A DNA stretch of 64,000 bases from Pseudomonas sp. stari2. GTDB lineage: Bacteria; Pseudomonadota; Gammaproteobacteria; Pseudomonadales; Pseudomonadaceae. A program made the translations under genes and the position numbers. Position 1 is the stretch's first letter. Every line of letters begins with the position of its first letter. The stretch spans positions 6,108,001 to 6,172,000 of the forward strand of contig NZ_CP099760.1 of assembly GCF_040760005.1 (NCBI RefSeq), written 5' to 3'. The notes beneath the pieces are model-generated. The model had not been told where the DNA came from and did no database searches. It was given only the letters and a program-made list of their open reading frames with translations. This document shows, in pieces, positions 1 through 64,000 of this stretch.

Positions 1-1
1 A

Positions 2-223
2 ACCTTCGAAGGTGCGAAAGCCAAGTTCTGCGTGATGTCGTTCACCACCGACTGGCGCTTCTCCCCCGCTCGCTCGCGGGAACTGGTGGATGCGCTGATG
101 GCTGCGCGCAAGGACGTCAGCTACCTGGAAATCGACGCACCCCAGGGCCACGACGCCTTCCTGATTCCGATCCCGCGTTATTTGCAGGCGTTCGGCAATT
201 ACATGAACCGAATTACGGTGTGA
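2..223 (+). CDS. metX: Homoserine O-succinyl/acetyltransferase MetX, C-terminal part (truncated by window start)
   Basis: This is the last 73 codons of an open frame that enters from the left edge. MetX acylates homoserine, the first committed step of methionine synthesis in the cytoplasm. The segment carries the C-terminal GHDAFL motif, whose His is the catalytic-triad His of this alpha/beta-hydrolase family, preceded by a helix ([20 protein letters not shown]) usual for MetX. metW starts 8 nt after the stop, the standard metX-metW pairing in Pseudomonas, where the enzyme generally uses succinyl-CoA. The acyl donor cannot be judged from this fragment. The first residues seen ([11 protein letters not shown]) are internal, so no start lies in the window. 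Confidence 0.9.
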
Positions 224-230
224 ACAAGCC

Positions 231-851
231 ATGAGAGCTGATCTGGAAATCATCCAGGAATGGATCCCCGCCGGCAGCCGCGTGCTCGACCTCGGTTGCG
301 GTGACGGCGAGTTGCTGACCTGGCTGCGCGACCACAAACAGGTCACCGGCTATGGCCTGGAAAACGACGCCGACAACATCGCCGAGTGCGTGGCCAAGGG
401 CATCAACGTCATTGAGCAGGACCTGGACAAGGGCCTGGGCAACTTCGCCAGCAACAGCTTCGACGTCGTGGTAATGACCCAGGCCCTGCAAGCCGTACAT
501 TACCCGGACAAGATCCTCGACGAAATGCTGCGGGTCGGTCGCCAGTGCATCATCACCTTCCCCAACTTCGGCCACTGGCGCTGCCGCTGGTATCTGGCGA
601 GCAAGGGCCGGATGCCAGTGTCCGAGTTCCTGCCGTACACCTGGTACAACACGCCGAACATCCACTTCTGCACCTTCGAAGACTTTGAAGAACTTTGCCG
701 CGAACGTGAGGCGAAGGTCATTGATCGGCTTGCCGTGGATCAACAGCACCGTCACGGGTGGGCCAGTAAGCTATGGCCTAATCTGTTAGGTGAGATCGGT
801 ATCTACCGCGTCAGCAGCCCGGGGCTGCAGGATCACAGAATCGCGGTCTGA
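231..851 (+). CDS. metW: Methionine biosynthesis protein MetW
   Basis: A 206-aa class I SAM-methyltransferase-fold protein. The SAM-binding motif VLDLGCGDGELL lies at about residues 18-29. The later stretch around TFPNFGHWRCR (near 108-118) is typical of MetW. MetW is required with MetX for homoserine acylation in Pseudomonas and relatives; its exact chemistry is unsettled. It starts 8 nt after metX with an ATG and forms a two-gene operon with it. Length and motif order are normal. A long antisense frame covers the same region and was discarded. Confidence 0.93.
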   Translation: MRADLEIIQEWIPAGSRVLDLGCGDGELLTWLRDHKQVTGYGLENDADNIAECVAKGINVIEQDLDKGLGNFASNSFDVVVMTQALQAVHYPDKILDEMLRVGRQCIITFPNFGHWRCRWYLASKGRMPVSEFLPYTWYNTPNIHFCTFEDFEELCREREAKVIDRLAVDQQHRHGWASKLWPNLLGEIGIYRVSSPGLQDHRIAV

Positions 852-877
852 ACCACGACATTGCGAGGAGAACGAAC

Positions 878-1312
878 ATGGGACGCCTGATTACCACGCT
901 GTTGGCCGCCTGCCTGAGCCTGTCGGCCGTGGCAGCCGATGCCATCAAGAGCGAGCGCCAGGAAACCTTCGGCGACGTGACGGTGCACTACAACACCTTC
1001 AACTCGACCTACCTGCAACCGGACATCGCCAAGGCTGCCGAGCTGATCCGCAGCAAGAACCAGGGCGTGATCAATGTCTCGGTGATCAAGGACGGCAAGC
1101 CGTTGACCGCCAACGTCACCGGCACGGTGAAAGATCTGACCAGCCAGAGCGTGCCGCTGACCTTCCGCCAGATCACCGAACAGGGCGCGATCTATTACAT
1201 CGCCCAGTACCCGGTGGAACAGCAGGAAACCCGCACCTTTGAAATCAAGGTGCAGACCGGCGACAAGATCAACACCATCAATTTCAACCAAGAGCTTTTC
1301 CCTGGCCAATGA
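878..1312 (+). CDS. DUF4426 family exported protein
   Basis: A 144-aa protein with a clear N-terminal signal peptide ([20 protein letters not shown]), so it is probably periplasmic. The mature part is beta-rich and matches my recollection of the DUF4426 family, which sits next to metW and rdgB in many gamma-proteobacteria. No catalytic motif is visible and its function is unknown. The ATG is preceded by a strong GAGGAG ribosome-binding site. The stop overlaps the rdgB start in an ATGA, so the two genes are translationally coupled. Placement downstream of metXW does not by itself imply a role in methionine metabolism. Confidence 0.8.
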
Positions 1313-1905
1313 TCAATCTCAAGCAACTCGTACTGGCCAGCCATAACGCCGGCAAACTCAAGGAACTCCAGGCAATGCTCGGCGAATCGGTGCAATTGCG
1401 CTCGATCGGCGAATTCAGCAGCGTGGAGCCGGAAGAAACCGGCCTGTCGTTCGTCGAGAACGCGATCCTCAAGGCCCGCAACGCCGCGCGCATCTCCGGG
1501 CTGCCGGCGCTGGCAGACGATTCGGGTCTGGCGGTGGACTTCCTCGGCGGTGCGCCGGGCATCTACTCGGCGCGCTATGCCGACGGCAAGGGCGACGCGG
1601 CAAACAACGCCAAACTGCTCGACGCCCTGAAAGACGTGCCTGAAGTCGAGCGCGGCGCACAGTTCGTCTGTGTGCTGGCGCTGGTGCGTCATGCCGACGA
1701 TCCGCTGCCGATTCTGTGCGAAGGCCTGTGGCACGGGCGCATCCTGACCGCCGCCAGCGGTGATCACGGTTTCGGCTACGACCCGTTGTTCTGGGTGCCG
1801 GAGCGTAACGTGTCCAGCGCCGAGCTGAGCCCTAGCGACAAGAACCAGATCAGCCACCGCGCCCGTGCAATGGATCTGCTGCGCCAGCGTCTGGGCTTGA
1901 AATGA
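1309..1905 (+). CDS. rdgB: Non-canonical purine NTP pyrophosphatase, RdgB/HAM1 family
   Basis: A 198-aa protein that hydrolyses dITP, ITP and XTP to monophosphates, keeping deaminated purines out of DNA and RNA. The family signature is present: N-terminal [11 protein letters not shown] (about residues 11-21) for phosphate binding, then the acidic [22 protein letters not shown] block at about 67-88. The C-terminal region [11 protein letters not shown] and SHRARAM is also typical. It overlaps its upstream neighbour and hemW by 4 nt each, so all three are likely one transcript. Confidence 0.95.
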
Positions 1906-3107
1906 CCCGTGCTTCTTCTGCGTCGCCACTGATCGTCGGTGGCGCCGCCTCCTCGCCTCGGGCGCCGTTGCCGACGCTGCCGCCTCTGGCGCTGTACATC
2001 CACATCCCGTGGTGTGTGCGCAAATGCCCTTATTGCGACTTCAACTCGCACACAGCCAGCCCGGTGCTGCCGGAGCAGGAATACGTCGATGCGCTGCTCG
2101 CCGACCTGGATCAGGATCTGCACGCGGTGTACGACCGTGAGTTGAGTTCGATCTTCTTTGGTGGCGGCACGCCGAGCCTGTTCAGTGCCCAAGCCCTTGG
2201 TCGCTTGCTGGAAGGCGTCAAACAACGCATCCCGTTTGCCGATGACATCGAAATCACCCTGGAAGCCAACCCCGGGACTTTCGAGCAAGAGAAGTTCGTC
2301 GCCTACCGCAAACTGGGGATCAATCGTCTGTCGATCGGCGTCCAGAGCTTCCAGCAGGAAAAGCTCAAGGCCCTCGGCCGCATCCACAACGGCGACGAAG
2401 CCGTGCGGGCGGCAGGCATGGCGCGCCAGGCCGGTTTCGATAACTTCAACCTCGACTTGATGCACGGCTTGCCGGACCAGTCGCTGGACGATGCCCTGAG
2501 CGATCTGCGCCAAGCCATCGAACTGAAACCGACGCACATCTCCTGGTATCAGCTCACGCTGGAGCCGAACACCGTGTTCTGGAACCAGCCGCCAGTGCTG
2601 CCGGAAGACGACACGCTGTGGGACATTCAAGAAGCCGGACAGGCGCTGCTGGCCGAACACGGTTACGCGCAGTACGAGGTTTCCGCTTACGCCCAACCGG
2701 GTCGTCCGGCGCGGCATAACCTCAACTACTGGAGTTTCGGCGACTTCATCGGCATCGGCGCCGGCGCCCACGGCAAGCTCAGCCATCCGGACGGGCGCAT
2801 CGTGCGCACTTGGAAGACGCGCTTGCCGAAGGACTACCTCAACCCGGCCAAAAGTTTCCAGGCCGGCGAGAAAGCCCTGACCAACGACGAGATGCCATTC
2901 GAGTTCCTGATGAACGCCCTGCGCCTGACTGCCGGCGTCGAATCACGCCTGTATCCCGAGCGCACCGGCCTGCCGCTGGAGAGCCTCGATGAACACCGCC
3001 GCGAGGCCGAACAAAGCGGTCTGTTGCAGGTCGAACCGTCACGTCTGGCGGCCACCGAGCGCGGACAACTCTTTCTCAACGATTTACTGCAGAAATTTCT
3101 GAGCTGA
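1902..3107 (+). CDS. hemW: Radical SAM heme chaperone HemW (formerly oxygen-independent coproporphyrinogen oxidase-like)
   Basis: A 401-aa radical SAM protein. The CX3CX2C cluster motif is in [16 protein letters not shown] (Cys38, Cys42, Cys45), followed by [10 protein letters not shown], the glycine-rich SAM motif. A C-terminal HemN-type domain follows. HemW delivers heme to target enzymes and lacks the extra N-terminal features of true HemN; spacing here fits HemW. The first 30 residues are a low-complexity Ser/Pro/Leu extension, so a later start is conceivable, but the ATG overlaps the rdgB stop by 4 nt, which supports it. Confidence 0.93.
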
Positions 3108-3127
3108 ATGGCTCCCGGGGAAACCGC

Positions 3128-3451
3128 ATGGATTTGATACTCGACCTGCTCGCCACTGTCTCCCGCTGGAGCCGCAGCAACCTCTCGGAAATCGCGCTGG
3201 CTCTGGTGGGCTGCCTGCTGGTGCTGTTCGGCGCCGACTTCAAAGGCTGGGTCGAGCAACGCCTGGGCAGCATCGCCGGCGCCCTGCGCGTCCCGCTGAT
3301 GGCCCTGCTGTGCATGATCGGCAGCGGCGCGGCGCTGATCTACGCCACACCCTGGGTGGTGAAGGGGCTGAGCCAGTTCAACAACTACAGCCTGGCGCCG
3401 GTGTTGTTGGTGGTGCTGGTGCTGATTGGCGTGGTCGCTGACCGCCGCTGA
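3128..3451 (+). CDS. DUF3392 family small membrane protein
   Basis: A 107-aa protein with about three hydrophobic segments: roughly residues 17-36 (SEIALALVGCLLVLFGADF), 55-79 (MALLCMIGSGAALIYATPWVV) and 88-106. It starts 20 nt after hemW and is probably in the same transcript. It matches my memory of the DUF3392 family of inner-membrane proteins. There is no known function and no motif beyond the membrane spans. Confidence 0.75.
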   Translation: MDLILDLLATVSRWSRSNLSEIALALVGCLLVLFGADFKGWVEQRLGSIAGALRVPLMALLCMIGSGAALIYATPWVVKGLSQFNNYSLAPVLLVVLVLIGVVADRR

Positions 3452-3473
3452 TTTTCAGCACACACAAAATAAC

Positions 3474-3563
3474 TGTGGGAGCGAGCCTGCTCGCGATAGC
3501 GACTTAACATTCAACATCATCGTTGACTGTCAGACCGTTATCGCGAGCAGGCTCGCTCCCACA
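3474..3563. repeat. REP-like inverted repeat pair
   Basis: Two 25-nt arms that are exact reverse complements lie at 3474-3498 and 3539-3563, separated by 40 nt. Each arm begins TGTGGGAGCGAGCCTGCTCG and contains its own small GCGAGC..GCTCGC palindrome. This is the usual look of repetitive extragenic palindromes in P. fluorescens-group genomes. It lies between two convergent genes, where it may also act as a bidirectional terminator or mRNA stabiliser. Confidence 0.8.
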
Positions 3564-3581
3564 TGGGGTTCTGCGTAAGGC

Positions 3582-4307
3582 TTAAGCGAGCTTTTCGAAC
3601 TTCAGATCCCACACGCCATGCCCAAGACGTTCGCCGCGGCGTTCGAACTTGGTGATCGGGCGTTCGGCCGGGCGTGGTACGCACTTGCCGTCTTCGGCGA
3701 GGTTGCGATAGCCCGGGGCGACGTTCATCACTTCCAGCATGTATTCGGCGTACGGCTCCCAGTCGGTGGCCATGTGCAGAATGCCGCCAACCTTCAGCTT
3801 GCTGCGCACCAGTTCAGCGAAGGACGCCTGAACGATGCGGCGCTTGTGGTGGCGGCTCTTGTGCCACGGATCCGGGAAAAACAGCATCAGGCGATCGAGG
3901 CTGTTGTCGGCGATGCAGCGGTTGAGCACCTCGATCGCGTCGCAATCGTAGACCCGCAGATTGGTCAGGCCCTGGGTCAGCACGCCGTTGAGCAGCGCGC
4001 CAACACCCGGACGGTGAACCTCGACACCGATGAAATCCTGCTCCGGCGCAGCGGCTGCCATTTCCAGCAGCGAGTGGCCCATGCCGAAACCGATCTCCAG
4101 CGAACGCGGCGCGGAACGGCCGAACACCTGATCGTAATCCACAGGCGCATCGGCCAGCGGCAGGACGAACTTCGGCGCGCCCTGATCCAGGCCGCGCTGC
4201 TGGCCTTCGGTCATGCGCCCGGCGCGCATCACAAAGCTCTTGATGCGGCGGTGTTGGCGCTCGTCGCCTTCTTCCGTCTGGATTGGCGTGTCGTTCGATT
4301 CAGTCAT
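3582..4307 (-). CDS. trmB: tRNA (guanine-N7-)-methyltransferase TrmB
   Basis: A 241-aa SAM-dependent methyltransferase making m7G46 in the tRNA variable loop. The SAM motif [15 protein letters not shown] sits at about residues 70-84, and the family signature [16 protein letters not shown] at about 144-159. A TTG lies one codon upstream, but the ATG at 4307 gives the MTESNDTP start and is preferred. It begins 9 nt after thiG and ends the thiS-thiG-trmB unit. Its 3' end faces the preceding plus-strand genes across the REP-like repeat. Confidence 0.94.
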
Positions 4308-4316
4308 CAATAGCTC

Positions 4317-5111
4317 TTACTTGATCAGACCATCCAGCGGCGAAGAGGCGCTGGCATAGAGTTTTTTCGGCATGCGGCCGGCGAGGTAGGCCAGGCGGCC
4401 CGCGACGATCGCGTGTTTCATGGCTTCAGCCATCATGATCGGCTGCTGAGCGTGGGCGATCGCCGAGTTCATCAGCACCGCATCACAGCCCAGCTCCATG
4501 GAGATGGTGGCGTCGGAAGCGGTGCCGACACCAGCATCCACCAGCACCGGGATCTTGGCTTCTTCGAGGATGATCTGCAGGTTGTACGGGTTGCAGATCC
4601 CCAGGCCCGAACCGATCAGACCGGCCAGCGGCATCACCGCGATGCAGCCGATTTCCGCCAGTTGCCGGGCGATGATCGGATCATCACTGGTGTAAACCAT
4701 CACATCGAAGCCTTCCTTGACCAGCACTTCGGCGGCCTTGAGGGTTTCGATCACGTTGGGGAACAGGGTTTTCTGGTCGGCCAGCACTTCCAGCTTCACC
4801 AGGTTATGACCATCGAGCAGCTCACGGGCCAGGCGACAGGTGCGCACAGCCTCGACAGCGTCGTAGCAACCGGCGGTGTTCGGCAGAAAGGTGTAGCGAT
4901 CCGGCGACAGTACGTCGAGCAGGTTCGGCTCGCCTTCGATCTGTCCCAGGTTGGTGCGGCGCACGGCAAAGGTGACGATCTCGGCACCCGAGGCTTCGAT
5001 GGCCAGGCGGGTTTCTTCCATGTCACGGTACTTGCCGGTACCGACCAGCAAACGCGACTGGTAAGTACGACCGGCCAGAACGAAAGGCTTGTCGCTACGA
5101 ACGATGCTCAT
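4317..5111 (-). CDS. thiG: Thiazole synthase ThiG
   Basis: A 264-aa TIM-barrel enzyme that builds the thiazole phosphate of thiamine from 1-deoxyxylulose 5-phosphate, dehydroglycine and the ThiS thiocarboxylate. The Schiff-base lysine is in HNLVKLEVL (Lys106). The phosphate-binding loop [14 protein letters not shown] lies near the C-terminus. The open frame extends 20 codons upstream, but the ATG at 5111 has an AGAGG Shine-Dalgarno 8 nt away and gives the family length. It lies 60 nt downstream of thiS. Confidence 0.95.
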
Positions 5112-5171
5112 GGGAAATCCTCTGTTGGGGTGAGGGTCTTGCAGAATTCTCGGCCGATGCAGGCCTGGCAA

Positions 5172-5372
5172 CTAGCCGCCGCCGATGGCGTGCACCACTT
5201 CGACATTGTCGCCGTCGTTCAAAGTGGTGTCGGCGTGCTGGCTGCGCGGGACGATATCCAGATTGAGCTCGACCGCGACGCGGCGTCCGGTCAGGTCCAG
5301 ACGGGTCAGCAGGGCCGCAACGGTTTCACCGTCGGGCAGTTCAAGGGATTCGCCGTTCAACTGAATGCGCAT
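5172..5372 (-). CDS. thiS: Sulfur carrier protein ThiS
   Basis: A 66-aa ubiquitin-like sulfur carrier. Its C-terminal Gly-Gly (HAIGGG end) is adenylated and thiocarboxylated to supply sulfur to ThiG. The open frame runs 16 codons further upstream, but the ATG at 5372 ([12 protein letters not shown]) gives the family length. It is the first gene of the thiS-thiG-trmB unit. No TPP riboswitch (THI box) could be recognised upstream of it; the 71 nt to the DUF423 stop at 5444 is short. Confidence 0.94.
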
Positions 5373-5443
5373 GCCGGATGCCGCCATCATTTTTAGGGGG
5401 TGGCATTCTAGCCCGATCATGACCTAAAGGTCAGCACCAAGCG

Positions 5444-5824
5444 TCAAGCGGTTGGCTGCAGGCGCCAGGCGGCGAGTCCGAGGCACAGCCAGCCGATCAG
5501 GAATGCCAGGCCACCGAATGGGGTGATGATGCCGAGCTTGCCGATGCCGAGGGTGGTCAACAGGTACAGGCTGCCAGAGAACAGCAGGATACCAATGCTG
5601 AACGAGATGCCGGCCCAGGCGACCAGACGCCCCTGAAGCTGCGTGGCCAGCAGCGCCACGCCGAACAGCGCCAATGCGTGTACCAACTGATACATGACGC
5701 CAGTGTGGAAGATCGCCAGGAACTCCGGGGTCAGGCGGTTTTTCAGGCCATGGGCGGCGAATGCGCCGAGGCCGACACCAGTGAAACCAAAGAAGGCAGC
5801 CAGCATCAGAAAGCTACGCAGCAT
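5444..5824 (-). CDS. DUF423 family inner-membrane protein
   Basis: A 126-aa protein with four predicted membrane spans and the family's N-terminal pattern GFTGVGLGAFAAHGLK (about residues 11-26). The DUF423/YgdD family is widespread and has no established function. An in-frame upstream GAATTCTACATG extension exists, but MLRSFLM at 5824 gives the usual family start. It is on the same strand as thiS, 71 nt upstream of it, and diverges from mtgA. Confidence 0.82.
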   Translation of the reverse strand: MLRSFLMLAAFFGFTGVGLGAFAAHGLKNRLTPEFLAIFHTGVMYQLVHALALFGVALLATQLQGRLVAWAGISFSIGILLFSGSLYLLTTLGIGKLGIITPFGGLAFLIGWLCLGLAAWRLQPTA

Positions 5825-5859
5825 GTAGAACTCCACTCAGACTCGATCGGCAGGGTCTG

Positions 5860-5865
5860 TATAAT
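5860..5865 (+). promoter_or_regulatory. Candidate -10 element for mtgA
   Basis: A perfect TATAAT lies 33 nt before the mtgA ATG, preceded directly by TG. The -35 region 16-17 nt upstream is poor (CAGACT-like), so this would be a TG-assisted promoter. It lies in the short divergent gap between the DUF423 gene and mtgA. Confidence 0.45.
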
Positions 5866-5898
5866 GGCCCGCTCAACCGGTTCGGCCAAGCCATCTCT

Positions 5899-6621
5899 AT
5901 GCTGCGTTTATTTCTCCGTCGTTTCACGAAGGCCCTGCTCTGGTTCGCGGGCGGCAGCGTATTGCTGGTGTTGGTGTTTCGCTTTGTGCCGCCACCGGGC
6001 ACTGCGCTGATGGTCGAGCGCAAGATCGAATCCTGGGTCGAGGGCGAACCGATCGATCTGCAACGCACCTGGAAGCCGTGGGACGAAATTTCCGATGACC
6101 TGAAGGTCGCGGTGATTGCCGGCGAAGACCAGAAATTCCCCGAGCACTGGGGTTTTGACCTGAGTGCGATCAAGGCTGCACTGGCCCACAACGAACTCGG
6201 TGGCTCGATTCGCGGCGCCAGCACGTTGAGTCAGCAAGTGTCGAAGAACCTGTTCCTGTGGTCGGGCCGCAGTTATCTGCGCAAAGGCCTGGAAGCGTGG
6301 TTCACCGCACTGATCGAAGTGTTCTGGCCCAAGCAGCGGATACTTGAGGTGTACCTGAACAGTGTCGAATGGGATGACGGCGTGTTTGGCGCCGAAGCAG
6401 CGGCACGGCATCACTTTGGCGTGAGCGCCAAGTCATTGTCCCGGCAGCAGGCGAGTTATCTGGCGGCCGTATTGCCCAATCCCCGGGTCTGGAGCGCCAG
6501 CCACCCGACTTCCTATGTTTCGCGCCGGGCCGGATGGATTCGCCAGCAGATGAGCCAGCTGGGTGGCGACAGCTATCTGCTGACACTCGATGATTCACGC
6601 CGCGCGCCCTGGGCCCAATGA
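5899..6621 (+). CDS. mtgA: Monofunctional biosynthetic peptidoglycan transglycosylase MtgA
   Basis: A 240-aa GT51 family protein that polymerises lipid II into glycan strands in the periplasm. It has one N-terminal membrane anchor (about residues 8-30). Motif 1, AGEDQKFPEHWGFD, carries the catalytic Glu (about residue 75), followed by GASTLSQQVSKNLFL and a later EVYLNSVEWDDGVFGAEAAA. There is no transpeptidase domain. Length is normal for MtgA. It ends in a bidirectional terminator shared with rpoH. Confidence 0.94.
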   Translation: MLRLFLRRFTKALLWFAGGSVLLVLVFRFVPPPGTALMVERKIESWVEGEPIDLQRTWKPWDEISDDLKVAVIAGEDQKFPEHWGFDLSAIKAALAHNELGGSIRGASTLSQQVSKNLFLWSGRSYLRKGLEAWFTALIEVFWPKQRILEVYLNSVEWDDGVFGAEAAARHHFGVSAKSLSRQQASYLAAVLPNPRVWSASHPTSYVSRRAGWIRQQMSQLGGDSYLLTLDDSRRAPWAQ

Positions 6622-6639
6622 GTTTCTGAAGTGCACACA

Positions 6640-6677
6640 AAAACGCCCCGATCATCGCTGATCGGGGCGTTTTTTTA
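6640..6677. terminator. Bidirectional rho-independent terminator between mtgA and rpoH
   Basis: A 12-bp stem with arms AAACGCCCCGAT (6641-6652) and ATCGGGGCGTTT (6661-6672) encloses an 8-nt loop. A T-run follows on the plus strand and an A-run precedes it, so it can end both converging genes. Confidence 0.92.
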
Positions 6678-6692
6678 TTGCCGGACTACCGG

Positions 6693-7547
6693 TTACGCGG
6701 CAATCGACAACTTCAGCTTGTTCATCGCGCTCTTCTCAAGCTGACGGATCCGCTCGGCCGACACGTTGTACTTCTGCGCCAGGTCATGCAGCGTGGCTTT
6801 CTCTTCTGCCAGCCAGCGCTGGTAGAGGATGTCGCGGCTGCGCTCGTCCAGCACTTCCAGTGCTTCGTGCAGGTTGTGATTGGAGTTGTCGCTCCAGTCG
6901 GCATCTTCCAGCTGACGCGCCGGGTCGTATCGGTGGTCTTCCAGGTAGTTGGCCGGCGACTGGAAAGCGCTGTCGTCGTCAGCTTCGGCAGCCGGGTCGA
7001 AGGCCATGTCATGGCCGGTCAGGCGACTTTCCATCTCACGCACTTCACGGGGCTCGACGCCGAGGCTTTCCGCCACACGGTGGACTTCCTCGTTGTTCAG
7101 CCAGGCCAGTCGTTTCTTCTGGCTGCGCAGGTTGAAGAACAGCTTGCGCTGGGCTTTGGTGGTCGCGACTTTAACGATCCGCCAGTTGCGCAGGATGAAC
7201 TCGTGAATCTCGGCCTTGATCCAGTGCACCGCGAAGGACACCAGACGCACGCCCATTTCCGGGTTGAAACGCTTCACGGCCTTCATCAGGCCGACGTTAC
7301 CTTCCTGGATCAGGTCAGCCTGAGCCAGACCGTAGCCGGAATAGCTACGGGCAATGTGTACGACAAATCGCAGGTGGGCGAGCACCATCTGCCGAGCCGC
7401 CCCAAGATCCTGCTCATAGTAGAGACTCTCGGCCAGTTCACGCTCCTGCTCCGGCGTCAGCAATGGAATGCTGTTGACGGTGTGCACATAGGCTTCCAGG
7501 TTTGCGCCCGGAACCAATGCATACGCAGGTTGCAAAGAATTGGTCAT
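6693..7547 (-). CDS. rpoH: RNA polymerase heat-shock sigma factor RpoH (sigma-32)
   Basis: A 284-aa group 3 sigma-70 family factor. Region 2 ([20 protein letters not shown], then [17 protein letters not shown]) recognises core and the -10 element. The RpoH box QRKLFFNLR is near residues 133-141. Region 4, with a C-terminal helix-turn-helix ([22 protein letters not shown]), reads the -35 element. The ATG at 7547 gives the standard Pseudomonas length; the open frame upstream is 24 codons longer but has no support. It lies 115 nt downstream of ftsX and has its own candidate sigma-E-type promoter in that gap. Confidence 0.97.
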
Positions 7548-7596
7548 ACGAAAAAACCTCCGACTTACATACTCGCGCCTTTCGGCACTGCGAAAA

Positions 7597-7624
7597 ATTG
7601 ACCGGAAACTCAGGTACAAGTTCC
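7597..7624 (-). promoter_or_regulatory. Candidate AlgU (sigma-E)-type promoter for rpoH
   Basis: Read on the minus strand, GGAACTT (7618-7624) is followed by a 16-nt spacer and TCAAT (7597-7601), close to the AlgU/RpoE pattern GAACTT-N16/17-TCnnA. The predicted transcript would start about 40 nt before the rpoH ATG. AlgU-dependent transcription of rpoH is reported for P. aeruginosa, so the match is biologically sensible. It is a pattern match only. Confidence 0.55.
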
Positions 7625-7662
7625 CTAAAAAACCGCAAGGTCAATCACGCGCAAAAAAGATT

Positions 7663-8688
7663 CTACTTCGGCGCCAGCTCCCTGAGATGACGTGCGACTG
7701 CAATCCATGCACCGATATAACCCAACAGCACCGCACCAAGCAAGAGCGACAGACCGTCGGCAACTGGCACTCCGGCCAGTGCGAAATCACTGCCATAAAG
7801 GCCGGCCAGCCCAACCACCGCGTCGTTCAGCCAGTTCAGGCCGAACGCCAGCACTCCCCAGGACAGCAGCCCCGCACCGAAGCCATACAGCGCGCCCATA
7901 TAAAGGAAGGGGCGACGCACATAGCTGTCGGTGCCGCCGACGAGTTTAATCACTTCTATCTCTGTGCGGCGGTTTTCAATATGAAGACGAATGGTATTGC
8001 CTATCACCAAAAGTAATGCGGAAACCAGCAACACCGTCAGACCGAAGACAAAGCGGTCGCCGAGCTTGAGGATGGCGGCCAGACGCTCGACCCAGACTAG
8101 ATCAAGTTGCGCCTGTTGTACCTTGGGCAGCTCGGAAAGTTTTTGTCTTAATGCTTCCAGGGTCGACTTGTCGACCTCGTTCGGCGTGACCAGCACCACG
8201 CCCGGCAACGGGTTTTCCGGCAGCTCGCGCAGGGCTTCGCCCAGTCCGGACTGCTGCTGGAACTCTTCCAGCGCCTGGTCGCGACCGACATATTCAGCAT
8301 CAGCTACACCGGGCATGCCCTTGATCTGATCCCGCAGCTTCTCGCCTTGAGCCGGACTGGCCTCGAGCTCCAGGTACAGCGAAATCTGTGCCGCACGCTG
8401 CCAGGAACCGCCCAGTCGCTCGACGTTATTCAGCAACAGCGACAGCCCCATCGGCAGGCTCAGCGCCACCGCCATCACCATGCAGGTGAAAAAGCTGCCG
8501 ATCGGCTGCTTGCCAAGACGGCGCAGGCTGTCCAGCAGGCTGGCACGGTGGCTTTCGATCCAGGCGTGAAACAGCGTGGCGAAGTCCGGACCATCATCCT
8601 CGTCGTGCTTTTTCTTCTTCGGCGGCTGCGGATCGGCGGCCTTCGGGGCCACGCGCTCGGAAACCTTCGGACTACGTGTTGCACTCAT
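7663..8688 (-). CDS. ftsX: Cell division protein FtsX
   Basis: A 341-aa inner-membrane protein with a cytoplasmic N-terminal tail rich in Pro/Lys (residues 1-70), a first membrane span near 75-95, a periplasmic domain to about 220, and three further spans. This is the FtsX/MacB-like permease topology. With FtsE it controls septal peptidoglycan hydrolases through EnvC-like activators. Its start overlaps the ftsE stop by 4 nt (ATGA), so expression is coupled in the ftsY-ftsE-ftsX operon. Confidence 0.94.
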   Translation of the reverse strand: MSATRSPKVSERVAPKAADPQPPKKKKHDEDDGPDFATLFHAWIESHRASLLDSLRRLGKQPIGSFFTCMVMAVALSLPMGLSLLLNNVERLGGSWQRAAQISLYLELEASPAQGEKLRDQIKGMPGVADAEYVGRDQALEEFQQQSGLGEALRELPENPLPGVVLVTPNEVDKSTLEALRQKLSELPKVQQAQLDLVWVERLAAILKLGDRFVFGLTVLLVSALLLVIGNTIRLHIENRRTEIEVIKLVGGTDSYVRRPFLYMGALYGFGAGLLSWGVLAFGLNWLNDAVVGLAGLYGSDFALAGVPVADGLSLLLGAVLLGYIGAWIAVARHLRELAPK

Positions 8689-9356
8689 ACGCCGGCCTCC
8701 CCGTCGCCGATCAATCGGCCGCGTTGCAGGGTCAGCATGCGATGGCGCATGCGCGCAATCAGGGCCAGGTCGTGACTGGCGATCAGCACGCTGGTGCCCA
8801 GACGGTTGATGTCTTCGAACACGCCCATGATCTCGGCCGCCAGACGCGGGTCGAGGTTACCGGTCGGTTCGTCCGCCAGCAGCAGGGCCGGGCGGTGCAC
8901 GATGGCGCGGGCAATGCCGACGCGCTGTTGCTGACCGGTGGAAAGGTCGCCGGGGTACAGATCGGTCTTGTCCGACAGCGCCACGCGCTCCAGCGCCGAA
9001 TCGACGCGTTTGGCGATTTCCGCCTTGGACAGCCCGAGGATCTGCAACGGCAGCGCGACGTTGTTGAACACCGTGCGATCGAACAGCAACTGGTGATTCT
9101 GGAACACCACGCCGATCTGCCGACGCAGGAACGGGATCTGCGCATTGCTGATGGTGCTCAGGTCTTGCCCGGCCAGCAGCAGTTTGCCGCTGGTCGGACG
9201 CTCCATCGCCAGCAGCAGGCGCAACAGGGTGGATTTACCGGCACCAGAGTGGCCGGTGACAAACAGGAACTCGCCGCGACGGACTCGAAAGCTCAGCTCA
9301 TGCAAGCCGACGTGACCGTTCGGGTAGCGCTTACCGACCTGTTCGAAACGAATCAT
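8685..9356 (-). CDS. ftsE: Cell division ATP-binding protein FtsE
   Basis: A 223-aa ABC ATPase. Walker A is GHSGAGKST (about residues 35-43), the signature is LSTGQQQRVGIARA (about 137-150), and Walker B is ALLLADEPTGNLD (about 156-168). It pairs with FtsX at the divisome and couples ATP hydrolysis to septal wall cleavage. It overlaps ftsY upstream and ftsX downstream by 4 nt each. Confidence 0.96.
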   Translation of the reverse strand: MIRFEQVGKRYPNGHVGLHELSFRVRRGEFLFVTGHSGAGKSTLLRLLLAMERPTSGKLLLAGQDLSTISNAQIPFLRRQIGVVFQNHQLLFDRTVFNNVALPLQILGLSKAEIAKRVDSALERVALSDKTDLYPGDLSTGQQQRVGIARAIVHRPALLLADEPTGNLDPRLAAEIMGVFEDINRLGTSVLIASHDLALIARMRHRMLTLQRGRLIGDGEAGV

Positions 9357-10837
9357 GAACGCTCCCGCTCGGCAAACAGTGCCTGGACAAAGGGTTCGGC
9401 TTCAAAGGTACGCAGATCGTCGATGCCCTCACCGACGCCGATGTAGCGGATCGGCAGGCCGAATTGCTTGGCCAGGGCGAAAATCACCCCACCTTTGGCG
9501 GTGCCGTCGAGCTTGGTCAGCGCCAGGCCGGTCAGTTCGACGGTCTGGTTGAATTGCTTGGCCTGGTTGATGGCGTTCTGGCCAGTACCGGCGTCGAGCA
9601 CCAGCAGCACTTCGTGCGGCGCATCGGCGTCGAGCTTGCCGATCACCCGGCGAACCTTCTTCAGTTCTTCCATCAGGTTGTCTTTGGTGTGCAGGCGACC
9701 GGCGGTGTCGGCGATCAGCACATCGATGCCACGGGCCTTGGCGGCCTGCACGGCGTCGAAGATCACCGAAGCCGAGTCCGCGCCGGTGTGCTGGGCTATC
9801 ACCGGAATCTTGTTGCGCTCGCCCCAGACCTGCAACTGCTCGACCGCCGCGGCGCGGAAGGTGTCGCCGGCGGCGAGCATGACTTTCTTGCCTTCCAGTT
9901 GCAGCTTCTTCGCCAGTTTGCCGATGGTAGTGGTCTTGCCGGCACCGTTGACGCCGACCACGAGGATCACGAACGGCTTGTTCTGCGAAACGATTTTCAG
10001 CGGCTGCTCGACCGGCTTGAGCATCGCGGCCAGCTCGGCCTGCAGGGATTTGTACAGGGCGTCGGAATCGGCCAGCTCTTTACGTGCGACCTTCTGGGTC
10101 AGGCGCTGGATGATCACCGAAGTCGCTTCGACGCCGACGTCGGCGGTCAACAGGCGGGTTTCGAGGTCGTCGAGGAGATCGTCATCGATAGCCTTCTTGC
10201 CGAGGAACAGGCTGGCCATGCCCTCGCCGATGCTGGCGCTGGTCTTGGACAGGCCTTGCTTGAGACGGGCAAAGAAGCCGGCCTTGGTTTCTTCGGTGCG
10301 AGGCGCCTCGAGCGGAGTTTCGGCGACCGCGACAGGCGCAGCGACAACCGGTTCAGGTGCAGGTGCAGGTGCAGGCTCGGGAGCAGCAACAATCGGTGCA
10401 ACCGGCGCAGCGACCACAGGCTCGGGAATGACAGGAGCAGGTTCGATCACCGGCGGCTGAACAGGCTCAGGAGTGAATGCAACCGGTGCCGGGATCGGCG
10501 GCGTAATGTGCGGCGCAGCCTCTTCGACCAGCGCCACAGGCTCTTCCGCCACGGGCAAGGTCAGCCATGGCTGGGCAGCCGGGGTCAGCGGCAGTTCAGC
10601 GGCAGCCGGCGCTTCAGGCTCTACTTCGGCCACCGGTTGCAACACCGGTTCGGCAATCGGCAGCACAACCGGAGCCGGCACTTCTTCTATGACAGGTGCT
10701 GGTGCCGGGGCTGGCTCAGGAATGGCAGTCGGCTGTTCGACGACGGGTTCCTGCGGCTTTTTGCGCAGCCATCCGAACAGGCTTTTCTTCTCGCCAGCCG
10801 CAGCTGGGGTCTTCTTGTCGTCGTTGGAACCAAACAT
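9353..10837 (-). CDS. ftsY: Signal recognition particle receptor FtsY
   Basis: A 494-aa SRP GTPase that docks ribosome-SRP complexes at the membrane. The N-terminal 180 residues are a long Ala/Pro/Glu/Val-rich linker, with repeated [16 protein letters not shown] units near residues 140-170. The NG domain follows: G1 [15 protein letters not shown], then [20 protein letters not shown], and the [10 protein letters not shown] guanine-specificity motif. The GTPase part is normal. The acidic, proline-rich linker is longer than in E. coli-type alignments but usual in pseudomonads. It is the first gene of ftsY-ftsE-ftsX. Confidence 0.96.
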
Positions 10838-11181
10838 GGAGGACGGCTATCTCACGGTAGCGACGCGCCACAGGGGCGCCCCGGCAAATAAATATTCGAT
10901 GCAGAACAGACTGTGTTTCACCCAGCTTGTTCACGCGCAACATTTTGTCGAGGCGCCAACAGCACCTCAAAGGAATCGTTTTAATGAAGGACTAGCCGGC
11001 AAAATCGGCGAAAAAGCGAAGTTTAGCTGATAAACCCAGGCCTTCTGCCGCAAACCCATACAACCTGATCAAGTTTCAAAACCGGATAGGCGTGGTCGCC
11101 GGTAAAACGGATCAGTATCCTAGCACCTCCTCGCCCGCCTAGGCTAAGACCAAGCGGGCAGCCGAACAGGTTTAAAAACGA
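10838..11181. other. Divergent intergenic region between ftsY and an M16 protease
   Basis: 344 nt between divergently transcribed genes. Promoters for both must lie here, but I found no convincing -35/-10 pair. A CCTCCTCGCCCGCCTAGGC stretch near 11127-11145 and scattered A/T runs are visible. No small ORF with a good ribosome-binding site, repeat or RNA gene could be supported. Confidence 0.6.
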
Positions 11182-12537
11182 ATGAATGCTCTAGCCCGCC
11201 GCGCCGCAGGCCTGCTGCTCAGCACGGTCTGCCTGCCCCTTTCGGCCCTGGCGGCCGACCCGCAACCGACCCACGAATTCACCCTCGACAATGGCCTGAA
11301 GGTCGTCGTGCGCGAAGACCATCGCGCGCCGGTGGTGGTGTCGCAAGTCTGGTACAAGGTCGGTTCCAGCTACGAAACCCCTGGCCAGACCGGTCTGTCC
11401 CACGCCCTCGAGCACATGATGTTCAAGGGCAGCGAGAAAGTCGGCCCAGGCGAAGCCTCGCTGATCCTGCGCGACCTCGGCGCTGAAGAGAACGCTTTCA
11501 CCAGCGATGACTTCACCGCTTACTACCAGGTGCTGGCCCGCGATCGCCTGGGTGTAGCCTTCGAGCTGGAAGCCGACCGCATGGCCAATCTGCGCCTGCC
11601 GGCCAACGAGTTCGCCAAGGAAATCGAAGTCATCAAGGAGGAGCGCCGCCTGCGCACCGACGACAAGCCGATGTCCAAGGCCTATGAGCGCTACAAGGCC
11701 ATGGCCTACCCGGCCAGCGGTTATCACACACCGACCATCGGCTGGATGGCCGACCTCGACCGGATGAAGGTCGAAGAACTGCGCCACTGGTACCAATCCT
11801 GGTATGTGCCAAACAACGCCACGCTGGTGGTGGTCGGCGACGTGACCCCGGACGAAGTGAAAACCCTCGCCCAGCGCTACTTCGGGCCGATCCCGAAACG
11901 CGATGTGCCGCCGGCAAAGCAACCGCTGGAACTGGCCGAGCCCGGCGAACGCCAGATCACCCTGCACGTGCAGACCCAACTGCCCAGCCTGATGCTCGGT
12001 TTCAACGTGCCGAGCCTGGCCACCGCCAAAGACAAACGCTCGATCAACGCCCTGCGCCTGATCTCGGCGCTGCTGGACGGCGGCTACAGCGGTCGCATCC
12101 CGACCCAGCTGGAGCGCGGCGAAGAACTGGTGTCCGGCGGTTCGTCGAGCTACGACGCCTACACCCGTGGCGACAGTCTGTTCACCCTGTCGGCCACGCC
12201 GAACACCCAGAAGAAAAAGACCATGGCCCAGGCTGAAGCCGGCCTGTGGAAACTGCTGGAACAGCTGAAAACCACCGCACCGTCCGCTGAAGAGCTGGAG
12301 CGCGTGCGTGCGCAAGTCATCGCCGGCCTGGTTTTCGAACGCGATTCGATTACCAGCCAGGCCACCGCCATCGGCCAGCTGGAGACCGTCGGTCTGTCGT
12401 GGAAGCTGATGGACACCGAACTGGCCGATCTGGAAAGCGTCACCCCGCAAGACATCCAGAACGCCGCCAAGCTGTATTTCACCCGCGAACGTCTCAGCGT
12501 CGCCCACGTCCTGCCACTGGAGACGACTCATGAGTGA
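11182..12537 (+). CDS. M16 family zinc protease (pitrilysin-like), catalytic member
   Basis: A 451-aa protein with an N-terminal signal peptide (ends near SALAAD), so it acts in the periplasm. The inverted zinc motif HALEH (His74, Glu77, His78) and the downstream Glu-rich helix EIEVIKEERRLR (third ligand, about 150-160) define an active M16 peptidase. A second, non-catalytic M16 half follows at about residues 190-400 (RHWYQSWYVPNNATLVVVGDV). It overlaps the next gene, a related protein lacking the zinc motif, by 8 nt; the pair probably forms a heterodimer as M16B proteases do. Physiological substrate unknown. Confidence 0.9.
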   Translation: MNALARRAAGLLLSTVCLPLSALAADPQPTHEFTLDNGLKVVVREDHRAPVVVSQVWYKVGSSYETPGQTGLSHALEHMMFKGSEKVGPGEASLILRDLGAEENAFTSDDFTAYYQVLARDRLGVAFELEADRMANLRLPANEFAKEIEVIKEERRLRTDDKPMSKAYERYKAMAYPASGYHTPTIGWMADLDRMKVEELRHWYQSWYVPNNATLVVVGDVTPDEVKTLAQRYFGPIPKRDVPPAKQPLELAEPGERQITLHVQTQLPSLMLGFNVPSLATAKDKRSINALRLISALLDGGYSGRIPTQLERGEELVSGGSSSYDAYTRGDSLFTLSATPNTQKKKTMAQAEAGLWKLLEQLKTTAPSAEELERVRAQVIAGLVFERDSITSQATAIGQLETVGLSWKLMDTELADLESVTPQDIQNAAKLYFTRERLSVAHVLPLETTHE

Positions 12538-14017
12538 GCGCAAAACCCCACGCCTGCTGCTCGGCCTGATCGCCGTGGCCGTCATTGGCTCCGCCGCGCT
12601 GTATCTGGCGCCGAGCGACAACAGCAAGGCCAGCGAAGCGCTGGATAACGCCAAGTCCAGCCAGAAGCTGCAATCGCTGGCCGAACTCGACGGCAAGGCC
12701 CCGGCCAGCCGCAAACTCGACGTACAGACCTGGAACACCGCCGAAGGCGCCAAGGTGCTGTTCGTCGAGGCTCGCGAACTGCCGATGTTCGACATGCGCC
12801 TGATCTTCTCCGCCGGCAGCAGCCAGGACGGCAACGCACCGGGGCTGGCCCTGCTGACTAACGCCATGCTCAATGAAGGCGTGGCGGGCAAGGATGTCGG
12901 CGCCATCGCCCAGGGTTTTGAAGGCCTCGGTGCGGATTTCGGCAACGGCGCCTACAAGGACATGGCCATCGTTTCGTTGCGCAGCCTGAGTGCCGCCGAC
13001 AAACGCGAGCCGGCACTGAAACTGTTCTCGGAAGTGATCGGCAAGCCGACCTTCCCCGCCGACTCCTTCGCACGCATCAAGAACCAGATGCTCGCCGGTT
13101 TCGAGTACCAGAAACAGAACCCCGGCAAGCTCGCCAGCCTGGAGTTGATGAAGCGCCTGTACGGCGATCACCCATATGCACACTCCAGCGATGGCAGCGC
13201 GCAAAGCGTGCCGAAAATAACCTTGGCGCAACTGCGTGAGTTCCATGCCAAGGCCTATGCCGCCGGCAACGTGGTGATTGCGCTGGTCGGCGACCTGTCC
13301 CGCAGCGAAGCCGAGGCGATTGCCAATCAGGTCTCTGCTGCCCTGCCGAAAGGCCCGGCGCTGGCGAAGATCGCCCAGCCGCAGGAGCCGAAGGCCAGCG
13401 TCGGCCACATCGAATTCCCGTCCAAGCAGACCAGCCTGATGCTCGCGCAACTGGGCATCGACCGTGACGACCCGGACTACGCCGCACTGTCGATGGGCAA
13501 CCAGATCCTCGGCGGCGGTGGTTTTGGCACCCGCTTGATGAGTGAGGTCCGTGAGAAACGTGGCTTGGCCTACGGTGTGTATTCGGCGTTCAGCCCGATG
13601 CAGGCTCGTGGCCCGTTCATAATCAATCTGCAGACCCGCGCGGAAATGAGCGAAGGCACCCTGAAACTGGTGCAGGACGTGCTCGCCGATTACCTGAAGA
13701 CCGGCCCGACCCAGAAAGAACTCGACGACGCCAAGCGTGAACTGGCTGGCAGCTTCCCGCTGTCCACTGCGAGCAACGCCGATATCGTCGGCCAGCTCGG
13801 CGCCATGGGTTTCTACAACCTGCCGCTGAGCTATCTGGACGACTTCATGCGTCAGTCCCAGAGCCTGACCGTCGAGCAGGTCCGCGACGCCCTGAACAAA
13901 CACCTGAGCACGGACAAAATGGTCATCGTCAGCGCTGGCCCGACCGTGCCGCAAAAGCCGTTACCGGCCCCATCTGATAAGCCTGCCGAGCAACCGCTCG
14001 GGGTTCCGGAGCATTAA
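12530..14017 (+). CDS. M16 family protein without zinc motif, probable partner subunit
   Basis: A 495-aa protein with one N-terminal hydrophobic segment (residues 8-25) acting as signal or anchor. Its M16 fold is recognisable in FDMRLIFSAGSSQDG and LALLTNAMLNEGVAGKD, where the HxxEH position of the partner is replaced by a non-ligand sequence. The family Arg/Tyr motif is present near the C-terminal third (FGTRLMSEVREKRGLAYGVYS, about 330-350), typical of M16B non-catalytic subunits. It starts within the upstream protease gene (8-nt overlap) and ends 1 nt into rsmD. Confidence 0.88.
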   Translation: MSERKTPRLLLGLIAVAVIGSAALYLAPSDNSKASEALDNAKSSQKLQSLAELDGKAPASRKLDVQTWNTAEGAKVLFVEARELPMFDMRLIFSAGSSQDGNAPGLALLTNAMLNEGVAGKDVGAIAQGFEGLGADFGNGAYKDMAIVSLRSLSAADKREPALKLFSEVIGKPTFPADSFARIKNQMLAGFEYQKQNPGKLASLELMKRLYGDHPYAHSSDGSAQSVPKITLAQLREFHAKAYAAGNVVIALVGDLSRSEAEAIANQVSAALPKGPALAKIAQPQEPKASVGHIEFPSKQTSLMLAQLGIDRDDPDYAALSMGNQILGGGGFGTRLMSEVREKRGLAYGVYSAFSPMQARGPFIINLQTRAEMSEGTLKLVQDVLADYLKTGPTQKELDDAKRELAGSFPLSTASNADIVGQLGAMGFYNLPLSYLDDFMRQSQSLTVEQVRDALNKHLSTDKMVIVSAGPTVPQKPLPAPSDKPAEQPLGVPEH

Positions 14018-14625
14018 TGGCCAGTCCAAAGAAACCTGTACAAAAACTGCACAACGGTGTGAATCAGTTGCGCATCATCGGCGGCGAATGGCGCAGCCGC
14101 AAACTGAGCTTCCCGGATGCGCCGGGCCTGCGCCCGACGCCGGACCGGGTGCGCGAAACCCTGTTCAACTGGCTCGCGCCGTACGTTGCCGGGGCCAAGG
14201 TGCTCGATCCGTTCGCCGGCAGCGGCGCGCTGTTTCTGGAAGCGCTGTCCCGTGGCGCGTCCATGGGGCAGGCGCTGGATGCCAGCCACGTCGCCGTCTC
14301 CAGCCTGAAAGAACACCTCGGCACGCTGCGCTGCACCAACGGCCAGGTGCAGACCGCTGATGCCTTGCGCTATCTGGAAACCCAGAGCGCGACCGCGTTC
14401 GATCTGGTGTTCCTCGACCCGCCGTTCAACCAGAACCTGCTGCCCGCGGTGTGCACGCTGCTGGAAGAGCGCCAATGGCTGGCCGATGATTCGTGGATCT
14501 ACACTGAAAGTGAAACCGCGCCATCGACCCTCGGCCTGCCAGGCAACTGGCGCCTGCACCGCGAGCAGAAATCCGGGCGGGTGTACTACGCGTTGTGGCA
14601 ACGTATGGCAGTGATCGCCGGCTAA
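14017..14625 (+). CDS. rsmD: 16S rRNA (guanine(966)-N2)-methyltransferase RsmD
   Basis: A 202-aa SAM methyltransferase modifying G966 of 16S rRNA. The N-terminal LRIIGGEWRSRKL and RPTPDRVRETLFNWL, the SAM motif VLDPFAGSGALFLEALSRGA (about residues 64-83) and the catalytic FLDPPFNQ (about 130-137) are all present. The start overlaps the previous stop by 1 nt (TAATG), so it belongs to the same transcript as the M16 pair. Confidence 0.95.
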   Translation: MASPKKPVQKLHNGVNQLRIIGGEWRSRKLSFPDAPGLRPTPDRVRETLFNWLAPYVAGAKVLDPFAGSGALFLEALSRGASMGQALDASHVAVSSLKEHLGTLRCTNGQVQTADALRYLETQSATAFDLVFLDPPFNQNLLPAVCTLLEERQWLADDSWIYTESETAPSTLGLPGNWRLHREQKSGRVYYALWQRMAVIAG

Positions 14626-14688
14626 CCGACCGGCCTGAAAAAGCGGCGAGCCTCAGCCGAGGCTCGCTGCGCTGCATCGAGAGCGATC

Positions 14689-15687
14689 GTGTCCCCTTCG
14701 TCAAAACCGTTCATCCCCGCCTTCGGCCTCGGCAATCCGCACCTGCAAACCTTGTGGGGGCCGCTGTGGCGCAAGACCGTGCACCTTGATCGCCAGCGCG
14801 AGCGGCTATGGCTGGAGGACGGTGATTTCCTTGATCTCGACTGGCACGGCCCACACAGCGCCGAAGCGCCACTGGTGTTGGTGCTGCACGGGCTGACTGG
14901 CTCTTCCAACTCGCCTTACGTCGCCGGAATCCAGGCAGCGCTCGCCGCCCAAGGCTGGGCCAGCGTTGCGCTGAACTGGCGCGGCTGCTCGGGCGAACCG
15001 AATCTGTTGCCGCGCAGCTACCATTCCGGCGCCAGCGAAGACCTCGCCGAAACCATCCGCCATCTGAAGGCCAAGCGGCCATTGGCGCCGCTATATGCGG
15101 TCGGTTATTCCCTCGGCGGCAACGTGCTGCTCAAGCATCTGGGGGAAACCGGCAGCGCCAGCGGCGTGCTCGGCGCAGTGGCGGTGTCGGTGCCGTTTCG
15201 ACTGGATCAATGCGCCGACCGTATCGGCCAGGGTTTCTCGAAGGTCTATCAGGCGCACTTCATGCGCGAGATGGTCGCCTACATCAAGAACAAGCAGCGC
15301 CAGTTCCAGCATGACGGGCGCGAAGATGGTCTCGCCGCACTGGCAGCCCTCGGTTCGCTGGAAAACATGCGCACCTTCTGGGACTTCGACGGCCGGGTGA
15401 CTGCGCCACTCAATGGCTTTGCCGATGCCGAGGATTACTATCGCCGTGCGTCGAGCCGCTATTTTCTTGGGGAAATCCGTACACCGACCCTGATCATTCA
15501 AGCGGCGGACGACCCGTTCGTGTTCCCCCACAGCCTGCCTTCAGCCAGTGAGCTGTCGAGTTCGACCGCATTTGAACTGCAGGCCCGGGGCGGGCATGTC
15601 GGTTTCGTCGACGGTTCGTTCCGCCAACCGGGTTATTACCTGGAACGGCGCATTCCCCAATGGCTGGCCGACGCGGGGCGCGAGTGA
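14689..15687 (+). CDS. Alpha/beta-fold hydrolase, YheT family
   Basis: A 332-aa hydrolase. The oxyanion region is VLVLHGLTGSS (about residues 63-73), the nucleophile elbow GYSLGGNVLLKHLG contains Ser141, the acid is in IQAADDPFVFP (about 268-278), and the His is in RGGHVGFVDG (about 300). N-terminal FGLGNPHLQTLWGP is a YheT/EMB8 family hallmark. The substrate is unknown; carboxylic ester is the usual assumption. The start is GTG, 63 nt after rsmD. The AraC regulator begins only 4 nt after its stop, suggesting co-transcription. Confidence 0.85.
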   Translation: MSPSSKPFIPAFGLGNPHLQTLWGPLWRKTVHLDRQRERLWLEDGDFLDLDWHGPHSAEAPLVLVLHGLTGSSNSPYVAGIQAALAAQGWASVALNWRGCSGEPNLLPRSYHSGASEDLAETIRHLKAKRPLAPLYAVGYSLGGNVLLKHLGETGSASGVLGAVAVSVPFRLDQCADRIGQGFSKVYQAHFMREMVAYIKNKQRQFQHDGREDGLAALAALGSLENMRTFWDFDGRVTAPLNGFADAEDYYRRASSRYFLGEIRTPTLIIQAADDPFVFPHSLPSASELSSSTAFELQARGGHVGFVDGSFRQPGYYLERRIPQWLADAGRE

Positions 15688-15691
15688 CGTC

Positions 15692-16522
15692 ATGAGCGAA
15701 CAGGGCGAGTCGATCCGTTTCTGGCAAACCGCGCCACTGGCCGGCGTCGAGCTGCTCTCGGCGCGCTACATCGAGCATCGCTTCGCCCCGCATGTCCACG
15801 ACGGCTACGTGATCGGCATGATCATGGCCGGCGCCCAGCGCTATCGTTATCGCGGTGCCGAGCACCTGGCCGGCAGCGGCACGCTGGTGCTGATCAACCC
15901 GGACGAATTGCACACCGGCCACAAAGGCACCGAGGACGGCTGGCTGTACCGGGCGTTTTATCCGGATACCGGCAAGATTGTCTCGCTGCTCGAAGAACTG
16001 GAACTGCCGACTGCGCCGATGCCGGCTTTTGGCGCGACGCTGTACCGCGATCCGGATCTGGTCAATGGCTTCAGCCAGTTGCACCGTTTGCTGGAAAGCC
16101 CCGCCACTGCACTGCAACAGCAAACGGTGTGGCGCGAAATGATGATGCTGCTGTTGCAACGTCACGCGGCGGTGCAGATCAACGGCAAACCCGGCAAGGA
16201 ACATCGTGCGGTGGTGATGGCCAAGGAGTTACTGCACGCGCAACTGGCGGCACCGCCCTCACTGGAAGAACTGGCGGCGGCGGTGAACCTCTCGCCTTTC
16301 CACTTCGCCCGGGTGTTCCGCCGCGCCACCGGCATGCCGCCGCACACCTGGCTGATGCAACAGCGGATTGCCTGTGCCCGGGGTTTGTTGCAGAGCGGCT
16401 GCCTGCCGGTGGAAGTTGCCACGCAACTGGGCTTTGCCGACCAGAGTCATCTGAGCCGGCAGTTCAAACAGGTTTATGGCGTGGGGCCAGCGGCCTATCG
16501 CAGTGCGCGGCTGGACCGCTGA
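15692..16522 (+). CDS. AraC family transcriptional regulator with cupin sensor domain
   Basis: A 276-aa regulator. The N-terminal half (about residues 20-110) is an AraC-type cupin (HRFAPHVHDGYVIG, then LVLINPDELHTG). The C-terminal 100 residues carry two helix-turn-helices (SPFHFARVFRRATGMPPHTWL and PVEVATQLGFADQSHLSRQFK). The frame is open 48 codons further upstream inside the hydrolase gene; the ATG at 15692, 4 nt after that gene's stop, is the sensible start. The ligand is unknown. Pairing with the upstream hydrolase may only reflect operon position. Confidence 0.88.
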   Translation: MSEQGESIRFWQTAPLAGVELLSARYIEHRFAPHVHDGYVIGMIMAGAQRYRYRGAEHLAGSGTLVLINPDELHTGHKGTEDGWLYRAFYPDTGKIVSLLEELELPTAPMPAFGATLYRDPDLVNGFSQLHRLLESPATALQQQTVWREMMMLLLQRHAAVQINGKPGKEHRAVVMAKELLHAQLAAPPSLEELAAAVNLSPFHFARVFRRATGMPPHTWLMQQRIACARGLLQSGCLPVEVATQLGFADQSHLSRQFKQVYGVGPAAYRSARLDR

Positions 16523-16528
16523 ACGCGC

Positions 16529-17383
16529 TTACTCGCCCGTGGCGATACCGCGCGACGGCTCGTTGATCCACTCGCTCCACGATCCGGCATACAGCGTACC
16601 CAACGGATAACCCGCCAGGCACAGGGCAAACAGGTTGTGACACGCCGTCACCCCGGAACCGCAATACGCCACCAGATCGTTCGGCGAACGCTCGCCGAGT
16701 TTCGCGGCGAAGCGCTGCTTGAGCTGATCGGCCGGCAGGAAGCGCCCGTCGCTACCCAGATTGTCGGTGAACGCCGCGCATTGCGCGCCAGGAATGTGGC
16801 CGGCAATCGGATCGATCGGCTCCACTTCGCCCTTGAAGCGCGGCAATGCACGAGCATCAAGCAGGGTCAGGGCCGGCTGACCGAGGCGCTGCTGCAATTG
16901 CTCGGCGCTGAGCAGCAGATGCTTGTCCGGCTGCCCGCTGAACGTCCCGCGCGCCACCGAAGGCGCATCCAGGCTCAGCGGCAGACCGACCGCGTGCCAG
17001 GCCTTGAGTCCGCCATCGAGAATGAACACGCCGTCACGCTTGCCCAGCCATGCCAGCAACCACCAGGCACGCGCCGCGTAGGCACCGGGACCGTCGTCAT
17101 ACAGAACCACGTCGCTGTCGTTGTTGATACCGAAAGCTTGCAGACGCTCGATCAACGCCGCTGGCTCCGGCAGCGGATGCCGTCCGGTCACGCCCTTGGT
17201 CACCGGCCCGCTCAGGTCACGTTCAAGATCGGCGAAACTCGCCCCGGCAATGTGCCCTTCGGCATAGCTGCGCTGGCCGTAATCCGGGTCTTCGAGGGCA
17301 AAACGGCAATCGAGAATCACCAGGCCCGGTTGCTCCTTGCGGGCATCCAGCGTGGTCGGGCTGATCAGTTGCGCAATCGGCAT
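16529..17383 (-). CDS. sseA: 3-mercaptopyruvate/thiosulfate sulfurtransferase (two-domain rhodanese)
   Basis: A 284-aa tandem rhodanese. The inactive N-terminal domain covers about residues 1-145. The C-terminal domain has the catalytic loop CGSGVTA (Cys about 241), which is the loop type of mercaptopyruvate sulfurtransferases rather than CRKGVT of thiosulfate enzymes. It transfers sulfane sulfur to thiols or cyanide. It ends 6 nt from the convergent AraC gene and lies just downstream of the laoR-like regulator on the same strand. Confidence 0.86.
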   Translation of the reverse strand: MPIAQLISPTTLDARKEQPGLVILDCRFALEDPDYGQRSYAEGHIAGASFADLERDLSGPVTKGVTGRHPLPEPAALIERLQAFGINNDSDVVLYDDGPGAYAARAWWLLAWLGKRDGVFILDGGLKAWHAVGLPLSLDAPSVARGTFSGQPDKHLLLSAEQLQQRLGQPALTLLDARALPRFKGEVEPIDPIAGHIPGAQCAAFTDNLGSDGRFLPADQLKQRFAAKLGERSPNDLVAYCGSGVTACHNLFALCLAGYPLGTLYAGSWSEWINEPSRGIATGE

Positions 17384-17410
17384 AGCGAACGACTCCTGTG
17401 AGCGGATGGG

Positions 17411-18082
17411 TCAGGACCTTTCTTCGAGGGCCTGGGCCAACGGTACGTAGAATTCTTCGAACAGTGCATTGACCTCATCGCGGGCCTGCTCGGTGACAAA
17501 CCCGGCCTCCAGCACCAGCACCTGATACACGCCACGTTTAATGGCCTGCTCGCTGAGATGATTGGAGTTTTCCCGGGTGGTGCACAGAAAGCGCACCCAG
17601 GAAGTGAGGATGATCCACGCGTTGAGGGTCAGGGATTCGATCTGCACCCGGTCCATCTTCAGAATCCCGGCGGCGACGAAGCCTTCATAGATAGCTGCCC
17701 CCTGAATCACGCAGCGCTGGGAAAAGCGCCGGTAACGCCCGGCCAGGTCCGGGTCGCTGTCGAGCAAGTGCTCGAGATCGCGGTGCAGAAAACGGTAGCG
17801 CCACATCGCCGACAGCAGTTCCTTGAGATAGAAACGCTTGTCTTCGACCGTCGCCGCACGCCCCTGAGGCGGGCGCAGGAAGCTGTCCACAAGGCTTTCG
17901 TACTCACTGAACAGCACAGCGATGATCGCCTGCTTGTTGGGGAAGTGGTAGTACAGATTGCCCGGAGAAATCTCCATGTGGGCGGCGATGTGATTGGTGC
18001 TGATGCTGCGCTCGCCCTGCTGATTGAACAGCTCGAGGCTGTTCTGCACGATGCGCTCGCTGGTTTTGATCCGTGGGGCCAT
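17411..18082 (-). CDS. laoR: TetR family regulator, LaoR-like
   Basis: A 223-aa TetR/AcrR regulator. The DNA-binding helix-turn-helix is ISTNHIAAHMEISPGNLYYHF (about residues 27-47). The C-terminal domain is unusually rich in aromatics and has the layout of regulators sensing long-chain acyl-type ligands. It is divergent from an aldehyde dehydrogenase/Tat protein/GMC oxidoreductase operon. This order matches laoRCBA of P. aeruginosa, where LaoR represses oxidation of long-chain alcohols and aldehydes. Assignment rests on gene order and family. A palindrome in the divergent gap is a candidate operator. Confidence 0.8.
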   Translation of the reverse strand: MAPRIKTSERIVQNSLELFNQQGERSISTNHIAAHMEISPGNLYYHFPNKQAIIAVLFSEYESLVDSFLRPPQGRAATVEDKRFYLKELLSAMWRYRFLHRDLEHLLDSDPDLAGRYRRFSQRCVIQGAAIYEGFVAAGILKMDRVQIESLTLNAWIILTSWVRFLCTTRENSNHLSEQAIKRGVYQVLVLEAGFVTEQARDEVNALFEEFYVPLAQALEERS

Positions 18083-18171
18083 GGCTTGAGCTTTAATTCA
18101 GAGTGCGTTGGGGGGCATCTTACGACCTAACCGGAATGGGATAAAACCATGATGCCCAAGGAAGTCATTTG

Positions 18172-18199
18172 ACTTTCTAGAGCATAGACTCTAAAAAGT
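18172..18199. promoter_or_regulatory. Candidate LaoR-type operator palindrome
   Basis: Inverted repeat with arms ACTTTCTAGAG (18172-18182) and CTCTAAAAAGT (18189-18199), 10 of 11 positions complementary, and a 6-nt spacer. It lies 29 nt before the aldehyde dehydrogenase ATG and 89 nt from the TetR start, the usual place for a TetR autorepressor site. No other good dyad was seen in the gap. Confidence 0.5.
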
Positions 18200-18228
18200 T
18201 CCTCACAACAACATATCCGGAGCTGACA

Positions 18229-19659
18229 ATGACTGCCGATATTGCCTACCTGCAAACGCTGCAACAGCCGCTGGAAGAGCTCAATCGGCTGTTCGATGCG
18301 CAGCGTGCCGCCTACGCCGCCAACCCGATGCCGCCGGCGGCCCAGCGTCAGCAATGGCTCAAGGCCCTGCGCGATTTGCTGAGCAGCGAACGGCAGGCGC
18401 TGATCGACGCCATCAGCTCCGACTTCAGCCACCGCAGCGCCGATGAAACCCTGCTCGCCGAACTGATGCCGAGCCTGCACGGCATTCACTATGCCAGCCG
18501 GCACATCAGCCAGTGGATGAAACCTTCGCGGCGCAAAGTCGGTGTCGCCTTCCAGCCGGCATCGGCGAAAGTCGTGTATCAGCCGCTGGGCGTCGTGGGC
18601 GTCATCGTGCCGTGGAATTACCCGTTGTTCCTGGCCATGGGCCCGTTGACCGGTGCCCTCGCGGCGGGCAACCGGGTGATGCTCAAGCTCAGCGAATCGA
18701 CCCCGGCCACCGGCCTGCTGCTCAAGGAGTTGCTGGCGCGAATCTTCCCCGAAGATCTGGTCTGCGTGGTGCTCGGCGAGGCCGACGTCGGCGTGGCGTT
18801 CTCGAAACTGCGTTTCGATCACCTGCTGTTCACCGGCGCTACCAGCATCGGCAAGCACGTGATGCGCGCGGCGGCGGAAAACCTCACGCCGGTGACCCTG
18901 GAGCTGGGCGGCAAATCCCCGGCCATCGTCTCCCAAGATGTACCGCTCAAGGACGCGGCCGAACGCATTGCCTTCGGCAAGACCCTCAACGCCGGCCAGA
19001 CCTGTGTGGCGCCGGACTACGTGCTGGTGCCGGAAGAACGGGTCGGCGGCTTTGTGGAAGCCTATCGCCAGGCTGTGCGCGGGTTTTATCCGACACTCGC
19101 AGACAACCCGGACTACACCGCCATCATCAATGAACGCCAATTGGCGCGACTGAACAGCTACCTCAGCGACGCCACCAGTAAGGGCGCGTTGCTGATTCCG
19201 CTGTTCGATCAGGGCCAGGGCCGACGCATGCCTCACAGCCTGCTACTGAACGTCAGCGACGAGATGACGGTGATGCAGGACGAAATCTTCGGCCCGCTGC
19301 TGCCGATCGTGCCGTACCGGAACCTGGATCAGGCATTTGCTTACATCAATCAGCGGCCACGTCCTCTGGCCCTTTACTACTTCGGCTACAACAAACGCGA
19401 ACAGAACCGCGTGCTCCACGAAACCCACTCCGGTGGCGTCTGCCTCAACGACACGCTGCTGCATGTGGCACAGGACGACATGCCGTTCGGCGGTATCGGG
19501 CCGTCGGGGATGGGCCATTACCACGGACACGAAGGCTTTCTGACCTTCAGCAAAGCCAAGGGTGTGCTGGTTAAACAGCGCTTCAACGCGGCGAAGCTGA
19601 TTTACCCGCCGTATGGCAAATCCATTCAGAAACTGATCCAGAAACTGTTCATTCGCTAA
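18229..19659 (+). CDS. laoC: Aldehyde dehydrogenase, LaoC-like (coniferyl aldehyde dehydrogenase family)
   Basis: A 476-aa NAD(P)-dependent aldehyde dehydrogenase. The cofactor and catalytic motifs are GVVGVIVPWNYP (about residues 122-133), LELGGKSPAIV (catalytic Glu, about 224) and NAGQTCVAPDYVLVP (catalytic Cys, about 258). Automatic annotation often labels this family coniferyl aldehyde dehydrogenase (CalB). The neighbourhood points instead to long-chain fatty aldehydes, as for LaoC. It is the first gene of the laoCBA-like operon, with GGAG upstream of the ATG. Confidence 0.82.
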   Translation: MTADIAYLQTLQQPLEELNRLFDAQRAAYAANPMPPAAQRQQWLKALRDLLSSERQALIDAISSDFSHRSADETLLAELMPSLHGIHYASRHISQWMKPSRRKVGVAFQPASAKVVYQPLGVVGVIVPWNYPLFLAMGPLTGALAAGNRVMLKLSESTPATGLLLKELLARIFPEDLVCVVLGEADVGVAFSKLRFDHLLFTGATSIGKHVMRAAAENLTPVTLELGGKSPAIVSQDVPLKDAAERIAFGKTLNAGQTCVAPDYVLVPEERVGGFVEAYRQAVRGFYPTLADNPDYTAIINERQLARLNSYLSDATSKGALLIPLFDQGQGRRMPHSLLLNVSDEMTVMQDEIFGPLLPIVPYRNLDQAFAYINQRPRPLALYYFGYNKREQNRVLHETHSGGVCLNDTLLHVAQDDMPFGGIGPSGMGHYHGHEGFLTFSKAKGVLVKQRFNAAKLIYPPYGKSIQKLIQKLFIR

Positions 19660-19683
19660 CGTCACCGCCGGGTAATAACAACA

Positions 19684-20229
19684 ATGCACCCAAGCCTGAC
19701 CGAAACACCTGCCCTGTCGCGCCGCGGCCTGCTGAAATTCAGCCTCGGCGCCACGGCTTTCCTCGCCACCGCCGGCCTCGGCGCTAGCCTCAGCGGCTGT
19801 TCGTCGAGCGTACCGGCCAACGGATTCGCCACGTTGCGCAGCGGCGACCTGCTGTTTTTGCGCGCGCTGATTCCGGTAATGCTCGATGGCGCCGTGGCTG
19901 CGGAAAAAATGCCCGCCGCTGTCGACGGAACCCTGAAATCACTGGATTACAGCCTCGATCACCTGTCGCCGGAAATGCTCAAGCTGACCCGACAGCTGTT
20001 CGACGTGCTGGGCATGGCCGTGACCCGGGGACCGCTGACCGGAATCTGGGGCAGTTGGGAAAACGCCAGCCCCGAGGCGATCCGGCACTTTCTCGAGCGC
20101 TGGGAAAACAGCTCGTTGAGCCTGCTGCGCATGGGCCACAGCTCCCTGCAGCAAATGGTGATGATGGCCTGGTACACCCGCGCCGAATCCTGGGCGCACT
20201 GCGGTTATCCCGGCCCACTCACGGTTTAA
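19684..20229 (+). CDS. laoB: Tat-signal small subunit, LaoB-like
   Basis: A 181-aa protein with a twin-arginine signal (SRRGLLKF at residues 12-19, hydrophobic stretch to about 36) ending in a lipobox-like LSGC (Cys about 39). It may therefore be exported folded and possibly lipidated. The mature part lacks a known catalytic motif and resembles the small accessory subunits found next to GMC dehydrogenases. It sits 24 nt after the aldehyde dehydrogenase and 41 nt before the GMC gene. In P. aeruginosa the equivalent LaoB is needed for activity of the alcohol dehydrogenase LaoA, as I recall. Symbol assigned by position. Confidence 0.72.
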   Translation: MHPSLTETPALSRRGLLKFSLGATAFLATAGLGASLSGCSSSVPANGFATLRSGDLLFLRALIPVMLDGAVAAEKMPAAVDGTLKSLDYSLDHLSPEMLKLTRQLFDVLGMAVTRGPLTGIWGSWENASPEAIRHFLERWENSSLSLLRMGHSSLQQMVMMAWYTRAESWAHCGYPGPLTV

Positions 20230-20270
20230 GACTCGCGCCTCCCCCGAACAATAATAAGAGAGCCTGATTG

Positions 20271-21866
20271 ATGCCCGTACCCGACTCGTTTCGCGAAGGC
20301 CTTGCCCGTGGCTGGAAAACCTACAACGGCGCACAACTGACCGACGACCTGACTCTGGAAGCCGACGTGGCCATCATCGGCAGCGGTGCCGGCGGCGGCA
20401 CCACGGCGGAAATCCTCAGCGCCGCCGGTTATAAAGTGCTGCTGATCGAAGAAGGCCCGCTCAAGACCAGCAGCGACTTCAAGATGCTGGAAGACAAGGC
20501 CTACAGCAGCCTTTATCAGGAAGGCATCGGCCGCATGAGCAAGGACGGCGCAATCACTATCCTTCAGGGCCGTGCGGTCGGCGGCACCACCCTGATCAAC
20601 TGGACCTCGAGTTTTCGCACCCCCGAGCCGACCCTCGAACACTGGGCCAAAGAACACAACGTCAAAGGCCACAGCCCCGCCGACATGGTGCCTTGGTTCG
20701 AAAAAATGGAGCAGCGCCTCGGCGTCGCCCCTTGGATGGTCCCACCCAACGCCAACAACGACGTAATCCGCAAAGGCTGCGAACAACTCGGCTACAGCTG
20801 GCACGTGATCCCGCGCAATGTGCGCGGCTGCTGGAACCTCGGCTACTGCGGCATGGGCTGCCCGACCAACGCCAAGCAATCGATGATGGTCACGACCATC
20901 CCGGCGACCCTGGAAAAGGGCGGCGAACTGCTCTATCTGGCTCGCGCCGAAAAACTGCTGATCAACGGCGACAAGGTCACCGGCCTGCAATGCGTGGCAA
21001 TGGACGAACGCTGCGTCGAGCCGACCGGGCGCAAGATCACGGTCAAGGCTCGCCATTACGTGCTGGCCGGCGGCGGCATCAACAGTCCCGCCCTGCTGCT
21101 GCGCTCGGATGCGCCGGATCCGCATCAACGCCTCGGCAAGCGCACGTTCCTGCACCCGGTGAACATGTCCGCCGGGCGCTTCGACGAGGTCATCAACCCG
21201 TTTTACGGAGCGCCGCAGTCGATCTACTCCGACCATTTCCAGTGGAAGGACGGCACCACCGGGCCGATGGCCTTCAAACTCGAAGTGCCGCCGTTGCACC
21301 CGGCGCTGGCCGCCACCCTGCTCGGCGGCTTCGGTCAGGAAAACGCACAGCACATGGTCGACCTGCCCCACACTCATGCCATGCTGGCTCTGCTGCGTGA
21401 CGGGTTTCACCAGGACAGTCAGGGTGGCAGCGTCGAATTGCGTGGCGACGGCTCGCCGGTCCTCGATTATCAGGTGTCGCCTTACGCCTGGGACGGTTTG
21501 CGCCGGGCCTTCCTTGTCATGGCCGAGATCCAGTTCGCCGGTGGCGCCAAAGCGGTGATGCCGATGCACGCGGATGCACGTTATGTGAATAGCCTGGCCG
21601 AGGCGCGCAAGATGATCGACGGTTTGAGCCTCGAGCTGTACCGCACCCGCCTGGGCAGCGCCCACGTCATGGGCGGTTGTGCGATGGGCGAAGACTCGAA
21701 AACCGCCGTCACCGACAGTCTCGGCCGCCATCATCAACTGAGCAATCTGTCGATTCACGACGGCTCGCTGTTCCCCACCAGCATCGGCGCCAACCCGCAG
21801 TTGTCGGTGTATGGTCTGACGGCGCAACTGGCGACGTCCCTCGGCGAACGGCTGAAAAACCCGTGA
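20271..21866 (+). CDS. laoA: GMC family FAD-dependent alcohol dehydrogenase, LaoA-like
   Basis: A 531-aa GMC oxidoreductase. The FAD-binding motif is VAIIGSGAGGGTTAEIL (about residues 33-49), followed by GRAVGGTTLINW (about 101-112). The C-terminal catalytic region GSAHVMGGCAMG and GSLFPTSIGANPQLSVYGL carries the His/Asn positions of the family. A Cys-rich patch (VRGCWNLGYCGMGCP, about 184-198) is typical of membrane-associated members. A TTG lies one codon upstream; ATG at 20271 is preferred. Expected role: oxidation of long-chain alcohols to aldehydes, passing electrons to the respiratory chain. Confidence 0.82.
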   Translation: MPVPDSFREGLARGWKTYNGAQLTDDLTLEADVAIIGSGAGGGTTAEILSAAGYKVLLIEEGPLKTSSDFKMLEDKAYSSLYQEGIGRMSKDGAITILQGRAVGGTTLINWTSSFRTPEPTLEHWAKEHNVKGHSPADMVPWFEKMEQRLGVAPWMVPPNANNDVIRKGCEQLGYSWHVIPRNVRGCWNLGYCGMGCPTNAKQSMMVTTIPATLEKGGELLYLARAEKLLINGDKVTGLQCVAMDERCVEPTGRKITVKARHYVLAGGGINSPALLLRSDAPDPHQRLGKRTFLHPVNMSAGRFDEVINPFYGAPQSIYSDHFQWKDGTTGPMAFKLEVPPLHPALAATLLGGFGQENAQHMVDLPHTHAMLALLRDGFHQDSQGGSVELRGDGSPVLDYQVSPYAWDGLRRAFLVMAEIQFAGGAKAVMPMHADARYVNSLAEARKMIDGLSLELYRTRLGSAHVMGGCAMGEDSKTAVTDSLGRHHQLSNLSIHDGSLFPTSIGANPQLSVYGLTAQLATSLGERLKNP

Positions 21867-21894
21867 AAAAGCCGAAGATTCGTACCGTCCATAG

Positions 21895-22461
<567 letters not shown>

Positions 22462-22524
22462 CGACCGTTCAAACGGCGCCCGCGTGCACTACGGGCGCCA
22501 ATGCGGCACAATTGCGCGCATTGA

Positions 22525-22815
<291 letters not shown>

Positions 22816-22825
22816 GTCTCTGACC

Positions 22826-22852
22826 GTGATCGCAGCGTCAGGCTGCGATCAC
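22826..22852. terminator. Hairpin between convergent genes, probable terminator
   Basis: A perfect 11-bp stem has arms GTGATCGCAGC (22826-22836) and GCTGCGATCAC (22842-22852) around a 5-nt loop. It lies between the ferredoxin stop and a convergent gene. There is no clear T-run, so termination efficiency is uncertain. Confidence 0.55.
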
Positions 22853-22853
22853 G

Positions 22854-23177
22854 TCATTCACGCTGCTCGAATCCTTCCCCGGTACAGCCCAGGCAACGCA
22901 CGAAAGCCGCTTTCGCCGGCGCCACCACCAGCGCCTCCCCCGCATCGCCGACACCGCCACCCAGCGCGGTAAACGGCAACGACACCACAAACACCCCCGC
23001 ACCGATCACCGTGGCCGCCACCAGCAAGGGGCGGGCAATCAGCAGATCGCCGATCATGGCGTAGGCCGGTGGATTCTGGATGGCATATCGCGGATCACCG
23101 CTGCCGCCCTCCGTGGCCTGAACGGTCAGGCTGGAGCACAGCAGCAGTGCGAGGAGCAGGGCTTGCGAGGACTTCAT
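22854..23177 (-). CDS. Hypothetical small exported/membrane protein
   Basis: A 107-aa protein with a signal peptide ([21 protein letters not shown]) and one long hydrophobic, Gly-rich segment at about residues 48-75 ([20 protein letters not shown]). It ends in a two-Cys motif ([10 protein letters not shown]). I do not recognise a functional family; some Pseudomonas annotations call such proteins 'multidrug transporter', which the sequence does not support. It lies between mutM and the ferredoxin, convergent with the latter. Confidence 0.65.
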
Positions 23178-23244
23178 GGCACGATCCTTCGGGCTGAACA
23201 GTGAGACAACTCACTATAGACCGTAGGACTTTTTCAGCTTTTCG

Positions 23245-24057
23245 TCAGGTCTGGCAGCGCGGACAGAAGACACTGGCCCGCTGGCCCAGCTTCACTTCCC
23301 GCAGGCCTGTGCCGCAGACCTTGCAGTGTTCGCCACCGCGACCGTAGACAAACAGCTCCTGCTGGAAATACCCCGGCTGCCCGTCACCACCAATAAAGTC
23401 GCGCAACGTGGTACCGCCACGTTCGATGGCGGCGGCGAGGATGCGTTTGATCTCGATCGCCAGCTTCAGATAACGCGCCCGGGAAATACCCTTGGCTTCA
23501 CGGCGCGGATCGATGCCGGCGGCGAACAGTGCTTCTGTCGCGTAAATATTGCCGACCCCCACCACCACCGCGTTGTCCATGATGAACGGCTTGACCGCCA
23601 TCGACCGTCCGCGTGACAGCTGAAACAACCGTTCGCCATCGAACAGATCGGTCAACGGCTCCGGCCCCAGGCGAATCAGCAATTCGTGATTGAGTGGATC
23701 GTTGCTCCAGAGCATCGCCCCGAACCGTCGCGGATCGGTGTAGCGCAGGGCCAGGCCGGATTCCAGTTCGATATCCACATGCTCATGCTTGGCTGCCGGC
23801 ATTCCGACCTCCACCAATCGCAAATTGCCCGACATGCCCAGATGGCTGATCAGTGTGCCGACTTCGGCATTGATCAGCAGGTACTTGGCGCGCCGCTCGA
23901 CCAGCACGATGCGCTGCCCGGACAGGCGCACATCGAGGTCTTCGGGAATCGGCCAGCGCAGCCGCCGGTCACGCACGATCACCCGGCTGACGCGCTGGCC
24001 TTCCAGGTGCGGGGCGATGCCGCGGCGGGTGGTTTCGACTTCCGGCAGTTCAGGCAT
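23245..24057 (-). CDS. mutM: Formamidopyrimidine-DNA glycosylase MutM (Fpg)
   Basis: A 270-aa bifunctional DNA glycosylase/AP lyase removing 8-oxoguanine and FaPy lesions. The mature N-terminus [12 protein letters not shown] gives the catalytic Pro2 and Glu3. A conserved Lys/helix-two-turn-helix region follows ([18 protein letters not shown], about 170-187). The C-terminal zinc finger has four Cys (CKVCG and CPRC, residues 245-268). Length and all key residues are normal. Confidence 0.96.
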
Positions 24058-24085
24058 GGATTCCTCGAATCATCAGCTTCCTTAA

Positions 24086-24952
24086 TCAGTGCGCGCCAAG
24101 TTCGCGGATTGTCTGCTTCAACGTTTCGAAGTCGTAATCCGAGAGGCCGATGTACTCAAGCACCAGCGGCCCGACGGCCTGCCACTCGAAGTCTTCGCTC
24201 TGGTTGCCCAGCACCCGGTAAGACGCGCAGATGTGCTCGGCCATTTTCAGGATCGCCAGCAGGTTTTTCATCTGGCTGTTACGCGAAGTCTCGTCGCTGA
24301 AGATCGCCATGGCGTTGTGGTGATTGGCGATGGCCGCGCTGACATGCTCCGGCAGGCGCCAGGACTTGGCGGTGTAGTAACCGACCACCGAGTGGTTGGT
24401 GTTGTAGACATCGTTCTCGGTGTCCACGACCCGGCGTTCGGCACCCGCGTTGGCATAAGCCTGTTCGAGTGTCTTCATGTAATCCGGGAAACGCTGAAGC
24501 ATCAGCGGCACACCGCAGTCGTGGAACAGACCCAAGGCGTAAGCCTCGTCGCTCGCCTCGGTGCCGACGCGCTTGGCCAGGGTCAGGCAGGTCATGGCCA
24601 CGTCCTGAGCGGTGTCCCAGAAACGGTTCAGGGTGACGATGGTGTCGTCGTTCATCTCGCCCTTGATCGACATGGCGTTGATCAGATTGATGATCGAACG
24701 GCTGCCCAGCAGGTTCACCGCGCGCTTGATCGAGGTGATCTTGTTGCTCAGGCCGTAATACGGCGAGTTGACGATTTTCAGCAGCGAGCCGGAAAGGCCG
24801 GGATCCTGGGAGATCAGCTTGGCGATCGTCTCCAGGTCCGGGTCGGGCATGTATTGCTCCATTTGCAGATCCACCATGATCTGCGGCTGCGCGGGCACGC
24901 TGATGCCTTGCAGGGACTGTTGAATCTGTTCGGTGGTCAGCTCTTGGGACAT
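24086..24952 (-). CDS. HDOD domain protein
   Basis: A 288-aa protein whose central part (about residues 18-215) is an HDOD domain, a degenerate HD hydrolase fold used in signalling. Visible markers are ISQDPGLSGSLLKIVNSPYYG, INLINAMSIKG and ALGLFHDCGVPLML. HDOD proteins act as adaptors in motility, c-di-GMP and stress signalling; no output domain is fused here. It lies 28 nt upstream of mutM on the same strand. Confidence 0.85.
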   Translation of the reverse strand: MSQELTTEQIQQSLQGISVPAQPQIMVDLQMEQYMPDPDLETIAKLISQDPGLSGSLLKIVNSPYYGLSNKITSIKRAVNLLGSRSIINLINAMSIKGEMNDDTIVTLNRFWDTAQDVAMTCLTLAKRVGTEASDEAYALGLFHDCGVPLMLQRFPDYMKTLEQAYANAGAERRVVDTENDVYNTNHSVVGYYTAKSWRLPEHVSAAIANHHNAMAIFSDETSRNSQMKNLLAILKMAEHICASYRVLGNQSEDFEWQAVGPLVLEYIGLSDYDFETLKQTIRELGAH

Positions 24953-25125
24953 AAGTACACACTCTGGGACAGGCGGCGATTCTAACCTCTAAAAACCGAC
25001 GCACGACACACCAGTGGGCAATTCGCAGGAACTTTCACTTTTCCCCAGCCTTCGGAATCTGTAGTGCCCGGAACAGTTCTCCATCTGTCTCGGGCAGTAA
25101 TCCCAACAGACTCAGGAGCTTAACG

Positions 25126-25665
25126 ATGGCAAATTCTCTCGGCAGCAAGCGCGTCGCTTTTCTGGTAACCGATGGTTTCGAGCAAGTTGAACTGACCGGT
25201 CCCAAACAGGCACTCGAGCAGGCTGGAGCGCAGGTTGACATCCTCTCCGCCGAAACCGGCAGCGTCAAAGGCTGGAACCACGATAAACCTGCGGACGACT
25301 TCAAGGTCGACCAGACTTTCCAGGGCGCAAGCATCGATCAGTACGACGCCGTGGTGCTCCCGGGCGGCGTGCAGAACTCTGACACCATCCGCATCGACCA
25401 GGACGCGCAACATCTGGTCAAGACCGGTGCCTCCGCCGGCAAACCGATCGCGGTGATCTGTCACGGTAGCTGGCTGCTGATTTCGGCCGGGCTGGTCAAT
25501 GGCAAGACCATGACCAGCTACAAGACCGTCAAGGACGATCTGGTCAATGCGGGGGTGAACTGGGTAGATCAGAAAGTCGTAAAAGACGGCAACCTGATCA
25601 GCAGCCGCCAACCGGACGATATTCCGGCATTCAGCAAAGCGCTGATTGACGCGCTGTCGGCATAG
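25126..25665 (+). CDS. DJ-1/PfpI family protein (type 1 glutamine amidotransferase-like)
   Basis: A 179-aa protein of the DJ-1/ThiJ/PfpI superfamily. The nucleophile elbow is AVICHGSWLL (Cys about 108), preceded by DAVVLPGG (about 75-82). Members include glyoxalase III/deglycase-type stress proteins and PfpI peptidases; the sequence cannot separate these activities. The ATG has a good upstream GGAGC. P. aeruginosa has a pfpI gene near the equivalent position as I recall, so orthology is likely. Confidence 0.87.
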   Translation: MANSLGSKRVAFLVTDGFEQVELTGPKQALEQAGAQVDILSAETGSVKGWNHDKPADDFKVDQTFQGASIDQYDAVVLPGGVQNSDTIRIDQDAQHLVKTGASAGKPIAVICHGSWLLISAGLVNGKTMTSYKTVKDDLVNAGVNWVDQKVVKDGNLISSRQPDDIPAFSKALIDALSA

Positions 25666-25757
25666 AGCACAAGCGGGTGGACACGGGGGTGGGCCTGCTT
25701 GTAACGAGGTCCGCCGCGTTTCATCGCACGCCAGACCCGGCATAAGGCGCAACACGG

Positions 25758-25763
25758 TATACT
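25758..25763 (+). promoter_or_regulatory. Candidate -10 element for rlmI
   Basis: TATACT (5 of 6 to consensus) lies 27 nt before the rlmI ATG in a short GC-poor patch. The -35 region is weak. Confidence 0.35.
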
Positions 25764-25789
25764 CCCGCTCTTTTTTTCGGAGCGACGTC

Positions 25790-26986
25790 ATGTCCCTGCC
25801 TAGCTTGCGCCTCAAAGCCAACGCCGACCGTCGCCTGCGCGCCGGCCATCTGTGGGTCTACAGCAACGAAATCGACGTGGCCGCCACCCCGTTGCACGGC
25901 TTCAAGGCCGGCGACCAGGCGATCCTCGAAGCCGCCGGCGGCAAGCCGCTGGGCATCGTGGCCATGAGCCCGAACAACCTGATCTGCGCCCGCCTGCTGT
26001 CGCGCGACATCAAGCTGCCGCTGGACAAGTCGCTGCTGGTGCACCGCCTGAACGTGGCCCTTTCCCTGCGTCAGCGCCTGTTCGACAAACCGTTCTATCG
26101 TCTGGTCTACGGCGATTCCGACCTGCTGCCGGGTCTGGTGGTCGACCGTTTCGGCGACATCCTCGTGGTGCAACTCGCTTCGGCGACCATGGAAGCCCAT
26201 AAAGATGACGTGATCGCGGCGCTCACCCAAGTGCTCAAGCCAAGCGGCATCCTGTTCAAGAACGACTCCGCCGCCCGCGATGCCGAAGGCCTCGAGCGTT
26301 ACACCGAAACCGTCTTCGGCGTGGTGCCGGAGTGGGTGGCGCTGGAAGAGAACGGCGTGAAATTCGAAGCACCAGTCGTTCAAGGTCAGAAAACCGGCTG
26401 GTTCTACGATCACCGCATGAACCGCGCCCGCCTCGCCCCTTACGCCAAGGGCAAACGCGTGCTGGACCTGTACAGCTACATCGGTGGCTGGGGCGTCCAA
26501 GCCGCCGCATTCGGTGCCAGCGAAGTGTTCTGCGTCGACGCATCGGGCTTCGCCCTCGACGGTGTGGAGCGCAATGCCGCGCTGAACGGTTTCGCCGACA
26601 AGATGACCTGCATCGAAGGCGACGTCTTCGAAGCCCTGAAGGAGCTCAAGGCCAGCGAAGAGCGCTTCGACGTGATCGTGGCCGATCCGCCTGCGTTCAT
26701 CAAACGCAAGAAGGACATGAAAAATGGTGAAGGCGCCTACCGCCGCCTGAACGAGCAAGCCATGCGCCTGCTCAACAAGGACGGCATCCTGGTCAGCGCT
26801 TCGTGCTCGATGCACCTGCCGGAAGACGATCTGCAGAACATCCTGCTGACCAGCGCCCGTCACCTGGATCGCAACATCCAGTTGCTGGAACGCGGCGGTC
26901 AAGGCCCGGATCATCCGGTGCACCCGGCCATTCCCGAAACCCGCTACATCAAGAGCATCACCTGCCGTCTGCTGCCCAACAGCTGA
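25790..26986 (+). CDS. rlmI: 23S rRNA (cytosine(1962)-C(5))-methyltransferase RlmI
   Basis: A 398-aa class I SAM methyltransferase with an N-terminal PUA domain (about residues 3-80, LKANADRRLRAGHLWVYSNEI). The SAM motif VLDLYSYIGGWGVQAAAFGA lies near residues 224-243, the catalytic-pocket motif VIVADPPAFIKRK near 295-307, and SASCSMHLPE holds the Cys nucleophile region. The open frame extends 48 codons upstream; the ATG at 25790 is chosen because the PUA domain begins there. A strong terminator follows. Confidence 0.92.
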   Translation: MSLPSLRLKANADRRLRAGHLWVYSNEIDVAATPLHGFKAGDQAILEAAGGKPLGIVAMSPNNLICARLLSRDIKLPLDKSLLVHRLNVALSLRQRLFDKPFYRLVYGDSDLLPGLVVDRFGDILVVQLASATMEAHKDDVIAALTQVLKPSGILFKNDSAARDAEGLERYTETVFGVVPEWVALEENGVKFEAPVVQGQKTGWFYDHRMNRARLAPYAKGKRVLDLYSYIGGWGVQAAAFGASEVFCVDASGFALDGVERNAALNGFADKMTCIEGDVFEALKELKASEERFDVIVADPPAFIKRKKDMKNGEGAYRRLNEQAMRLLNKDGILVSASCSMHLPEDDLQNILLTSARHLDRNIQLLERGGQGPDHPVHPAIPETRYIKSITCRLLPNS

Positions 26987-27012
26987 CAGACGCACGGCAT
27001 TGACGCTATCGA

Positions 27013-27042
27013 AAGGGGAGCCCACGGGCTCCCCTTCTTTTT
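27013..27042 (+). terminator. Rho-independent terminator after rlmI
   Basis: A perfect 11-bp stem has arms AAGGGGAGCCC (27013-27023) and GGGCTCCCCTT (27026-27036), followed by CTTTTT. It separates rlmI from the AT-rich stretch that follows, so the downstream cassette must carry its own promoter. Confidence 0.9.
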
Positions 27043-27045
27043 GTC

Positions 27046-27285
27046 TTGCTCTTTGCTTTCCTACATTGATCGTCTTGCCGACGTGCAGGATATTTCCTTA
27101 AATATTTTATTTACTGGAATTTAACTTACACACTTACTTTCAGCCAAAGATCACTCCGACAAAATTACTGGATTATTCCTACTTAATATTTGCTTGCGAT
27201 TAATCCATTACAAACTATTATTAAGTCGTCACCACGAAGGTGGCACAAACTAATCACGAAGCACCAACGAACAAGGAGTTCAATC
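27046..27285 (+). other. AT-rich leader/promoter region of the SagB-AurF cassette
   Basis: 240 nt without a gene. GC is 62 of 180 bases (34%) over 27061-27240, counted by hand, against GC-rich flanks. This marks either a strong regulatory region or foreign DNA. A possible sigma-70 promoter lies inside (annotated separately). No transposase, att-like direct repeat or tRNA fragment was seen at the border. Confidence 0.75.
27194..27221 (+). promoter_or_regulatory. Candidate sigma-70 promoter for the peptide/SagB cassette
   Basis: TTGCGA (27194-27199, 4 of 6) is followed 16 nt later by TATTAT (27216-27221, 5 of 6). The predicted start would lie about 55 nt before the small ORF. The region is AT-rich, which inflates chance matches. 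Confidence 0.4.
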
Positions 27286-27357
27286 ATGAAAGCAATTACT
27301 CTGGAATCCCGCACCCTCGCAAACCTGGCTTTTCTGGTCGCACCTAAAGCCCGCTAA
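27286..27357 (+). CDS. 23-aa peptide ORF, candidate precursor or leader peptide
   Basis: ATG to TAA encodes 23 residues beginning MKAITLESR and ending FLVAPKAR. A strong Shine-Dalgarno AAGGAG sits 8 nt upstream of the ATG, better than that of the enzyme gene that follows. It has two positive C-terminal residues, a hydrophobic middle (LANLAFLVA), and no Cys. Size and position, immediately before a hairpin and a tailoring-enzyme operon, resemble pqqA-type and other ribosomal-peptide precursors. It could instead be a regulatory leader peptide; it has no run of one amino acid that would suggest classical attenuation. I know of no named family match. That it is translated is likely; its role is inference. 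Confidence 0.65.
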   Translation: MKAITLESRTLANLAFLVAPKAR

Positions 27358-27365
27358 GTAAAGTT

Positions 27366-27394
27366 GGCGCTGGGTATGCCGGCTACCCAGCGCC
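27366..27394 (+). promoter_or_regulatory. Intercistronic hairpin between peptide ORF and SagB gene
   Basis: A perfect 11-bp stem has arms GGCGCTGGGTA (27366-27376) and TACCCAGCGCC (27384-27394) with a 7-nt loop. It starts 8 nt after the peptide stop. The following bases (TCTGGCAAAAC) contain no U-run, so it is not a standard terminator. Such hairpins after precursor genes often stabilise the short upstream transcript or cause partial read-through, giving more peptide than enzyme. Confidence 0.7.
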
Positions 27395-27431
27395 TCTGGC
27401 AAAACACTCATCCAGAGCAGCGTGCCCCAAC

Positions 27432-28505
27432 ATGCATATAAATCCTTATTTATTCATACTGCCACGAACGCCCGGCCAGATAGTCTGGAACTACAAAGAC
27501 CATACTCAGCACGAACTTGATTTTGAATACTCTTCTCGACTGGCACAACTTATTCACGAGCCGGCTTCATATGACAGCGACAACACAATAGACACAAAAC
27601 TTTTAAATGCAGGAATACTGACTTCTTCAAAAATCGCAGCGCCGGTCTGGGGCTGGGATGAACTGTCCAGAATCTACCATATCGGTACCCGGAATATTCC
27701 CTGCGAACACACGCCCCGAAATGTTCAGGAATGGTCCAGGCAATACCTCGAACACTGCAACACTGTACTTGCCACTTCGCCTCCGGCGGACGTCCCTGCA
27801 GACACCGGCCCGAACGCACTCATCGCCCTGCCCCCGCCGATGGCACCGACTGACGACAGCCTGTCGGGTTCACTGATCCGGCGAAAGACCTGCCGATCCT
27901 TCACCGGCGCCGCGGTGTCGCTGGGCGACGTCGGCACCTTGCTATACCTGTCCCTCGGTTACCTGCGAGAACGCGAAGCCGACGGTGACGACAGCATCGC
28001 CGAAGGGCTTGATGCGCGGCGCAGCAGCCCTTCCGGGGGCGGCCTCAATGCCTGCGCCGGTTTTGTGCTGGTGCAGAACGTCGACGGACTACCACCCGGC
28101 GTATACGCCTATCACCCGGTCGAACACGCCCTGAGTTTCGTCAACCCCTTGCCCGACACAGCGCCGGGCAATCTGCTGGGAGGCCAGCACTTCATCAACA
28201 ACCTGCCACTGGGCCTGTTCATCACCGCCCGTTTCGACAGGCTCTGGTGGAAATACCCGCACTCACGCGCCTATCGAATGGCGTTCGTCGAAGCCGGGCA
28301 TCTTTCACAGACGTTTCAATTGGTTGCCACCGCGCTAGGTATGAATACCTGGCTGACAGGCGCATTCGCCGACGATCAGGTTGAAACATTGCTGCAACTT
28401 CAGAACGGTACCGAGCAACCGCTGTTCTTCGTCGGTTGCGGAGAAAGCGACGGTCAGGCGATGTGCCAGGAAATGCGCGACCTGCTGCGTGAGACGCCAG
28501 CATGA
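27432..28505 (+). CDS. SagB/ThcOx-type FMN-dependent dehydrogenase
   Basis: A 357-aa protein. The C-terminal nitroreductase domain (about residues 145-357) shows SLIRRKTCRSF (147-157), the FMN-loop RRSSPSGGGLNAC (196-208), GVYAYHPVEH (223-232), a YxxxRAYRMAFVEAGH motif (about 265-280) and GMNTWLTGAF (293-302). These are marks of SagB/ThcOx enzymes, which oxidise azolines to azoles in ribosomal peptides or act as flavin oxidases in other pathways. The N-terminal 130 residues (LFILPRTPGQIVWNY and a following helical part) look like the winged-helix-type domain seen in several such enzymes; a peptide-binding role is only inferred. The first half is less GC-rich than its neighbours. Its stop overlaps the next start by 4 nt. 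No YcaO partner is present. Confidence 0.87.
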   Translation: MHINPYLFILPRTPGQIVWNYKDHTQHELDFEYSSRLAQLIHEPASYDSDNTIDTKLLNAGILTSSKIAAPVWGWDELSRIYHIGTRNIPCEHTPRNVQEWSRQYLEHCNTVLATSPPADVPADTGPNALIALPPPMAPTDDSLSGSLIRRKTCRSFTGAAVSLGDVGTLLYLSLGYLREREADGDDSIAEGLDARRSSPSGGGLNACAGFVLVQNVDGLPPGVYAYHPVEHALSFVNPLPDTAPGNLLGGQHFINNLPLGLFITARFDRLWWKYPHSRAYRMAFVEAGHLSQTFQLVATALGMNTWLTGAFADDQVETLLQLQNGTEQPLFFVGCGESDGQAMCQEMRDLLRETPA

Positions 28506-29458
28506 GCCTGCTCTCCCAGGCCCCGCTCTTCGAGTTTTCGCTGGGTGACTGGAGCACTCGCGCATCCGTGCGAACCAGTACCCACGATTACCGCTTGCCG
28601 GCTGATATAGCGCAACAACTGGAAACCCGTCACTGGTTCCCGCCGGCATTTCTGCCTTACCTCGCCCACCCGGCCATCGAAGCCGCAGGCCGCTTGGTGG
28701 TGCACCGGCTCACGGCCAATCATCTGGTGCACTTTCTCGACTACACCACCCTGCTCGAACACCGCATCGTCAATCGCGCCGTGGAAGTCATCGTCCACGG
28801 CGAACTGCCGGTCGATGTTCCGCCGCCCATGAAAACCGCCGCGCTGCAGCTCTACACCGATGAGGGCTACCACGCCCTGTTTTCCCATCAGGTCGCGGAA
28901 CAGATCGCCAGGTTCTACGGCATCACCGGGCGCCCGGTGGTGCCCAGGCGGATCACTCGCATGATCAGGCTGATCGACGAAACCCTTCCGGAGCAGCGAC
29001 CGCTGACATGGTTTCTGCTCGGCTTCGTCTCGGAAACCATCATTGCCCGGGAACTGCTCGACGTCTGCCGGGACAGCCTGGTGTCCGGGGTCAACGACAT
29101 GCTGCGCGATCACCTCACCGACGAGGCGCGCCACAGTCGCTACTTCACTGAAGTGTTCCATTACCTCTGGCTGCATCTGGGACCGCAGCAACGAGCTTTC
29201 GCCGCCACCACCCTGCTCGAGATCTTCGGGATTTTCTTCGAAACCGATGAACAGTGGCTGCGGCAAAGCCTGTGCGCCACCGGGATTGCCGACGGTGCCG
29301 TGCTGGAAATACTCGACAGCCTGACAACAGCACAAGCCTCCCGACGACGTGCCCGGACAGGCGGCATCGCCACATTGAATGCACTGAGGAAGGCCGGATT
29401 TTTCGCCGAACCTTACAACCAGATACTTTTCGCCAGGGCAGGATTGATCGATGGGTAA
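28502..29458 (+). CDS. AurF-type diiron N-oxygenase
   Basis: A 318-aa, largely helical protein. The metal-ligand pattern of p-aminobenzoate N-oxygenase AurF is complete: Glu86, then Glu121-x-x-His124 (YTDEGYH) exactly 35 residues later as in AurF, Glu178 (or Glu184) in VSETIIARE, and His204-x3-Glu208-x2-His211 (HLTDEARH). The extra His ligand (here His204) is diagnostic of AurF/CmlI arylamine or amine N-oxygenases versus ferritin-like proteins. Expected chemistry: O2-dependent conversion of an amine to hydroxylamine, nitroso or nitro. The substrate is unknown. It overlaps the SagB gene by 4 nt and the exporter gene by 8 nt, so all three are one translationally coupled operon. Confidence 0.86.
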   Translation: MSLLSQAPLFEFSLGDWSTRASVRTSTHDYRLPADIAQQLETRHWFPPAFLPYLAHPAIEAAGRLVVHRLTANHLVHFLDYTTLLEHRIVNRAVEVIVHGELPVDVPPPMKTAALQLYTDEGYHALFSHQVAEQIARFYGITGRPVVPRRITRMIRLIDETLPEQRPLTWFLLGFVSETIIARELLDVCRDSLVSGVNDMLRDHLTDEARHSRYFTEVFHYLWLHLGPQQRAFAATTLLEIFGIFFETDEQWLRQSLCATGIADGAVLEILDSLTTAQASRRRARTGGIATLNALRKAGFFAEPYNQILFARAGLIDG

Positions 29459-30683
29459 AGGAAAATCCGGGGTGACGACCCGACAGCGTCGCGGGGCCGT
29501 CAGCCTGTTGCTGGCGATGGTATTGCTGGGTGTTTTTCCGCTGGATGTCGTGCTGCCTTCATTTCCGGCGCTGGCCGAGCACTTTCGCAGCGCCCCGGCC
29601 GACATCGCGCTGTCAATCAGCCTGTTCGCCGTCGGCATCGCCTTCGCCCAGTTGCTGATCGGACCACTGTCGGATGTAATCGGGCGCAAGGGCCTGCTGC
29701 TCGCCGGCATGAGCGTTTCAATGCTCGGCGCCCTCGGCTGTGTAATGACCACTGACTATTCGCTGTTCCTGATGTTCCGGGTCGTGCAGGCGCTGGGCTG
29801 CGGTTGCTTCGTGCTGTCCCAGGCGCTGGTCCAGGATCTGTTCGAAGGCGAGGAACGCGATCGTCTGCGAATCCTGATGGTCACCGCCGGCGGGATTTTC
29901 ATCTCGGTATCGCCTCTTGTCGGTACTTTCCTGCAGGCAACCCTGGGCTGGCGTGGCAGCTTCTGGGTGTTCATCGCATTATCGGCCGTGGTACTGCTCA
30001 AGGCCTGGCTGTTTCTGGAAAACAGCCGACCGACCACCCGTGGCACACGCACGAACTTCCTCACGGCTTACCGACGGGTGCTGGGGGATTTCGACTTCGT
30101 CGGCTACTGGCTGATTTCGGCATTTGCGTTCGCCTGCCACTTTTCATTCATCGTGATATCGCCGCTGATCTTCATGGACCGGCTGCAATTGTCCGCCTAC
30201 GAGTTCTCCTTGATCCTGCTGATCTACGGTGCGGCTTACGTCACCGGAGGCATTCTCGCCAGCGTGCTGAGCAGGCGCATCAGCAGCGGCCAACAGATGG
30301 TCGTCGGTCTGAGCCTGATCCTGTTCGCCGGCGTGACCATGTTGTACTTGTCGTCGAGTTTTGCTCTGGCTCCAGCGACAGTGCTGATCCCGATGCTGAT
30401 CTGCACCGCCGGCACCACCATTGCCCGGCCGGCCGCCACCTCCAGGGCCATGAGCCTGTTTGCGGACAACGCCGGCACCTCGGCCTCGGCCGGCAGCACG
30501 ATCACCTTCATCTGCGGCGGGTTGATCAGCGCTTTGATCAGCCTGAGCCCGGCCAATCTGCAATCCACCCTGGGTTACGCCTTTGTCTTGCTCAGTGGTG
30601 TGGCGCTCGCCTTGAACAACCGGATCAGCCGTCGCGCCAGAGTCTTGCAAGCCGACGCCATCGCACAGCCGGGTGGCGATTGA
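29451..30683 (+). CDS. MFS exporter, Bcr/CflA family
   Basis: A 410-aa transporter with about 12 membrane spans. MFS motif A is GPLSDVIGRKG (about residues 71-81). The N-terminal pattern LLGVFPLDVVLPSFPALAEHF is typical of the Bcr/CflA drug-efflux subfamily (compare the D-x-x-LPS-x-P motif). It is the last gene of the cassette, starting 8 nt inside the N-oxygenase gene. The likely role is export of the cassette's product and self-protection. C-terminal tail is short and hydrophilic. Confidence 0.9.
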   Translation: MGKGKSGVTTRQRRGAVSLLLAMVLLGVFPLDVVLPSFPALAEHFRSAPADIALSISLFAVGIAFAQLLIGPLSDVIGRKGLLLAGMSVSMLGALGCVMTTDYSLFLMFRVVQALGCGCFVLSQALVQDLFEGEERDRLRILMVTAGGIFISVSPLVGTFLQATLGWRGSFWVFIALSAVVLLKAWLFLENSRPTTRGTRTNFLTAYRRVLGDFDFVGYWLISAFAFACHFSFIVISPLIFMDRLQLSAYEFSLILLIYGAAYVTGGILASVLSRRISSGQQMVVGLSLILFAGVTMLYLSSSFALAPATVLIPMLICTAGTTIARPAATSRAMSLFADNAGTSASAGSTITFICGGLISALISLSPANLQSTLGYAFVLLSGVALALNNRISRRARVLQADAIAQPGGD

Positions 30684-30938
30684 ACCTGCCGGTCGTCATT
30701 CCGCACGCGGCGTCAGCACTGGAACAACGTTTTGCGCCATTCCCTCCTGACGCCAGCGGTGTAGAATCGCGAGATTCATCGCCATTCATCCCCGGCGGGT
30801 TTATGAGCTCAGGCTGAGACCAGCGGCGATCCCGCAACGTCATCGGCAACTTCAGGACACACGGCCATTTCTGAGTGTTCCAGACGTCAATAGAAGCTCA
30901 CTCCCTTTTGATACCTGATTAGCCGCCCGGAGTGCTCC

Positions 30939-32780
30939 ATGCCAGATTACCGCTCGAAAACATCCACCCACGGCCGCAACATGGCCGGCGCCCGCGCACT
31001 GTGGCGCGCCACCGGGATGAAGGATGACGACTTCAAGAAGCCGATCATCGCCATTGCCAACTCCTTCACCCAGTTCGTACCGGGCCACGTGCACCTGAAG
31101 GACCTGGGCCAGCTGGTTGCCCGTGAAATCGAACGCGCCGGTGGCGTGGCGAAAGAATTCAACACCATTGCCGTGGACGACGGCATCGCCATGGGCCACG
31201 ACGGCATGCTGTATTCGTTGCCGAGCCGCGAGATCATCGCCGACTCCGTCGAATACATGGTCAATGCCCACTGTGCCGATGCCATCGTCTGCATCTCCAA
31301 CTGCGACAAGATCACCCCGGGCATGCTGATGGCCGCCCTGCGCCTGAACATCCCGGTGATCTTCGTTTCCGGCGGCCCGATGGAAGCCGGCAAGACCAAA
31401 CTGGCCAGCCACGGTCTCGACCTCGTCGACGCCATGGTCATCGCCGCCGACTCCAGCGCTTCTGACGAGAAGGTTGCCGAGTACGAGCGCAGCGCCTGCC
31501 CGACCTGCGGTTCGTGCTCCGGCATGTTCACCGCCAACTCGATGAACTGCCTGACCGAAGCCCTGGGCCTCGCATTGCCGGGCAACGGTTCGACCCTGGC
31601 CACCCACAGCGACCGCGAACAGCTGTTCCTGCAGGCCGGCCGTACCATCGTCGAACTGTGCAAACGCTATTATGGCGAGAACGACGAGTCGGTACTGCCG
31701 CGCAACATTGCCAACTTCAAGGCGTTCGAGAACGCGATGATGCTCGACATCGCCATGGGCGGTTCGACCAACACCATCCTGCACTTGCTGGCCGCCGCAC
31801 AGGAAGCCGAGATCGACTTCGACCTGCGCGACATCGATCGCCTGTCGCGCAAGGTGCCGCAACTGTGCAAGGTCGCGCCGAACATCCAGAAGTACCACAT
31901 GGAAGACGTGCACCGCGCCGGCGGCATCTTCAGCATTCTCGGTTCGCTGGCCCGTGGCGGTCTGCTGCACACCGACCTGCCCACCGTGCACAGCCGCAGC
32001 ATGGAAGAAGCCATCGCCAAGTGGGATATCACCCAGACCGACGATGAAGCCGTGCACCATTTCTTCAAGGCAGGCCCGGCCGGCATTCCGACGCAAACCG
32101 CGTTCAGCCAGTCGACCCGCTGGGAAACCCTGGACGACGACCGTGAAAACGGTTGCATCCGCAGCTTTGAGCACGCCTATTCGAAAGAAGGCGGCCTGGC
32201 CGTGCTGTACGGCAACATCGCCCTGGACGGCTGCGTGGTGAAAACCGCCGGTGTCGACGAGTCGATCCACGTCTTCGAAGGCAACGCGAAGATCTTCGAA
32301 AGCCAGGACAGTGCCGTACGCGGCATCCTTGCCGACGAAGTGAAGGAAGGCGACATCGTCATCATTCGCTACGAAGGCCCGAAAGGCGGCCCGGGCATGC
32401 AGGAAATGCTCTACCCGACGTCGTACCTGAAATCCAAAGGTCTGGGCAAAGCCTGCGCCTTGCTGACCGATGGCCGTTTCTCCGGCGGTACCTCCGGTCT
32501 GTCCATCGGCCACGCTTCGCCAGAGGCTGCGGCCGGCGGCGCGATCGGTCTGGTGCAGGACGGTGACAAGGTGCTGATCGACATCCCGAACCGCTCGATC
32601 AACCTGTTGATCAGCGACGAAGAACTGGCGGCACGTCGGGTCGAGCAGGACAAGAAGGGCTGGAAACCGGTCGAGAAGCGTCCACGCAAAGTGACCACCG
32701 CCCTCAAGGCCTACGCCCTGCTGGCAACCAGCGCCGACAAGGGTGCGGTGCGTAACAAGGCGATGCTCGACGGCCTGTGA
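30939..32780 (+). CDS. ilvD: Dihydroxy-acid dehydratase IlvD
   Basis: A 613-aa Fe-S dehydratase, third step of valine/isoleucine synthesis (also feeding leucine and pantothenate). The [14 protein letters not shown] motif (about residues 119-132) and [20 protein letters not shown] (about 187-206) supply cluster cysteines. The C-terminal [21 protein letters not shown] is the second IlvD signature. It is preceded by 255 nt in which I recognise only the GGAG ribosome-binding site. A strong terminator follows. Confidence 0.97.
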
Positions 32781-32798
32781 TACTTAGCCGTCGCGCAT

Positions 32799-32831
32799 AA
32801 AAATGCCCCGCCAGGTGCGGGGCATTTTTTT
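32799..32831. terminator. Rho-independent terminator between ilvD and a convergent phosphatase gene
   Basis: An 11-bp stem has arms AAATGCCCCGC (32801-32811) and GCGGGGCATTT (32817-32827) with a 5-nt loop and flanking A and T runs, able to work in both directions. Confidence 0.92.
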
Positions 32832-32841
32832 GCCTTGAGGC

Positions 32842-33897
32842 TTACTGAATCTCTTCCGGCTTCACGATCACCCAGTTCTTGTCCGCCGTCACCGGCAAAC
32901 CTTCTTTCGCCTGGGCCGCCGCGTGCTTGGCCATCATGCCGTTGAGCTGGGTCATGTACTTGTCCTTGCGGTTGACCCACAGGTGAATGCCGCCCTTGGC
33001 CACGTCAACGCTGTGGAACAGCATGTAGCCGTCGCTGCTCGGGGTGTCGCCGCCCACCAGTACCGGTTTTTTCCACTCGTCGATGTAGGTCAGGATCGCC
33101 GCGTGCTTGCCGGCCATCCAGGTCGCCGGGGTCCACAAGTAAGGTGTCAGTTCCAGGCCGAGGTTGGCCTTTTCGTCATACTTGCCGGCAGTGATCTGCT
33201 TGCGCGCAGTGGTCAGTTCGCCGGTCTCGCGGTTCTTCAGCAACGTGGTCACGCCGATCACGTTCTGCGGTTTGACGTTGTAGCCATACTTCGGATCGGC
33301 CGCGACCATGCGCACCAGTTCTTCGGAGGCGGCGGTCATCACGTAGACCTCGATACCGTTCTCCATCAATTTGTTGTACAACTCGGCCTGACCGGTGAAG
33401 ACTTTCGGCGGCTGCACGTCGATGTTCTTGACCACATCGCCTTCGTAATAGGTCGCCGGTACCGGTTTGCCCGAGGCCATCAGTTCGTCGACGTAGCCTT
33501 TGAGCTCCTTGAGGGTGAAGCCGGAGAACACCTGCGCCACCCATGGGTAGCAGACCATGTCGTCGACTTCGCAGAGGCGGTAGTAGTAGCTGAACAGGCT
33601 TTCCTTGTGGTCGGCGGTGTCCTTGAACGGAATCAGCTTCAGCGACGGGTCGAGCTTGTCACGGGTGATCAGGCCCTTGTTTTCCATGAACGGCAGCAGC
33701 GACTCTTCGAGGTCGTAGCGGTAACTGGTGTTGTCCATGTCGAACACCGCGTAGTTACCCTTGTTGGCGTTGGCCGCGATCATCGCGTCCAGCGCCTTGG
33801 CCTGATCCGCCGGCCAGTGTTTCAGGTCAGTGGCGAACGCTTGGCCAACAAGGCCGAAGCAGAGTGCGGCAGCCAGCATTTTAGGTGCGAACTTCAT
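32842..33897 (-). CDS. pchP: Phosphorylcholine phosphatase-like HAD hydrolase
   Basis: A 351-aa exported protein; the signal peptide ends near GQAFAT (residues 20-23). The HAD motif I is FDMDNTSYRYD (about 52-62), motif II is VMTAASEE with Thr/Ser near 190, and motif III/IV is in VLVGGDTPSSDG (about 285-296). Size, exported location and the DMDNT motif match PchP of P. aeruginosa, which releases phosphate and choline from phosphorylcholine produced by phospholipase C. No choline genes lie next to it here. It starts with a good GGGGAGAA ribosome-binding site. Confidence 0.83.
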   Translation of the reverse strand: MKFAPKMLAAALCFGLVGQAFATDLKHWPADQAKALDAMIAANANKGNYAVFDMDNTSYRYDLEESLLPFMENKGLITRDKLDPSLKLIPFKDTADHKESLFSYYYRLCEVDDMVCYPWVAQVFSGFTLKELKGYVDELMASGKPVPATYYEGDVVKNIDVQPPKVFTGQAELYNKLMENGIEVYVMTAASEELVRMVAADPKYGYNVKPQNVIGVTTLLKNRETGELTTARKQITAGKYDEKANLGLELTPYLWTPATWMAGKHAAILTYIDEWKKPVLVGGDTPSSDGYMLFHSVDVAKGGIHLWVNRKDKYMTQLNGMMAKHAAAQAKEGLPVTADKNWVIVKPEEIQ

Positions 33898-34139
33898 TCT
33901 GCGTTTCTCCCCGGTTTGAAAGAGATCGACGCTAACAAATCAGTGTGACAGTTCCCGTCTGTCAGCGACCGTCCTCGTCCCTTTTGCGCCAGCTGCATCC
34001 CCGAGAGCGACACACGCTTATTCCAAAAACGACGGACGACCTTCAATTTCGGTATTAATTCATTGGAAATCAAACTGTTAGGCTTGCCGGTTCGCAGCAG
34101 CCCCGGAAGGCTGTTGGCAAAGTCTTTTCTGGAGAACTC

Positions 34140-35531
34140 ATGAATCTGCCGCTGATTCTCAACCTGCTGGTGTTCCTCGCCCTGCTCTTCGGTCTGGCGC
34201 AAACCCGCCACACCTCGTGGAGCCTGGCGAAAAAAGTCCTGCTCGCCCTGGTGCTGGGCGTGGCGTTCGGCGTCGCGCTGCACACGATCTACGGTGCCGG
34301 CAACCCGGTGCTGAAAGCCTCGATCGGCTGGTTCGATCTGGTGGGCAACGGTTACGTGCAGCTGCTGCAGATGATCGTGATCCCGCTGGTGTTCGCCTCG
34401 ATCCTCAGCGCGGTGGCCCGCCTGCACAACGCCTCTTCGCTGGGCAAGATCAGCTTCCTGACCATAGGCACGCTGCTGTTCACCACGGCGATTGCGGCGC
34501 TGATCGGCATCGGCCTGACCAACCTGTTCGGCCTGACCGCCGAAGGCCTGGTCGCCGGTACTCAGGAAATGGCCCGTCTGCAAACCATTCAAACCGACTA
34601 CGCCGGCAAGGTCGCTGACCTTAACGTGCCACAACTGCTGCTGTCGTTCATCCCGCAGAACCCGTTCGCCGACCTGGCCCGGGCCAAACCGACGTCGATC
34701 ATCAGCGTGGTGATCTTTGCCGCGTTCATGGGGGTTGCTGCGCTGCAACTGCTCAAGGATGACGCCGAGAAAGGTCAGAAAGTGATCAACGCCATCGACA
34801 CCCTGCAAGCCTGGGTGATGCGTCTGGTGCGCCTGGTGATGAAGCTGACCCCGTACGGCGTGCTGGCGCTGATGACCAAAGTGGTGGCCGGTTCCAACCT
34901 GCAGGACATCATCAAGCTCGGCAGTTTCGTCGTGGTGTCGTACCTCGGTCTGGGCCTGATGTTCGTGGTGCATGGCTTGCTGGTGTCGGCGGCCGGGATC
35001 AACCCGCTGCGCTTCTTCCGCAAGATCTGGCCGGTGCTGACCTTCGCCTTCACCAGCCGCTCCAGCGCCGCAAGCATCCCGCTGAGCATCGAAGCGCAGA
35101 CCCGTCGTCTGGGCATTCCGCAATCGGTGGCAAGCTTCGCCGCCTCGTTCGGCGCGACCATCGGCCAGAACGGCTGCGCCGGTCTGTACCCGGCAATGTT
35201 GGCAGTGATGGTTGCGCCAACCGTCGGCATCAACCCGCTGGATCCGCTGTGGATCGCGACGCTGGTGGCGATCGTGACCCTGAGTTCGGCCGGTGTGGCG
35301 GGCGTGGGCGGCGGCGCGACCTTCGCCGCGCTGATCGTGCTGCCGGCCATGGGCTTGCCGGTTTCGCTGGTGGCGTTGCTGATTTCGGTCGAGCCGCTGA
35401 TCGACATGGGTCGTACGGCGCTGAACGTGAGTGGTTCGATCACCGCTGGCGCGATTACCAGCCAGGTGATGCAGCAGACCGACAAGGCCCTGCTGGATGC
35501 CGATGAGCATGCGGAGCTTGTTCAGGCTTGA
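34140..35531 (+). CDS. tcyP: L-cystine/dicarboxylate-type cation symporter, TcyP-like
   Basis: A 463-aa sodium:dicarboxylate (DAACS) family symporter with about 8-10 membrane spans. Family marks include [18 protein letters not shown] (about residues 79-96), the Ser-rich reentrant loop [16 protein letters not shown] (about 300-315), and [13 protein letters not shown] (about 340-352). The NGCAG loop rather than NMDG is typical of the TcyP/YdjN cystine branch. The ATG has a CTGGAG ribosome-binding site. The 242-nt gap to the divergent phosphatase gene shows no clear operator. Confidence 0.82.
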
Positions 35532-35537
35532 TTGACG

Positions 35538-35569
35538 CTGTGGCGAGGGAGCGAGCTCCCTCGCCACAG
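35538..35569. repeat. REP-like palindrome between tcyP and folA
   Basis: A perfect 15-bp inverted repeat has arms CTGTGGCGAGGGAGC (35538-35552) and GCTCCCTCGCCACAG (35555-35569) around two bases. It lies between convergent genes 6 nt after one stop and 2 nt before the other. Sequence style is that of a P. fluorescens REP element; it likely also terminates both transcripts. Confidence 0.75.
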
Positions 35570-35571
35570 AT

Positions 35572-36084
35572 TCAGGCTTTTTCCCAGACTTCGAAGTGGT
35601 AAGCCGGTTTGTCGCCTTCAGCCGGATTCGGCACATTCGACACCAGTTTCCACTGATTCAGATCGAACTCCGGAAACCACGCATCCCCTTCCGGGCTCAG
35701 CGCCACACGGGTCAGATACAAACGATCCGCCTGTGCCAGCCCTTGCGCATACAGTTGCGCCCCGCCAATCAGCATCAACTCGTCGACGCCCTGCTCTTTC
35801 GCCCACTCTTCGGCACGAACCACGGCAGCTTCCAGCGACGGATAGACTTCCGCACCTGCCAGCACCAGATCCTGCTGACGGCTGACTACGATGTTCAAAC
35901 GGCCCGGCAACGGACGACCCAGCGAATCCCAGGTCTTGCGACCCATGATGATCGGCTTTCCGAGCGTCGTGGCCTTGAAGTATTTGAAGTCCCCCGGCAG
36001 GTGCCAGGGCATGCTGTTATCGACGCCGATCACACGGTTTTCACCGAGGGCTGCGATCAGGCTGAGGGGGAGTGATTTAGTCAT
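35572..36084 (-). CDS. folA: Dihydrofolate reductase FolA
   Basis: A 170-aa NADPH-dependent enzyme reducing dihydrofolate to tetrahydrofolate. Motifs: GVDNSMPWHLPGDFKYFK (substrate site with Trp/Asp equivalents), IIMGRKTWDSLGRPLPGR (NADPH binding, about 46-63), and LMLIGGAQLYAQGL (about 104-117). The open frame is 22 codons longer upstream, but the ATG at 36084 gives the family N-terminus MTKSLPLSLIAALGENRVIG. It is a single gene divergent from the DUF2868 gene. Confidence 0.95.
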   Translation of the reverse strand: MTKSLPLSLIAALGENRVIGVDNSMPWHLPGDFKYFKATTLGKPIIMGRKTWDSLGRPLPGRLNIVVSRQQDLVLAGAEVYPSLEAAVVRAEEWAKEQGVDELMLIGGAQLYAQGLAQADRLYLTRVALSPEGDAWFPEFDLNQWKLVSNVPNPAEGDKPAYHFEVWEKA

Positions 36085-36169
36085 GCCGGCGAGGATACCA
36101 GAGCCGCGCTTACCCCGATAAGCGCCACAGCGGTTATGCTCACGGCTCAATCAAGCAACGGGATGCCGC

Positions 36170-37543
36170 GTGACTGAACTGACTTCACTGCAAAACCTCT
36201 GGCTCACCGAAACCGTGCGCCTGCGCGAAGAACACGCAGGCCCGCTGGACGATCAGGAAGCCAATCGCCTGGCCCGCGCGGCCGGCGGCGATCTGCCGGG
36301 ACGCATTCAGCGCCGCGCCCTGTGGCTGGCCGAGCGCGATGGGCTGAACTCTGCGCTCAGGCACTGGCTGCAAGGCGCACGCCTGGCGCTGGTGTTACTG
36401 GCGATCCTCGCCGTATTGAGCGGCGCGGGTCTGGCCTTCGCCGCACTGGGCCAGACGCCGGTCAATGTGTTCTGGGCCCTGGGCAGCCTGCTCGGGCTGA
36501 ATCTGATTCTGCTGTTGAGCTGGGCGCTTGGGCTGATCTTCGCTGGCGAACATGGCGCCACTCTTGGCCGCTTGTGGTTGTGGCTCAGTGAAAAACTCGC
36601 CCGCGACGCCAAGGCTGCGCAAATGGCGCCGGCCCTGCTGTTGATGCTGCAACGCCAGAAACTCAATCGTTGGGCGCTCGGTACGCTGGTCAATGGACTG
36701 TGGTTGCTGGCGATGTTCAGCGCGCTGGTATTGCTGCTGACGCTGATGGCGACCCGTCGCTACGGCTTCGTCTGGGAAACCACGATTCTCAGCGCCGACA
36801 CGTTCATCAACATGACTCAGGCCCTCGGCGCATTGCCGGCGTTGCTGGGTTTCAACGTGCCGACTGTGGACATGATCCGCGCCAGCGGCGACACCGCGCT
36901 GAACATCGAAAGCGCCCGTCAGGCCTGGGCGACCTGGCTGGTCGGCGTGATGGTGGTGTACGGCGTGCTGCCGCGCCTGCTGTTGGCGCTGTTCTGCTTC
37001 TGGCGCTGGAACAGCGGCAAAGCCGCATTGCGTCTGGACCTGAACCTGCCCGGTTACGCCCAACTGCGCGAACGCCTGATGCCGACCAGCGAACGCCTCG
37101 GCATCACCGACCCCGAGCCTGCGCAATTGCACCACGTCGAAAGCACCGTCGGCGAACACGCCAGCAACGGCGCGTTGCTGGTGGCGATCGAACTAGACGA
37201 TCAACACCCATGGCCGCCGACGCTGCCAAAAAACGTCAGCAACGCCGGCATCCTCGACAGCCGTGAATCGCGCAACAAACTGCTCGAACAGCTCAGCCGT
37301 TTTCCGCCGGCGCGCCTCGCGATTGCCTGCGACCCACGGCGTTCGCCGGATCGCGGCAGCCTGGCGCTGATTGCCGAGCTGGCGCGCAATGCCGCAGCCA
37401 CCCGCGTCTGGCTATTGCAGGCGCCGCAAGGACAAGCACTGGACGCCGAACGCCTCGGCGACTGGCATGTTGCGCTGCAACAACTGGAGCTGCCGTTTGC
37501 CGATTGCGCCCCGTTGAACTGGCTGGAGCACGGACATGACTGA
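36170..37543 (+). CDS. DUF2868 family membrane protein
   Basis: A 457-aa protein with about four membrane spans (near residues 69-91, 97-122, 164-190, 258-280) and a soluble C-terminal part of about 170 residues. It starts with GTG. The pair with the next gene, a DUF3482 GTPase, is recurrent in gamma-proteobacteria; the two overlap by 8 nt, suggesting a membrane partner and regulatory GTPase. Function is unknown. The C-terminal part (LLVAIELDDQHPWP, ACDPRRSPDRGSLALI) has no catalytic signature I recognise. Confidence 0.78.
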   Translation: MTELTSLQNLWLTETVRLREEHAGPLDDQEANRLARAAGGDLPGRIQRRALWLAERDGLNSALRHWLQGARLALVLLAILAVLSGAGLAFAALGQTPVNVFWALGSLLGLNLILLLSWALGLIFAGEHGATLGRLWLWLSEKLARDAKAAQMAPALLLMLQRQKLNRWALGTLVNGLWLLAMFSALVLLLTLMATRRYGFVWETTILSADTFINMTQALGALPALLGFNVPTVDMIRASGDTALNIESARQAWATWLVGVMVVYGVLPRLLLALFCFWRWNSGKAALRLDLNLPGYAQLRERLMPTSERLGITDPEPAQLHHVESTVGEHASNGALLVAIELDDQHPWPPTLPKNVSNAGILDSRESRNKLLEQLSRFPPARLAIACDPRRSPDRGSLALIAELARNAAATRVWLLQAPQGQALDAERLGDWHVALQQLELPFADCAPLNWLEHGHD

Positions 37544-38921
37544 TGCCTGGAAAGCGCCGCTGAAACTGGCGGTGGTCGGCCACACCAACGTCGGCAAGAC
37601 TTCGCTGTTGCGCACCCTGACCCGCGACGTCGGCTTCGGCGAAGTCTCCCATCGCCCAAGCACCACGCGGCATGTCGAAGGCGCGCGGTTGTCGGTGGAT
37701 GGCGAGCCGTTGCTTGACCTCTACGACACACCGGGCCTGGAAGACGCCATCGCCCTGCTGGATTTTCTCGAGCGCCTGGAACGGCCCGGCGAACGCCTCG
37801 ACGGTCCTGCGCGGCTGGCGCGGTTTCTCGATGGCAGCGAAGCGCGCCAGCGTTTCGAACAGGAAGCCAAGGTGCTGCGGCAACTGCTCGATTCCGATGC
37901 CGGCCTGTATGTGATCGATGCCCGGGAACCGGTGCTGGCCAAGTACCGTGATGAACTGGAAGTGCTGGCCAGTTGCGGCAAACCGTTGCTGCCGGTACTG
38001 AATTTCGTCAGCAGCGCCAACCACCGCGAACCGGACTGGCGTGAAGCACTGGCGCGTCTGGGGCTGCATGCATTGGTGCGTTTCGACAGCGTCGCCCCGC
38101 CGGAGGATGGCGAGCGGCGGCTGTACGAAAGTCTCGCGTTGCTGCTGGAAAATGCCCGCCCGCAGCTTGAACGGCTGATCGCCGATCAACAGGCCCAACG
38201 TCTCGCCCGCGAGCAAAGTGCCGCACGCCTGATCGCCGAATTGCTGATCGACTGCGCCGCGTGCCGGCGCAGTGTGGCGAGCAACGCCGAGCAGGAACAA
38301 CAGGCCATCAGCGAACTGCGCAAAGCCGTGCGCCAACGCGAGCAGAAATGCGTCGAAGCACTGCTCAAGCTCTACGCCTTCCGCCCGCAAGACGCCGCCG
38401 CCAGCGATCTGCCGCTGCTCGACGGGCGCTGGGGCGATGACCTGTTCAACCCGGAAACCCTCAAGCAACTGGGCGTGCGAGTCGGCGGTGGGATTGCGGC
38501 CGGTGCAGCCGCGGGGGCGGGTGTGGATTTACTGGTCGGCGGCATCACCCTCGGCGCCGCCGCCCTGGCCGGCGCAATTGCCGGCGGCGCCCTGCAAACC
38601 GCCCGCAGCTACGGCAATCGCCTGCTCGGCAAGATCAAAGGGCAGCGGGAACTGACGGTCGACGACAACGTATTGCGACTGCTGGCATTGCGTCAGCGGC
38701 AACTGCTGCAAGCGCTGAATGCCCGTGGTCATGCAGCGATGGATACCGTTCAGGTGGCGACGCCGCAGGACAAGACCTGGCGCGAAGGCAAGCTGCCGGA
38801 GGCATTGAACATCGCCCGGGCCCACCCGCAATGGTCGTCGCTCAATCCGCATCCAAAGCTGAATCAGGCCCAGCGTCAGGAACAGATCGATGAGCTGGTG
38901 AGCAACGTCCTCGAACTCTAG
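37536..38921 (+). CDS. GTPase with DUF3482 domain
   Basis: A 461-aa protein. The N-terminal Era/TrmE-type G domain has G1 VGHTNVGKTSLLRTL (about residues 14-28), a G2 Thr in RPSTTRHVEG, G3 DLYDTPGLEDA, and G4-like LNFVSS in place of NKxD. The middle is helical and charged. A Gly/Ala-rich hydrophobic region (GGGIAAGAAAGAGVDLLVGG, about 317-336) could insert in membranes, as in other DUF3482 proteins. It overlaps the DUF2868 gene by 8 nt. Its stop shares 4 nt with the convergent hypothetical gene. Confidence 0.82.
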   Translation: MTDAWKAPLKLAVVGHTNVGKTSLLRTLTRDVGFGEVSHRPSTTRHVEGARLSVDGEPLLDLYDTPGLEDAIALLDFLERLERPGERLDGPARLARFLDGSEARQRFEQEAKVLRQLLDSDAGLYVIDAREPVLAKYRDELEVLASCGKPLLPVLNFVSSANHREPDWREALARLGLHALVRFDSVAPPEDGERRLYESLALLLENARPQLERLIADQQAQRLAREQSAARLIAELLIDCAACRRSVASNAEQEQQAISELRKAVRQREQKCVEALLKLYAFRPQDAAASDLPLLDGRWGDDLFNPETLKQLGVRVGGGIAAGAAAGAGVDLLVGGITLGAAALAGAIAGGALQTARSYGNRLLGKIKGQRELTVDDNVLRLLALRQRQLLQALNARGHAAMDTVQVATPQDKTWREGKLPEALNIARAHPQWSSLNPHPKLNQAQRQEQIDELVSNVLEL

Positions 38922-39343
38922 AACCAGCCAACCTTGAGGAACTGTTTGACCAGCGCCGTCACGCGGCTGCGATCCGTGCGATTGGCGCGCCCGTCGTTGT
39001 CGACGTCCGAACACAGGACAACCTCGAAGCTGCCATCGTTATCCAGGTCATGGACGGCAGCTTTATAAGCGATGGTTTCGCCCTCGTGAAAGTGCAGCCT
39101 GACTGACTCCGGTGTTCCATCGCCGCCGGGGTTCAGAGCGAAGATCCGCAGATGTCGCGCATCGTCATCGGCCGCATTGAACCAGGCACATTTCAGATAG
39201 GTGCTGGAGAAGCTGCGCAGTTGCGCGACTTCGCGAACTGACGCTTCGCGCCAATCCTGTTCGCTGTCATGAAAGCGCATCTGAACACTGTGCCCCGCGC
39301 CGCTGCTCGATCGATCCCGAGCAATCACTTTCAAAAAACGCAT
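38918..39343 (-). CDS. Hypothetical protein with Asp-rich calcium-loop-like repeats
   Basis: A 141-aa soluble protein of unknown function. Near the C-terminus are two DxDxDG-type segments, DLDNDGSFE and DVDNDGRANRTD, spaced like EF-hand, dockerin or FG-GAP calcium loops. No signal peptide is evident from MRFLKVIARDRSS. The frame is open 20 codons upstream, but that extension is Cys/Arg-rich and unlikely. Its 3' end overlaps the GTPase gene stop by 4 nt. Calcium binding is inference. Confidence 0.6.
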   Translation of the reverse strand: MRFLKVIARDRSSSGAGHSVQMRFHDSEQDWREASVREVAQLRSFSSTYLKCAWFNAADDDARHLRIFALNPGGDGTPESVRLHFHEGETIAYKAAVHDLDNDGSFEVVLCSDVDNDGRANRTDRSRVTALVKQFLKVGWF

Positions 39344-39429
39344 CCGTGCGCTCCTTCGGCAAAAAAACCAGTCTGGGCCGAGGGGGCAACACGCGCCATG
39401 CACCGTTTCCCGGTTTGACGTAAGAAGGT

Positions 39430-39996
39430 TCAGCGCGCCTCGCGGGACAACACGGTGAAGGCCTTGTGCTTCAAGACTTCAAGATCAATCACCGGTACGG
39501 CCATTTCCTTCGCCAGCTCATCCCACTGACGCATCCTCAGACTGACGTCGCACAACGGATCCTGCTCGAACGCATCGGCTTCAGCCTCCGTCATCACCCC
39601 GCCCTGATATTCCAGGGTGCGGCGGCTGGCTTCGCTCAAGCGTTCGTAATAGCCCGATTCCCTGAGCGTCAGATAACGCTTGGCCTGGACGTGATACTCC
39701 ACCAGCCGCGCCAGGCGCTCGCTGAATCCGGCTTCACGCAAATAGTCCGCACCGAGCCGTTCGTGGCTGACCACGCCATAACCGCCCATGTTTTCCGCGC
39801 CTTCGGCACACAAATGGCCGATGTCGTGAAAAAACGCGGCGAGTACCACGTCGTCGTCGAAGCCTTCGGCGATGGCCAGTTGCGCCGCCTGGGACATGTG
39901 TTCGATCTGCGACACCGGTTCGCCGATGTAGTCGCTGGCGCCGAAGCGCTCGTAGAGGCCGAACACCCGGTCGATGACTTGCTCGTGACTCAACAT
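39430..39996 (-). CDS. phnZ: PhnZ-type HD-domain mixed-valence diiron oxygenase
   Basis: A 188-aa HD protein. It has the lid residues Tyr23 and Glu26 in YIGEPVSQIEH, His33, the HD pair His57-Asp58 with His61 (FFHDIGH), His78 and His102 (EYHVQAKRY), matching the PhnZ ligand order. PhnZ cleaves the C-P bond of 2-amino-1-hydroxyethylphosphonate to glycine and phosphate using O2. The ATG overlaps the upstream gene's stop by 1 nt (TGATG). It is the last gene of an aminoethylphosphonate cluster. Its usual partner PhnY is not in the window. Confidence 0.85.
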   Translation of the reverse strand: MLSHEQVIDRVFGLYERFGASDYIGEPVSQIEHMSQAAQLAIAEGFDDDVVLAAFFHDIGHLCAEGAENMGGYGVVSHERLGADYLREAGFSERLARLVEYHVQAKRYLTLRESGYYERLSEASRRTLEYQGGVMTEAEADAFEQDPLCDVSLRMRQWDELAKEMAVPVIDLEVLKHKAFTVLSREAR

Positions 39997-41129
39997 CAAA
40001 GCTCTCCAAAAAGCTGTGCAACATTGCGCTCGGCCATGGCCGGGCCGACGCTCATGCCGACGCCGCTGTGCATCAGCGCCACATTCAGCCCCGGCGCCGG
40101 ACGCAGGAACGAAAACGGACCTGGTCCACGGGAACCATAGACACCCTGCCAGCGCTCGACCACTTGCACCTTGCAGCCGAGAGTCTGTTCGGCCAGTTCG
40201 AGCATCCAGTTGTCGACCTGCTCGGCGTTGAACGGCGATGGATCGCTGCCGTAATGGTGCGAGTCGCCGATGATCAGTTCGCCATACGGCGTCGGGCTGA
40301 TCAGCAGATGAATGCCGTTTTCCTGCAGGTGCGGTTGTTCGCGCAGGATCTGTGTCTGCACCGCCGCCGCTTCCGGCAAGTCGGCGAAGGCGCCGTAATG
40401 CACGCAGCTGAGACCGGTGAGCAAGGCGTGTTGCAAGTTCAGGTCAATCTGCGGCCGAGCGCGAAGCATTTGCAGGCGGCAGATTTGCGGGTCGAGGGCG
40501 GCAATCGGTTCGGCCAGCAAGGTCTGATAATCATGGCCGGAGCAGACGATGATCTGCTCGGCGGTGAAGGTGCCGGCCGTGCTGTGCAGGCGTCCCGGTT
40601 CAACGTCGCGCACCAGCGTCGAGAAGTGAAACCCGACGTTGAGTTCGCGGCGCAGGTATTCGATCAACGCCGGAATCGCTTCCCGTGAATACAGTTGTTG
40701 ATCGTCCATCCCGTGCAGCGCGGCGCGGTGATGGCTGAACTGACCGCCATACAGATCGCGCAGCGCGGCACCGCGTAGCAGCTCGACGCGGTAGTCGTGC
40801 TCGACGGCGCGCCCGGCGCAGAAGGCTTCGAGCAAGTGTTCTTCGGCCTCGGTGCGGGCGAACAGGTACGAGCCGTTGCGCTTGAGTTGCAGGCCGGCGA
40901 GCTGCGCCCACTGGCCCCAGAGTTCGCGGCTGGCCTTGGCCAGCTCCAGCATCGGGCCCGGTGGCTGGCCGGTGACCAGGGCCTGACCGAAGTTGCGTAC
41001 CGAGGCGCCGAGTGGTGTGGCGGTGCGCTCGAAAACCGTGACTTTGAGACCGCGCCGGGCGGCGGCATAGGCATGGGACAGGCCCAGAATGCCGGCGCCG
41101 ACGATCAGCAAGTCTTTGTGTTGTGTCAT
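39996..41129 (-). CDS. FAD-dependent oxidoreductase of the phosphonate-linked TIGR03364 type
   Basis: A 377-aa DAO-family flavoprotein. The FAD-binding Rossmann motif is LLIVGAGILGLSHAYAAARRG (about residues 6-26). The C-terminal GPGPFSFLRPAPGLNVALMHSGVGMS is the second FAD region. Genes of this family sit beside PhnZ-type genes and aminoethylphosphonate transporters. By analogy it oxidises an amine, perhaps aminoethylphosphonate or an N-substituted form; the exact substrate is not shown by sequence. The frame is open 13 codons upstream; ATG at 41129 (MTQHKDLL) is preferred. Confidence 0.8.
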   Translation of the reverse strand: MTQHKDLLIVGAGILGLSHAYAAARRGLKVTVFERTATPLGASVRNFGQALVTGQPPGPMLELAKASRELWGQWAQLAGLQLKRNGSYLFARTEAEEHLLEAFCAGRAVEHDYRVELLRGAALRDLYGGQFSHHRAALHGMDDQQLYSREAIPALIEYLRRELNVGFHFSTLVRDVEPGRLHSTAGTFTAEQIIVCSGHDYQTLLAEPIAALDPQICRLQMLRARPQIDLNLQHALLTGLSCVHYGAFADLPEAAAVQTQILREQPHLQENGIHLLISPTPYGELIIGDSHHYGSDPSPFNAEQVDNWMLELAEQTLGCKVQVVERWQGVYGSRGPGPFSFLRPAPGLNVALMHSGVGMSVGPAMAERNVAQLFGEL

Positions 41130-41202
41130 TGAGAAGTGCTCTGAATAAGAGACCACCATTGCTGGCAAGCCAGCGATGGGGCCCTGTCAGTCGATGAAGT
41201 TC

Positions 41203-42228
41203 TTACTTGGCAGCGACTTTCTCGGACTTGCCGTCATAACGCTTGCGCCATTCGGTCAGGATCTCGTCGCGGTTCTTCGAGGCCCAGGCAAAGTCGTTCT
41301 TGATCAGGCGCTGCTCGTAGTCGGCCGGCAGTTCGGTCTGCGGCTTGGCAATGCCTGGTTGGGCGAGGACGGCGAAGTTTTCCTTGTACAGGTCCATCGC
41401 CGGGGCGCTGGCGGAGAAGTCGGCCAGTTTCTTCGCGGCTTCTTCATGCGGCGTGCCTTTGATCACGGCAGTCGCTTCGATCTCCCAACCCAGGCCTTCT
41501 TTCGGCAGGATGATGTCCAGCGGCGCGCCCTGACGCTTCAGCTGAACGGCCGGGTACTCGAAGGAAACCCCGATCGGGAATTCGCCCGCCGCCGCCAGTT
41601 TGCAAGGCTTGGAACCGGAGTGAACGTACTGGCCGATGTTCTGGTGCAGGCCGTCCATGTAAGCCCAGCCCTGCTTCTCGCCGAAGGTTTGCAGCCAGGC
41701 GCTGACGTCGAGGAAACCGGTGCCGGACGAGGCCGGGTTCGGCATCACGATCTTGCCTTTGTACTCAGGCTTGGTCAGGTCCTGCCAGCTCACCGGTTTG
41801 GTCAGACCTTGTTTTTCGGCTTCGACGGTGTTGAAGCAAATAGTCGCAGCCCAGACGTCCATACCGACCCAGGCTGGCGGGTTGGCGGCATCGCGGTAGT
41901 TCGCGCCGATCTTGCCCAGGTCCTTCGGCGCGTAGCTTTGCAGCATGCCTTGCTGATCGAGGATCGCCAGGCTCGAAGCGGCCAGGCCCCATACCGCGTC
42001 AGCCTGCGGACGCTCTTTTTCGGCCAGCAGTTTGGCAGTAATGATCCCGGTGGAATCACGCACCCACTTGATCTCGATGTCCGGATTGGCCTTTTCGAAC
42101 GCTTCCTTATAGCTCTTGAGCTGTTCGGCTTCGAGAGCGGTGTACACCGTCAACTCGGTTTTTGCCGCGAAGGCATTCAGGCTGAAAGTAGCGAGCACAG
42201 CAGCGGCCAGGGCCATAGGCTTGAACAT
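41203..42228 (-). CDS. 2-aminoethylphosphonate ABC transporter, substrate-binding protein
   Basis: A 341-aa periplasmic binding protein of the iron/sulfate/AEP-type family. The signal peptide is at residues 1-22 (ends LNAFAA). The mature protein begins KTELTVYTALEAEQLKSY and contains VWGLAASSLAI and the MPNPASSGTGFLDVSAWL loop that contacts phosphonate or anion in this family. It lies 47 nt downstream of the permease gene and upstream of the FAD oxidoreductase. AEP specificity is inferred from the PhnZ context. Confidence 0.84.
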   Translation of the reverse strand: MFKPMALAAAVLATFSLNAFAAKTELTVYTALEAEQLKSYKEAFEKANPDIEIKWVRDSTGIITAKLLAEKERPQADAVWGLAASSLAILDQQGMLQSYAPKDLGKIGANYRDAANPPAWVGMDVWAATICFNTVEAEKQGLTKPVSWQDLTKPEYKGKIVMPNPASSGTGFLDVSAWLQTFGEKQGWAYMDGLHQNIGQYVHSGSKPCKLAAAGEFPIGVSFEYPAVQLKRQGAPLDIILPKEGLGWEIEATAVIKGTPHEEAAKKLADFSASAPAMDLYKENFAVLAQPGIAKPQTELPADYEQRLIKNDFAWASKNRDEILTEWRKRYDGKSEKVAAK

Positions 42229-42275
42229 GATCGTTTTCCTGTAGGTGAGTTGAGGCTAAAGGGACAAGTCGTGGA

Positions 42276-44000
42276 TCAGTGGCCGGGCGCCGTTTGCCGC
42301 CAGGCCTGGGAACGGCGCAGCAAGCCGCGCGAAGCCCACGCCAGCAGCAAGGACACGCCCGCCGAGGTGAACAGAATCAGGGTCGACATCGCCGCCGCAC
42401 CGCCGACGTTGCCGGCGTCATCCATGTTCAGCACCGCCACCGCCGCGAGGATGGTGTCGGGGCTGTAGAGGAAGATCGCGGCGGAAACAGTGGTCATGGC
42501 CGAGACGAACAGGTAGCGCACGATGTCCAGTAGCGCCGGCAGGCAGATCGGCACGGTGACCCGCAGGTAATGCCGGTACAGCGGCGCCTTGAGCGACAGC
42601 GCGGCGGCTTCGAACTCGGCGTCGAGCTGACGCAGCGCCGTGGTGGCGGTCATCTGTGCGGTGGTCAGATAGTGAGCAATGGTGCAGACGATCAGCAGGG
42701 TCATGGTCCCGTACAGCACATGCAACGGATTGCCAGTCAGGTTGAAGAAGAAGACGTAACCCAGACCCAGCACCAGCCCCGGCACCGCCATCGGTACGAA
42801 ACTGAGCATGCGTAGCGTCAGATTCAGCCCGCGCTGGCTGCGGGTCTTTTCCATCAGGTAGGCGCCGGTGAAGATCAGCACGCTGCCGATCAACGCCGTG
42901 CCCAGAGCCATCTTCAAGCTGTTGCCGTAGGCAAGCCAGCCACCGCCGGCGGTCTCGTTGAACTGATAGTGGTTGAGCGACAACGACAGGTTGTACGGCC
43001 AGAACTTCACCAGCGACGAGAACACCGCCATGCCGAACACCAGCACCAACGCCGCGCTGATCAGCAGGACGATGGCCAGATAACAGGCGTCGCGCTTCTT
43101 CGACGGCGCCGGTTTGAACACCTGGGCGCGACCGCTCATGGAGTCGCCGTGACGACGACGCAACCAGGCATCGACACCGAAGCTGAACAGCGCCGGCAGC
43201 AGCAGAACCATGCCGATCAACGCACCGCGTCCGAATTGCTGCTGACCGACCACCGCTTTGTAGGCTTCCAGCGCCAGCACTTGATAGTCGCCACCGACCA
43301 CTACCGGCACACCGAAATCGGTGATGGTCAGGGTAAACACCAGACAGAACGCGGCGAACACAGCCTGGCGCGTCGCCGGCCAGGTGATGCTGCGGAAGGC
43401 CTTCGCAGGGCTCGCGCCCATGCTCGACGCGGCGTCGAACAGTCGCGCATCCGCCAGCGACAGGGCTGACAGCAAAATCATCAAGGCGTGTGGGAAGGTG
43501 TAGATCACCTCACCCAGAACAATGCCCCAGAAGCCGTAGATGTTGTCCGACAGCAGCCCGCGCAACATCCCCTGATTGCCGAACAGATAGACCAGCGCAA
43601 TCCCCGGCAGCATCGACGGCGCCATCAGCGGCAGCAGGGAAATCCCTCGCCAGATGCCTTTGGCGGGAATCAACGTGCGTTGCAAGGCGTAGGCAAACAG
43701 GTAGGCCAGCGGTACGACGATCGCCGCGACGCTGAGGGAAACTTTCAGGCTGTTGCCGAGCAGCCAATGGAAATTGTCGCTGCTCACCAGCTCCTTCGCG
43801 GCGAGCCAGCCACCGCCCTGCCCGGCTTCGCTGCTGAAACCGCGCCAGAAGATCGCCAGCAACGGCAACAGCACCGCCACACCGAGCAGCACCAGCAGCA
43901 GGAGTTTGCCGCCGAGGACGAAGATCCGGTCGCCGACCTCGGCCCCGGCCACCTGCCGCGCCTGCTTTTGCGGTAGCGGCAGTGCGAGGTTGCTGTTCAT
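42276..44000 (-). CDS. 2-aminoethylphosphonate ABC transporter, fused permease
   Basis: A 574-aa protein with two permease halves, about 12 membrane spans in total, each with an EAA-type loop (DAASSMGASPAKAFRSITWP at about 192-211, and EFEAAALSLKAPLYRHYLRV in the second half). This duplicated FbpB-like layout is standard for AEP and ferric transporters. Its ATG overlaps the ATPase stop by 1 nt (TGATG), so the two are coupled. Confidence 0.86.
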   Translation of the reverse strand: MNSNLALPLPQKQARQVAGAEVGDRIFVLGGKLLLLVLLGVAVLLPLLAIFWRGFSSEAGQGGGWLAAKELVSSDNFHWLLGNSLKVSLSVAAIVVPLAYLFAYALQRTLIPAKGIWRGISLLPLMAPSMLPGIALVYLFGNQGMLRGLLSDNIYGFWGIVLGEVIYTFPHALMILLSALSLADARLFDAASSMGASPAKAFRSITWPATRQAVFAAFCLVFTLTITDFGVPVVVGGDYQVLALEAYKAVVGQQQFGRGALIGMVLLLPALFSFGVDAWLRRRHGDSMSGRAQVFKPAPSKKRDACYLAIVLLISAALVLVFGMAVFSSLVKFWPYNLSLSLNHYQFNETAGGGWLAYGNSLKMALGTALIGSVLIFTGAYLMEKTRSQRGLNLTLRMLSFVPMAVPGLVLGLGYVFFFNLTGNPLHVLYGTMTLLIVCTIAHYLTTAQMTATTALRQLDAEFEAAALSLKAPLYRHYLRVTVPICLPALLDIVRYLFVSAMTTVSAAIFLYSPDTILAAVAVLNMDDAGNVGGAAAMSTLILFTSAGVSLLLAWASRGLLRRSQAWRQTAPGH

Positions 44001-45076
44001 CAGGCAAACACCTGCAGGCTGCGTGGCGGCAAGGCAACCATGATCTGCTGGGCGCCGAGGCGCGGCATGGCTTCCGGCGCCAGTTCGGCGAGTAAGGCAT
44101 GGCCGGGCAATTGATCAAGTTCGAAGCTCATGCGGCAGCGGTTGCCGAGGAAAGTGATCTCGCGGACCTTGGCCGGGAACAGGTTTTCTTCGTGCACCAG
44201 CGGATTGACGTTGATCGCTTCCGGACGGCAGAACAGTCGGCCCGACGGACTATGGACGCTGCCATCGGCCAGACGCAGGTTCATCCCGCCGACCTTGGCG
44301 TGGCTGTCGCTGCTGCGCTGGAATGGCAGCCAGTTGCCCTGGCCGACAAACTCGGCCACGAACGGTGTGGCCGGACGGTTGTAGATTTCCTGCGGGGTAG
44401 CGTACTGCTCGACCTTGCCGTTGTTCATCACGGCGATGCGGTCAGCCATCAGCATGGCTTCGTCCTGATTGTGGGTGACCATCAGGGTGGTGATGCCGAG
44501 GTTGCGTTGCAGTTGGCGCAGCTCGGTGCACAGGTGCTCGCGGACGCGGGCGTCGAGGGCCGACATCGGTTCGTCGAGCAACAGCAGCGACGGCGCCGGG
44601 GCCAGCGCTCGGGCCAGAGCAACTCGTTGTTGCTGACCGCCGGACAACTGGCCCGGGTACTTTTTCTCACTGCCGGTGAGGCCGACCAGTTCCAGCATCT
44701 GACCGACACGACGGCGTACTTCATCGCGACCACTGCCGGCGAGGCCGTAGGCAATGTTCGCTTCGACGGTCAGATTGGGGAATAGCGCGTAGGACTGGAA
44801 CAGGATGCCGTAGTCCCGAGCCTGTGGCGCGAGGTGGGAAACGTCGCGCTCGCCGAGGTACAACTCGCCGCTGTCCTGCTTCTCCAGACCGGCGATGCAA
44901 CGCAACAGCGTGGTCTTGCCACAGCCCGACGGGCCGAGCAGGCACACCAGCTCACCGGCCGCGACATCGAGGGAGACATTATCCAGCGCGGTGAAGGCGC
45001 CGAAGCGCTTCTGCACGCCGCGCACTTTCATCGGTGCGCCGGGGTTGGTCAGGGCAGTTGCGATTGCAGGGTTCAT
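44000..45076 (-). CDS. 2-aminoethylphosphonate ABC transporter, ATP-binding protein
   Basis: A 358-aa ABC ATPase. Walker A is GPSGCGKTTLLRCI (about residues 48-61), the signature is LSGGQQQRVALARAL (about 144-158), and Walker B is LLLLDEPMSALD. A C-terminal TOBE-like regulatory domain follows from about 245. It is the first gene of the transporter-catabolism operon, 107 nt downstream of the LysR gene on the same strand. Confidence 0.88.
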   Translation of the reverse strand: MNPAIATALTNPGAPMKVRGVQKRFGAFTALDNVSLDVAAGELVCLLGPSGCGKTTLLRCIAGLEKQDSGELYLGERDVSHLAPQARDYGILFQSYALFPNLTVEANIAYGLAGSGRDEVRRRVGQMLELVGLTGSEKKYPGQLSGGQQQRVALARALAPAPSLLLLDEPMSALDARVREHLCTELRQLQRNLGITTLMVTHNQDEAMLMADRIAVMNNGKVEQYATPQEIYNRPATPFVAEFVGQGNWLPFQRSSDSHAKVGGMNLRLADGSVHSPSGRLFCRPEAINVNPLVHEENLFPAKVREITFLGNRCRMSFELDQLPGHALLAELAPEAMPRLGAQQIMVALPPRSLQVFA

Positions 45077-45183
45077 GGACAGGCCTCATCAAGCAGATGA
45101 GACGAATCCTAGAGTTGTAATGCGTCGGTCATATGGCAACAAGGCAAAATCGACCGATAGTGGTATTCGGGGATTTGGGTTGA

Positions 45184-46047
45184 TCAGGCCGGCGACATTT
45201 CCTGCGCCAGCCCGAGAAACGCCGCCGGCAACCGGGCGTTCTTGCGCTCCTTGAGGCAGTAGAGATATTCGGGAATCTGCGGCGCATTCTCCAGGGTCAG
45301 CACCCGCAACTGCGGATCGTGCGGTACTTCCTGGCGGGCGATGATGCTGATGCCGATATTGCGCAGCACCGCCTCGCGGATCGACTCGCGGCTGCCGATC
45401 TCCAGCAACGGGCCAAAACCGACCCCGGCGCCGGCCAGCAATTCTTCGGTCAGGCGACGGGTGGTCGAGCCCGGTTCACGCATCAACAGGGTATGCCCGG
45501 CCAGCGCGTTCAGCGTCACATGGTCGTGCGCCGCCAGCGGATGATTGCGATGCACCGCCAGCACCAGCGGATCGCTGCCGAGCACCCGGCGGATCAGCCG
45601 CGCATCGTCGAGCAACTGCGATGACGCCGCGACATCCACTCGATAATCCTCCAGCGCTTCGAGCACCTGCTGTGAATTGCCGATTTCCACCGAGACTTCG
45701 ACCTGCGGCAGACGCTCGCGAAAGGTCTTCACCAGATCGAGGATGTAATACGGCGCCGTGGCGGCGATGCGCAGCGTGCCCTGTACCTGGCCGCTGTTAC
45801 GCAGGAAGAATTCGATATCGGCCTCCTGCTGCAACAGCGCCTTGACCATCGGCAACAGCCGCGCGCCTTCGTCGCTGACACTCAGCCGTCGGCCGCCACG
45901 GTAGAACAGCTCCACCGAATACTGGCTTTCCAGATTACGGATCTGGGTGGTCACGGTCGGTTGACTGAGGCCGAGCTTTTTCGCCGCCAGCGTGATGCTG
46001 CCCAGACGGGCCACCATGTAAAACGCTTTCAGCTCGGCACTCAGCAC
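45184..46047 (-). CDS. LysR family regulator of the aminoethylphosphonate cluster
   Basis: A 287-aa LysR regulator. The N-terminal winged helix-turn-helix is AFYMVARLGSITLAAKKLGLSQPTVTTQIRNLE (two parts, about residues 8-40). A periplasmic-binding-like effector domain follows. The start is GTG; its ribosome-binding site (AGGAAGAGGGA on the minus strand) overlaps the cadA stop region, since only 16 nt separate the genes. It probably activates the downstream phosphonate operon in response to AEP. This is a positional inference. Confidence 0.85.
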   Translation of the reverse strand: MLSAELKAFYMVARLGSITLAAKKLGLSQPTVTTQIRNLESQYSVELFYRGGRRLSVSDEGARLLPMVKALLQQEADIEFFLRNSGQVQGTLRIAATAPYYILDLVKTFRERLPQVEVSVEIGNSQQVLEALEDYRVDVAASSQLLDDARLIRRVLGSDPLVLAVHRNHPLAAHDHVTLNALAGHTLLMREPGSTTRRLTEELLAGAGVGFGPLLEIGSRESIREAVLRNIGISIIARQEVPHDPQLRVLTLENAPQIPEYLYCLKERKNARLPAAFLGLAQEMSPA

Positions 46048-46063
46048 AACCGTCCCTCTTCCT

Positions 46064-48319
46064 CTATTTGCGCAACAGGCGCAAACCGTTGAACACCACC
46101 AGCAGGCTCACGCCCATGTCGGCAAACACCGCCATCCACATGGTGGCGAGCCCGGCGAAGGTTACCCCAAGAAAGATCGCTTTGATCACCAGTGCCAACG
46201 CAATGTTCTGTTTCAGGATGCTGGCCGTGTTGCGGGACAGACTGATGAAGGCCGGAATCTTGCGCAGATCGTCGTCCATCAGGGCGACATCGGCGGTTTC
46301 AATCGCCGTATCGGTACCGGCCGCCGCCATGGCGAAACCGATCTCGGCCCGAGCCAGTGCCGGCGCATCGTTGATGCCGTCGCCGACCATACCGACCCGA
46401 CGGCCCTGTGCGTACAGGTCTTCGATGGCTTGCAGTTTGTCGGTCGGCAACAAGTCGCCCTTGGCCTGATCGATCCCGACCTGCGCCGCAATCGCCTGCG
46501 CGGTGTGAACGTTGTCGCCGGTGAGCATCAGGGTTTTCACGCCCAGATCGTGCAATTGGCGGATCGCCTCGCGACTGGTTTCCTTGACGGTGTCGGCCAC
46601 GGCGAACAGCGCCAGCGGGCCGGAGCTGTCGAGCAGCAACACCACGGACTTGCCCTGCTTCTCCAGAGCGAACAGCTTTTCTTCCAGTTGCGGCGAGCAC
46701 AGGCCCAGTTCTTCCACCAGTCGGTGATTGCCCAAATGGTAGGCCTGACCGTTGACCTCACCTTTCACACCGCGCCCGGCCAACGCTTCGAAGTTATCCA
46801 CAACCAGCGGCGCGAAACCTTTATCCACAGCGGCATTGGCGATGGCCAGCGACACCGGGTGATCGGAGCGCCCGGCCAGCGCGGCGGCAATCGCCGGAGC
46901 CGTGCCGTCGGCAGTCGGGTCGAGGGACAGGTAATCGGTCTGCACCGGTTTGCCGTGGGTGATGGTGCCGGTCTTGTCGAGGGCCAGATAGTCAAGCTTG
47001 AAACCGCCCTCCAGGTACACGCCGCCCTTCACCAGAATGCCTTTGCGCGCCGCCGCCGCGAGGCCGCTGACGATGGTCACCGGGGTGGAAATCACCAGTG
47101 CACACGGGCACGCGACCACCAGCAGCACCAGCGCGCGGTAGATCCAGTCGAACCACGCGCCCCCCATGAACAGCGGCGGGATGATCGCCACGGCCAGGGC
47201 CAGAACGAAGACCACCGGGGTGTAGATCTTCGAGAACTGATCGACGAAGCGCTGGGTCGGCGCACGTGCGCCTTGCGCCTGTTCCACGGCGTGGATGATC
47301 CGCGCCAGGGTGGAATTGTTTGCCGCTGCGGTCACTGTGTATTCCAGCGAACCGGCCTGGTTGATGGTGCCCGCGAAAACTTTGTCGCCGACGGTTTTCT
47401 CAACCGGCAGGCTTTCACCGGTGATCGGTGCCTGATCGATGGTCGAACTGCCGCTGACGACTTCACCGTCCAGCGCGATGCGCTCGCCGGGTTTCACTCG
47501 CACGCGGGCGCCGAGATCGATGCTTTTGACGTCCAGTTCGACCCAGTTGCCGTCCGCCTGCAACACCGTCGCCTGCTCCGGCGTCATCTGCATCAAACCG
47601 CTGATGGCGTTGCGTGCGCGATCCAGCGAGCGCGCTTCGATCAGCTCGGCCACGGTAAAGAGGAACATCACCATCGCCGCTTCCGGCCACTGGCCGATCA
47701 ACACGGCGCCAGTCACGGCGATACTCATCAGGGCGTTGATGTTGAGGTTGCGGTTCTTCAGGGCGATCCAGCCCTTCTTGTAAGTGGTGAGGCCGCCGCT
47801 GAGGATCGAGATCAGCGCGATGATCGCCACCACCCAGGTCGGCGCGGCGCTGGTGAAGTGGATCACTTCGGCGGCGAGCGCACCGACGCCGGACAGCGCC
47901 AGTGGCCACCAGTGTTTTTTCACCGGGGCGGCGGCCGGGGAATCAACGCCGGCCTCCAGCGGCTCGGCCTGCATGCCGAGGGATTTGATCGCGTCGATGA
48001 TCGGCGCGGTGTCCGGCAGATTATGGGTCACGCCGAGCACGCGATTGATCAGGTTGAATTCCAGCTGCTGGATCCCGGCCAGTTTGCCGAGCTTGTTCTG
48101 GATCAGTGTCTGCTCCGTCGGGCAGTCCATTGCTTCGATGCGGAAACTGCTCAAGCGGGCGTCGGCGCTTTTCGCCTCGCTCAGTTGAATCAGCGACGGG
48201 GCCGCGGCTTTTGATGCACAGCAGGCATCAGCACCGTGGTCATGTTTATGCACAGGCTGCAATTTGTGGCTGTGATCGTGTCCCGCGTGGGATTTGTGGG
48301 TGTGCTGGGAATCGCTCAT
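46064..48319 (-). CDS. cadA: Heavy-metal P-type ATPase CadA (Cd/Zn/Pb export)
   Basis: A 751-aa P1B-type ATPase. The N-terminus is His-rich (HTHKSHAGHDHSH, HKHDHG) with CC. An HMA domain follows with MDCPTEQTLIQNKL (about residues 63-76). Membrane spans bracket the ion site VACPCALVIST (CPC). The phosphorylation motif is DKTGTITHG, the ATP-binding HP motif is in GRSDHPVSLA, and the hinge is GDGINDAPALA. The CPC plus His tail suits Zn, Cd and Pb. It is divergent from cadR and expressed from a MerR-type promoter. Confidence 0.93.
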   Translation of the reverse strand: MSDSQHTHKSHAGHDHSHKLQPVHKHDHGADACCASKAAAPSLIQLSEAKSADARLSSFRIEAMDCPTEQTLIQNKLGKLAGIQQLEFNLINRVLGVTHNLPDTAPIIDAIKSLGMQAEPLEAGVDSPAAAPVKKHWWPLALSGVGALAAEVIHFTSAAPTWVVAIIALISILSGGLTTYKKGWIALKNRNLNINALMSIAVTGAVLIGQWPEAAMVMFLFTVAELIEARSLDRARNAISGLMQMTPEQATVLQADGNWVELDVKSIDLGARVRVKPGERIALDGEVVSGSSTIDQAPITGESLPVEKTVGDKVFAGTINQAGSLEYTVTAAANNSTLARIIHAVEQAQGARAPTQRFVDQFSKIYTPVVFVLALAVAIIPPLFMGGAWFDWIYRALVLLVVACPCALVISTPVTIVSGLAAAARKGILVKGGVYLEGGFKLDYLALDKTGTITHGKPVQTDYLSLDPTADGTAPAIAAALAGRSDHPVSLAIANAAVDKGFAPLVVDNFEALAGRGVKGEVNGQAYHLGNHRLVEELGLCSPQLEEKLFALEKQGKSVVLLLDSSGPLALFAVADTVKETSREAIRQLHDLGVKTLMLTGDNVHTAQAIAAQVGIDQAKGDLLPTDKLQAIEDLYAQGRRVGMVGDGINDAPALARAEIGFAMAAAGTDTAIETADVALMDDDLRKIPAFISLSRNTASILKQNIALALVIKAIFLGVTFAGLATMWMAVFADMGVSLLVVFNGLRLLRK

Positions 48320-48349
48320 TGGTCGCGTCCATGAAGGTGCCTGTTGCCA

Positions 48350-48380
48350 AGTAAAGACCCTGTAGCCACTATAGGGTCAA
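48350..48380 (-). promoter_or_regulatory. MerR/CadR-type promoter-operator of cadA
   Basis: On the minus strand, TTGACC (48375-48380) and TTTACT (48350-48355) are separated by 19 nt, the long spacer that MerR-family activators untwist. A dyad GACCCT-N11-AGGGTC (48356-48378) fills the spacer. This is the hallmark of a metal-inducible promoter; cadR is transcribed the other way from overlapping sequence. Confidence 0.88.
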
Positions 48381-48403
48381 GCACCCTTTTGGAGATTGCC
48401 GTC

Positions 48404-48853
48404 ATGAAGATCGGAGAACTGGCGAAACAGACCGATTGCGCCGTGGAAACCATCCGCTACTACGAGCGTGAAAACCTGCTGCCGGAGCCGGCCCGCAGCG
48501 ACGGCAACTACCGCGTCTACACCCAGGCCCACGCCGAGCGCCTGACCTTCATCCGCAACTGTCGCACCCTCGACATGACCCTCGAAGAAATCCGCAGCCT
48601 GCTCGCCTTGCGCGACAGTCCGCAGGATCAGTGCGAAAGCGTGAACGCACTGATCGACGAGCACATCCAGCACGTCAAGGCGCGGATCGACGGGTTGTTG
48701 GCGTTGCAGACGCAACTGCTCGACCTGCGCCAGCGTTGTGGCGAAGGACCAGAGGCGGATCAATGCGGGATCCTGCAGCGGCTGGAGGTGAGTGGCGGGG
48801 TTGTGGCGGCGGAGGTTGAGCATTCGCATGTGGGCCGCAGCCACGGCCATTAA
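48404..48853 (+). CDS. cadR: Cd(II)/Pb(II)-responsive MerR regulator CadR
   Basis: A 149-aa MerR family activator. The N-terminal helix-turn-helix and wing are MKIGELAKQTDCAVETIRYY and the following NLLPEPARSDGNYRVY. Metal-site cysteines are Cys77, Cys112 and Cys121, like the CadR/PbrR set. The C-terminus ends in a His-rich tail (HSHVGRSHGH) also seen in CadR. The frame is open 20 codons upstream but would cover the operator; the ATG at 48404 is right. It activates cadA from the divergent operator. Confidence 0.92.
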   Translation: MKIGELAKQTDCAVETIRYYERENLLPEPARSDGNYRVYTQAHAERLTFIRNCRTLDMTLEEIRSLLALRDSPQDQCESVNALIDEHIQHVKARIDGLLALQTQLLDLRQRCGEGPEADQCGILQRLEVSGGVVAAEVEHSHVGRSHGH

Positions 48854-48870
48854 GAACGCCAGAAACAACT

Positions 48871-48892
48871 GAGGGAGCCATTTGGCTCCCTC
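48871..48892. terminator. Hairpin between cadR and thyA, probable terminator
   Basis: A 9-bp stem has arms GAGGGAGCC (48871-48879) and GGCTCCCTC (48884-48892) with an ATTT loop, in the 48-nt gap between convergent genes. The 3' tail is only weakly T-rich. Confidence 0.6.
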
Positions 48893-48901
48893 GGTGTTTG
48901 A

Positions 48902-49873
48902 TCAGACCGCCATCGGCGCGGTCATCGGCGCATGGTGCTCATAACCTTCCAGCGAGAAGTCGCCTGGCTCCACCAGTTCCAGCCACTCCGGCTGGTAAAT
49001 ACCCGTCTTGGCAAACTCCGGCACACGATCCGAAATCTTCAGTTTCGGCATGGCGAACGGCTCGCGCTTGAGCTGTTCGTTGAGCATGTCCAGATGGTTT
49101 TCGTAGACGTGGGCGTCACCGATGAAATAGGTGAACCAGCGCGGCGTGTAGCCGGTCAGGCGACCGATCAGGCTCAGCAGCGCGGCGCCTTCGGTGAGGT
49201 TGAACGGCGTGCCCAGACCCAGGTCGTTGGAACGGATGTAGAGCGTCAAAGAGATCTCTTTGGTCTCGACATTCGGGTGGAACTGGTACAGCAGATGGCA
49301 CGGCGGCAGGGCCATTTCATCGAGCTGGGCGCAGTTCCAGCCGTGGAACAGGATACGCCGGCTGCCCGGGTCCTTGATGATCGTGTCGACGCACTGGCGC
49401 ACCTGATCGATGGCTTTGTACAGCACCACGTAGGCCTGGCCGTCTTCTTCGCCCTGGGCAATCTGCTTGTAGCCGTTGCTCAGGGTTTGTTCGATGGCGG
49501 CGCTGTTGCTCAGCGGGATCTGCTTGTACGCCGGCCATTTGCGCCATTGCACACCGTAGATTTCGCCGAGGTCGTCTTCGCCCTGGCGGAACGGGTTGGC
49601 CAGCCACTGGGCGTTTTCATTGGCGTTCTGATCCCAGACCTTGCAGCCCAGCGCACGGAATTCGGCGGCGTTGTTCACGCCACGCAGAAAGCCGCACATT
49701 TCGCCGATGGCCGATTTGAAGGCCATCTTGCGGGTGGTGATCGCCGGGAAACCTTCCTGCAGATCGAAGCGCAGCATCGCGCCCGGAAAGCTGATGGTGT
49801 TCACGCCGGTACGGTTGGCCTGTTTGGTACCGTTGTTGATGACGTGCGACACCAGATCGAGATATTGCTTCAT
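48902..49873 (-). CDS. thyA: Thymidylate synthase ThyA
   Basis: A 323-aa enzyme methylating dUMP to dTMP with methylene-tetrahydrofolate. The catalytic Cys is in [12 protein letters not shown]. Other marks are the Arg-rich [11 protein letters not shown] (phosphate binding), [13 protein letters not shown] and [13 protein letters not shown]. At 323 aa it is longer than the 264-aa E. coli enzyme; the extra residues are a central insertion (about 80-160), as in a known long ThyA form. It starts 50 nt after lgt. Confidence 0.95.
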
Positions 49874-49923
49874 GAGTTACCTGTGTCCTTGAGCCCCGGC
49901 CAGCTGCGCCGGGGTTCGAATAT

Positions 49924-50739
49924 TTAAGCTGTCGGTGCAACCGGCGCCGACGGGGCACGGCGGTAGGCCAGCCAGATCAGGAACAGCCCGCCGATGATCA
50001 TCGGTACGCAGAGGATCTGACCCATGGTCAGCCAGTTCCAGGCCAGGTAGCCCAGTTGCGCATCCGGCACGCGGACGAATTCGACGATGAAACGGAAGAT
50101 GCCATAGAACAGCGCGAACATGCCCGAGACCGCCATGGTTGGTCGCGGCTTGCGCGAGAACAGCCAGAGGATCAGGAACAGCGCGACGCCTTCCAGTGCG
50201 AACTGATACAGCTGCGACGGGTGGCGCGGCAGTTGCGCCGGGTCGCTGAACGGCGGGAACACCATGGCCCATGGCACATCGGTGGCCTTGCCCCACAGCT
50301 CGGCGTTGATGAAGTTGCCGATACGTCCGGCGCCCAGACCGATCGGCACCATCGGTGCCACGAAGTCCATCAGCTGGAAGAACGACTTGCCGTTACGCTT
50401 GCCGAACCACAAAGCCGCCAGCATCACGCCGATGAAGCCGCCGTGGAACGACATGCCGCCCTTCCACACCTCGAAAATCAGCGTCGGGTTGGCGATGTAG
50501 GCGCTCAGATCGTAGAACAGCACATAGCCCAGTCGCCCGCCGACAATCACGCCCATCGAGAGCCAGAACACCAGATCGGAGAGTTTCTCCTTGGTCCAGG
50601 TCGGGTCAAAACGGTTGAGCCGGCGCGACGCCAGCAGCCACGCACCGCCGATGCCGACCAGATACATCAGGCCGTACCAATGGATTTTCAGCGGACCGAT
50701 GGCCAAGGCCACCGGGTCGATCTGCGGGTAAGGCAGCAT
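49924..50739 (-). CDS. lgt: Prolipoprotein diacylglyceryl transferase Lgt
   Basis: A 271-aa inner-membrane enzyme transferring diacylglycerol from phosphatidylglycerol to lipobox Cys. It has about seven membrane spans, and the Lgt signature [24 protein letters not shown] (about residues 137-160) contains the essential Arg/Asn/Glu. N-terminal [10 protein letters not shown] holds the conserved HGL-like Tyr. It lies 96 nt downstream of the TauE/SafE gene and upstream of thyA on the same strand. Confidence 0.95.
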
Positions 50740-50835
50740 TGCGACTCCTCGTTAGAGTTCAAATCTTCAAAATTCCCGGGCGACGCTGCCACCTCAGGAT
50801 TAAGCCAGGATTGTGGCCTGCTCGGAACAGACGCC

Positions 50836-51618
50836 TCAGAACAGAAAGCTCAGCCCCACGCAGAACAGCAAAGCGGCGAACAGCCGTTTCAGCAACTTCG
50901 GCGACAACTTGTGCGCCAGCCGCGCGCCGAGACGGGCGAACACCATGCTGGTCAGCGCAATGCCCAGCAGCGCCGGCAAATACACAAACCCGAGACTATG
51001 GGCCGGCAGCAACGGATCATGCCAGCCCAGAATCATGAAACTTATTGCACTTGCCACGGCGATCGGTAGGCCACAGGCCGACGAAGTCGCCACGGCCTGC
51101 TGCATCGGCACGCTGCGCCAGGTCAGGAACGGCACGGTCAACGAGCCGCCGCCAATCCCGAAAATCGCCGAGGCCCAGCCGATCACACTGCCGGCCACGG
51201 TCAGACCGAATTTGCCGGGCACCGTTCGGCTGGCCTTGGGTTTGACGTCCAGCGCCAGTTGCGCCGCGATCACCAGGGCGAACACACCGATGATTTTTTG
51301 CAAGTTGGGCCCGGAGATCGCTTCGGCAGTCAGCGCCCCGAAACCGGCACCGAGCAGGATCCCGACGGTCATCCAGGCGAAAATCGGCCAGCGCACCGCC
51401 CCGCGTCGATGATGTTCACGCACGGCGTTGACCGAGGTGAAGATGATCGTCGCCAGCGATGTGCCGACGGCCAGGTGGGTCAGGATCGACTGATCGAAGC
51501 CCTGCAAGGTGAAACTGAACACCAGCACCGGAACGATGATGATCCCACCGCCAACCCCGAACAGCCCGGCCAGCACGCCTGCACAGGCACCCAGTGCCAG
51601 ATAGAGCAGAAATTCCAT
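50836..51618 (-). CDS. TauE/SafE family membrane permease
   Basis: A 260-aa membrane protein with about eight spans and a duplicated motif: AGLFGVGGGIIIVPVLV (about residues 17-33) and SAIFGIGGGSLTVPFL (about 151-166). This is the hallmark of TauE/SafE transporters, which export sulfite or organosulfur anions. The substrate here is unknown. The open frame extends 40 codons upstream; ATG at 51618 is preferred as it starts at the first membrane span. It precedes lgt-thyA. Confidence 0.88.
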   Translation of the reverse strand: MEFLLYLALGACAGVLAGLFGVGGGIIIVPVLVFSFTLQGFDQSILTHLAVGTSLATIIFTSVNAVREHHRRGAVRWPIFAWMTVGILLGAGFGALTAEAISGPNLQKIIGVFALVIAAQLALDVKPKASRTVPGKFGLTVAGSVIGWASAIFGIGGGSLTVPFLTWRSVPMQQAVATSSACGLPIAVASAISFMILGWHDPLLPAHSLGFVYLPALLGIALTSMVFARLGARLAHKLSPKLLKRLFAALLFCVGLSFLF

Positions 51619-51748
51619 GACTGCCTCCAGAGGCGCATCCCAAAACCGGAGCGGCATGGTAACGGATGCATGGCCTTCGGCTCCACTGGCGATGGATGCA
51701 CGGACGATGTCTGCGTAGAGTGGGCAAAAAACACACAAGGACTACCTT

Positions 51749-52495
51749 ATGTGCCTGATCGTTTTCGCCTGGCGGCCGGGGCATGCCCAGCCGCTGATCG
51801 TCGCGGCCAACCGTGACGAATTCTACGCCCGGCCCAGCCTGCCGCTGGCCCAATGGCCCGAGTCGCCGCAGGTTCATGCCGGACGGGATCTGGAGGCCGG
51901 CGGCACCTGGCTCGGCCTCGGCGCCAACGGCCGCTTTGCCGCGCTGACCAACATCCGCGATCCGCATCAGCCTCCGGCCCGGCGTTCCCGGGGTGAACTG
52001 GTGGCGGGATTTCTGACCGGAAACCTGTCGATCGATGACTATCTGTCCGACGTTGTCGCCCGCTCGCCGGAGTATGCCGGGTTCAATCTGCTGCTGGGCA
52101 ACGCCAACGAGCTGTGGCATTTCAACGCGCGGTCTTCGGAACCGGTGATCTTGCAGCCGGGCCTCTACGGGCTTTCAAATGCCGGACTCGATACGCCGTG
52201 GCCAAAACTGCTCAAGGCCAAGGCGGCATTGAGTGCGGTGCTGGATGATCCGCAACCCGAGCAATTGCTCGCGCTGCTGGGGGATGCGCAGACCGCGCCG
52301 TTTGCCGAACTGCCGGACACCGGCGTGGGCCTGGCAACCGAGTCGTTGCTGTCGAGTGTGTTTATTGCCAGCCAGAGCTACGGAACGCGGGCGAGTACGG
52401 CGCTGATCGTGCAGGCGGACGGGACGCGGCGGATGGTGGAACGTAGTTTCGGGCCGTACGGCGGGCATCTGGGGGAAGTGGAGATCAACCTTTGA
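51749..52495 (+). CDS. NRDE family protein (TANGO2-like)
   Basis: A 248-aa protein of the NRDE family (PF05742), named for the N-terminal NRDE motif seen here in LIVAANRDEFYARPSLPLAQW (about residues 14-34). It begins MCLIVFAW, so Cys2 becomes N-terminal after Met removal, as in Ntn-hydrolase-like relatives. TANGO2 homologs are linked to heme or lipid handling; the bacterial function is unclear. It is a lone plus-strand gene inserted between ptsP and the TauE-lgt-thyA block. Confidence 0.85.
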   Translation: MCLIVFAWRPGHAQPLIVAANRDEFYARPSLPLAQWPESPQVHAGRDLEAGGTWLGLGANGRFAALTNIRDPHQPPARRSRGELVAGFLTGNLSIDDYLSDVVARSPEYAGFNLLLGNANELWHFNARSSEPVILQPGLYGLSNAGLDTPWPKLLKAKAALSAVLDDPQPEQLLALLGDAQTAPFAELPDTGVGLATESLLSSVFIASQSYGTRASTALIVQADGTRRMVERSFGPYGGHLGEVEINL

Positions 52496-52523
52496 AGATC
52501 GCAGCCCGAAGGCTGCGATCTTC
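52494..52523. terminator. Bidirectional hairpin between NRDE gene and ptsP
   Basis: A perfect 13-bp stem has arms GAAGATCGCAGCC (52494-52506) and GGCTGCGATCTTC (52511-52523) with a CGAA loop. It overlaps the NRDE gene stop and ends 3 nt before the ptsP stop. Similar GATCGCAGCC palindromes are frequent between convergent genes in P. fluorescens; one relative is at 22826. Confidence 0.75.
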
Positions 52524-52526
52524 TGT

Positions 52527-54791
52527 TCAGAGCGGTTTGACCATCCGCGATAAACCGAGACTCTTCAGCGCCAGTTGCAGCGAGCTGTGGATAACTTGCG
52601 GGTTATCGATCGTCATCAGTTCCGCCAGCAGATCCTTCGCCTTGCTCAGATTGATCTGACGCAGCATCCACTTCACCTTCGGCAAGTTGGTGGCGTTCAT
52701 CGACAGGCTGTCGAAGCCCATCGCCATCAACAGCACCGCCGCCGCCGGGTCACCGGCCATCTCGCCGCAGATGCTCACCGGTTTGCCTTCGGCATGGGCG
52801 TCGCGCACGACGATCTGCAAGGCTTGCAGCACCGCCGGGTGCAGATAGTCGTAGAGATCGGCCACGCGCGGGTTGTTGCGGTCCACGGCCAGCAGATACT
52901 GGGTCAGGTCGTTGGAACCCACCGACAGGAAGTCCACCATCCGCGCCAGTTCCCTGGTCTGGTAGACCGCCGCCGGAATCTCGATCATCACGCCCACCGG
53001 CGGCATCGGCACATCGGTGCCTTCGTCGCGCACTTCGCCCCAGGCCCGGTGGATCAGGTGCAACGCTTCTTCGAGCTCATGGATGCCGGAGATCATCGGC
53101 AACAGGATCCGCAGGTTGTTCAGGCCTTCGCTGGCCTTGAGCATCGCACGGGTCTGCACCAGGAAGATTTCCGGGTGGTCGAGGGTGACGCGGATCCCGC
53201 GCCAGCCAAGGAACGGGTTGTCTTCCTTGATCGGGAAGTACGACAGCGCCTTGTCACCGCCGATGTCCAGCGTACGCATGGTCACCGGTTGCGGGTGGAA
53301 CGCGGCGAGCTGTTCGCGGTAGATCGCCAGTTGTTCCTTTTCGCTCGGGAACCGCTGGTTGATCATGAACGGCACTTCGGTCCGATACAGACCGACACCC
53401 TCGGCACCGCGTTTCTGCGCCCGCGCCACGTCCGCCAGCAGGCCGGTGTTGACCCACAGCGGCATGCGGTGACCGTCGAGTGTCACACACGGCAAGTCAC
53501 GCAGGGTATCGAGGCCCAGCGCCAATTGCTTCTCTTCTTCCACCACGTCGGCGAATTGCTTGATCAGCACTTCGCTCGGGTTGGTGTAGATTTCGCCCTT
53601 GATCCCGTCGACGATCATCGGGATGCCATCGACCTTGGCGTACGGCAAGTCGACTACACCCATCACCGTCGGAATACCCATGGCCCGGGCCAGGATCGCG
53701 ACGTGGGAGTTACCCGAACCCAGTACCGAGACCAACCCCACCAGCTTGCCTTCCGGCACTTCACCGAGCTGGGTGGCGGTCAGCTCTTCACTGACCAGGA
53801 TGGTGTTGTCGGGGAAAACCATGTTGGTCGTGCGGTCTTCCTGCAGGTAGGCCAGCAGACGGCGACCGAGGTCACGCACATCCGACGCCCGCTCACGCAG
53901 GTATTCATCGTCCATCAATTCGAAACGGTTGACGTGGTCGGTCACCACCTGACGCAGCGCGCCCTGGGCCCACTGACCCGTCTTGATCACGGTTTTGACT
54001 TCGTTACCGAGAGACGCGTCGTCGAGCATCATCTGGTACACGTCGAACAACGCGCGTTCTTCGGGACGCAACTGGGTGGCCAGTTTGGTCGACAGGTTGC
54101 GCATGTCGGCGCGCACGCCTTCAAGCGCCTTCTTGAACAGTTTTATTTCGGCATCGATGTCGTCGACAGACTTGTCTGGCACGACATCGAGGTCGGCCGG
54201 CGGCAGCATGACCACCGCCGTACCGACCGCCGCACCCGGCGAACCCGGCACACCGACGAACTTGGCTTCCTGGATGCCCTTGCCCTGACGGCCCAGACCT
54301 CGGATCGACCCGGTGGCCTCGGCGTGAGCGATTACGCCGGCGAGCTGCGCGCTCATGGTCACGAGGAAGGCCTCTTCACCTTCATCGAACTGGCGGCGTT
54401 CTTTCTGCTGGATGACCAACACGCCGACGACGCGGCGGTGGTGAATGATCGGCGCCCCGAGGAACGAGGCGTAGCGCTCCTCGCCGGTTTCGGCGAAGTA
54501 GCGATAGCGCGGGTGATCCGCGGCATTTTCGAGGTTCAGGGGTTCTTCACGCGTGCCGACCAGGCCGACCAGACCTTCGTTGGGTGCCATGCTGACTTTG
54601 CCGATCGAGCGCTTGTTCAAGCCCTCGGTGGCCATCAGGACGAAGCGGTTGGTCTCGGGATCAAGCAAGTAGACCGAGCAGACCTGGCTGCCCATGGCCT
54701 CTTTGACGCGCAACACAATAATCCCCAACGCCGCCTTGAGATCCTTGGCGGAGTTAACTTCCTGGACGATCTTGCGCAGCGTATTGAGCAT
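52527..54791 (-). CDS. ptsP: Phosphoenolpyruvate-protein phosphotransferase PtsP (EI-Ntr)
   Basis: A 754-aa enzyme starting the nitrogen PTS relay. A GAF domain lies at about residues 20-165, then the enzyme I N-terminal domain from about 175. The phospho-His is in VLGSGNSHVAILARAMGIP (about 360). The PEP-binding TIM barrel follows (RTEVPFMINQRFPSEKEQ, LRILLPMISGIHELEEAL, VGSNDLTQYLLAVDRNN, CGEMAGD). It signals nitrogen/carbon status through NPr and EIIA-Ntr. It lies 22 nt downstream of rppH, as in many proteobacteria. Confidence 0.96.
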   Translation of the reverse strand: MLNTLRKIVQEVNSAKDLKAALGIIVLRVKEAMGSQVCSVYLLDPETNRFVLMATEGLNKRSIGKVSMAPNEGLVGLVGTREEPLNLENAADHPRYRYFAETGEERYASFLGAPIIHHRRVVGVLVIQQKERRQFDEGEEAFLVTMSAQLAGVIAHAEATGSIRGLGRQGKGIQEAKFVGVPGSPGAAVGTAVVMLPPADLDVVPDKSVDDIDAEIKLFKKALEGVRADMRNLSTKLATQLRPEERALFDVYQMMLDDASLGNEVKTVIKTGQWAQGALRQVVTDHVNRFELMDDEYLRERASDVRDLGRRLLAYLQEDRTTNMVFPDNTILVSEELTATQLGEVPEGKLVGLVSVLGSGNSHVAILARAMGIPTVMGVVDLPYAKVDGIPMIVDGIKGEIYTNPSEVLIKQFADVVEEEKQLALGLDTLRDLPCVTLDGHRMPLWVNTGLLADVARAQKRGAEGVGLYRTEVPFMINQRFPSEKEQLAIYREQLAAFHPQPVTMRTLDIGGDKALSYFPIKEDNPFLGWRGIRVTLDHPEIFLVQTRAMLKASEGLNNLRILLPMISGIHELEEALHLIHRAWGEVRDEGTDVPMPPVGVMIEIPAAVYQTRELARMVDFLSVGSNDLTQYLLAVDRNNPRVADLYDYLHPAVLQALQIVVRDAHAEGKPVSICGEMAGDPAAAVLLMAMGFDSLSMNATNLPKVKWMLRQINLSKAKDLLAELMTIDNPQVIHSSLQLALKSLGLSRMVKPL

Positions 54792-54813
54792 GGCTCGGGG
54801 TCGAACTCCGTCG

Positions 54814-55293
54814 TCAGTCGCGCGCTAAAAGGCGCGGGGCAAGCTCTTTGAGAGCGCGGCGATACACCTCGCGCTTGAATGTCACCACCTGGCCCAGCGG
54901 ATACCAATAGCTGACCCAGCGCCAGCCATCGAACTCCGGTTTACCGGTCAAATCCATCCGCACCCGCTGCTCGTTGGAGATCAGGCGCAGGAGAAACCAC
55001 TTCTGTTTCTGGCCGATGCACAGCGGTTGGCTGTGGGTTCGCACCAGACGTTGCGGCAAACGATAGCGCAACCAGCCCCGGGTACAGGCGAGAATTTCAA
55101 CATCTTCGCGTTCCAGGCCCACTTCTTCGTTCAACTCGCGGTACAAGGCGTCTTCCGGCGTCTCCTCGGGATTGATTCCTCCCTGTGGAAACTGCCAGGC
55201 ATCTTGATTGATACGGCGAGCCCATAGCACCTGTCCGGCGTCATTCGTCAGAATGATCCCGACATTAGGACGGAAACCATCGGGGTCGATCAC
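54814..55293 (-). CDS. rppH: RNA pyrophosphohydrolase RppH
   Basis: A 159-aa Nudix hydrolase that removes pyrophosphate from 5'-triphosphate mRNA, starting decay. The Nudix box is [23 protein letters not shown], split here as [17 protein letters not shown] and NEEVGL (about residues 38-60). The start is GTG (Val-Ile-Asp-Pro-Asp-Gly-Phe), matching the family N-terminus, with GAGG about 10 nt upstream. The open frame extends 28 codons further but that part has no homology feel. It is followed by ptsP. Confidence 0.94.
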
Positions 55294-55436
55294 GGCAACA
55301 ACCTCGCAAACGCATGTCGCCGCATTGTTCCACAAAGCTTGTGAAGGCGGCAACGAAGGTTCCGAGCTTATGTGCACTCTTGTGAAAAGACCGTATTCTT
55401 GTGGCCTTTTTACTGACTTTTCAGCGGGTAACTGTA

Positions 55437-56093
55437 ATGCGCCTGGCTTTATTCGATTTGGACAACACCCTTCTGGGCGGCGACAGCGATCACGCCTGGG
55501 GCGACTATCTGTGTGAGCGCGGCTTCCTCGACCCGATCGCCTACAAGGCGCGCAACGACGAGTTCTACCAGGATTACCTGGCGGGCAAACTGGATAACGC
55601 CGCGTACCTGAATTTCTGCCTGGAAATCCTCGGCCGCACCGACATGGCCGTGCTCGAGCAATGGCACAACGACTTCATGCGCGACTGCATCGAGCCATTG
55701 ATGCTGCCAAAAGCGGTCGAGCTGCTGAAAAAGCACCGTGAGGCCGGCGACAAACTGGTGATCATCACCGCCACCAACCGTTTCGTCACCGCACCGATTG
55801 CCGTACGCCTGGGCGTTGAAACCCTGATCGCCACCGAGTGCGAGATGCAGAACGGCCGCTACACCGGTCGCAGCACCGACGTGCCGTGCTTCCGCGAAGG
55901 CAAGGTGACCCGCCTGAACCGCTGGCTGGAGGAGACCGGGCATTCGCTGGAAGACAGCTACTTCTACAGCGATTCGATGAACGACTTGCCGCTGTTGGAG
56001 CAGGTGGTAAATCCGGTGGCCGTCGATCCGGACCCGAATCTGCGGGCCGAAGCCGAGAAACGTGGCTGGTCGGTCATCTCACTGCGCGATTGA
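55437..56093 (+). CDS. HAD-IB family phosphatase (SerB-like)
   Basis: A 218-aa HAD hydrolase. Motif I is [14 protein letters not shown] (about residues 4-17), motif II is [11 protein letters not shown] (about 104-114), motif III Lys is in [13 protein letters not shown], and motif IV is [13 protein letters not shown] (about 180-192). These are SerB/HAD-IB features; the substrate may be phosphoserine-like or histidinol phosphate, which cannot be told from sequence. It diverges from rppH. Start ATG at 55437 chosen over a longer frame. Confidence 0.88.
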
Positions 56094-56115
56094 TGTCGAG
56101 GTCGGGTGCCGGGCC

Positions 56116-56541
56116 TTAAACCGGCTTGGCGCCCATCAACCCGGCAATCGCGACAAAGCAGACAAAACTGAACAACGCCAGGGCAAAGCTGAACCGGCCG
56201 ACGCCGCCCGGCGTCTTGCGCAAGCGGTTCAAGCGCACCAGCAGCCAGAACCACGCCAGCGCCGCCACGGTGTACAGCACGCTGGAGGCCAGAATCCACG
56301 TCTGCCCCAGCGGCCAGCCCACCAGATGCACCATCCACCAGCCGGTGAATGGCATGCTCAGCAGCGCCAGACCCATCAGCAGCCAGACAAACACCCGTGG
56401 CCGCTGCAAGGTGCGGCTGCCCGCCGTCGCGTCACCCTTGCGCCGGGCCAGTAAAACCCACACACCCAGCCCCAGCGCACTCGCCAGCAAAACCACGGTG
56501 GCGACCATGTGCGCCGCTTTCAGGGCAGTTAACGTTTCCAT
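56116..56541 (-). CDS. DUF2269 family membrane protein
   Basis: A 141-aa protein with four membrane spans: about residues 8-31, 51-70, 80-102 and 116-135. It starts METLTALKAAHMVATVVLLASALG, where the KxxH pattern in the first span resembles DUF2269 and cytochrome-b-like heme-ligating helices. Function is unknown. It is convergent with the HAD gene and 39 nt downstream of ilvA. Confidence 0.75.
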   Translation of the reverse strand: METLTALKAAHMVATVVLLASALGLGVWVLLARRKGDATAGSRTLQRPRVFVWLLMGLALLSMPFTGWWMVHLVGWPLGQTWILASSVLYTVAALAWFWLLVRLNRLRKTPGGVGRFSFALALFSFVCFVAIAGLMGAKPV

Positions 56542-56580
56542 TGTCGAATTTCCTTAAGGCCTGCCCATCAGCGTAGCCGC

Positions 56581-58095
56581 TCAGCCGAGAAACAGCTGAT
56601 AGGCCGGATTGTCGCTTTCGTCCCAGTACGGGTAGCCGATTTCCGCCAGTGCTGCGGGCACCAGATGACGTTCGTCGTGAGGCACCTGCAGACCTGCGAC
56701 CACACGGCCGTCCGCTGCACCGTGGTTGCGGTAGTGGAACATCGAGATGTTCCAGCGCCCGCCGAGCTTGTTGAGGAAGTTGAACAGCGCGCCCGGACGC
56801 TCCGGGAACTCGAAACGCAGCACCACTTCATCGACCACCTGCGCCGCGCGCCCGCCGACCATGTGGCGGATGTGCAGCTTGGCCAGTTCGTTGTCGGTCA
56901 GGTCCAGTACCGGGAAGCCCTGTTCGGTCAGACTCGCCAGCAGTGCGCTGCGCGGATCGTTTTCCGGGTGGGTCTGCACGCCGACGAAGATGTGCGCTTC
57001 GCTGCCGGTGTTGTAGCGGTAGTTGAATTCGGTGATCTGGCGCTTGCCGATGGCTTCGCAGAACGCCTTGAAGCTGCCGGCCTGCTCCGGGATGGTCACG
57101 GCGATGATCGCTTCGCGGCCTTCACCCAGCTCGGCGCGCTCGGCGACGTGGCGCAAGCGGTCGAAGTTGACGTTGGCGCCGGAATCGATGGCGACGAAAG
57201 TCTTGCCGCTGACGCCACGCTGTTCGACGTACTTCTTGATCCCCGCCACACCCAGGGCGCCGGCCGGTTCGGTGATCGAACGGGTGTCGTCGTAGATGTC
57301 CTTGATCGCCGCGCAGATTTCGTCGGTGCTGACAGTGATCACTTCATCGACGTAATCCTTGCAGATATCGAAGGTGTGCTGGCCGATCTGCGCCACCGCC
57401 ACGCCGTCGGCGAAAATGCCTACGGACGGCAGCACGACGCGCTCGCCCGCCGCCATCGCCGCCTGCAGGCAGTTGGAGTCGTCGGGCTCGACGCCGATGA
57501 CCTTGATGTCCGGCCGCAGGTACTTCACGTAGGCCGCAATGCCGGCGATCAGACCGCCACCGCCCACCGGCACGAAGATCGCGTCCAGTGGCTGCGGGTG
57601 CTGGCGCAGGATTTCCATCGCCACGGTGCCCTGCCCGGCAATGGTGTGCGGATCGTCGTACGGGTGAATGTAGACGTAGCCTTTTTCATCGACCAGTTTC
57701 AGCGAATAGGCCAGGGCTTCCGGGAACGAATCACCATGCAGCACCACTTTGCCACCACGGGAGCGCACGCCTTCGACCTTGATCTCCGGGGTGGTCTTGG
57801 GCATCACGATGGTCGCTTTCACGCCCAGCACTTTCGCCGCCAGGGCCAGGCCCTGCGCATGGTTGCCCGCCGACGCGGTGACCACGCCACGGGCGCGTTC
57901 TTCGTCGCTCAACTGGGTCAGCTTGTTGTAGGCGCCGCGAATCTTGAACGAGAACACCGGCTGCAAGTCTTCGCGCTTGAGCCAGATGTCGTTGCCCAGC
58001 CGCTCGGAGAGCTGGCGAGCGTTCTGCAGCGGGGTTTCTACGGCAACGTCATAAACGCGCGAGGTGAGGATCTTCTTGACGTACTGTTCGAGCAT
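56581..58095 (-). CDS. ilvA: Biosynthetic threonine ammonia-lyase IlvA
   Basis: A 504-aa PLP enzyme making 2-oxobutanoate for isoleucine. The PLP lysine is in FSFKIRGAYNKL (about Lys52), the phosphate loop is PVGGGGLIAGIAAYVK (about 176-191). Two C-terminal ACT-like domains (about 330-410 and 425-500) mark the isoleucine-inhibited biosynthetic form. It is divergent from rpiA across 148 nt. Confidence 0.95.
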   Translation of the reverse strand: MLEQYVKKILTSRVYDVAVETPLQNARQLSERLGNDIWLKREDLQPVFSFKIRGAYNKLTQLSDEERARGVVTASAGNHAQGLALAAKVLGVKATIVMPKTTPEIKVEGVRSRGGKVVLHGDSFPEALAYSLKLVDEKGYVYIHPYDDPHTIAGQGTVAMEILRQHPQPLDAIFVPVGGGGLIAGIAAYVKYLRPDIKVIGVEPDDSNCLQAAMAAGERVVLPSVGIFADGVAVAQIGQHTFDICKDYVDEVITVSTDEICAAIKDIYDDTRSITEPAGALGVAGIKKYVEQRGVSGKTFVAIDSGANVNFDRLRHVAERAELGEGREAIIAVTIPEQAGSFKAFCEAIGKRQITEFNYRYNTGSEAHIFVGVQTHPENDPRSALLASLTEQGFPVLDLTDNELAKLHIRHMVGGRAAQVVDEVVLRFEFPERPGALFNFLNKLGGRWNISMFHYRNHGAADGRVVAGLQVPHDERHLVPAALAEIGYPYWDESDNPAYQLFLG

Positions 58096-58195
58096 CGGAA
58101 AGCATCACTGAGCGGGTTGGGCAGGGCCAACGAGTCTAACCCGGCTTTCGGGCGCACGACCACACGAATCCAGAGGTTTTAGCCCGGCTTGCGGC

Positions 58196-58201
58196 TATAA
58201 T
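58196..58201 (+). promoter_or_regulatory. Candidate -10 element for rpiA
   Basis: A perfect TATAAT lies 42 nt before the rpiA ATG, preceded by a T-rich GAGGTTTTAG stretch but no good -35 at 17 nt. Confidence 0.4.
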
Positions 58202-58243
58202 GCCGGCCTTTCCGTTCTTACCTTGCCCGCTTCCGGAGCCCGC

Positions 58244-58918
58244 ATGATCCAGGATCAACTCAAACAGGCCGTGGCCCAGGCCGCCGTCGACTTCATCCTT
58301 CCGAAACTCGACGACAAGAGCATCATCGGTGTCGGCACCGGCTCCACTGCCAACTGCTTCATCGACGCCCTGGCCCAGCACAAGGGCGCGTTCGATGGCG
58401 CGGTCGCCAGTTCCGAAGCCACCGCCGCGCGCCTCAAGGGCCACGGGATTCCAGTGTATGAACTGAACACGGTCAGCGACCTGGAGTTCTACATCGACGG
58501 CGCCGACGAAAGCGACGCGCACCTGAACCTGATCAAGGGCGGCGGCGCAGCCCTGACCCGCGAGAAAATCGTCGCGGCCGTGGCCAAGACCTTCATCTGC
58601 ATCGCCGACGGCAGCAAACTGGTGCCGGTGCTCGGCGCGTTCCCGCTGCCGGTGGAAGTCATTCCGATGGCTCGCAGCCACGTCGCCCGCCAACTGGTGA
58701 AACTGGGCGGTGACCCGGTCTACCGTGAAGGCGTGCTGACCGACAACGGCAACATCATCCTCGACGTGCACAACCTGCAGATCACCAACCCGGTGGAGCT
58801 GGAAGCGCAGATCAATGCGATCGTCGGCGTCGTCACCAACGGCCTGTTCGCGGCGCGTCCGGCGGATCTGCTGTTGCTGGGCACCAGCGAAGGCGTGAAA
58901 ACCCTGAAGGCCGAGTAA
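58244..58918 (+). CDS. rpiA: Ribose-5-phosphate isomerase A
   Basis: A 224-aa isomerase linking ribose 5-phosphate and ribulose 5-phosphate in the pentose phosphate pathway. Motifs: [17 protein letters not shown] (about residues 21-37), [27 protein letters not shown], the catalytic Asp/Glu region split as YIDGADESD and [13 protein letters not shown], and ADGSKLV. The frame is open 7 codons upstream; the ATG at 58244 (MIQDQLKQ) gives the standard length. Confidence 0.96.
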
Positions 58919-58928
58919 GCCTGAAGAA

Positions 58929-58956
58929 CCTGTGGGAGCCTGTCCGCTCCCACAGG
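58929..58956. repeat. REP-like hairpin after rpiA
   Basis: A perfect 11-bp stem has arms CCTGTGGGAGC (58929-58939) and GCTCCCACAGG (58946-58956) with a 6-nt loop. The TGTGGGAGC core is shared with the repeat at 3474. It lies between convergent genes and may terminate both. Confidence 0.7.
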
Positions 58957-58972
58957 GGTTCATTGAAGAATG

Positions 58973-59890
58973 TCAGTTCTGGTCTGGCTTTCTGAAGACA
59001 TAAAACAGATTCGGCTCACTCACCAGATACAACGTCCCGTCATCATCCATCGCGATGCCTTCCGCCTGCGGCACGGTTTTCTTCAGTCCTTGCCGGCCAC
59101 CGCTCAACGACATCGTGCTCATCGGGCGCCCGTCCACATCCAGTTCCAGAATCAGCCGCGACTCGTCCGACAGCGCCAGAAGATGGCCGCTGCGCTCGTC
59201 GTATTGCAGGCTCGACAGGTCACGCACGAACATCCCGGCATCGCGTTTGGGGTTGTTGATCACATGTACAGCGTAGGATTTTTCCGGGTTGAAGTGCGGA
59301 AAGCCATGCACTTCATAGACCAGCATCGGATCCCGCTCCTTGGCAACGAACAGGCGTTTGCCCACCGAGTCGTAGGCCAGGCCTTCAAATCCTTTGTTGC
59401 CACTCATGTGCACGCCGAGCGTCATCTGCTCGGCGTCCGCTGCATCGAGGTAAGTCGTGCCCTGCTCCAGATGAATCTTGATCAGACGCTGCTGACGCTC
59501 ATCGCTGATGACGTAAGTATCGGCGCTGATGAACTCCACCGCCTCCGCATCGCCGAAGCCGATCAGCGCGACACGGCGCAGGATCCGGCCCTCCAGCGAC
59601 AACTCGATCAGCTCGGCATTCTTGTTGGTGACGGTGAACAGGCTCTTGCGCACCGGATCGTAGGTCAGCGCGGAGACGTCATCGTTCAGCCCTTCGATGA
59701 CCCGGGCCTCGATATCCACGTGGTACTCATCCAGATTGATCGCTTCAATGCTGTGGGGCCGCCAGTGACTTTGCAGGTTGAACCAGGCGCGCTCGAACAG
59801 ACGCAGGTATTGGCCGATCGCAATCAATGCGATCAGGACAACCACCGAAAGGATGATCAGAAGTGGCTTGGGACGGGCAAATCGACGCAT
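58973..59890 (-). CDS. SdiA-regulated domain protein, copy 1
   Basis: A 305-aa protein with an N-terminal membrane anchor (about residues 7-29, PLLIILSVVVLIALIAIGQYL). The rest is a beta-propeller-like domain of the SdiA-regulated family (PF06977): DVSALTYDPVRKSLFTVTNKNAELIEL and later AEGIAMDDDGTLYLVSEPNLFYVF. It likely faces the periplasm. Function is unknown. A paralog lies 106 nt upstream on the same strand. ATG at 59890 is preferred to one 14 codons earlier. Confidence 0.82.
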   Translation of the reverse strand: MRRFARPKPLLIILSVVVLIALIAIGQYLRLFERAWFNLQSHWRPHSIEAINLDEYHVDIEARVIEGLNDDVSALTYDPVRKSLFTVTNKNAELIELSLEGRILRRVALIGFGDAEAVEFISADTYVISDERQQRLIKIHLEQGTTYLDAADAEQMTLGVHMSGNKGFEGLAYDSVGKRLFVAKERDPMLVYEVHGFPHFNPEKSYAVHVINNPKRDAGMFVRDLSSLQYDERSGHLLALSDESRLILELDVDGRPMSTMSLSGGRQGLKKTVPQAEGIAMDDDGTLYLVSEPNLFYVFRKPDQN

Positions 59891-59996
59891 GCGGGCTGGG
59901 CTCGGGATCAAAACAGGCGGATGAAATATCACGCCTGTCTGAATCGAAGCTTAAAGGCCACTTGCCCCGGACGACAACCTTGCGGCGGCGGGTTGG

Positions 59997-60920
59997 TTAT
60001 TTCTGCTTTTCGAAGCGGTAGAACAGGTTCGGCTCGCTGACCATGTACAGCGTGCCCTGCTCGTCCATGGTCACGCCTTCGGCGCGGGGGATGGTTTCCT
60101 TCAGGCCGTTGAAACCGCCGAGCAGGGTCATGAAGCTGACTTGCTCGCCTTTCTCGTCCAGCTCCAGCAGCAGGTGCGAGTCGGCAGACAGCACCAGGGT
60201 ATGGCCAGTACGCGGATCGACCGCCAGGGCCGAAAGGTTGCGGATGTCCAGTTCGTCGTTCGGCAGTTTCTGCTTGTCGCCGGTGAGGGTCTGGCTGCCG
60301 TCGCTTTTCCAGGTGAACAGCGCCGGTGGACGCTCTTCGCCCAGCAGCAACTGTTGATTACGCGGGTCCCAGGCAATCGCTTCAAAAGCCTTGTTCTGGT
60401 CCTTCGACGGGCCGAGGTCGTATTTCGGGAAATCGTCGCGCTTCAGTTCGCGGGTCGCGGCGTCGACCTTGACGATGGACAGCATGTGCTCGCGCTCATC
60501 GACGATGGCCAGCAGGCCGTTGCCCAGTACGGTCACACCTTCAGGATTGCTCCATCCTACCAGCGGCATCTTGCGCAGCACGTCGCCCTGCAAGGTCAGT
60601 TCGACCAGGAACGGGTTCTTGCCCATCACCGAAAACAGGGTCTTGCTCTGCGCGTCGTATGACACGTCCGAGGCCTCGTCCTTTTCCATGCCCGGCAGCA
60701 GCTTGGCATCAATCACCACCCGATAGTCCGGCAACCAGACACTCGCCGTGCGCTCAGCCGGGCTTTCGAAGCGCTCGCGCAGCCATAGCAGGCCCCGGTC
60801 ATCCCAATGCATGGCATGCGCCAGGCCGTAAGCGGCAGCGACTACCAGCAACAGCCAGTAATACCAGCGCAGGGCGAAACGTGAACGACGGGCAGGGTTG
60901 AGCTGAGTTTGAGATGACAT
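59997..60920 (-). CDS. SdiA-regulated domain protein, copy 2
   Basis: A 307-aa paralog of the next gene. An N-terminal anchor spans about residues 17-36 (WYYWLLLVVAAAYGLAHAM), followed by the same domain: ASDVSYDAQSKTLFSVMGKNPFLVEL, NPEGVTVLGNGLLAIVDERE and AEGVTMDEQGTLYMVSEPNLFYRF. Shared motifs at matching positions show an old tandem duplication. This copy has a lysine-rich insertion near 180-215. Exported or anchored; function unknown. Confidence 0.83.
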   Translation of the reverse strand: MSSQTQLNPARRSRFALRWYYWLLLVVAAAYGLAHAMHWDDRGLLWLRERFESPAERTASVWLPDYRVVIDAKLLPGMEKDEASDVSYDAQSKTLFSVMGKNPFLVELTLQGDVLRKMPLVGWSNPEGVTVLGNGLLAIVDEREHMLSIVKVDAATRELKRDDFPKYDLGPSKDQNKAFEAIAWDPRNQQLLLGEERPPALFTWKSDGSQTLTGDKQKLPNDELDIRNLSALAVDPRTGHTLVLSADSHLLLELDEKGEQVSFMTLLGGFNGLKETIPRAEGVTMDEQGTLYMVSEPNLFYRFEKQK

Positions 60921-61142
60921 CAGAGGACGCGTTCCGAAAATTCAGGCTATGGGTAATAGCACAAAGAGGCCGGCTCAGACGCCAGGATGACCGGAATTAT
61001 CCGGACAAGATGTGAAAAAAACGGCAAATGGCCGGATTGCCCTGCGTCTTTGCAGGCTCGATCACAAATCAAAAACGGGAGGCTGCCAGCTTGAGTACTC
61101 AACTCAAACCCGCGACCTCCCGCTCGGGAACGCGATGCCGGA

Positions 61143-61808
61143 TCAGCGCACGCTGCTGGTGAAGCGACTGGCGCCCGGCAGTTCCAGCACGATGTCATCG
61201 CCGACGTTCAGAGGACCGACGCCAACCGGCGTGCCGGTCAGGATCACGTCACCGGCCTGCAGCGAGAAGCAGCCGGCCATGTGCTGGATCATCGGCACGA
61301 TCGGGTTGAGCATCGCGCTGCTGTTACCGTCCTGGCGCACTTCGCCATTGATGGTCAGGCGGATGCCGATGTCGGTCAGGTCGGAAAAGGTACTGCCGAC
61401 CACGAACGGTGCAATCACCGCCGCGCCGTCGAACGACTTGGCGATTTCCCACGGCAGGCCCTTGGACTTGAGCTCGGCCTGCTTGTCGCGCAGGGTCAGG
61501 TCCAGCGCCGGGGCGAAACCGGAGATCGCGTCCAGCACTTCTTCGCGGCTGGGTTTGGTCGACAACGGCTTGCCGATCAATACAGCGATTTCCGCTTCGT
61601 AATGCACGGAACCACGGTCGGTCGGAATGCTGAAACCGCCTTCCAGCGGCACCACGCAACTGCCCGGCTTGATGAACAGCAGCGGCTCGGTAGGGACCGG
61701 GTTGTCCAGTTCCTTGGCGTGTTCGGCATAGTTGCGGCCGATGCACACCACTTTCCCCAGCGGAAAATGAATCCGCGTACCGTCGACATACTGGTGCTGA
61801 TAGCTCAT
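61143..61808 (-). CDS. Fumarylacetoacetate hydrolase family protein
   Basis: A 221-aa FAH-fold enzyme. The N-terminal GKVVCIGRNYAEHAKEL (about residues 18-34), metal-binding VHYEAEIAVLIGK (Glu pair, about 68-80) and DLTLRDKQAELKSKGLPWEIAKSFD (split as DLTLRDKQAELK and GLPWEIAKSFD, with Asp ligand) are typical of the oxaloacetate decarboxylase/acylpyruvase (FAHD1) subgroup. GDVILTGTPVGVGPL closes the active site. Substrate is probably an acylpyruvate or oxaloacetate. It lies 40 nt downstream of the D2HGDH gene. Confidence 0.85.
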   Translation of the reverse strand: MSYQHQYVDGTRIHFPLGKVVCIGRNYAEHAKELDNPVPTEPLLFIKPGSCVVPLEGGFSIPTDRGSVHYEAEIAVLIGKPLSTKPSREEVLDAISGFAPALDLTLRDKQAELKSKGLPWEIAKSFDGAAVIAPFVVGSTFSDLTDIGIRLTINGEVRQDGNSSAMLNPIVPMIQHMAGCFSLQAGDVILTGTPVGVGPLNVGDDIVLELPGASRFTSSVR

Positions 61809-61848
61809 TACCGACTCCTGCCTTCATTGATTCATCAGGGATTGCCAA

Positions 61849-63243
61849 TCAAACCGCGAAGATCTTGCCCGGGTTCATGATGCCGTTCGGGTCGAACACC
61901 GCCTTGACCGCTTTCATGTATTCGATTTCCACCGGCGAACGGCTGTAGGTCAAGTAGTCGCGCTTGGTCATGCCCACGCCGTGTTCGGCGGAGATCGAAC
62001 CGTTGTACTTCTCGACGGTTTCGAACACCCACCTGTTGACGGTCGCGCACTTGGCGAAAAACTCGTCCTTGCTCAGGTTGTCCGGCTTGAGGATGTTCAG
62101 GTGCAAGTTGCCATCGCCGATGTGGCCGAACCAGACGATTTCGAAGTCTGGATAATGCTTGCCGACGATCGCATCGATCTCCCGCAGGAACGCCGGGACT
62201 TTCGAGACGGTGACCGAGATGTCGTTCTTGTACGGCGTCCAGTGGGAGATGGTTTCGGAGATGTACTCGCGCAACTTCCACAGGTTCTGCAATTGGGTTT
62301 CGCTCTGGCTCATCACGCCGTCCAGCACCCAACCCTGTTCCACACAATGCTCGAAGGTTTCGAGGGCGCTGTTGGACACTTCTTCGGTGGTCGCCTCGAA
62401 TTCCAGCAAGGCGTAGAACGGGCAATCGGTTTCGAACGGTGCCGGGACATCGCCACGGCCCATGACCTTGGCCAGAGCCTTGTCGGAGAAGAATTCGAAC
62501 GCAGTCAGGTCGAGCTTGCCCTGGAAGGCGTGCAGCACCGGCATGATCGAGTCGAAATCGGCGGTACCGAGGACCATCGCGGTCAGGTTTTTCGGCGCAC
62601 GATCCAGACGCATGGTGGCCTCGACCACGAAGCCGAGAGTGCCTTCGGCGCCGATGAACAGCTGCCGCAGGTCGTAACCGGTGGCGTTCTTGATCAGGTC
62701 CTTGTTCAGTTCCAGCACATCGCCCTTGCCAGTGACCACTTTCATGCCCGCCACCCAATTGCGGGTCATGCCGTAGCGAATGACCTTGATCCCGCCGGCA
62801 TTGGTGCCGATATTGCCGCCAATCTGGCTGGAACCGGCGGAAGCGAAGTCCACCGGGTAGTACAGGTGATGTTCTTCGGCCGCGTTCTGCAATTGCTCGG
62901 TGACCACGCCCGGCTGGCACACAGCGGTGCGATCAGTGAGGTTGATGTCGAGAATCTGGTTCATGTAGTCGAACGACACCACCACTTCGCCATTGGCGGC
63001 CACGGCAGCGGCGGAAAGACCGGTACGGCCGCCCGAAGGCACCAGCGCCACTTTATGCTCGTTGGCCCAGCGGACGATGGCCTGCACTTGTTCGATGGTC
63101 TTGGGGAACACGATGGCGCTCGGCGCCGGGGCGAAGTGCTTGGTCCAATCCTTGCCGTACGCGTTCAGGGAGTCGGCATCGGTCAGGACCTTGCCAGGCT
63201 CGACCAGGGTCTTCAGTTCATCAATCAGGGCAGGATTGGTCAT
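61849..63243 (-). CDS. D-2-hydroxyglutarate dehydrogenase (FAD-binding oxidase family)
   Basis: A 464-aa VAO/PCMH flavoprotein. FAD-binding motifs are PSGGRTGLSAAAVA (about residues 69-82) and SAGSSQIGGNIGTNAGG (about 134-150). The C-terminal HIGDGNLHLNI and EHGVGMTKRDYL carry the metal and substrate ligands of D-2-hydroxyacid dehydrogenases. Next to serA this is the D2HGDH that reoxidises the D-2-hydroxyglutarate made by SerA side activity, as shown in P. stutzeri. It is divergent from serA. ATG at 63243 gives MTNPALIDEL. Confidence 0.88.
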   Translation of the reverse strand: MTNPALIDELKTLVEPGKVLTDADSLNAYGKDWTKHFAPAPSAIVFPKTIEQVQAIVRWANEHKVALVPSGGRTGLSAAAVAANGEVVVSFDYMNQILDINLTDRTAVCQPGVVTEQLQNAAEEHHLYYPVDFASAGSSQIGGNIGTNAGGIKVIRYGMTRNWVAGMKVVTGKGDVLELNKDLIKNATGYDLRQLFIGAEGTLGFVVEATMRLDRAPKNLTAMVLGTADFDSIMPVLHAFQGKLDLTAFEFFSDKALAKVMGRGDVPAPFETDCPFYALLEFEATTEEVSNSALETFEHCVEQGWVLDGVMSQSETQLQNLWKLREYISETISHWTPYKNDISVTVSKVPAFLREIDAIVGKHYPDFEIVWFGHIGDGNLHLNILKPDNLSKDEFFAKCATVNRWVFETVEKYNGSISAEHGVGMTKRDYLTYSRSPVEIEYMKAVKAVFDPNGIMNPGKIFAV

Positions 63244-63449
63244 CGACAGAACTCTCGAACAATTCATGGTCATCCTGAGAACGCTTCACGTCGCAGGAAT
63301 GAGTGATTAGCGGGGCGGCTATGCTAGCATACCGACCCCGCAGGCCAGTGCCCAAGGCCGGTTCTGCGGTGACGGCTTTCTTGCCGTGCGGGTCAGCTCC
63401 AGGCTGCTCCCCTCCCTGCCATTTTTCTCCGGGATACAGGTTTACGCAG

Positions 63450-64000
63450 ATGAGCAAGACTTCTCTCGATAAGAGCAAGATCAAGTTCCTTCTTCTCGAA
63501 GGCGTCCACCAATCGGCTGTCGACGTCCTCAAGGCGGCGGGCTATACCAGCATCGAATACCTGACTGGCTCCCTGCCGGAAGACCAGCTCAAGGAAAAGA
63601 TCGCTGACGCTCACTTCATCGGCATTCGTTCGCGCACCCAACTGACCGAAGAGATCTTCGATCACGCGAAGAAGCTGGTGGCAGTCGGCTGTTTCTGCAT
63701 CGGCACCAACCAGGTCGACCTGGAAGCGGCCCGCGAGCGCGGTATCGCAGTGTTCAACGCACCGTACTCCAACACCCGCTCCGTAGCCGAGCTGGTGCTG
63801 GCCGAAGCGATCCTGCTGCTGCGCGGCATCCCCGAGAAAAACGCTTCCTGCCACCGTGGCGGCTGGATCAAGTCGGCGGCCAACTCCTTCGAGATCCGCG
63901 GCAAGAAACTGGGCATCGTCGGCTACGGCTCGATCGGTACTCAGCTGTCGGTCCTGGCTGAAGGCCTGGGCATGCAGGTGTTCTTCTACGACACCGTGAC
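63450..64000 (+). CDS. serA: D-3-phosphoglycerate dehydrogenase SerA, N-terminal part (truncated by window end)
   Basis: 183 codons of a frame that runs off the right edge. The start MSKTSLDKSKIKFLLLEGVHQ is typical of the 409-aa class of SerA. The substrate-binding part includes IGIRSRTQLTE and VGCFCIGTNQVDL (about residues 65-100). The Rossmann motif LGIVGYGSIGTQLSVLAEGLG begins near 155, split across LGIVGYGSIGTQ and LSVLAEGLG. SerA makes 3-phosphohydroxypyruvate for serine synthesis and reduces 2-oxoglutarate as a side reaction. The NAD and ACT domains lie outside the window. Confidence 0.96.
   Translation, partial: MSKTSLDKSKIKFLLLEGVHQSAVDVLKAAGYTSIEYLTGSLPEDQLKEKIADAHFIGIRSRTQLTEEIFDHAKKLVAVGCFCIGTNQVDLEAARERGIAVFNAPYSNTRSVAELVLAEAILLLRGIPEKNASCHRGGWIKSAANSFEIRGKKLGIVGYGSIGTQLSVLAEGLGMQVFFYDTV

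Follow-up and report, generated by a model that had tools for sequence, protein, structure and literature searches.

Pseudomonas sp. stari2 carries a four-part cassette in which a gene for a 23-residue peptide precedes genes for a SagB-type oxidase, an AurF-type oxygenase, and a major facilitator superfamily (MFS) exporter. The present study revealed that these parts are real and conserved and that they travel together. Its variation among Pseudomonas genomes suggests that the enzymes work on the peptide itself. We consider it probable that the cassette encodes a minimal RiPP-like pathway with the peptide as its precursor. In our best reading, SagB is the constant maturase and the tailoring enzymes are exchangeable; the product and its chemistry are putative.

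The window is the whole stretch of DNA that was analysed (64,000 nt; NZ_CP099760.1, positions 6,108,001-6,172,000), and the following coordinates are positions within it.

27013..27036, + strand: terminator-like hairpin with a T-run, 3' of the upstream methyltransferase gene (terminator scan)
27273..27278, + strand: AAGGAG ribosome-binding site of the peptide gene, 7 nt 5' of its ATG (from the sequence)
27286..30683, + strand: cassette of peptide, SagB-type, AurF-type, and MFS genes
27286..27357, + strand: precursor-like peptide MKAITLESRTLANLAFLVAPKAR, 23 aa (ATG at 27286, stop at 27355-27357)
27366..27394, + strand: hairpin between the peptide and SagB genes (covarying stem; apical loop with GCCGGC)
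27432..28505, + strand: SagB/ThcOx-type FMN dehydrogenase, 357 aa (TIGR03605 and PF00881, above cut-offs)
28502..29458, + strand: AurF-type diiron oxygenase, 318 aa (PF11583, above cut-off)
29451..30683, + strand: MFS exporter, Bcr/CflA-like, 410 aa (PF07690, above cut-off)

The sequence-only reading had described a tiny ORF with a strong ribosome-binding site, a hairpin after it, and three overlapping genes. All were recovered: 23 codons and a stop follow the ribosome-binding site, the stem of the hairpin covaries across relatives, and the SagB/AurF and AurF/MFS genes overlap by 4 and 8 nt, respectively. The four-part cassette was confirmed, and the terminator-like hairpin at 27013..27036 sets the methyltransferase gene apart from it.

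The SagB-type protein scored 117.5 bits against TIGR03605 (cut-off 78.4) and 59.1 bits against PF00881 (cut-off 23.5), which bore out its earlier identification as a SagB/ThcOx flavoenzyme. The Lys-Tyr pair K274-Y275, the equivalent of which is catalytic in McbC, was intact in 111/111 copies; partial copies were left out of this count and of that for AurF. The nearest fold of the model (pLDDT 82) by Foldseek was ThcOx (5lq4), with residues 1-341 aligned, and this alignment takes in the N-terminal part of the protein. By TIGR03605, the Lys-Tyr pair, and the fold, the protein belongs to the SagB/ThcOx dehydrogenases. Residues 7-59 form an RRE-like N-terminal domain of three strands and two helices in the predicted model, and a third helix at 75-79 lies in a stretch with pLDDT <50. 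This domain had no Pfam or NCBIfam match, and the fold comparison of the full SagB model gave no separate match for it. The enzyme resembles ThcOx/CyaGox (cyanobactin oxidase) and McbC (microcin B17) in its FMN nitroreductase fold and Lys-Tyr pair. In contrast to those systems, the cassette has no azoline-forming partner, conserved Cys, Ser, or Thr are absent from the peptide core, and the precursor has just 23 aa. SagB enzymes normally oxidize azolines; a SagB is present here, but nothing in the cassette makes an azoline. The best NCBIfam model was TIGR04511 (putative peptide maturation dehydrogenase), yet its score of 159.7 bits was under the cut-off of 240; in the TIGR04511 system, the precursors are longer and a cyclase is present.

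The AurF-type protein scored 73.7 bits against PF11583 (cut-off 29.6), in agreement with its earlier assignment to the AurF-like diiron family. E86, E121, H124, E178, H204, E208, and H211 align with the AurF structure 3chh, in which we take their counterparts to be the metal ligands, and all seven were intact in 101/101 copies. PF11583 and the seven ligands make the protein a member of the AurF diiron oxygenase family. It is similar to AurF (aureothin) and CmlI (chloramphenicol) in Pfam family, ligands, and nearest folds. However, the identity to both is 20-23%, and the gene adjoins that of a tiny peptide instead of belonging to a PKS/NRPS cluster. The score against NF045603 (NCBIfam 4-aminobenzoate N-oxygenase) was 59.5 bits, under the cut-off of 620. 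The exporter had been called Bcr/CflA; its MFS membership held by PF07690, whereas its score against the Bcr/CflA model TIGR00710 (188 bits) fell just under the cut-off of 200.9. From family resemblance, the pump probably works like a Bcr/CflA exporter.

The peptide consists of a leader-like start (MKxIxLE), a core-like segment ([IL]ANLxxLV), and a basic tail, and the consensus of the AurF-cassette peptides is MKxIxLExxx[IL]ANLxxLV. Across the 118 distinct nucleotide sequences that encode the 23-aa type, A12, N13, and L14 were invariant; these versions were selected for Asn13, so that N13 is invariant by choice. Codons drift synonymously at these residues (four for Ala12, two for Asn13, and five for Leu14), and the pN/pS ratio of the gene in these versions was 0.41. 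The peptide is under purifying selection at the protein level. Its basic tail is kept (K21 in 109/118 and R23 in 113/118 versions), and no Cys, Ser, or Thr is conserved in the core of the 118 versions. A Shine-Dalgarno-like match was found 5' of the peptide in 113/117 sample loci, a count that leaves out a duplicate of the stari2 locus (L003). Peptide lengths were 21-26 aa in cassette kinds A and B and 21-58 residues across all loci.

The SagB profile matched 115 of 398 Pseudomonas genomes, all cassette kinds together, and the sample contained 119 loci with this SagB-type enzyme. The conserved co-occurrence that the sequence-only reading had proposed as a check was evident: a peptide with the common MKxIxLE-like start lay directly upstream of SagB in 118/119 loci, so that enzymes lacking the tiny ORF are not the prevailing arrangement. 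At the sole locus without a peptide (L078), SagB was matched over only 74 residues. As a control for chance, applying this motif scan to the complementary strand of these regions gave a match in 3/118 loci; an extra same-strand match occurred in 4/118. GTDB named loci carried the peptide in 80/80 cases, these being the best 80 of 188 and nearest kin by construction.

The usual site is the gap between the methyltransferase gene and ilvD, with both neighbours present in 64 of the 89 loci of >6 kb, and the four parts also stay together at sites outside this gap. A Pfam scan of 17 flanking proteins at 11 loci outside the usual site detected no NRPS or YcaO; in this sample, the unit did not appear as part of an NRPS pathway. 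The same scan revealed no recurring flank family except GntR-type regulators in two loci, and one peptidase-like family (gamma-glutamyltranspeptidase) at one locus only (L076). No protease, immunity gene, or regulator was seen as part of the unit. The search was extended with the AurF profile to 244 genomes of the order and with the SagB profile to 398 of the phylum, with some Pseudomonas in both. Outside Pseudomonas, a single SagB exceeded 150 bits (genome G676, locus L136); it adjoins a 182-aa ORF and had no AurF or MFS kin in the 9 kb examined. MFS-AurF pairs were found in G467 and G548, with no SagB in the stretch examined. A plasmid-borne cassette was also considered; of the 18 plasmid records with a match, the 10 listed matched the query solely at its ilvD end.

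Residue 13 was Asn in 103/103 AurF-bearing loci having a peptide. In seven AurF-less cassettes at the same site, it was Ala (three), Gly (three), or His (one). The SagB and MFS frames of these seven are open; SagB has no stops, and those in the pump, such as the one in L173, are confined to the C-terminal limit of its matched part. Six further AurF-less loci have different, longer peptides beside a carbamoyltransferase. The core thus differs between AurF, no-enzyme, and carbamoyltransferase cassettes (IANLxFLV, LAAFALIG, SAGHHxMLG, SNDAYQ, and SNNAYN), while the start stays recognizable as Mxx[IVA]x[LMI][EQ], a likeness that arises partly by selection because the start motif served to find the peptides. 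In the SagB tree, the AurF-less clade is nested inside the AurF-bearing part (SH-aLRT 96 to 99), and AurF and Asn13 therefore most likely went together. The link comprises only two independent changes (sign test p 0.5), for which significance is out of reach. In a decayed locus, L184, SagB was matched over 120 residues and AurF is gone, but Asn13 persists; this would be expected shortly after a deletion, yet the locus is an exception. L186, which would have given a third contrast, was rejected as an AurF-less exception: the contig breaks off within SagB, and its opposite end carries an AurF gene (L090).

Since the core changes with the tailoring enzyme, the peptide behaves as expected of a substrate. 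The suggestion that the product possibly derives from the peptide was strengthened to this extent, over two independent changes only. The earlier view of the cassette as a unit was correct in its parts, but missed the wider peptide-SagB-exporter family, within which AurF is interchangeable; the tailoring options there would be AurF, none, a carbamoyltransferase, or a methyltransferase with a carbamoyltransferase.

The hairpin between the peptide and SagB genes raises another explanation, namely, that the tiny ORF encodes a regulatory leader whose translation, together with the hairpin, tunes SagB-AurF-MFS expression, and that a free small molecule is the substrate of the enzymes. The 10-pair stem is strong and covarying (95% of cells paired and 7/10 pairs changed on both sides in 24 aligned sequences), although z-scores were uneven (above -2 in 6 of 23 loci folded with shuffles), and it had no Rfam match. 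The short length of the peptide in kinds A and B and the presence of TTTT in 67/155 distinct peptide-SagB gaps also favour regulation, and weak termination in this gap is possible in some strains. However, the terminator scan of the + strand of the window listed none at the hairpin, which therefore does not resemble a plain terminator in the stari2 genome. Furthermore, the peptide has no run of codons for one amino acid, it is conserved at the amino-acid level while its codons drift, and its core changes along with the tailoring enzymes. We regard a regulatory leader as unlikely.

It is quite unlikely that the peptide is a SagB-activating small subunit or a scaffold to which an amino acid is attached, modified, and released, as in TglA. 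The conserved basic tail and the MFS family of the pump, which may imply a small export substrate, are consistent with this explanation, and TglA in 3-thiaglutamate biosynthesis is a precedent in the available text of its description (PMC9016710). However, the cassette has no peptide aminoacyl-tRNA ligase, and conservation peaks inside the peptide (A12-N13-L14) rather than at its C-terminus. Searching the stari2 genome for Lant_dehydr_N gave no match; the search likewise matched no control genome and so shows little. An azole-forming (TOMM/LAP) pathway with a cyclodehydratase elsewhere in the genome is highly improbable: SagB is the classical azoline dehydrogenase and the genome has one YcaO gene, but the cassette lacks YcaO, as originally described, the sole match is 3.2 Mb distant, within a 736-aa frame, and appears to be a housekeeping protein because the E. 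coli control also has one, and conserved Cys, Ser, or Thr are absent from the core.

The RiPP-like pathway accords with a conserved precursor gene beside modifying enzymes (118/119 loci) and with a recognizable leader and diverse core, the former partly owing to selection via the start motif. In this pathway, the first seven residues (MKxIxLE) would dock as a leader on the N-terminal domain of SagB, which would oxidize the core using FMN and the Lys-Tyr pair. The AurF-type enzyme would then oxygenate at or beside Asn13, as the co-variation of the two suggests. Host proteases may free a small core fragment, which the MFS pump would export. Judging from the enzyme families, the product may be small, N-oxidized, and dehydrogenated. 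AurF enzymes are known to act on small free amines; we know of no AurF-family member that oxygenates a ribosomal peptide, and the side-chain amide of Asn would be an unusual substrate. It is conceivable, at somewhat less than an even chance, that the cassette represents a new ribosomal product class, in which a 21-26-residue peptide is modified by a stand-alone SagB without a cyclodehydratase, the tailoring enzyme and core residue are swapped together, and AurF oxygenates Asn13 or the adjacent bond.

No description of the cassette was found among the open-access papers surveyed, a body of literature with few subscription journals. The curated set of RiPP clusters from P. fluorescens, in the accessible part of PMC8719888, likewise omits it. 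The Os17 cluster OS3 is also a Pseudomonas cluster of a small protein and SagB. In contrast to the cassette, it has an 85-aa precursor, a 650-aa SagB protein, an acetyltransferase, and an HEXXH protein, and the available text on OS3 mentions neither AurF nor MFS (PMC7726476). The FVG/gvg cluster of P. fluorescens WH6, in the available text of its descriptions, has tiny essential ORFs (gvgB, described as lysine-rich, and gvgG), a NodU-type carbamoyltransferase, and exporters for a small product (PMC8067088, PMC8064604). FVG has an N-O bond and a vinyl group, and with the tiny ORFs and the carbamoyltransferase these prompted consideration of a direct link, which was rejected; the gvg gene table, as available, names neither SagB nor AurF (PMC8067088), and the likeness appears to be one of logic only.

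The four genes are small and may be easily rebuilt in E. coli. At a single chromosomal site, some cassettes have AurF and others lack it, a natural experiment that bears on the action of SagB without an azoline and on that of AurF on a ribosomal peptide. If the proposed pathway is true, more than one quarter of the sampled Pseudomonas species (115/398 genomes) carry an undescribed pathway for a peptide-derived metabolite, which would be missed by genome mining based on YcaO, lanthionine, or radical-SAM enzymes.

The window sits within a 6.31-Mb single-contig Pseudomonas chromosome. All elements of the sequence-only reading (a tiny ORF with a ribosome-binding site, a hairpin, and overlapping SagB, AurF, and exporter genes) were present at 27286-30683:

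ends 26986: SAM-dependent methyltransferase gene (PUA and Methyltrans_SAM domains), presumably RlmI-like; upstream neighbour
27286-27357, +: 23-codon ORF preceded by a good ribosome-binding site
27366-27394, +: hairpin between the peptide ORF and the SagB gene
27432-28505, +: SagB-type dehydrogenase gene, overlapping the AurF gene
28502-29458, +: AurF-type diiron oxygenase gene, overlapping the MFS gene
29451-30683, +: MFS exporter gene
30939: ilvD; downstream neighbour

Among the named matches listed, the nearest kin were from P. kribbensis for SagB (91%) and Pseudomonas sp. HS6 for AurF (88%). The genome carries a second AurF-family gene far from the cassette (L001, G000:C1:347627-348358; PF11583, 76.2 bits).

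We screened 398 Pseudomonas genomes using the AurF protein and a SagB profile as queries, and fetched the matching loci; the profile matched at E 1e-45 or better in 115 genomes. An upstream ORF starting M..[IVAL].[LMI][EQ] was found in 118 of the 119 SagB-bearing loci, and the exception, L078, has lost most of its SagB. Thus, the enzymes do not occur mostly without the tiny ORF, the outcome that the sequence-only reading said would refute its peptide-tailoring idea, and the co-occurrence it proposed to examine across Pseudomonas extended to AurF, present in 103 of the 118 peptide-bearing loci. When the opposite strand of these stretches was scanned, the motif matched in 3/118 loci; an extra same-strand match occurred in 4/118. 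With the window's own duplicate left out, the start codon was ATG in all 117 peptides read, and a Shine-Dalgarno-like match preceded 113 of them. Peptide, AurF, and MFS also occurred together in 80/80 named GTDB loci (the nearest 80 of 188, which add no unbiased count). The 23-aa peptides (168 loci chosen for Asn13, pooled from the overlapping sample and named sets) comprised 118 different DNA versions and 82 different protein versions. In this set, A12 and L14 were invariant alongside N13, with four codons used for Ala12, two for Asn13, and five for Leu14; simple counting over non-independent pairs gave a pN/pS of 0.41. The upstream-peptide counts, start and Shine-Dalgarno features, and codon drift at invariant residues lead us to conclude, on sequence grounds, that the tiny ORF undergoes translation and is under selection at the protein level. 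Peptides of other lengths could also have Trp, Met, or Phe at position 14, and one of them, L091, had Glu at position 12.

Four versions of the cassette were found. Kind A consists of peptide, SagB, AurF, and MFS. Kind B, at the same methyltransferase-ilvD site, has peptide, SagB, and MFS without AurF; its cores are LAAFALIGMPK-like (L135, L176, L177) or SAGHHxMLGTxK or near (L172-L175), and all seven loci keep open frames for SagB and the pump. Kind C1 (L178, L179, and L183, the last with a shortened SagB) has a 55-58-aa peptide (...NNQSNDAYQTPHF...), SagB, a NodU-type carbamoyltransferase, and MFS. Kind C2 (L180-L182) has a 33-aa peptide (...SN[ND]AY[NH]xL[IV]T...), SagB, a TPR-methyltransferase fusion, carbamoyltransferase, and MFS. 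The extra C enzymes were Pfam-confirmed in L178 (C1) and L182 (C2), and assigned in the other loci by matching ORF lengths and starts. The P. donghuensis SagB P0243 is 58% identical to that of L182. Four cassettes are decaying: L078 (SagB remnant, peptide lost), L079 (truncated SagB, peptide Glu7 to Gln), L089 (AurF with stops, SagB not found), and L184 (SagB-AurF deletion, peptide and pump left). Genome G189 contains the same region twice (L107; L090/L186): one copy has short AurF and pump frames, and the other has longer ones located at the two ends of a 51-kb contig. This may be an assembly duplicate or a circular element.

Position 13 was Asn in all 103 AurF-bearing peptide loci. In the 15 without AurF, it was Ala (three), Gly (three), His (one), or Asn (two), and six were of the C kind. 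One of the two with Asn13, L184, is a decayed copy whose SagB match spans 120 residues; the other, L186, breaks off within SagB at a contig end. The AurF gene L090 begins the same contig, and the reading of L186 as an AurF-less exception was rejected. A SagB tree was built from 111 sequences, excluding seven partial loci; it came from a quick LG+G4 search with SH-aLRT as the only support measure and a very distant row as root, and it drew long-branch warnings that took in the C rows, L085, and L091. All seven B loci formed one clade in it, within AurF-bearing rows. The tree held only three AurF contrasts, one being the L186 artefact; Asn13 tracked AurF in the other two (sign test p 0.5, not significant). 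The coupling of Asn13 to AurF is suggestive.

The peptide-SagB hairpin was predicted in 23/23 loci shown, covering kinds A, B, and C (z-scores -0.5 to -7.1, six above -2). Folding energy was -12 kcal/mol or lower in all 155 distinct 40-120-nt gaps, and 67 of these contained TTTT. Across 24 A-type sequences, 95% of the 10-pair stem was paired and 7 of its pairs showed two-sided changes (32 cells vs 10.7 in shuffles), whereas slid versions were 36-53% paired. The palindromic loop GCCGGC was invariant in these sequences (window 27366-27394, alignment A7) and could mediate loop-loop contacts between transcripts. By analogy with other peptide operons, the hairpin may set the peptide:enzyme mRNA ratio.

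The cassette also occurs at other sites, by an RND pump, a LysE gene, glutaminase, gamma-glutamyltranspeptidase, and others. The sequence-only reading had named membership of a known NRPS or other characterised pathway elsewhere as a refutation of its peptide-tailoring idea; no YcaO, NRPS, or PKS was detected among 17 flanking proteins scanned at 11 loci, and no flanking family appeared in more than two of these loci. Outside the genus, L136 (G676) has a distant SagB beside a 182-aa ORF without a Pfam match. In another family of the order, L137 and L138 (G548, G467) have adjacent MFS and AurF-type genes with no SagB in the stretch fetched, followed in L137 by a methyltransferase-like ORF.

From parts whose presence, conservation, and coupling were observed, we infer the following chemistry. 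The leader MKxIxLE, with its alternating pattern, would form a strand pairing with the N-terminal domain of SagB. SagB would oxidise the core, AurF would oxygenate Asn13 or a site next to it, host peptidases would trim the peptide, and the MFS pump would export a small fragment. We favour a small product, comparable to PQQ, because the unit has no dedicated protease and the exporter is of the small-molecule type.

No description of the cassette turned up in searches of open-access papers, and the RiPP list in section 46 of a survey of P. fluorescens (PMC8719888) does not include it. Both the Os17 OS3 cluster (PMC7726476) and the FVG gvg cluster (PMC8067088) differ from it, and its SagB falls under the TIGR04511 cut-off. 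Judged from its genes, the cassette does not encode a usual azole pathway: the only YcaO match of the genome lies 3.2 Mb away, in a 736-aa frame, and no Cys, Ser, or Thr is conserved in the core of the 23-aa versions. We file the cassette as RiPP-like, with SagB probably working without a cyclodehydratase and the tailoring enzymes apparently exchangeable.
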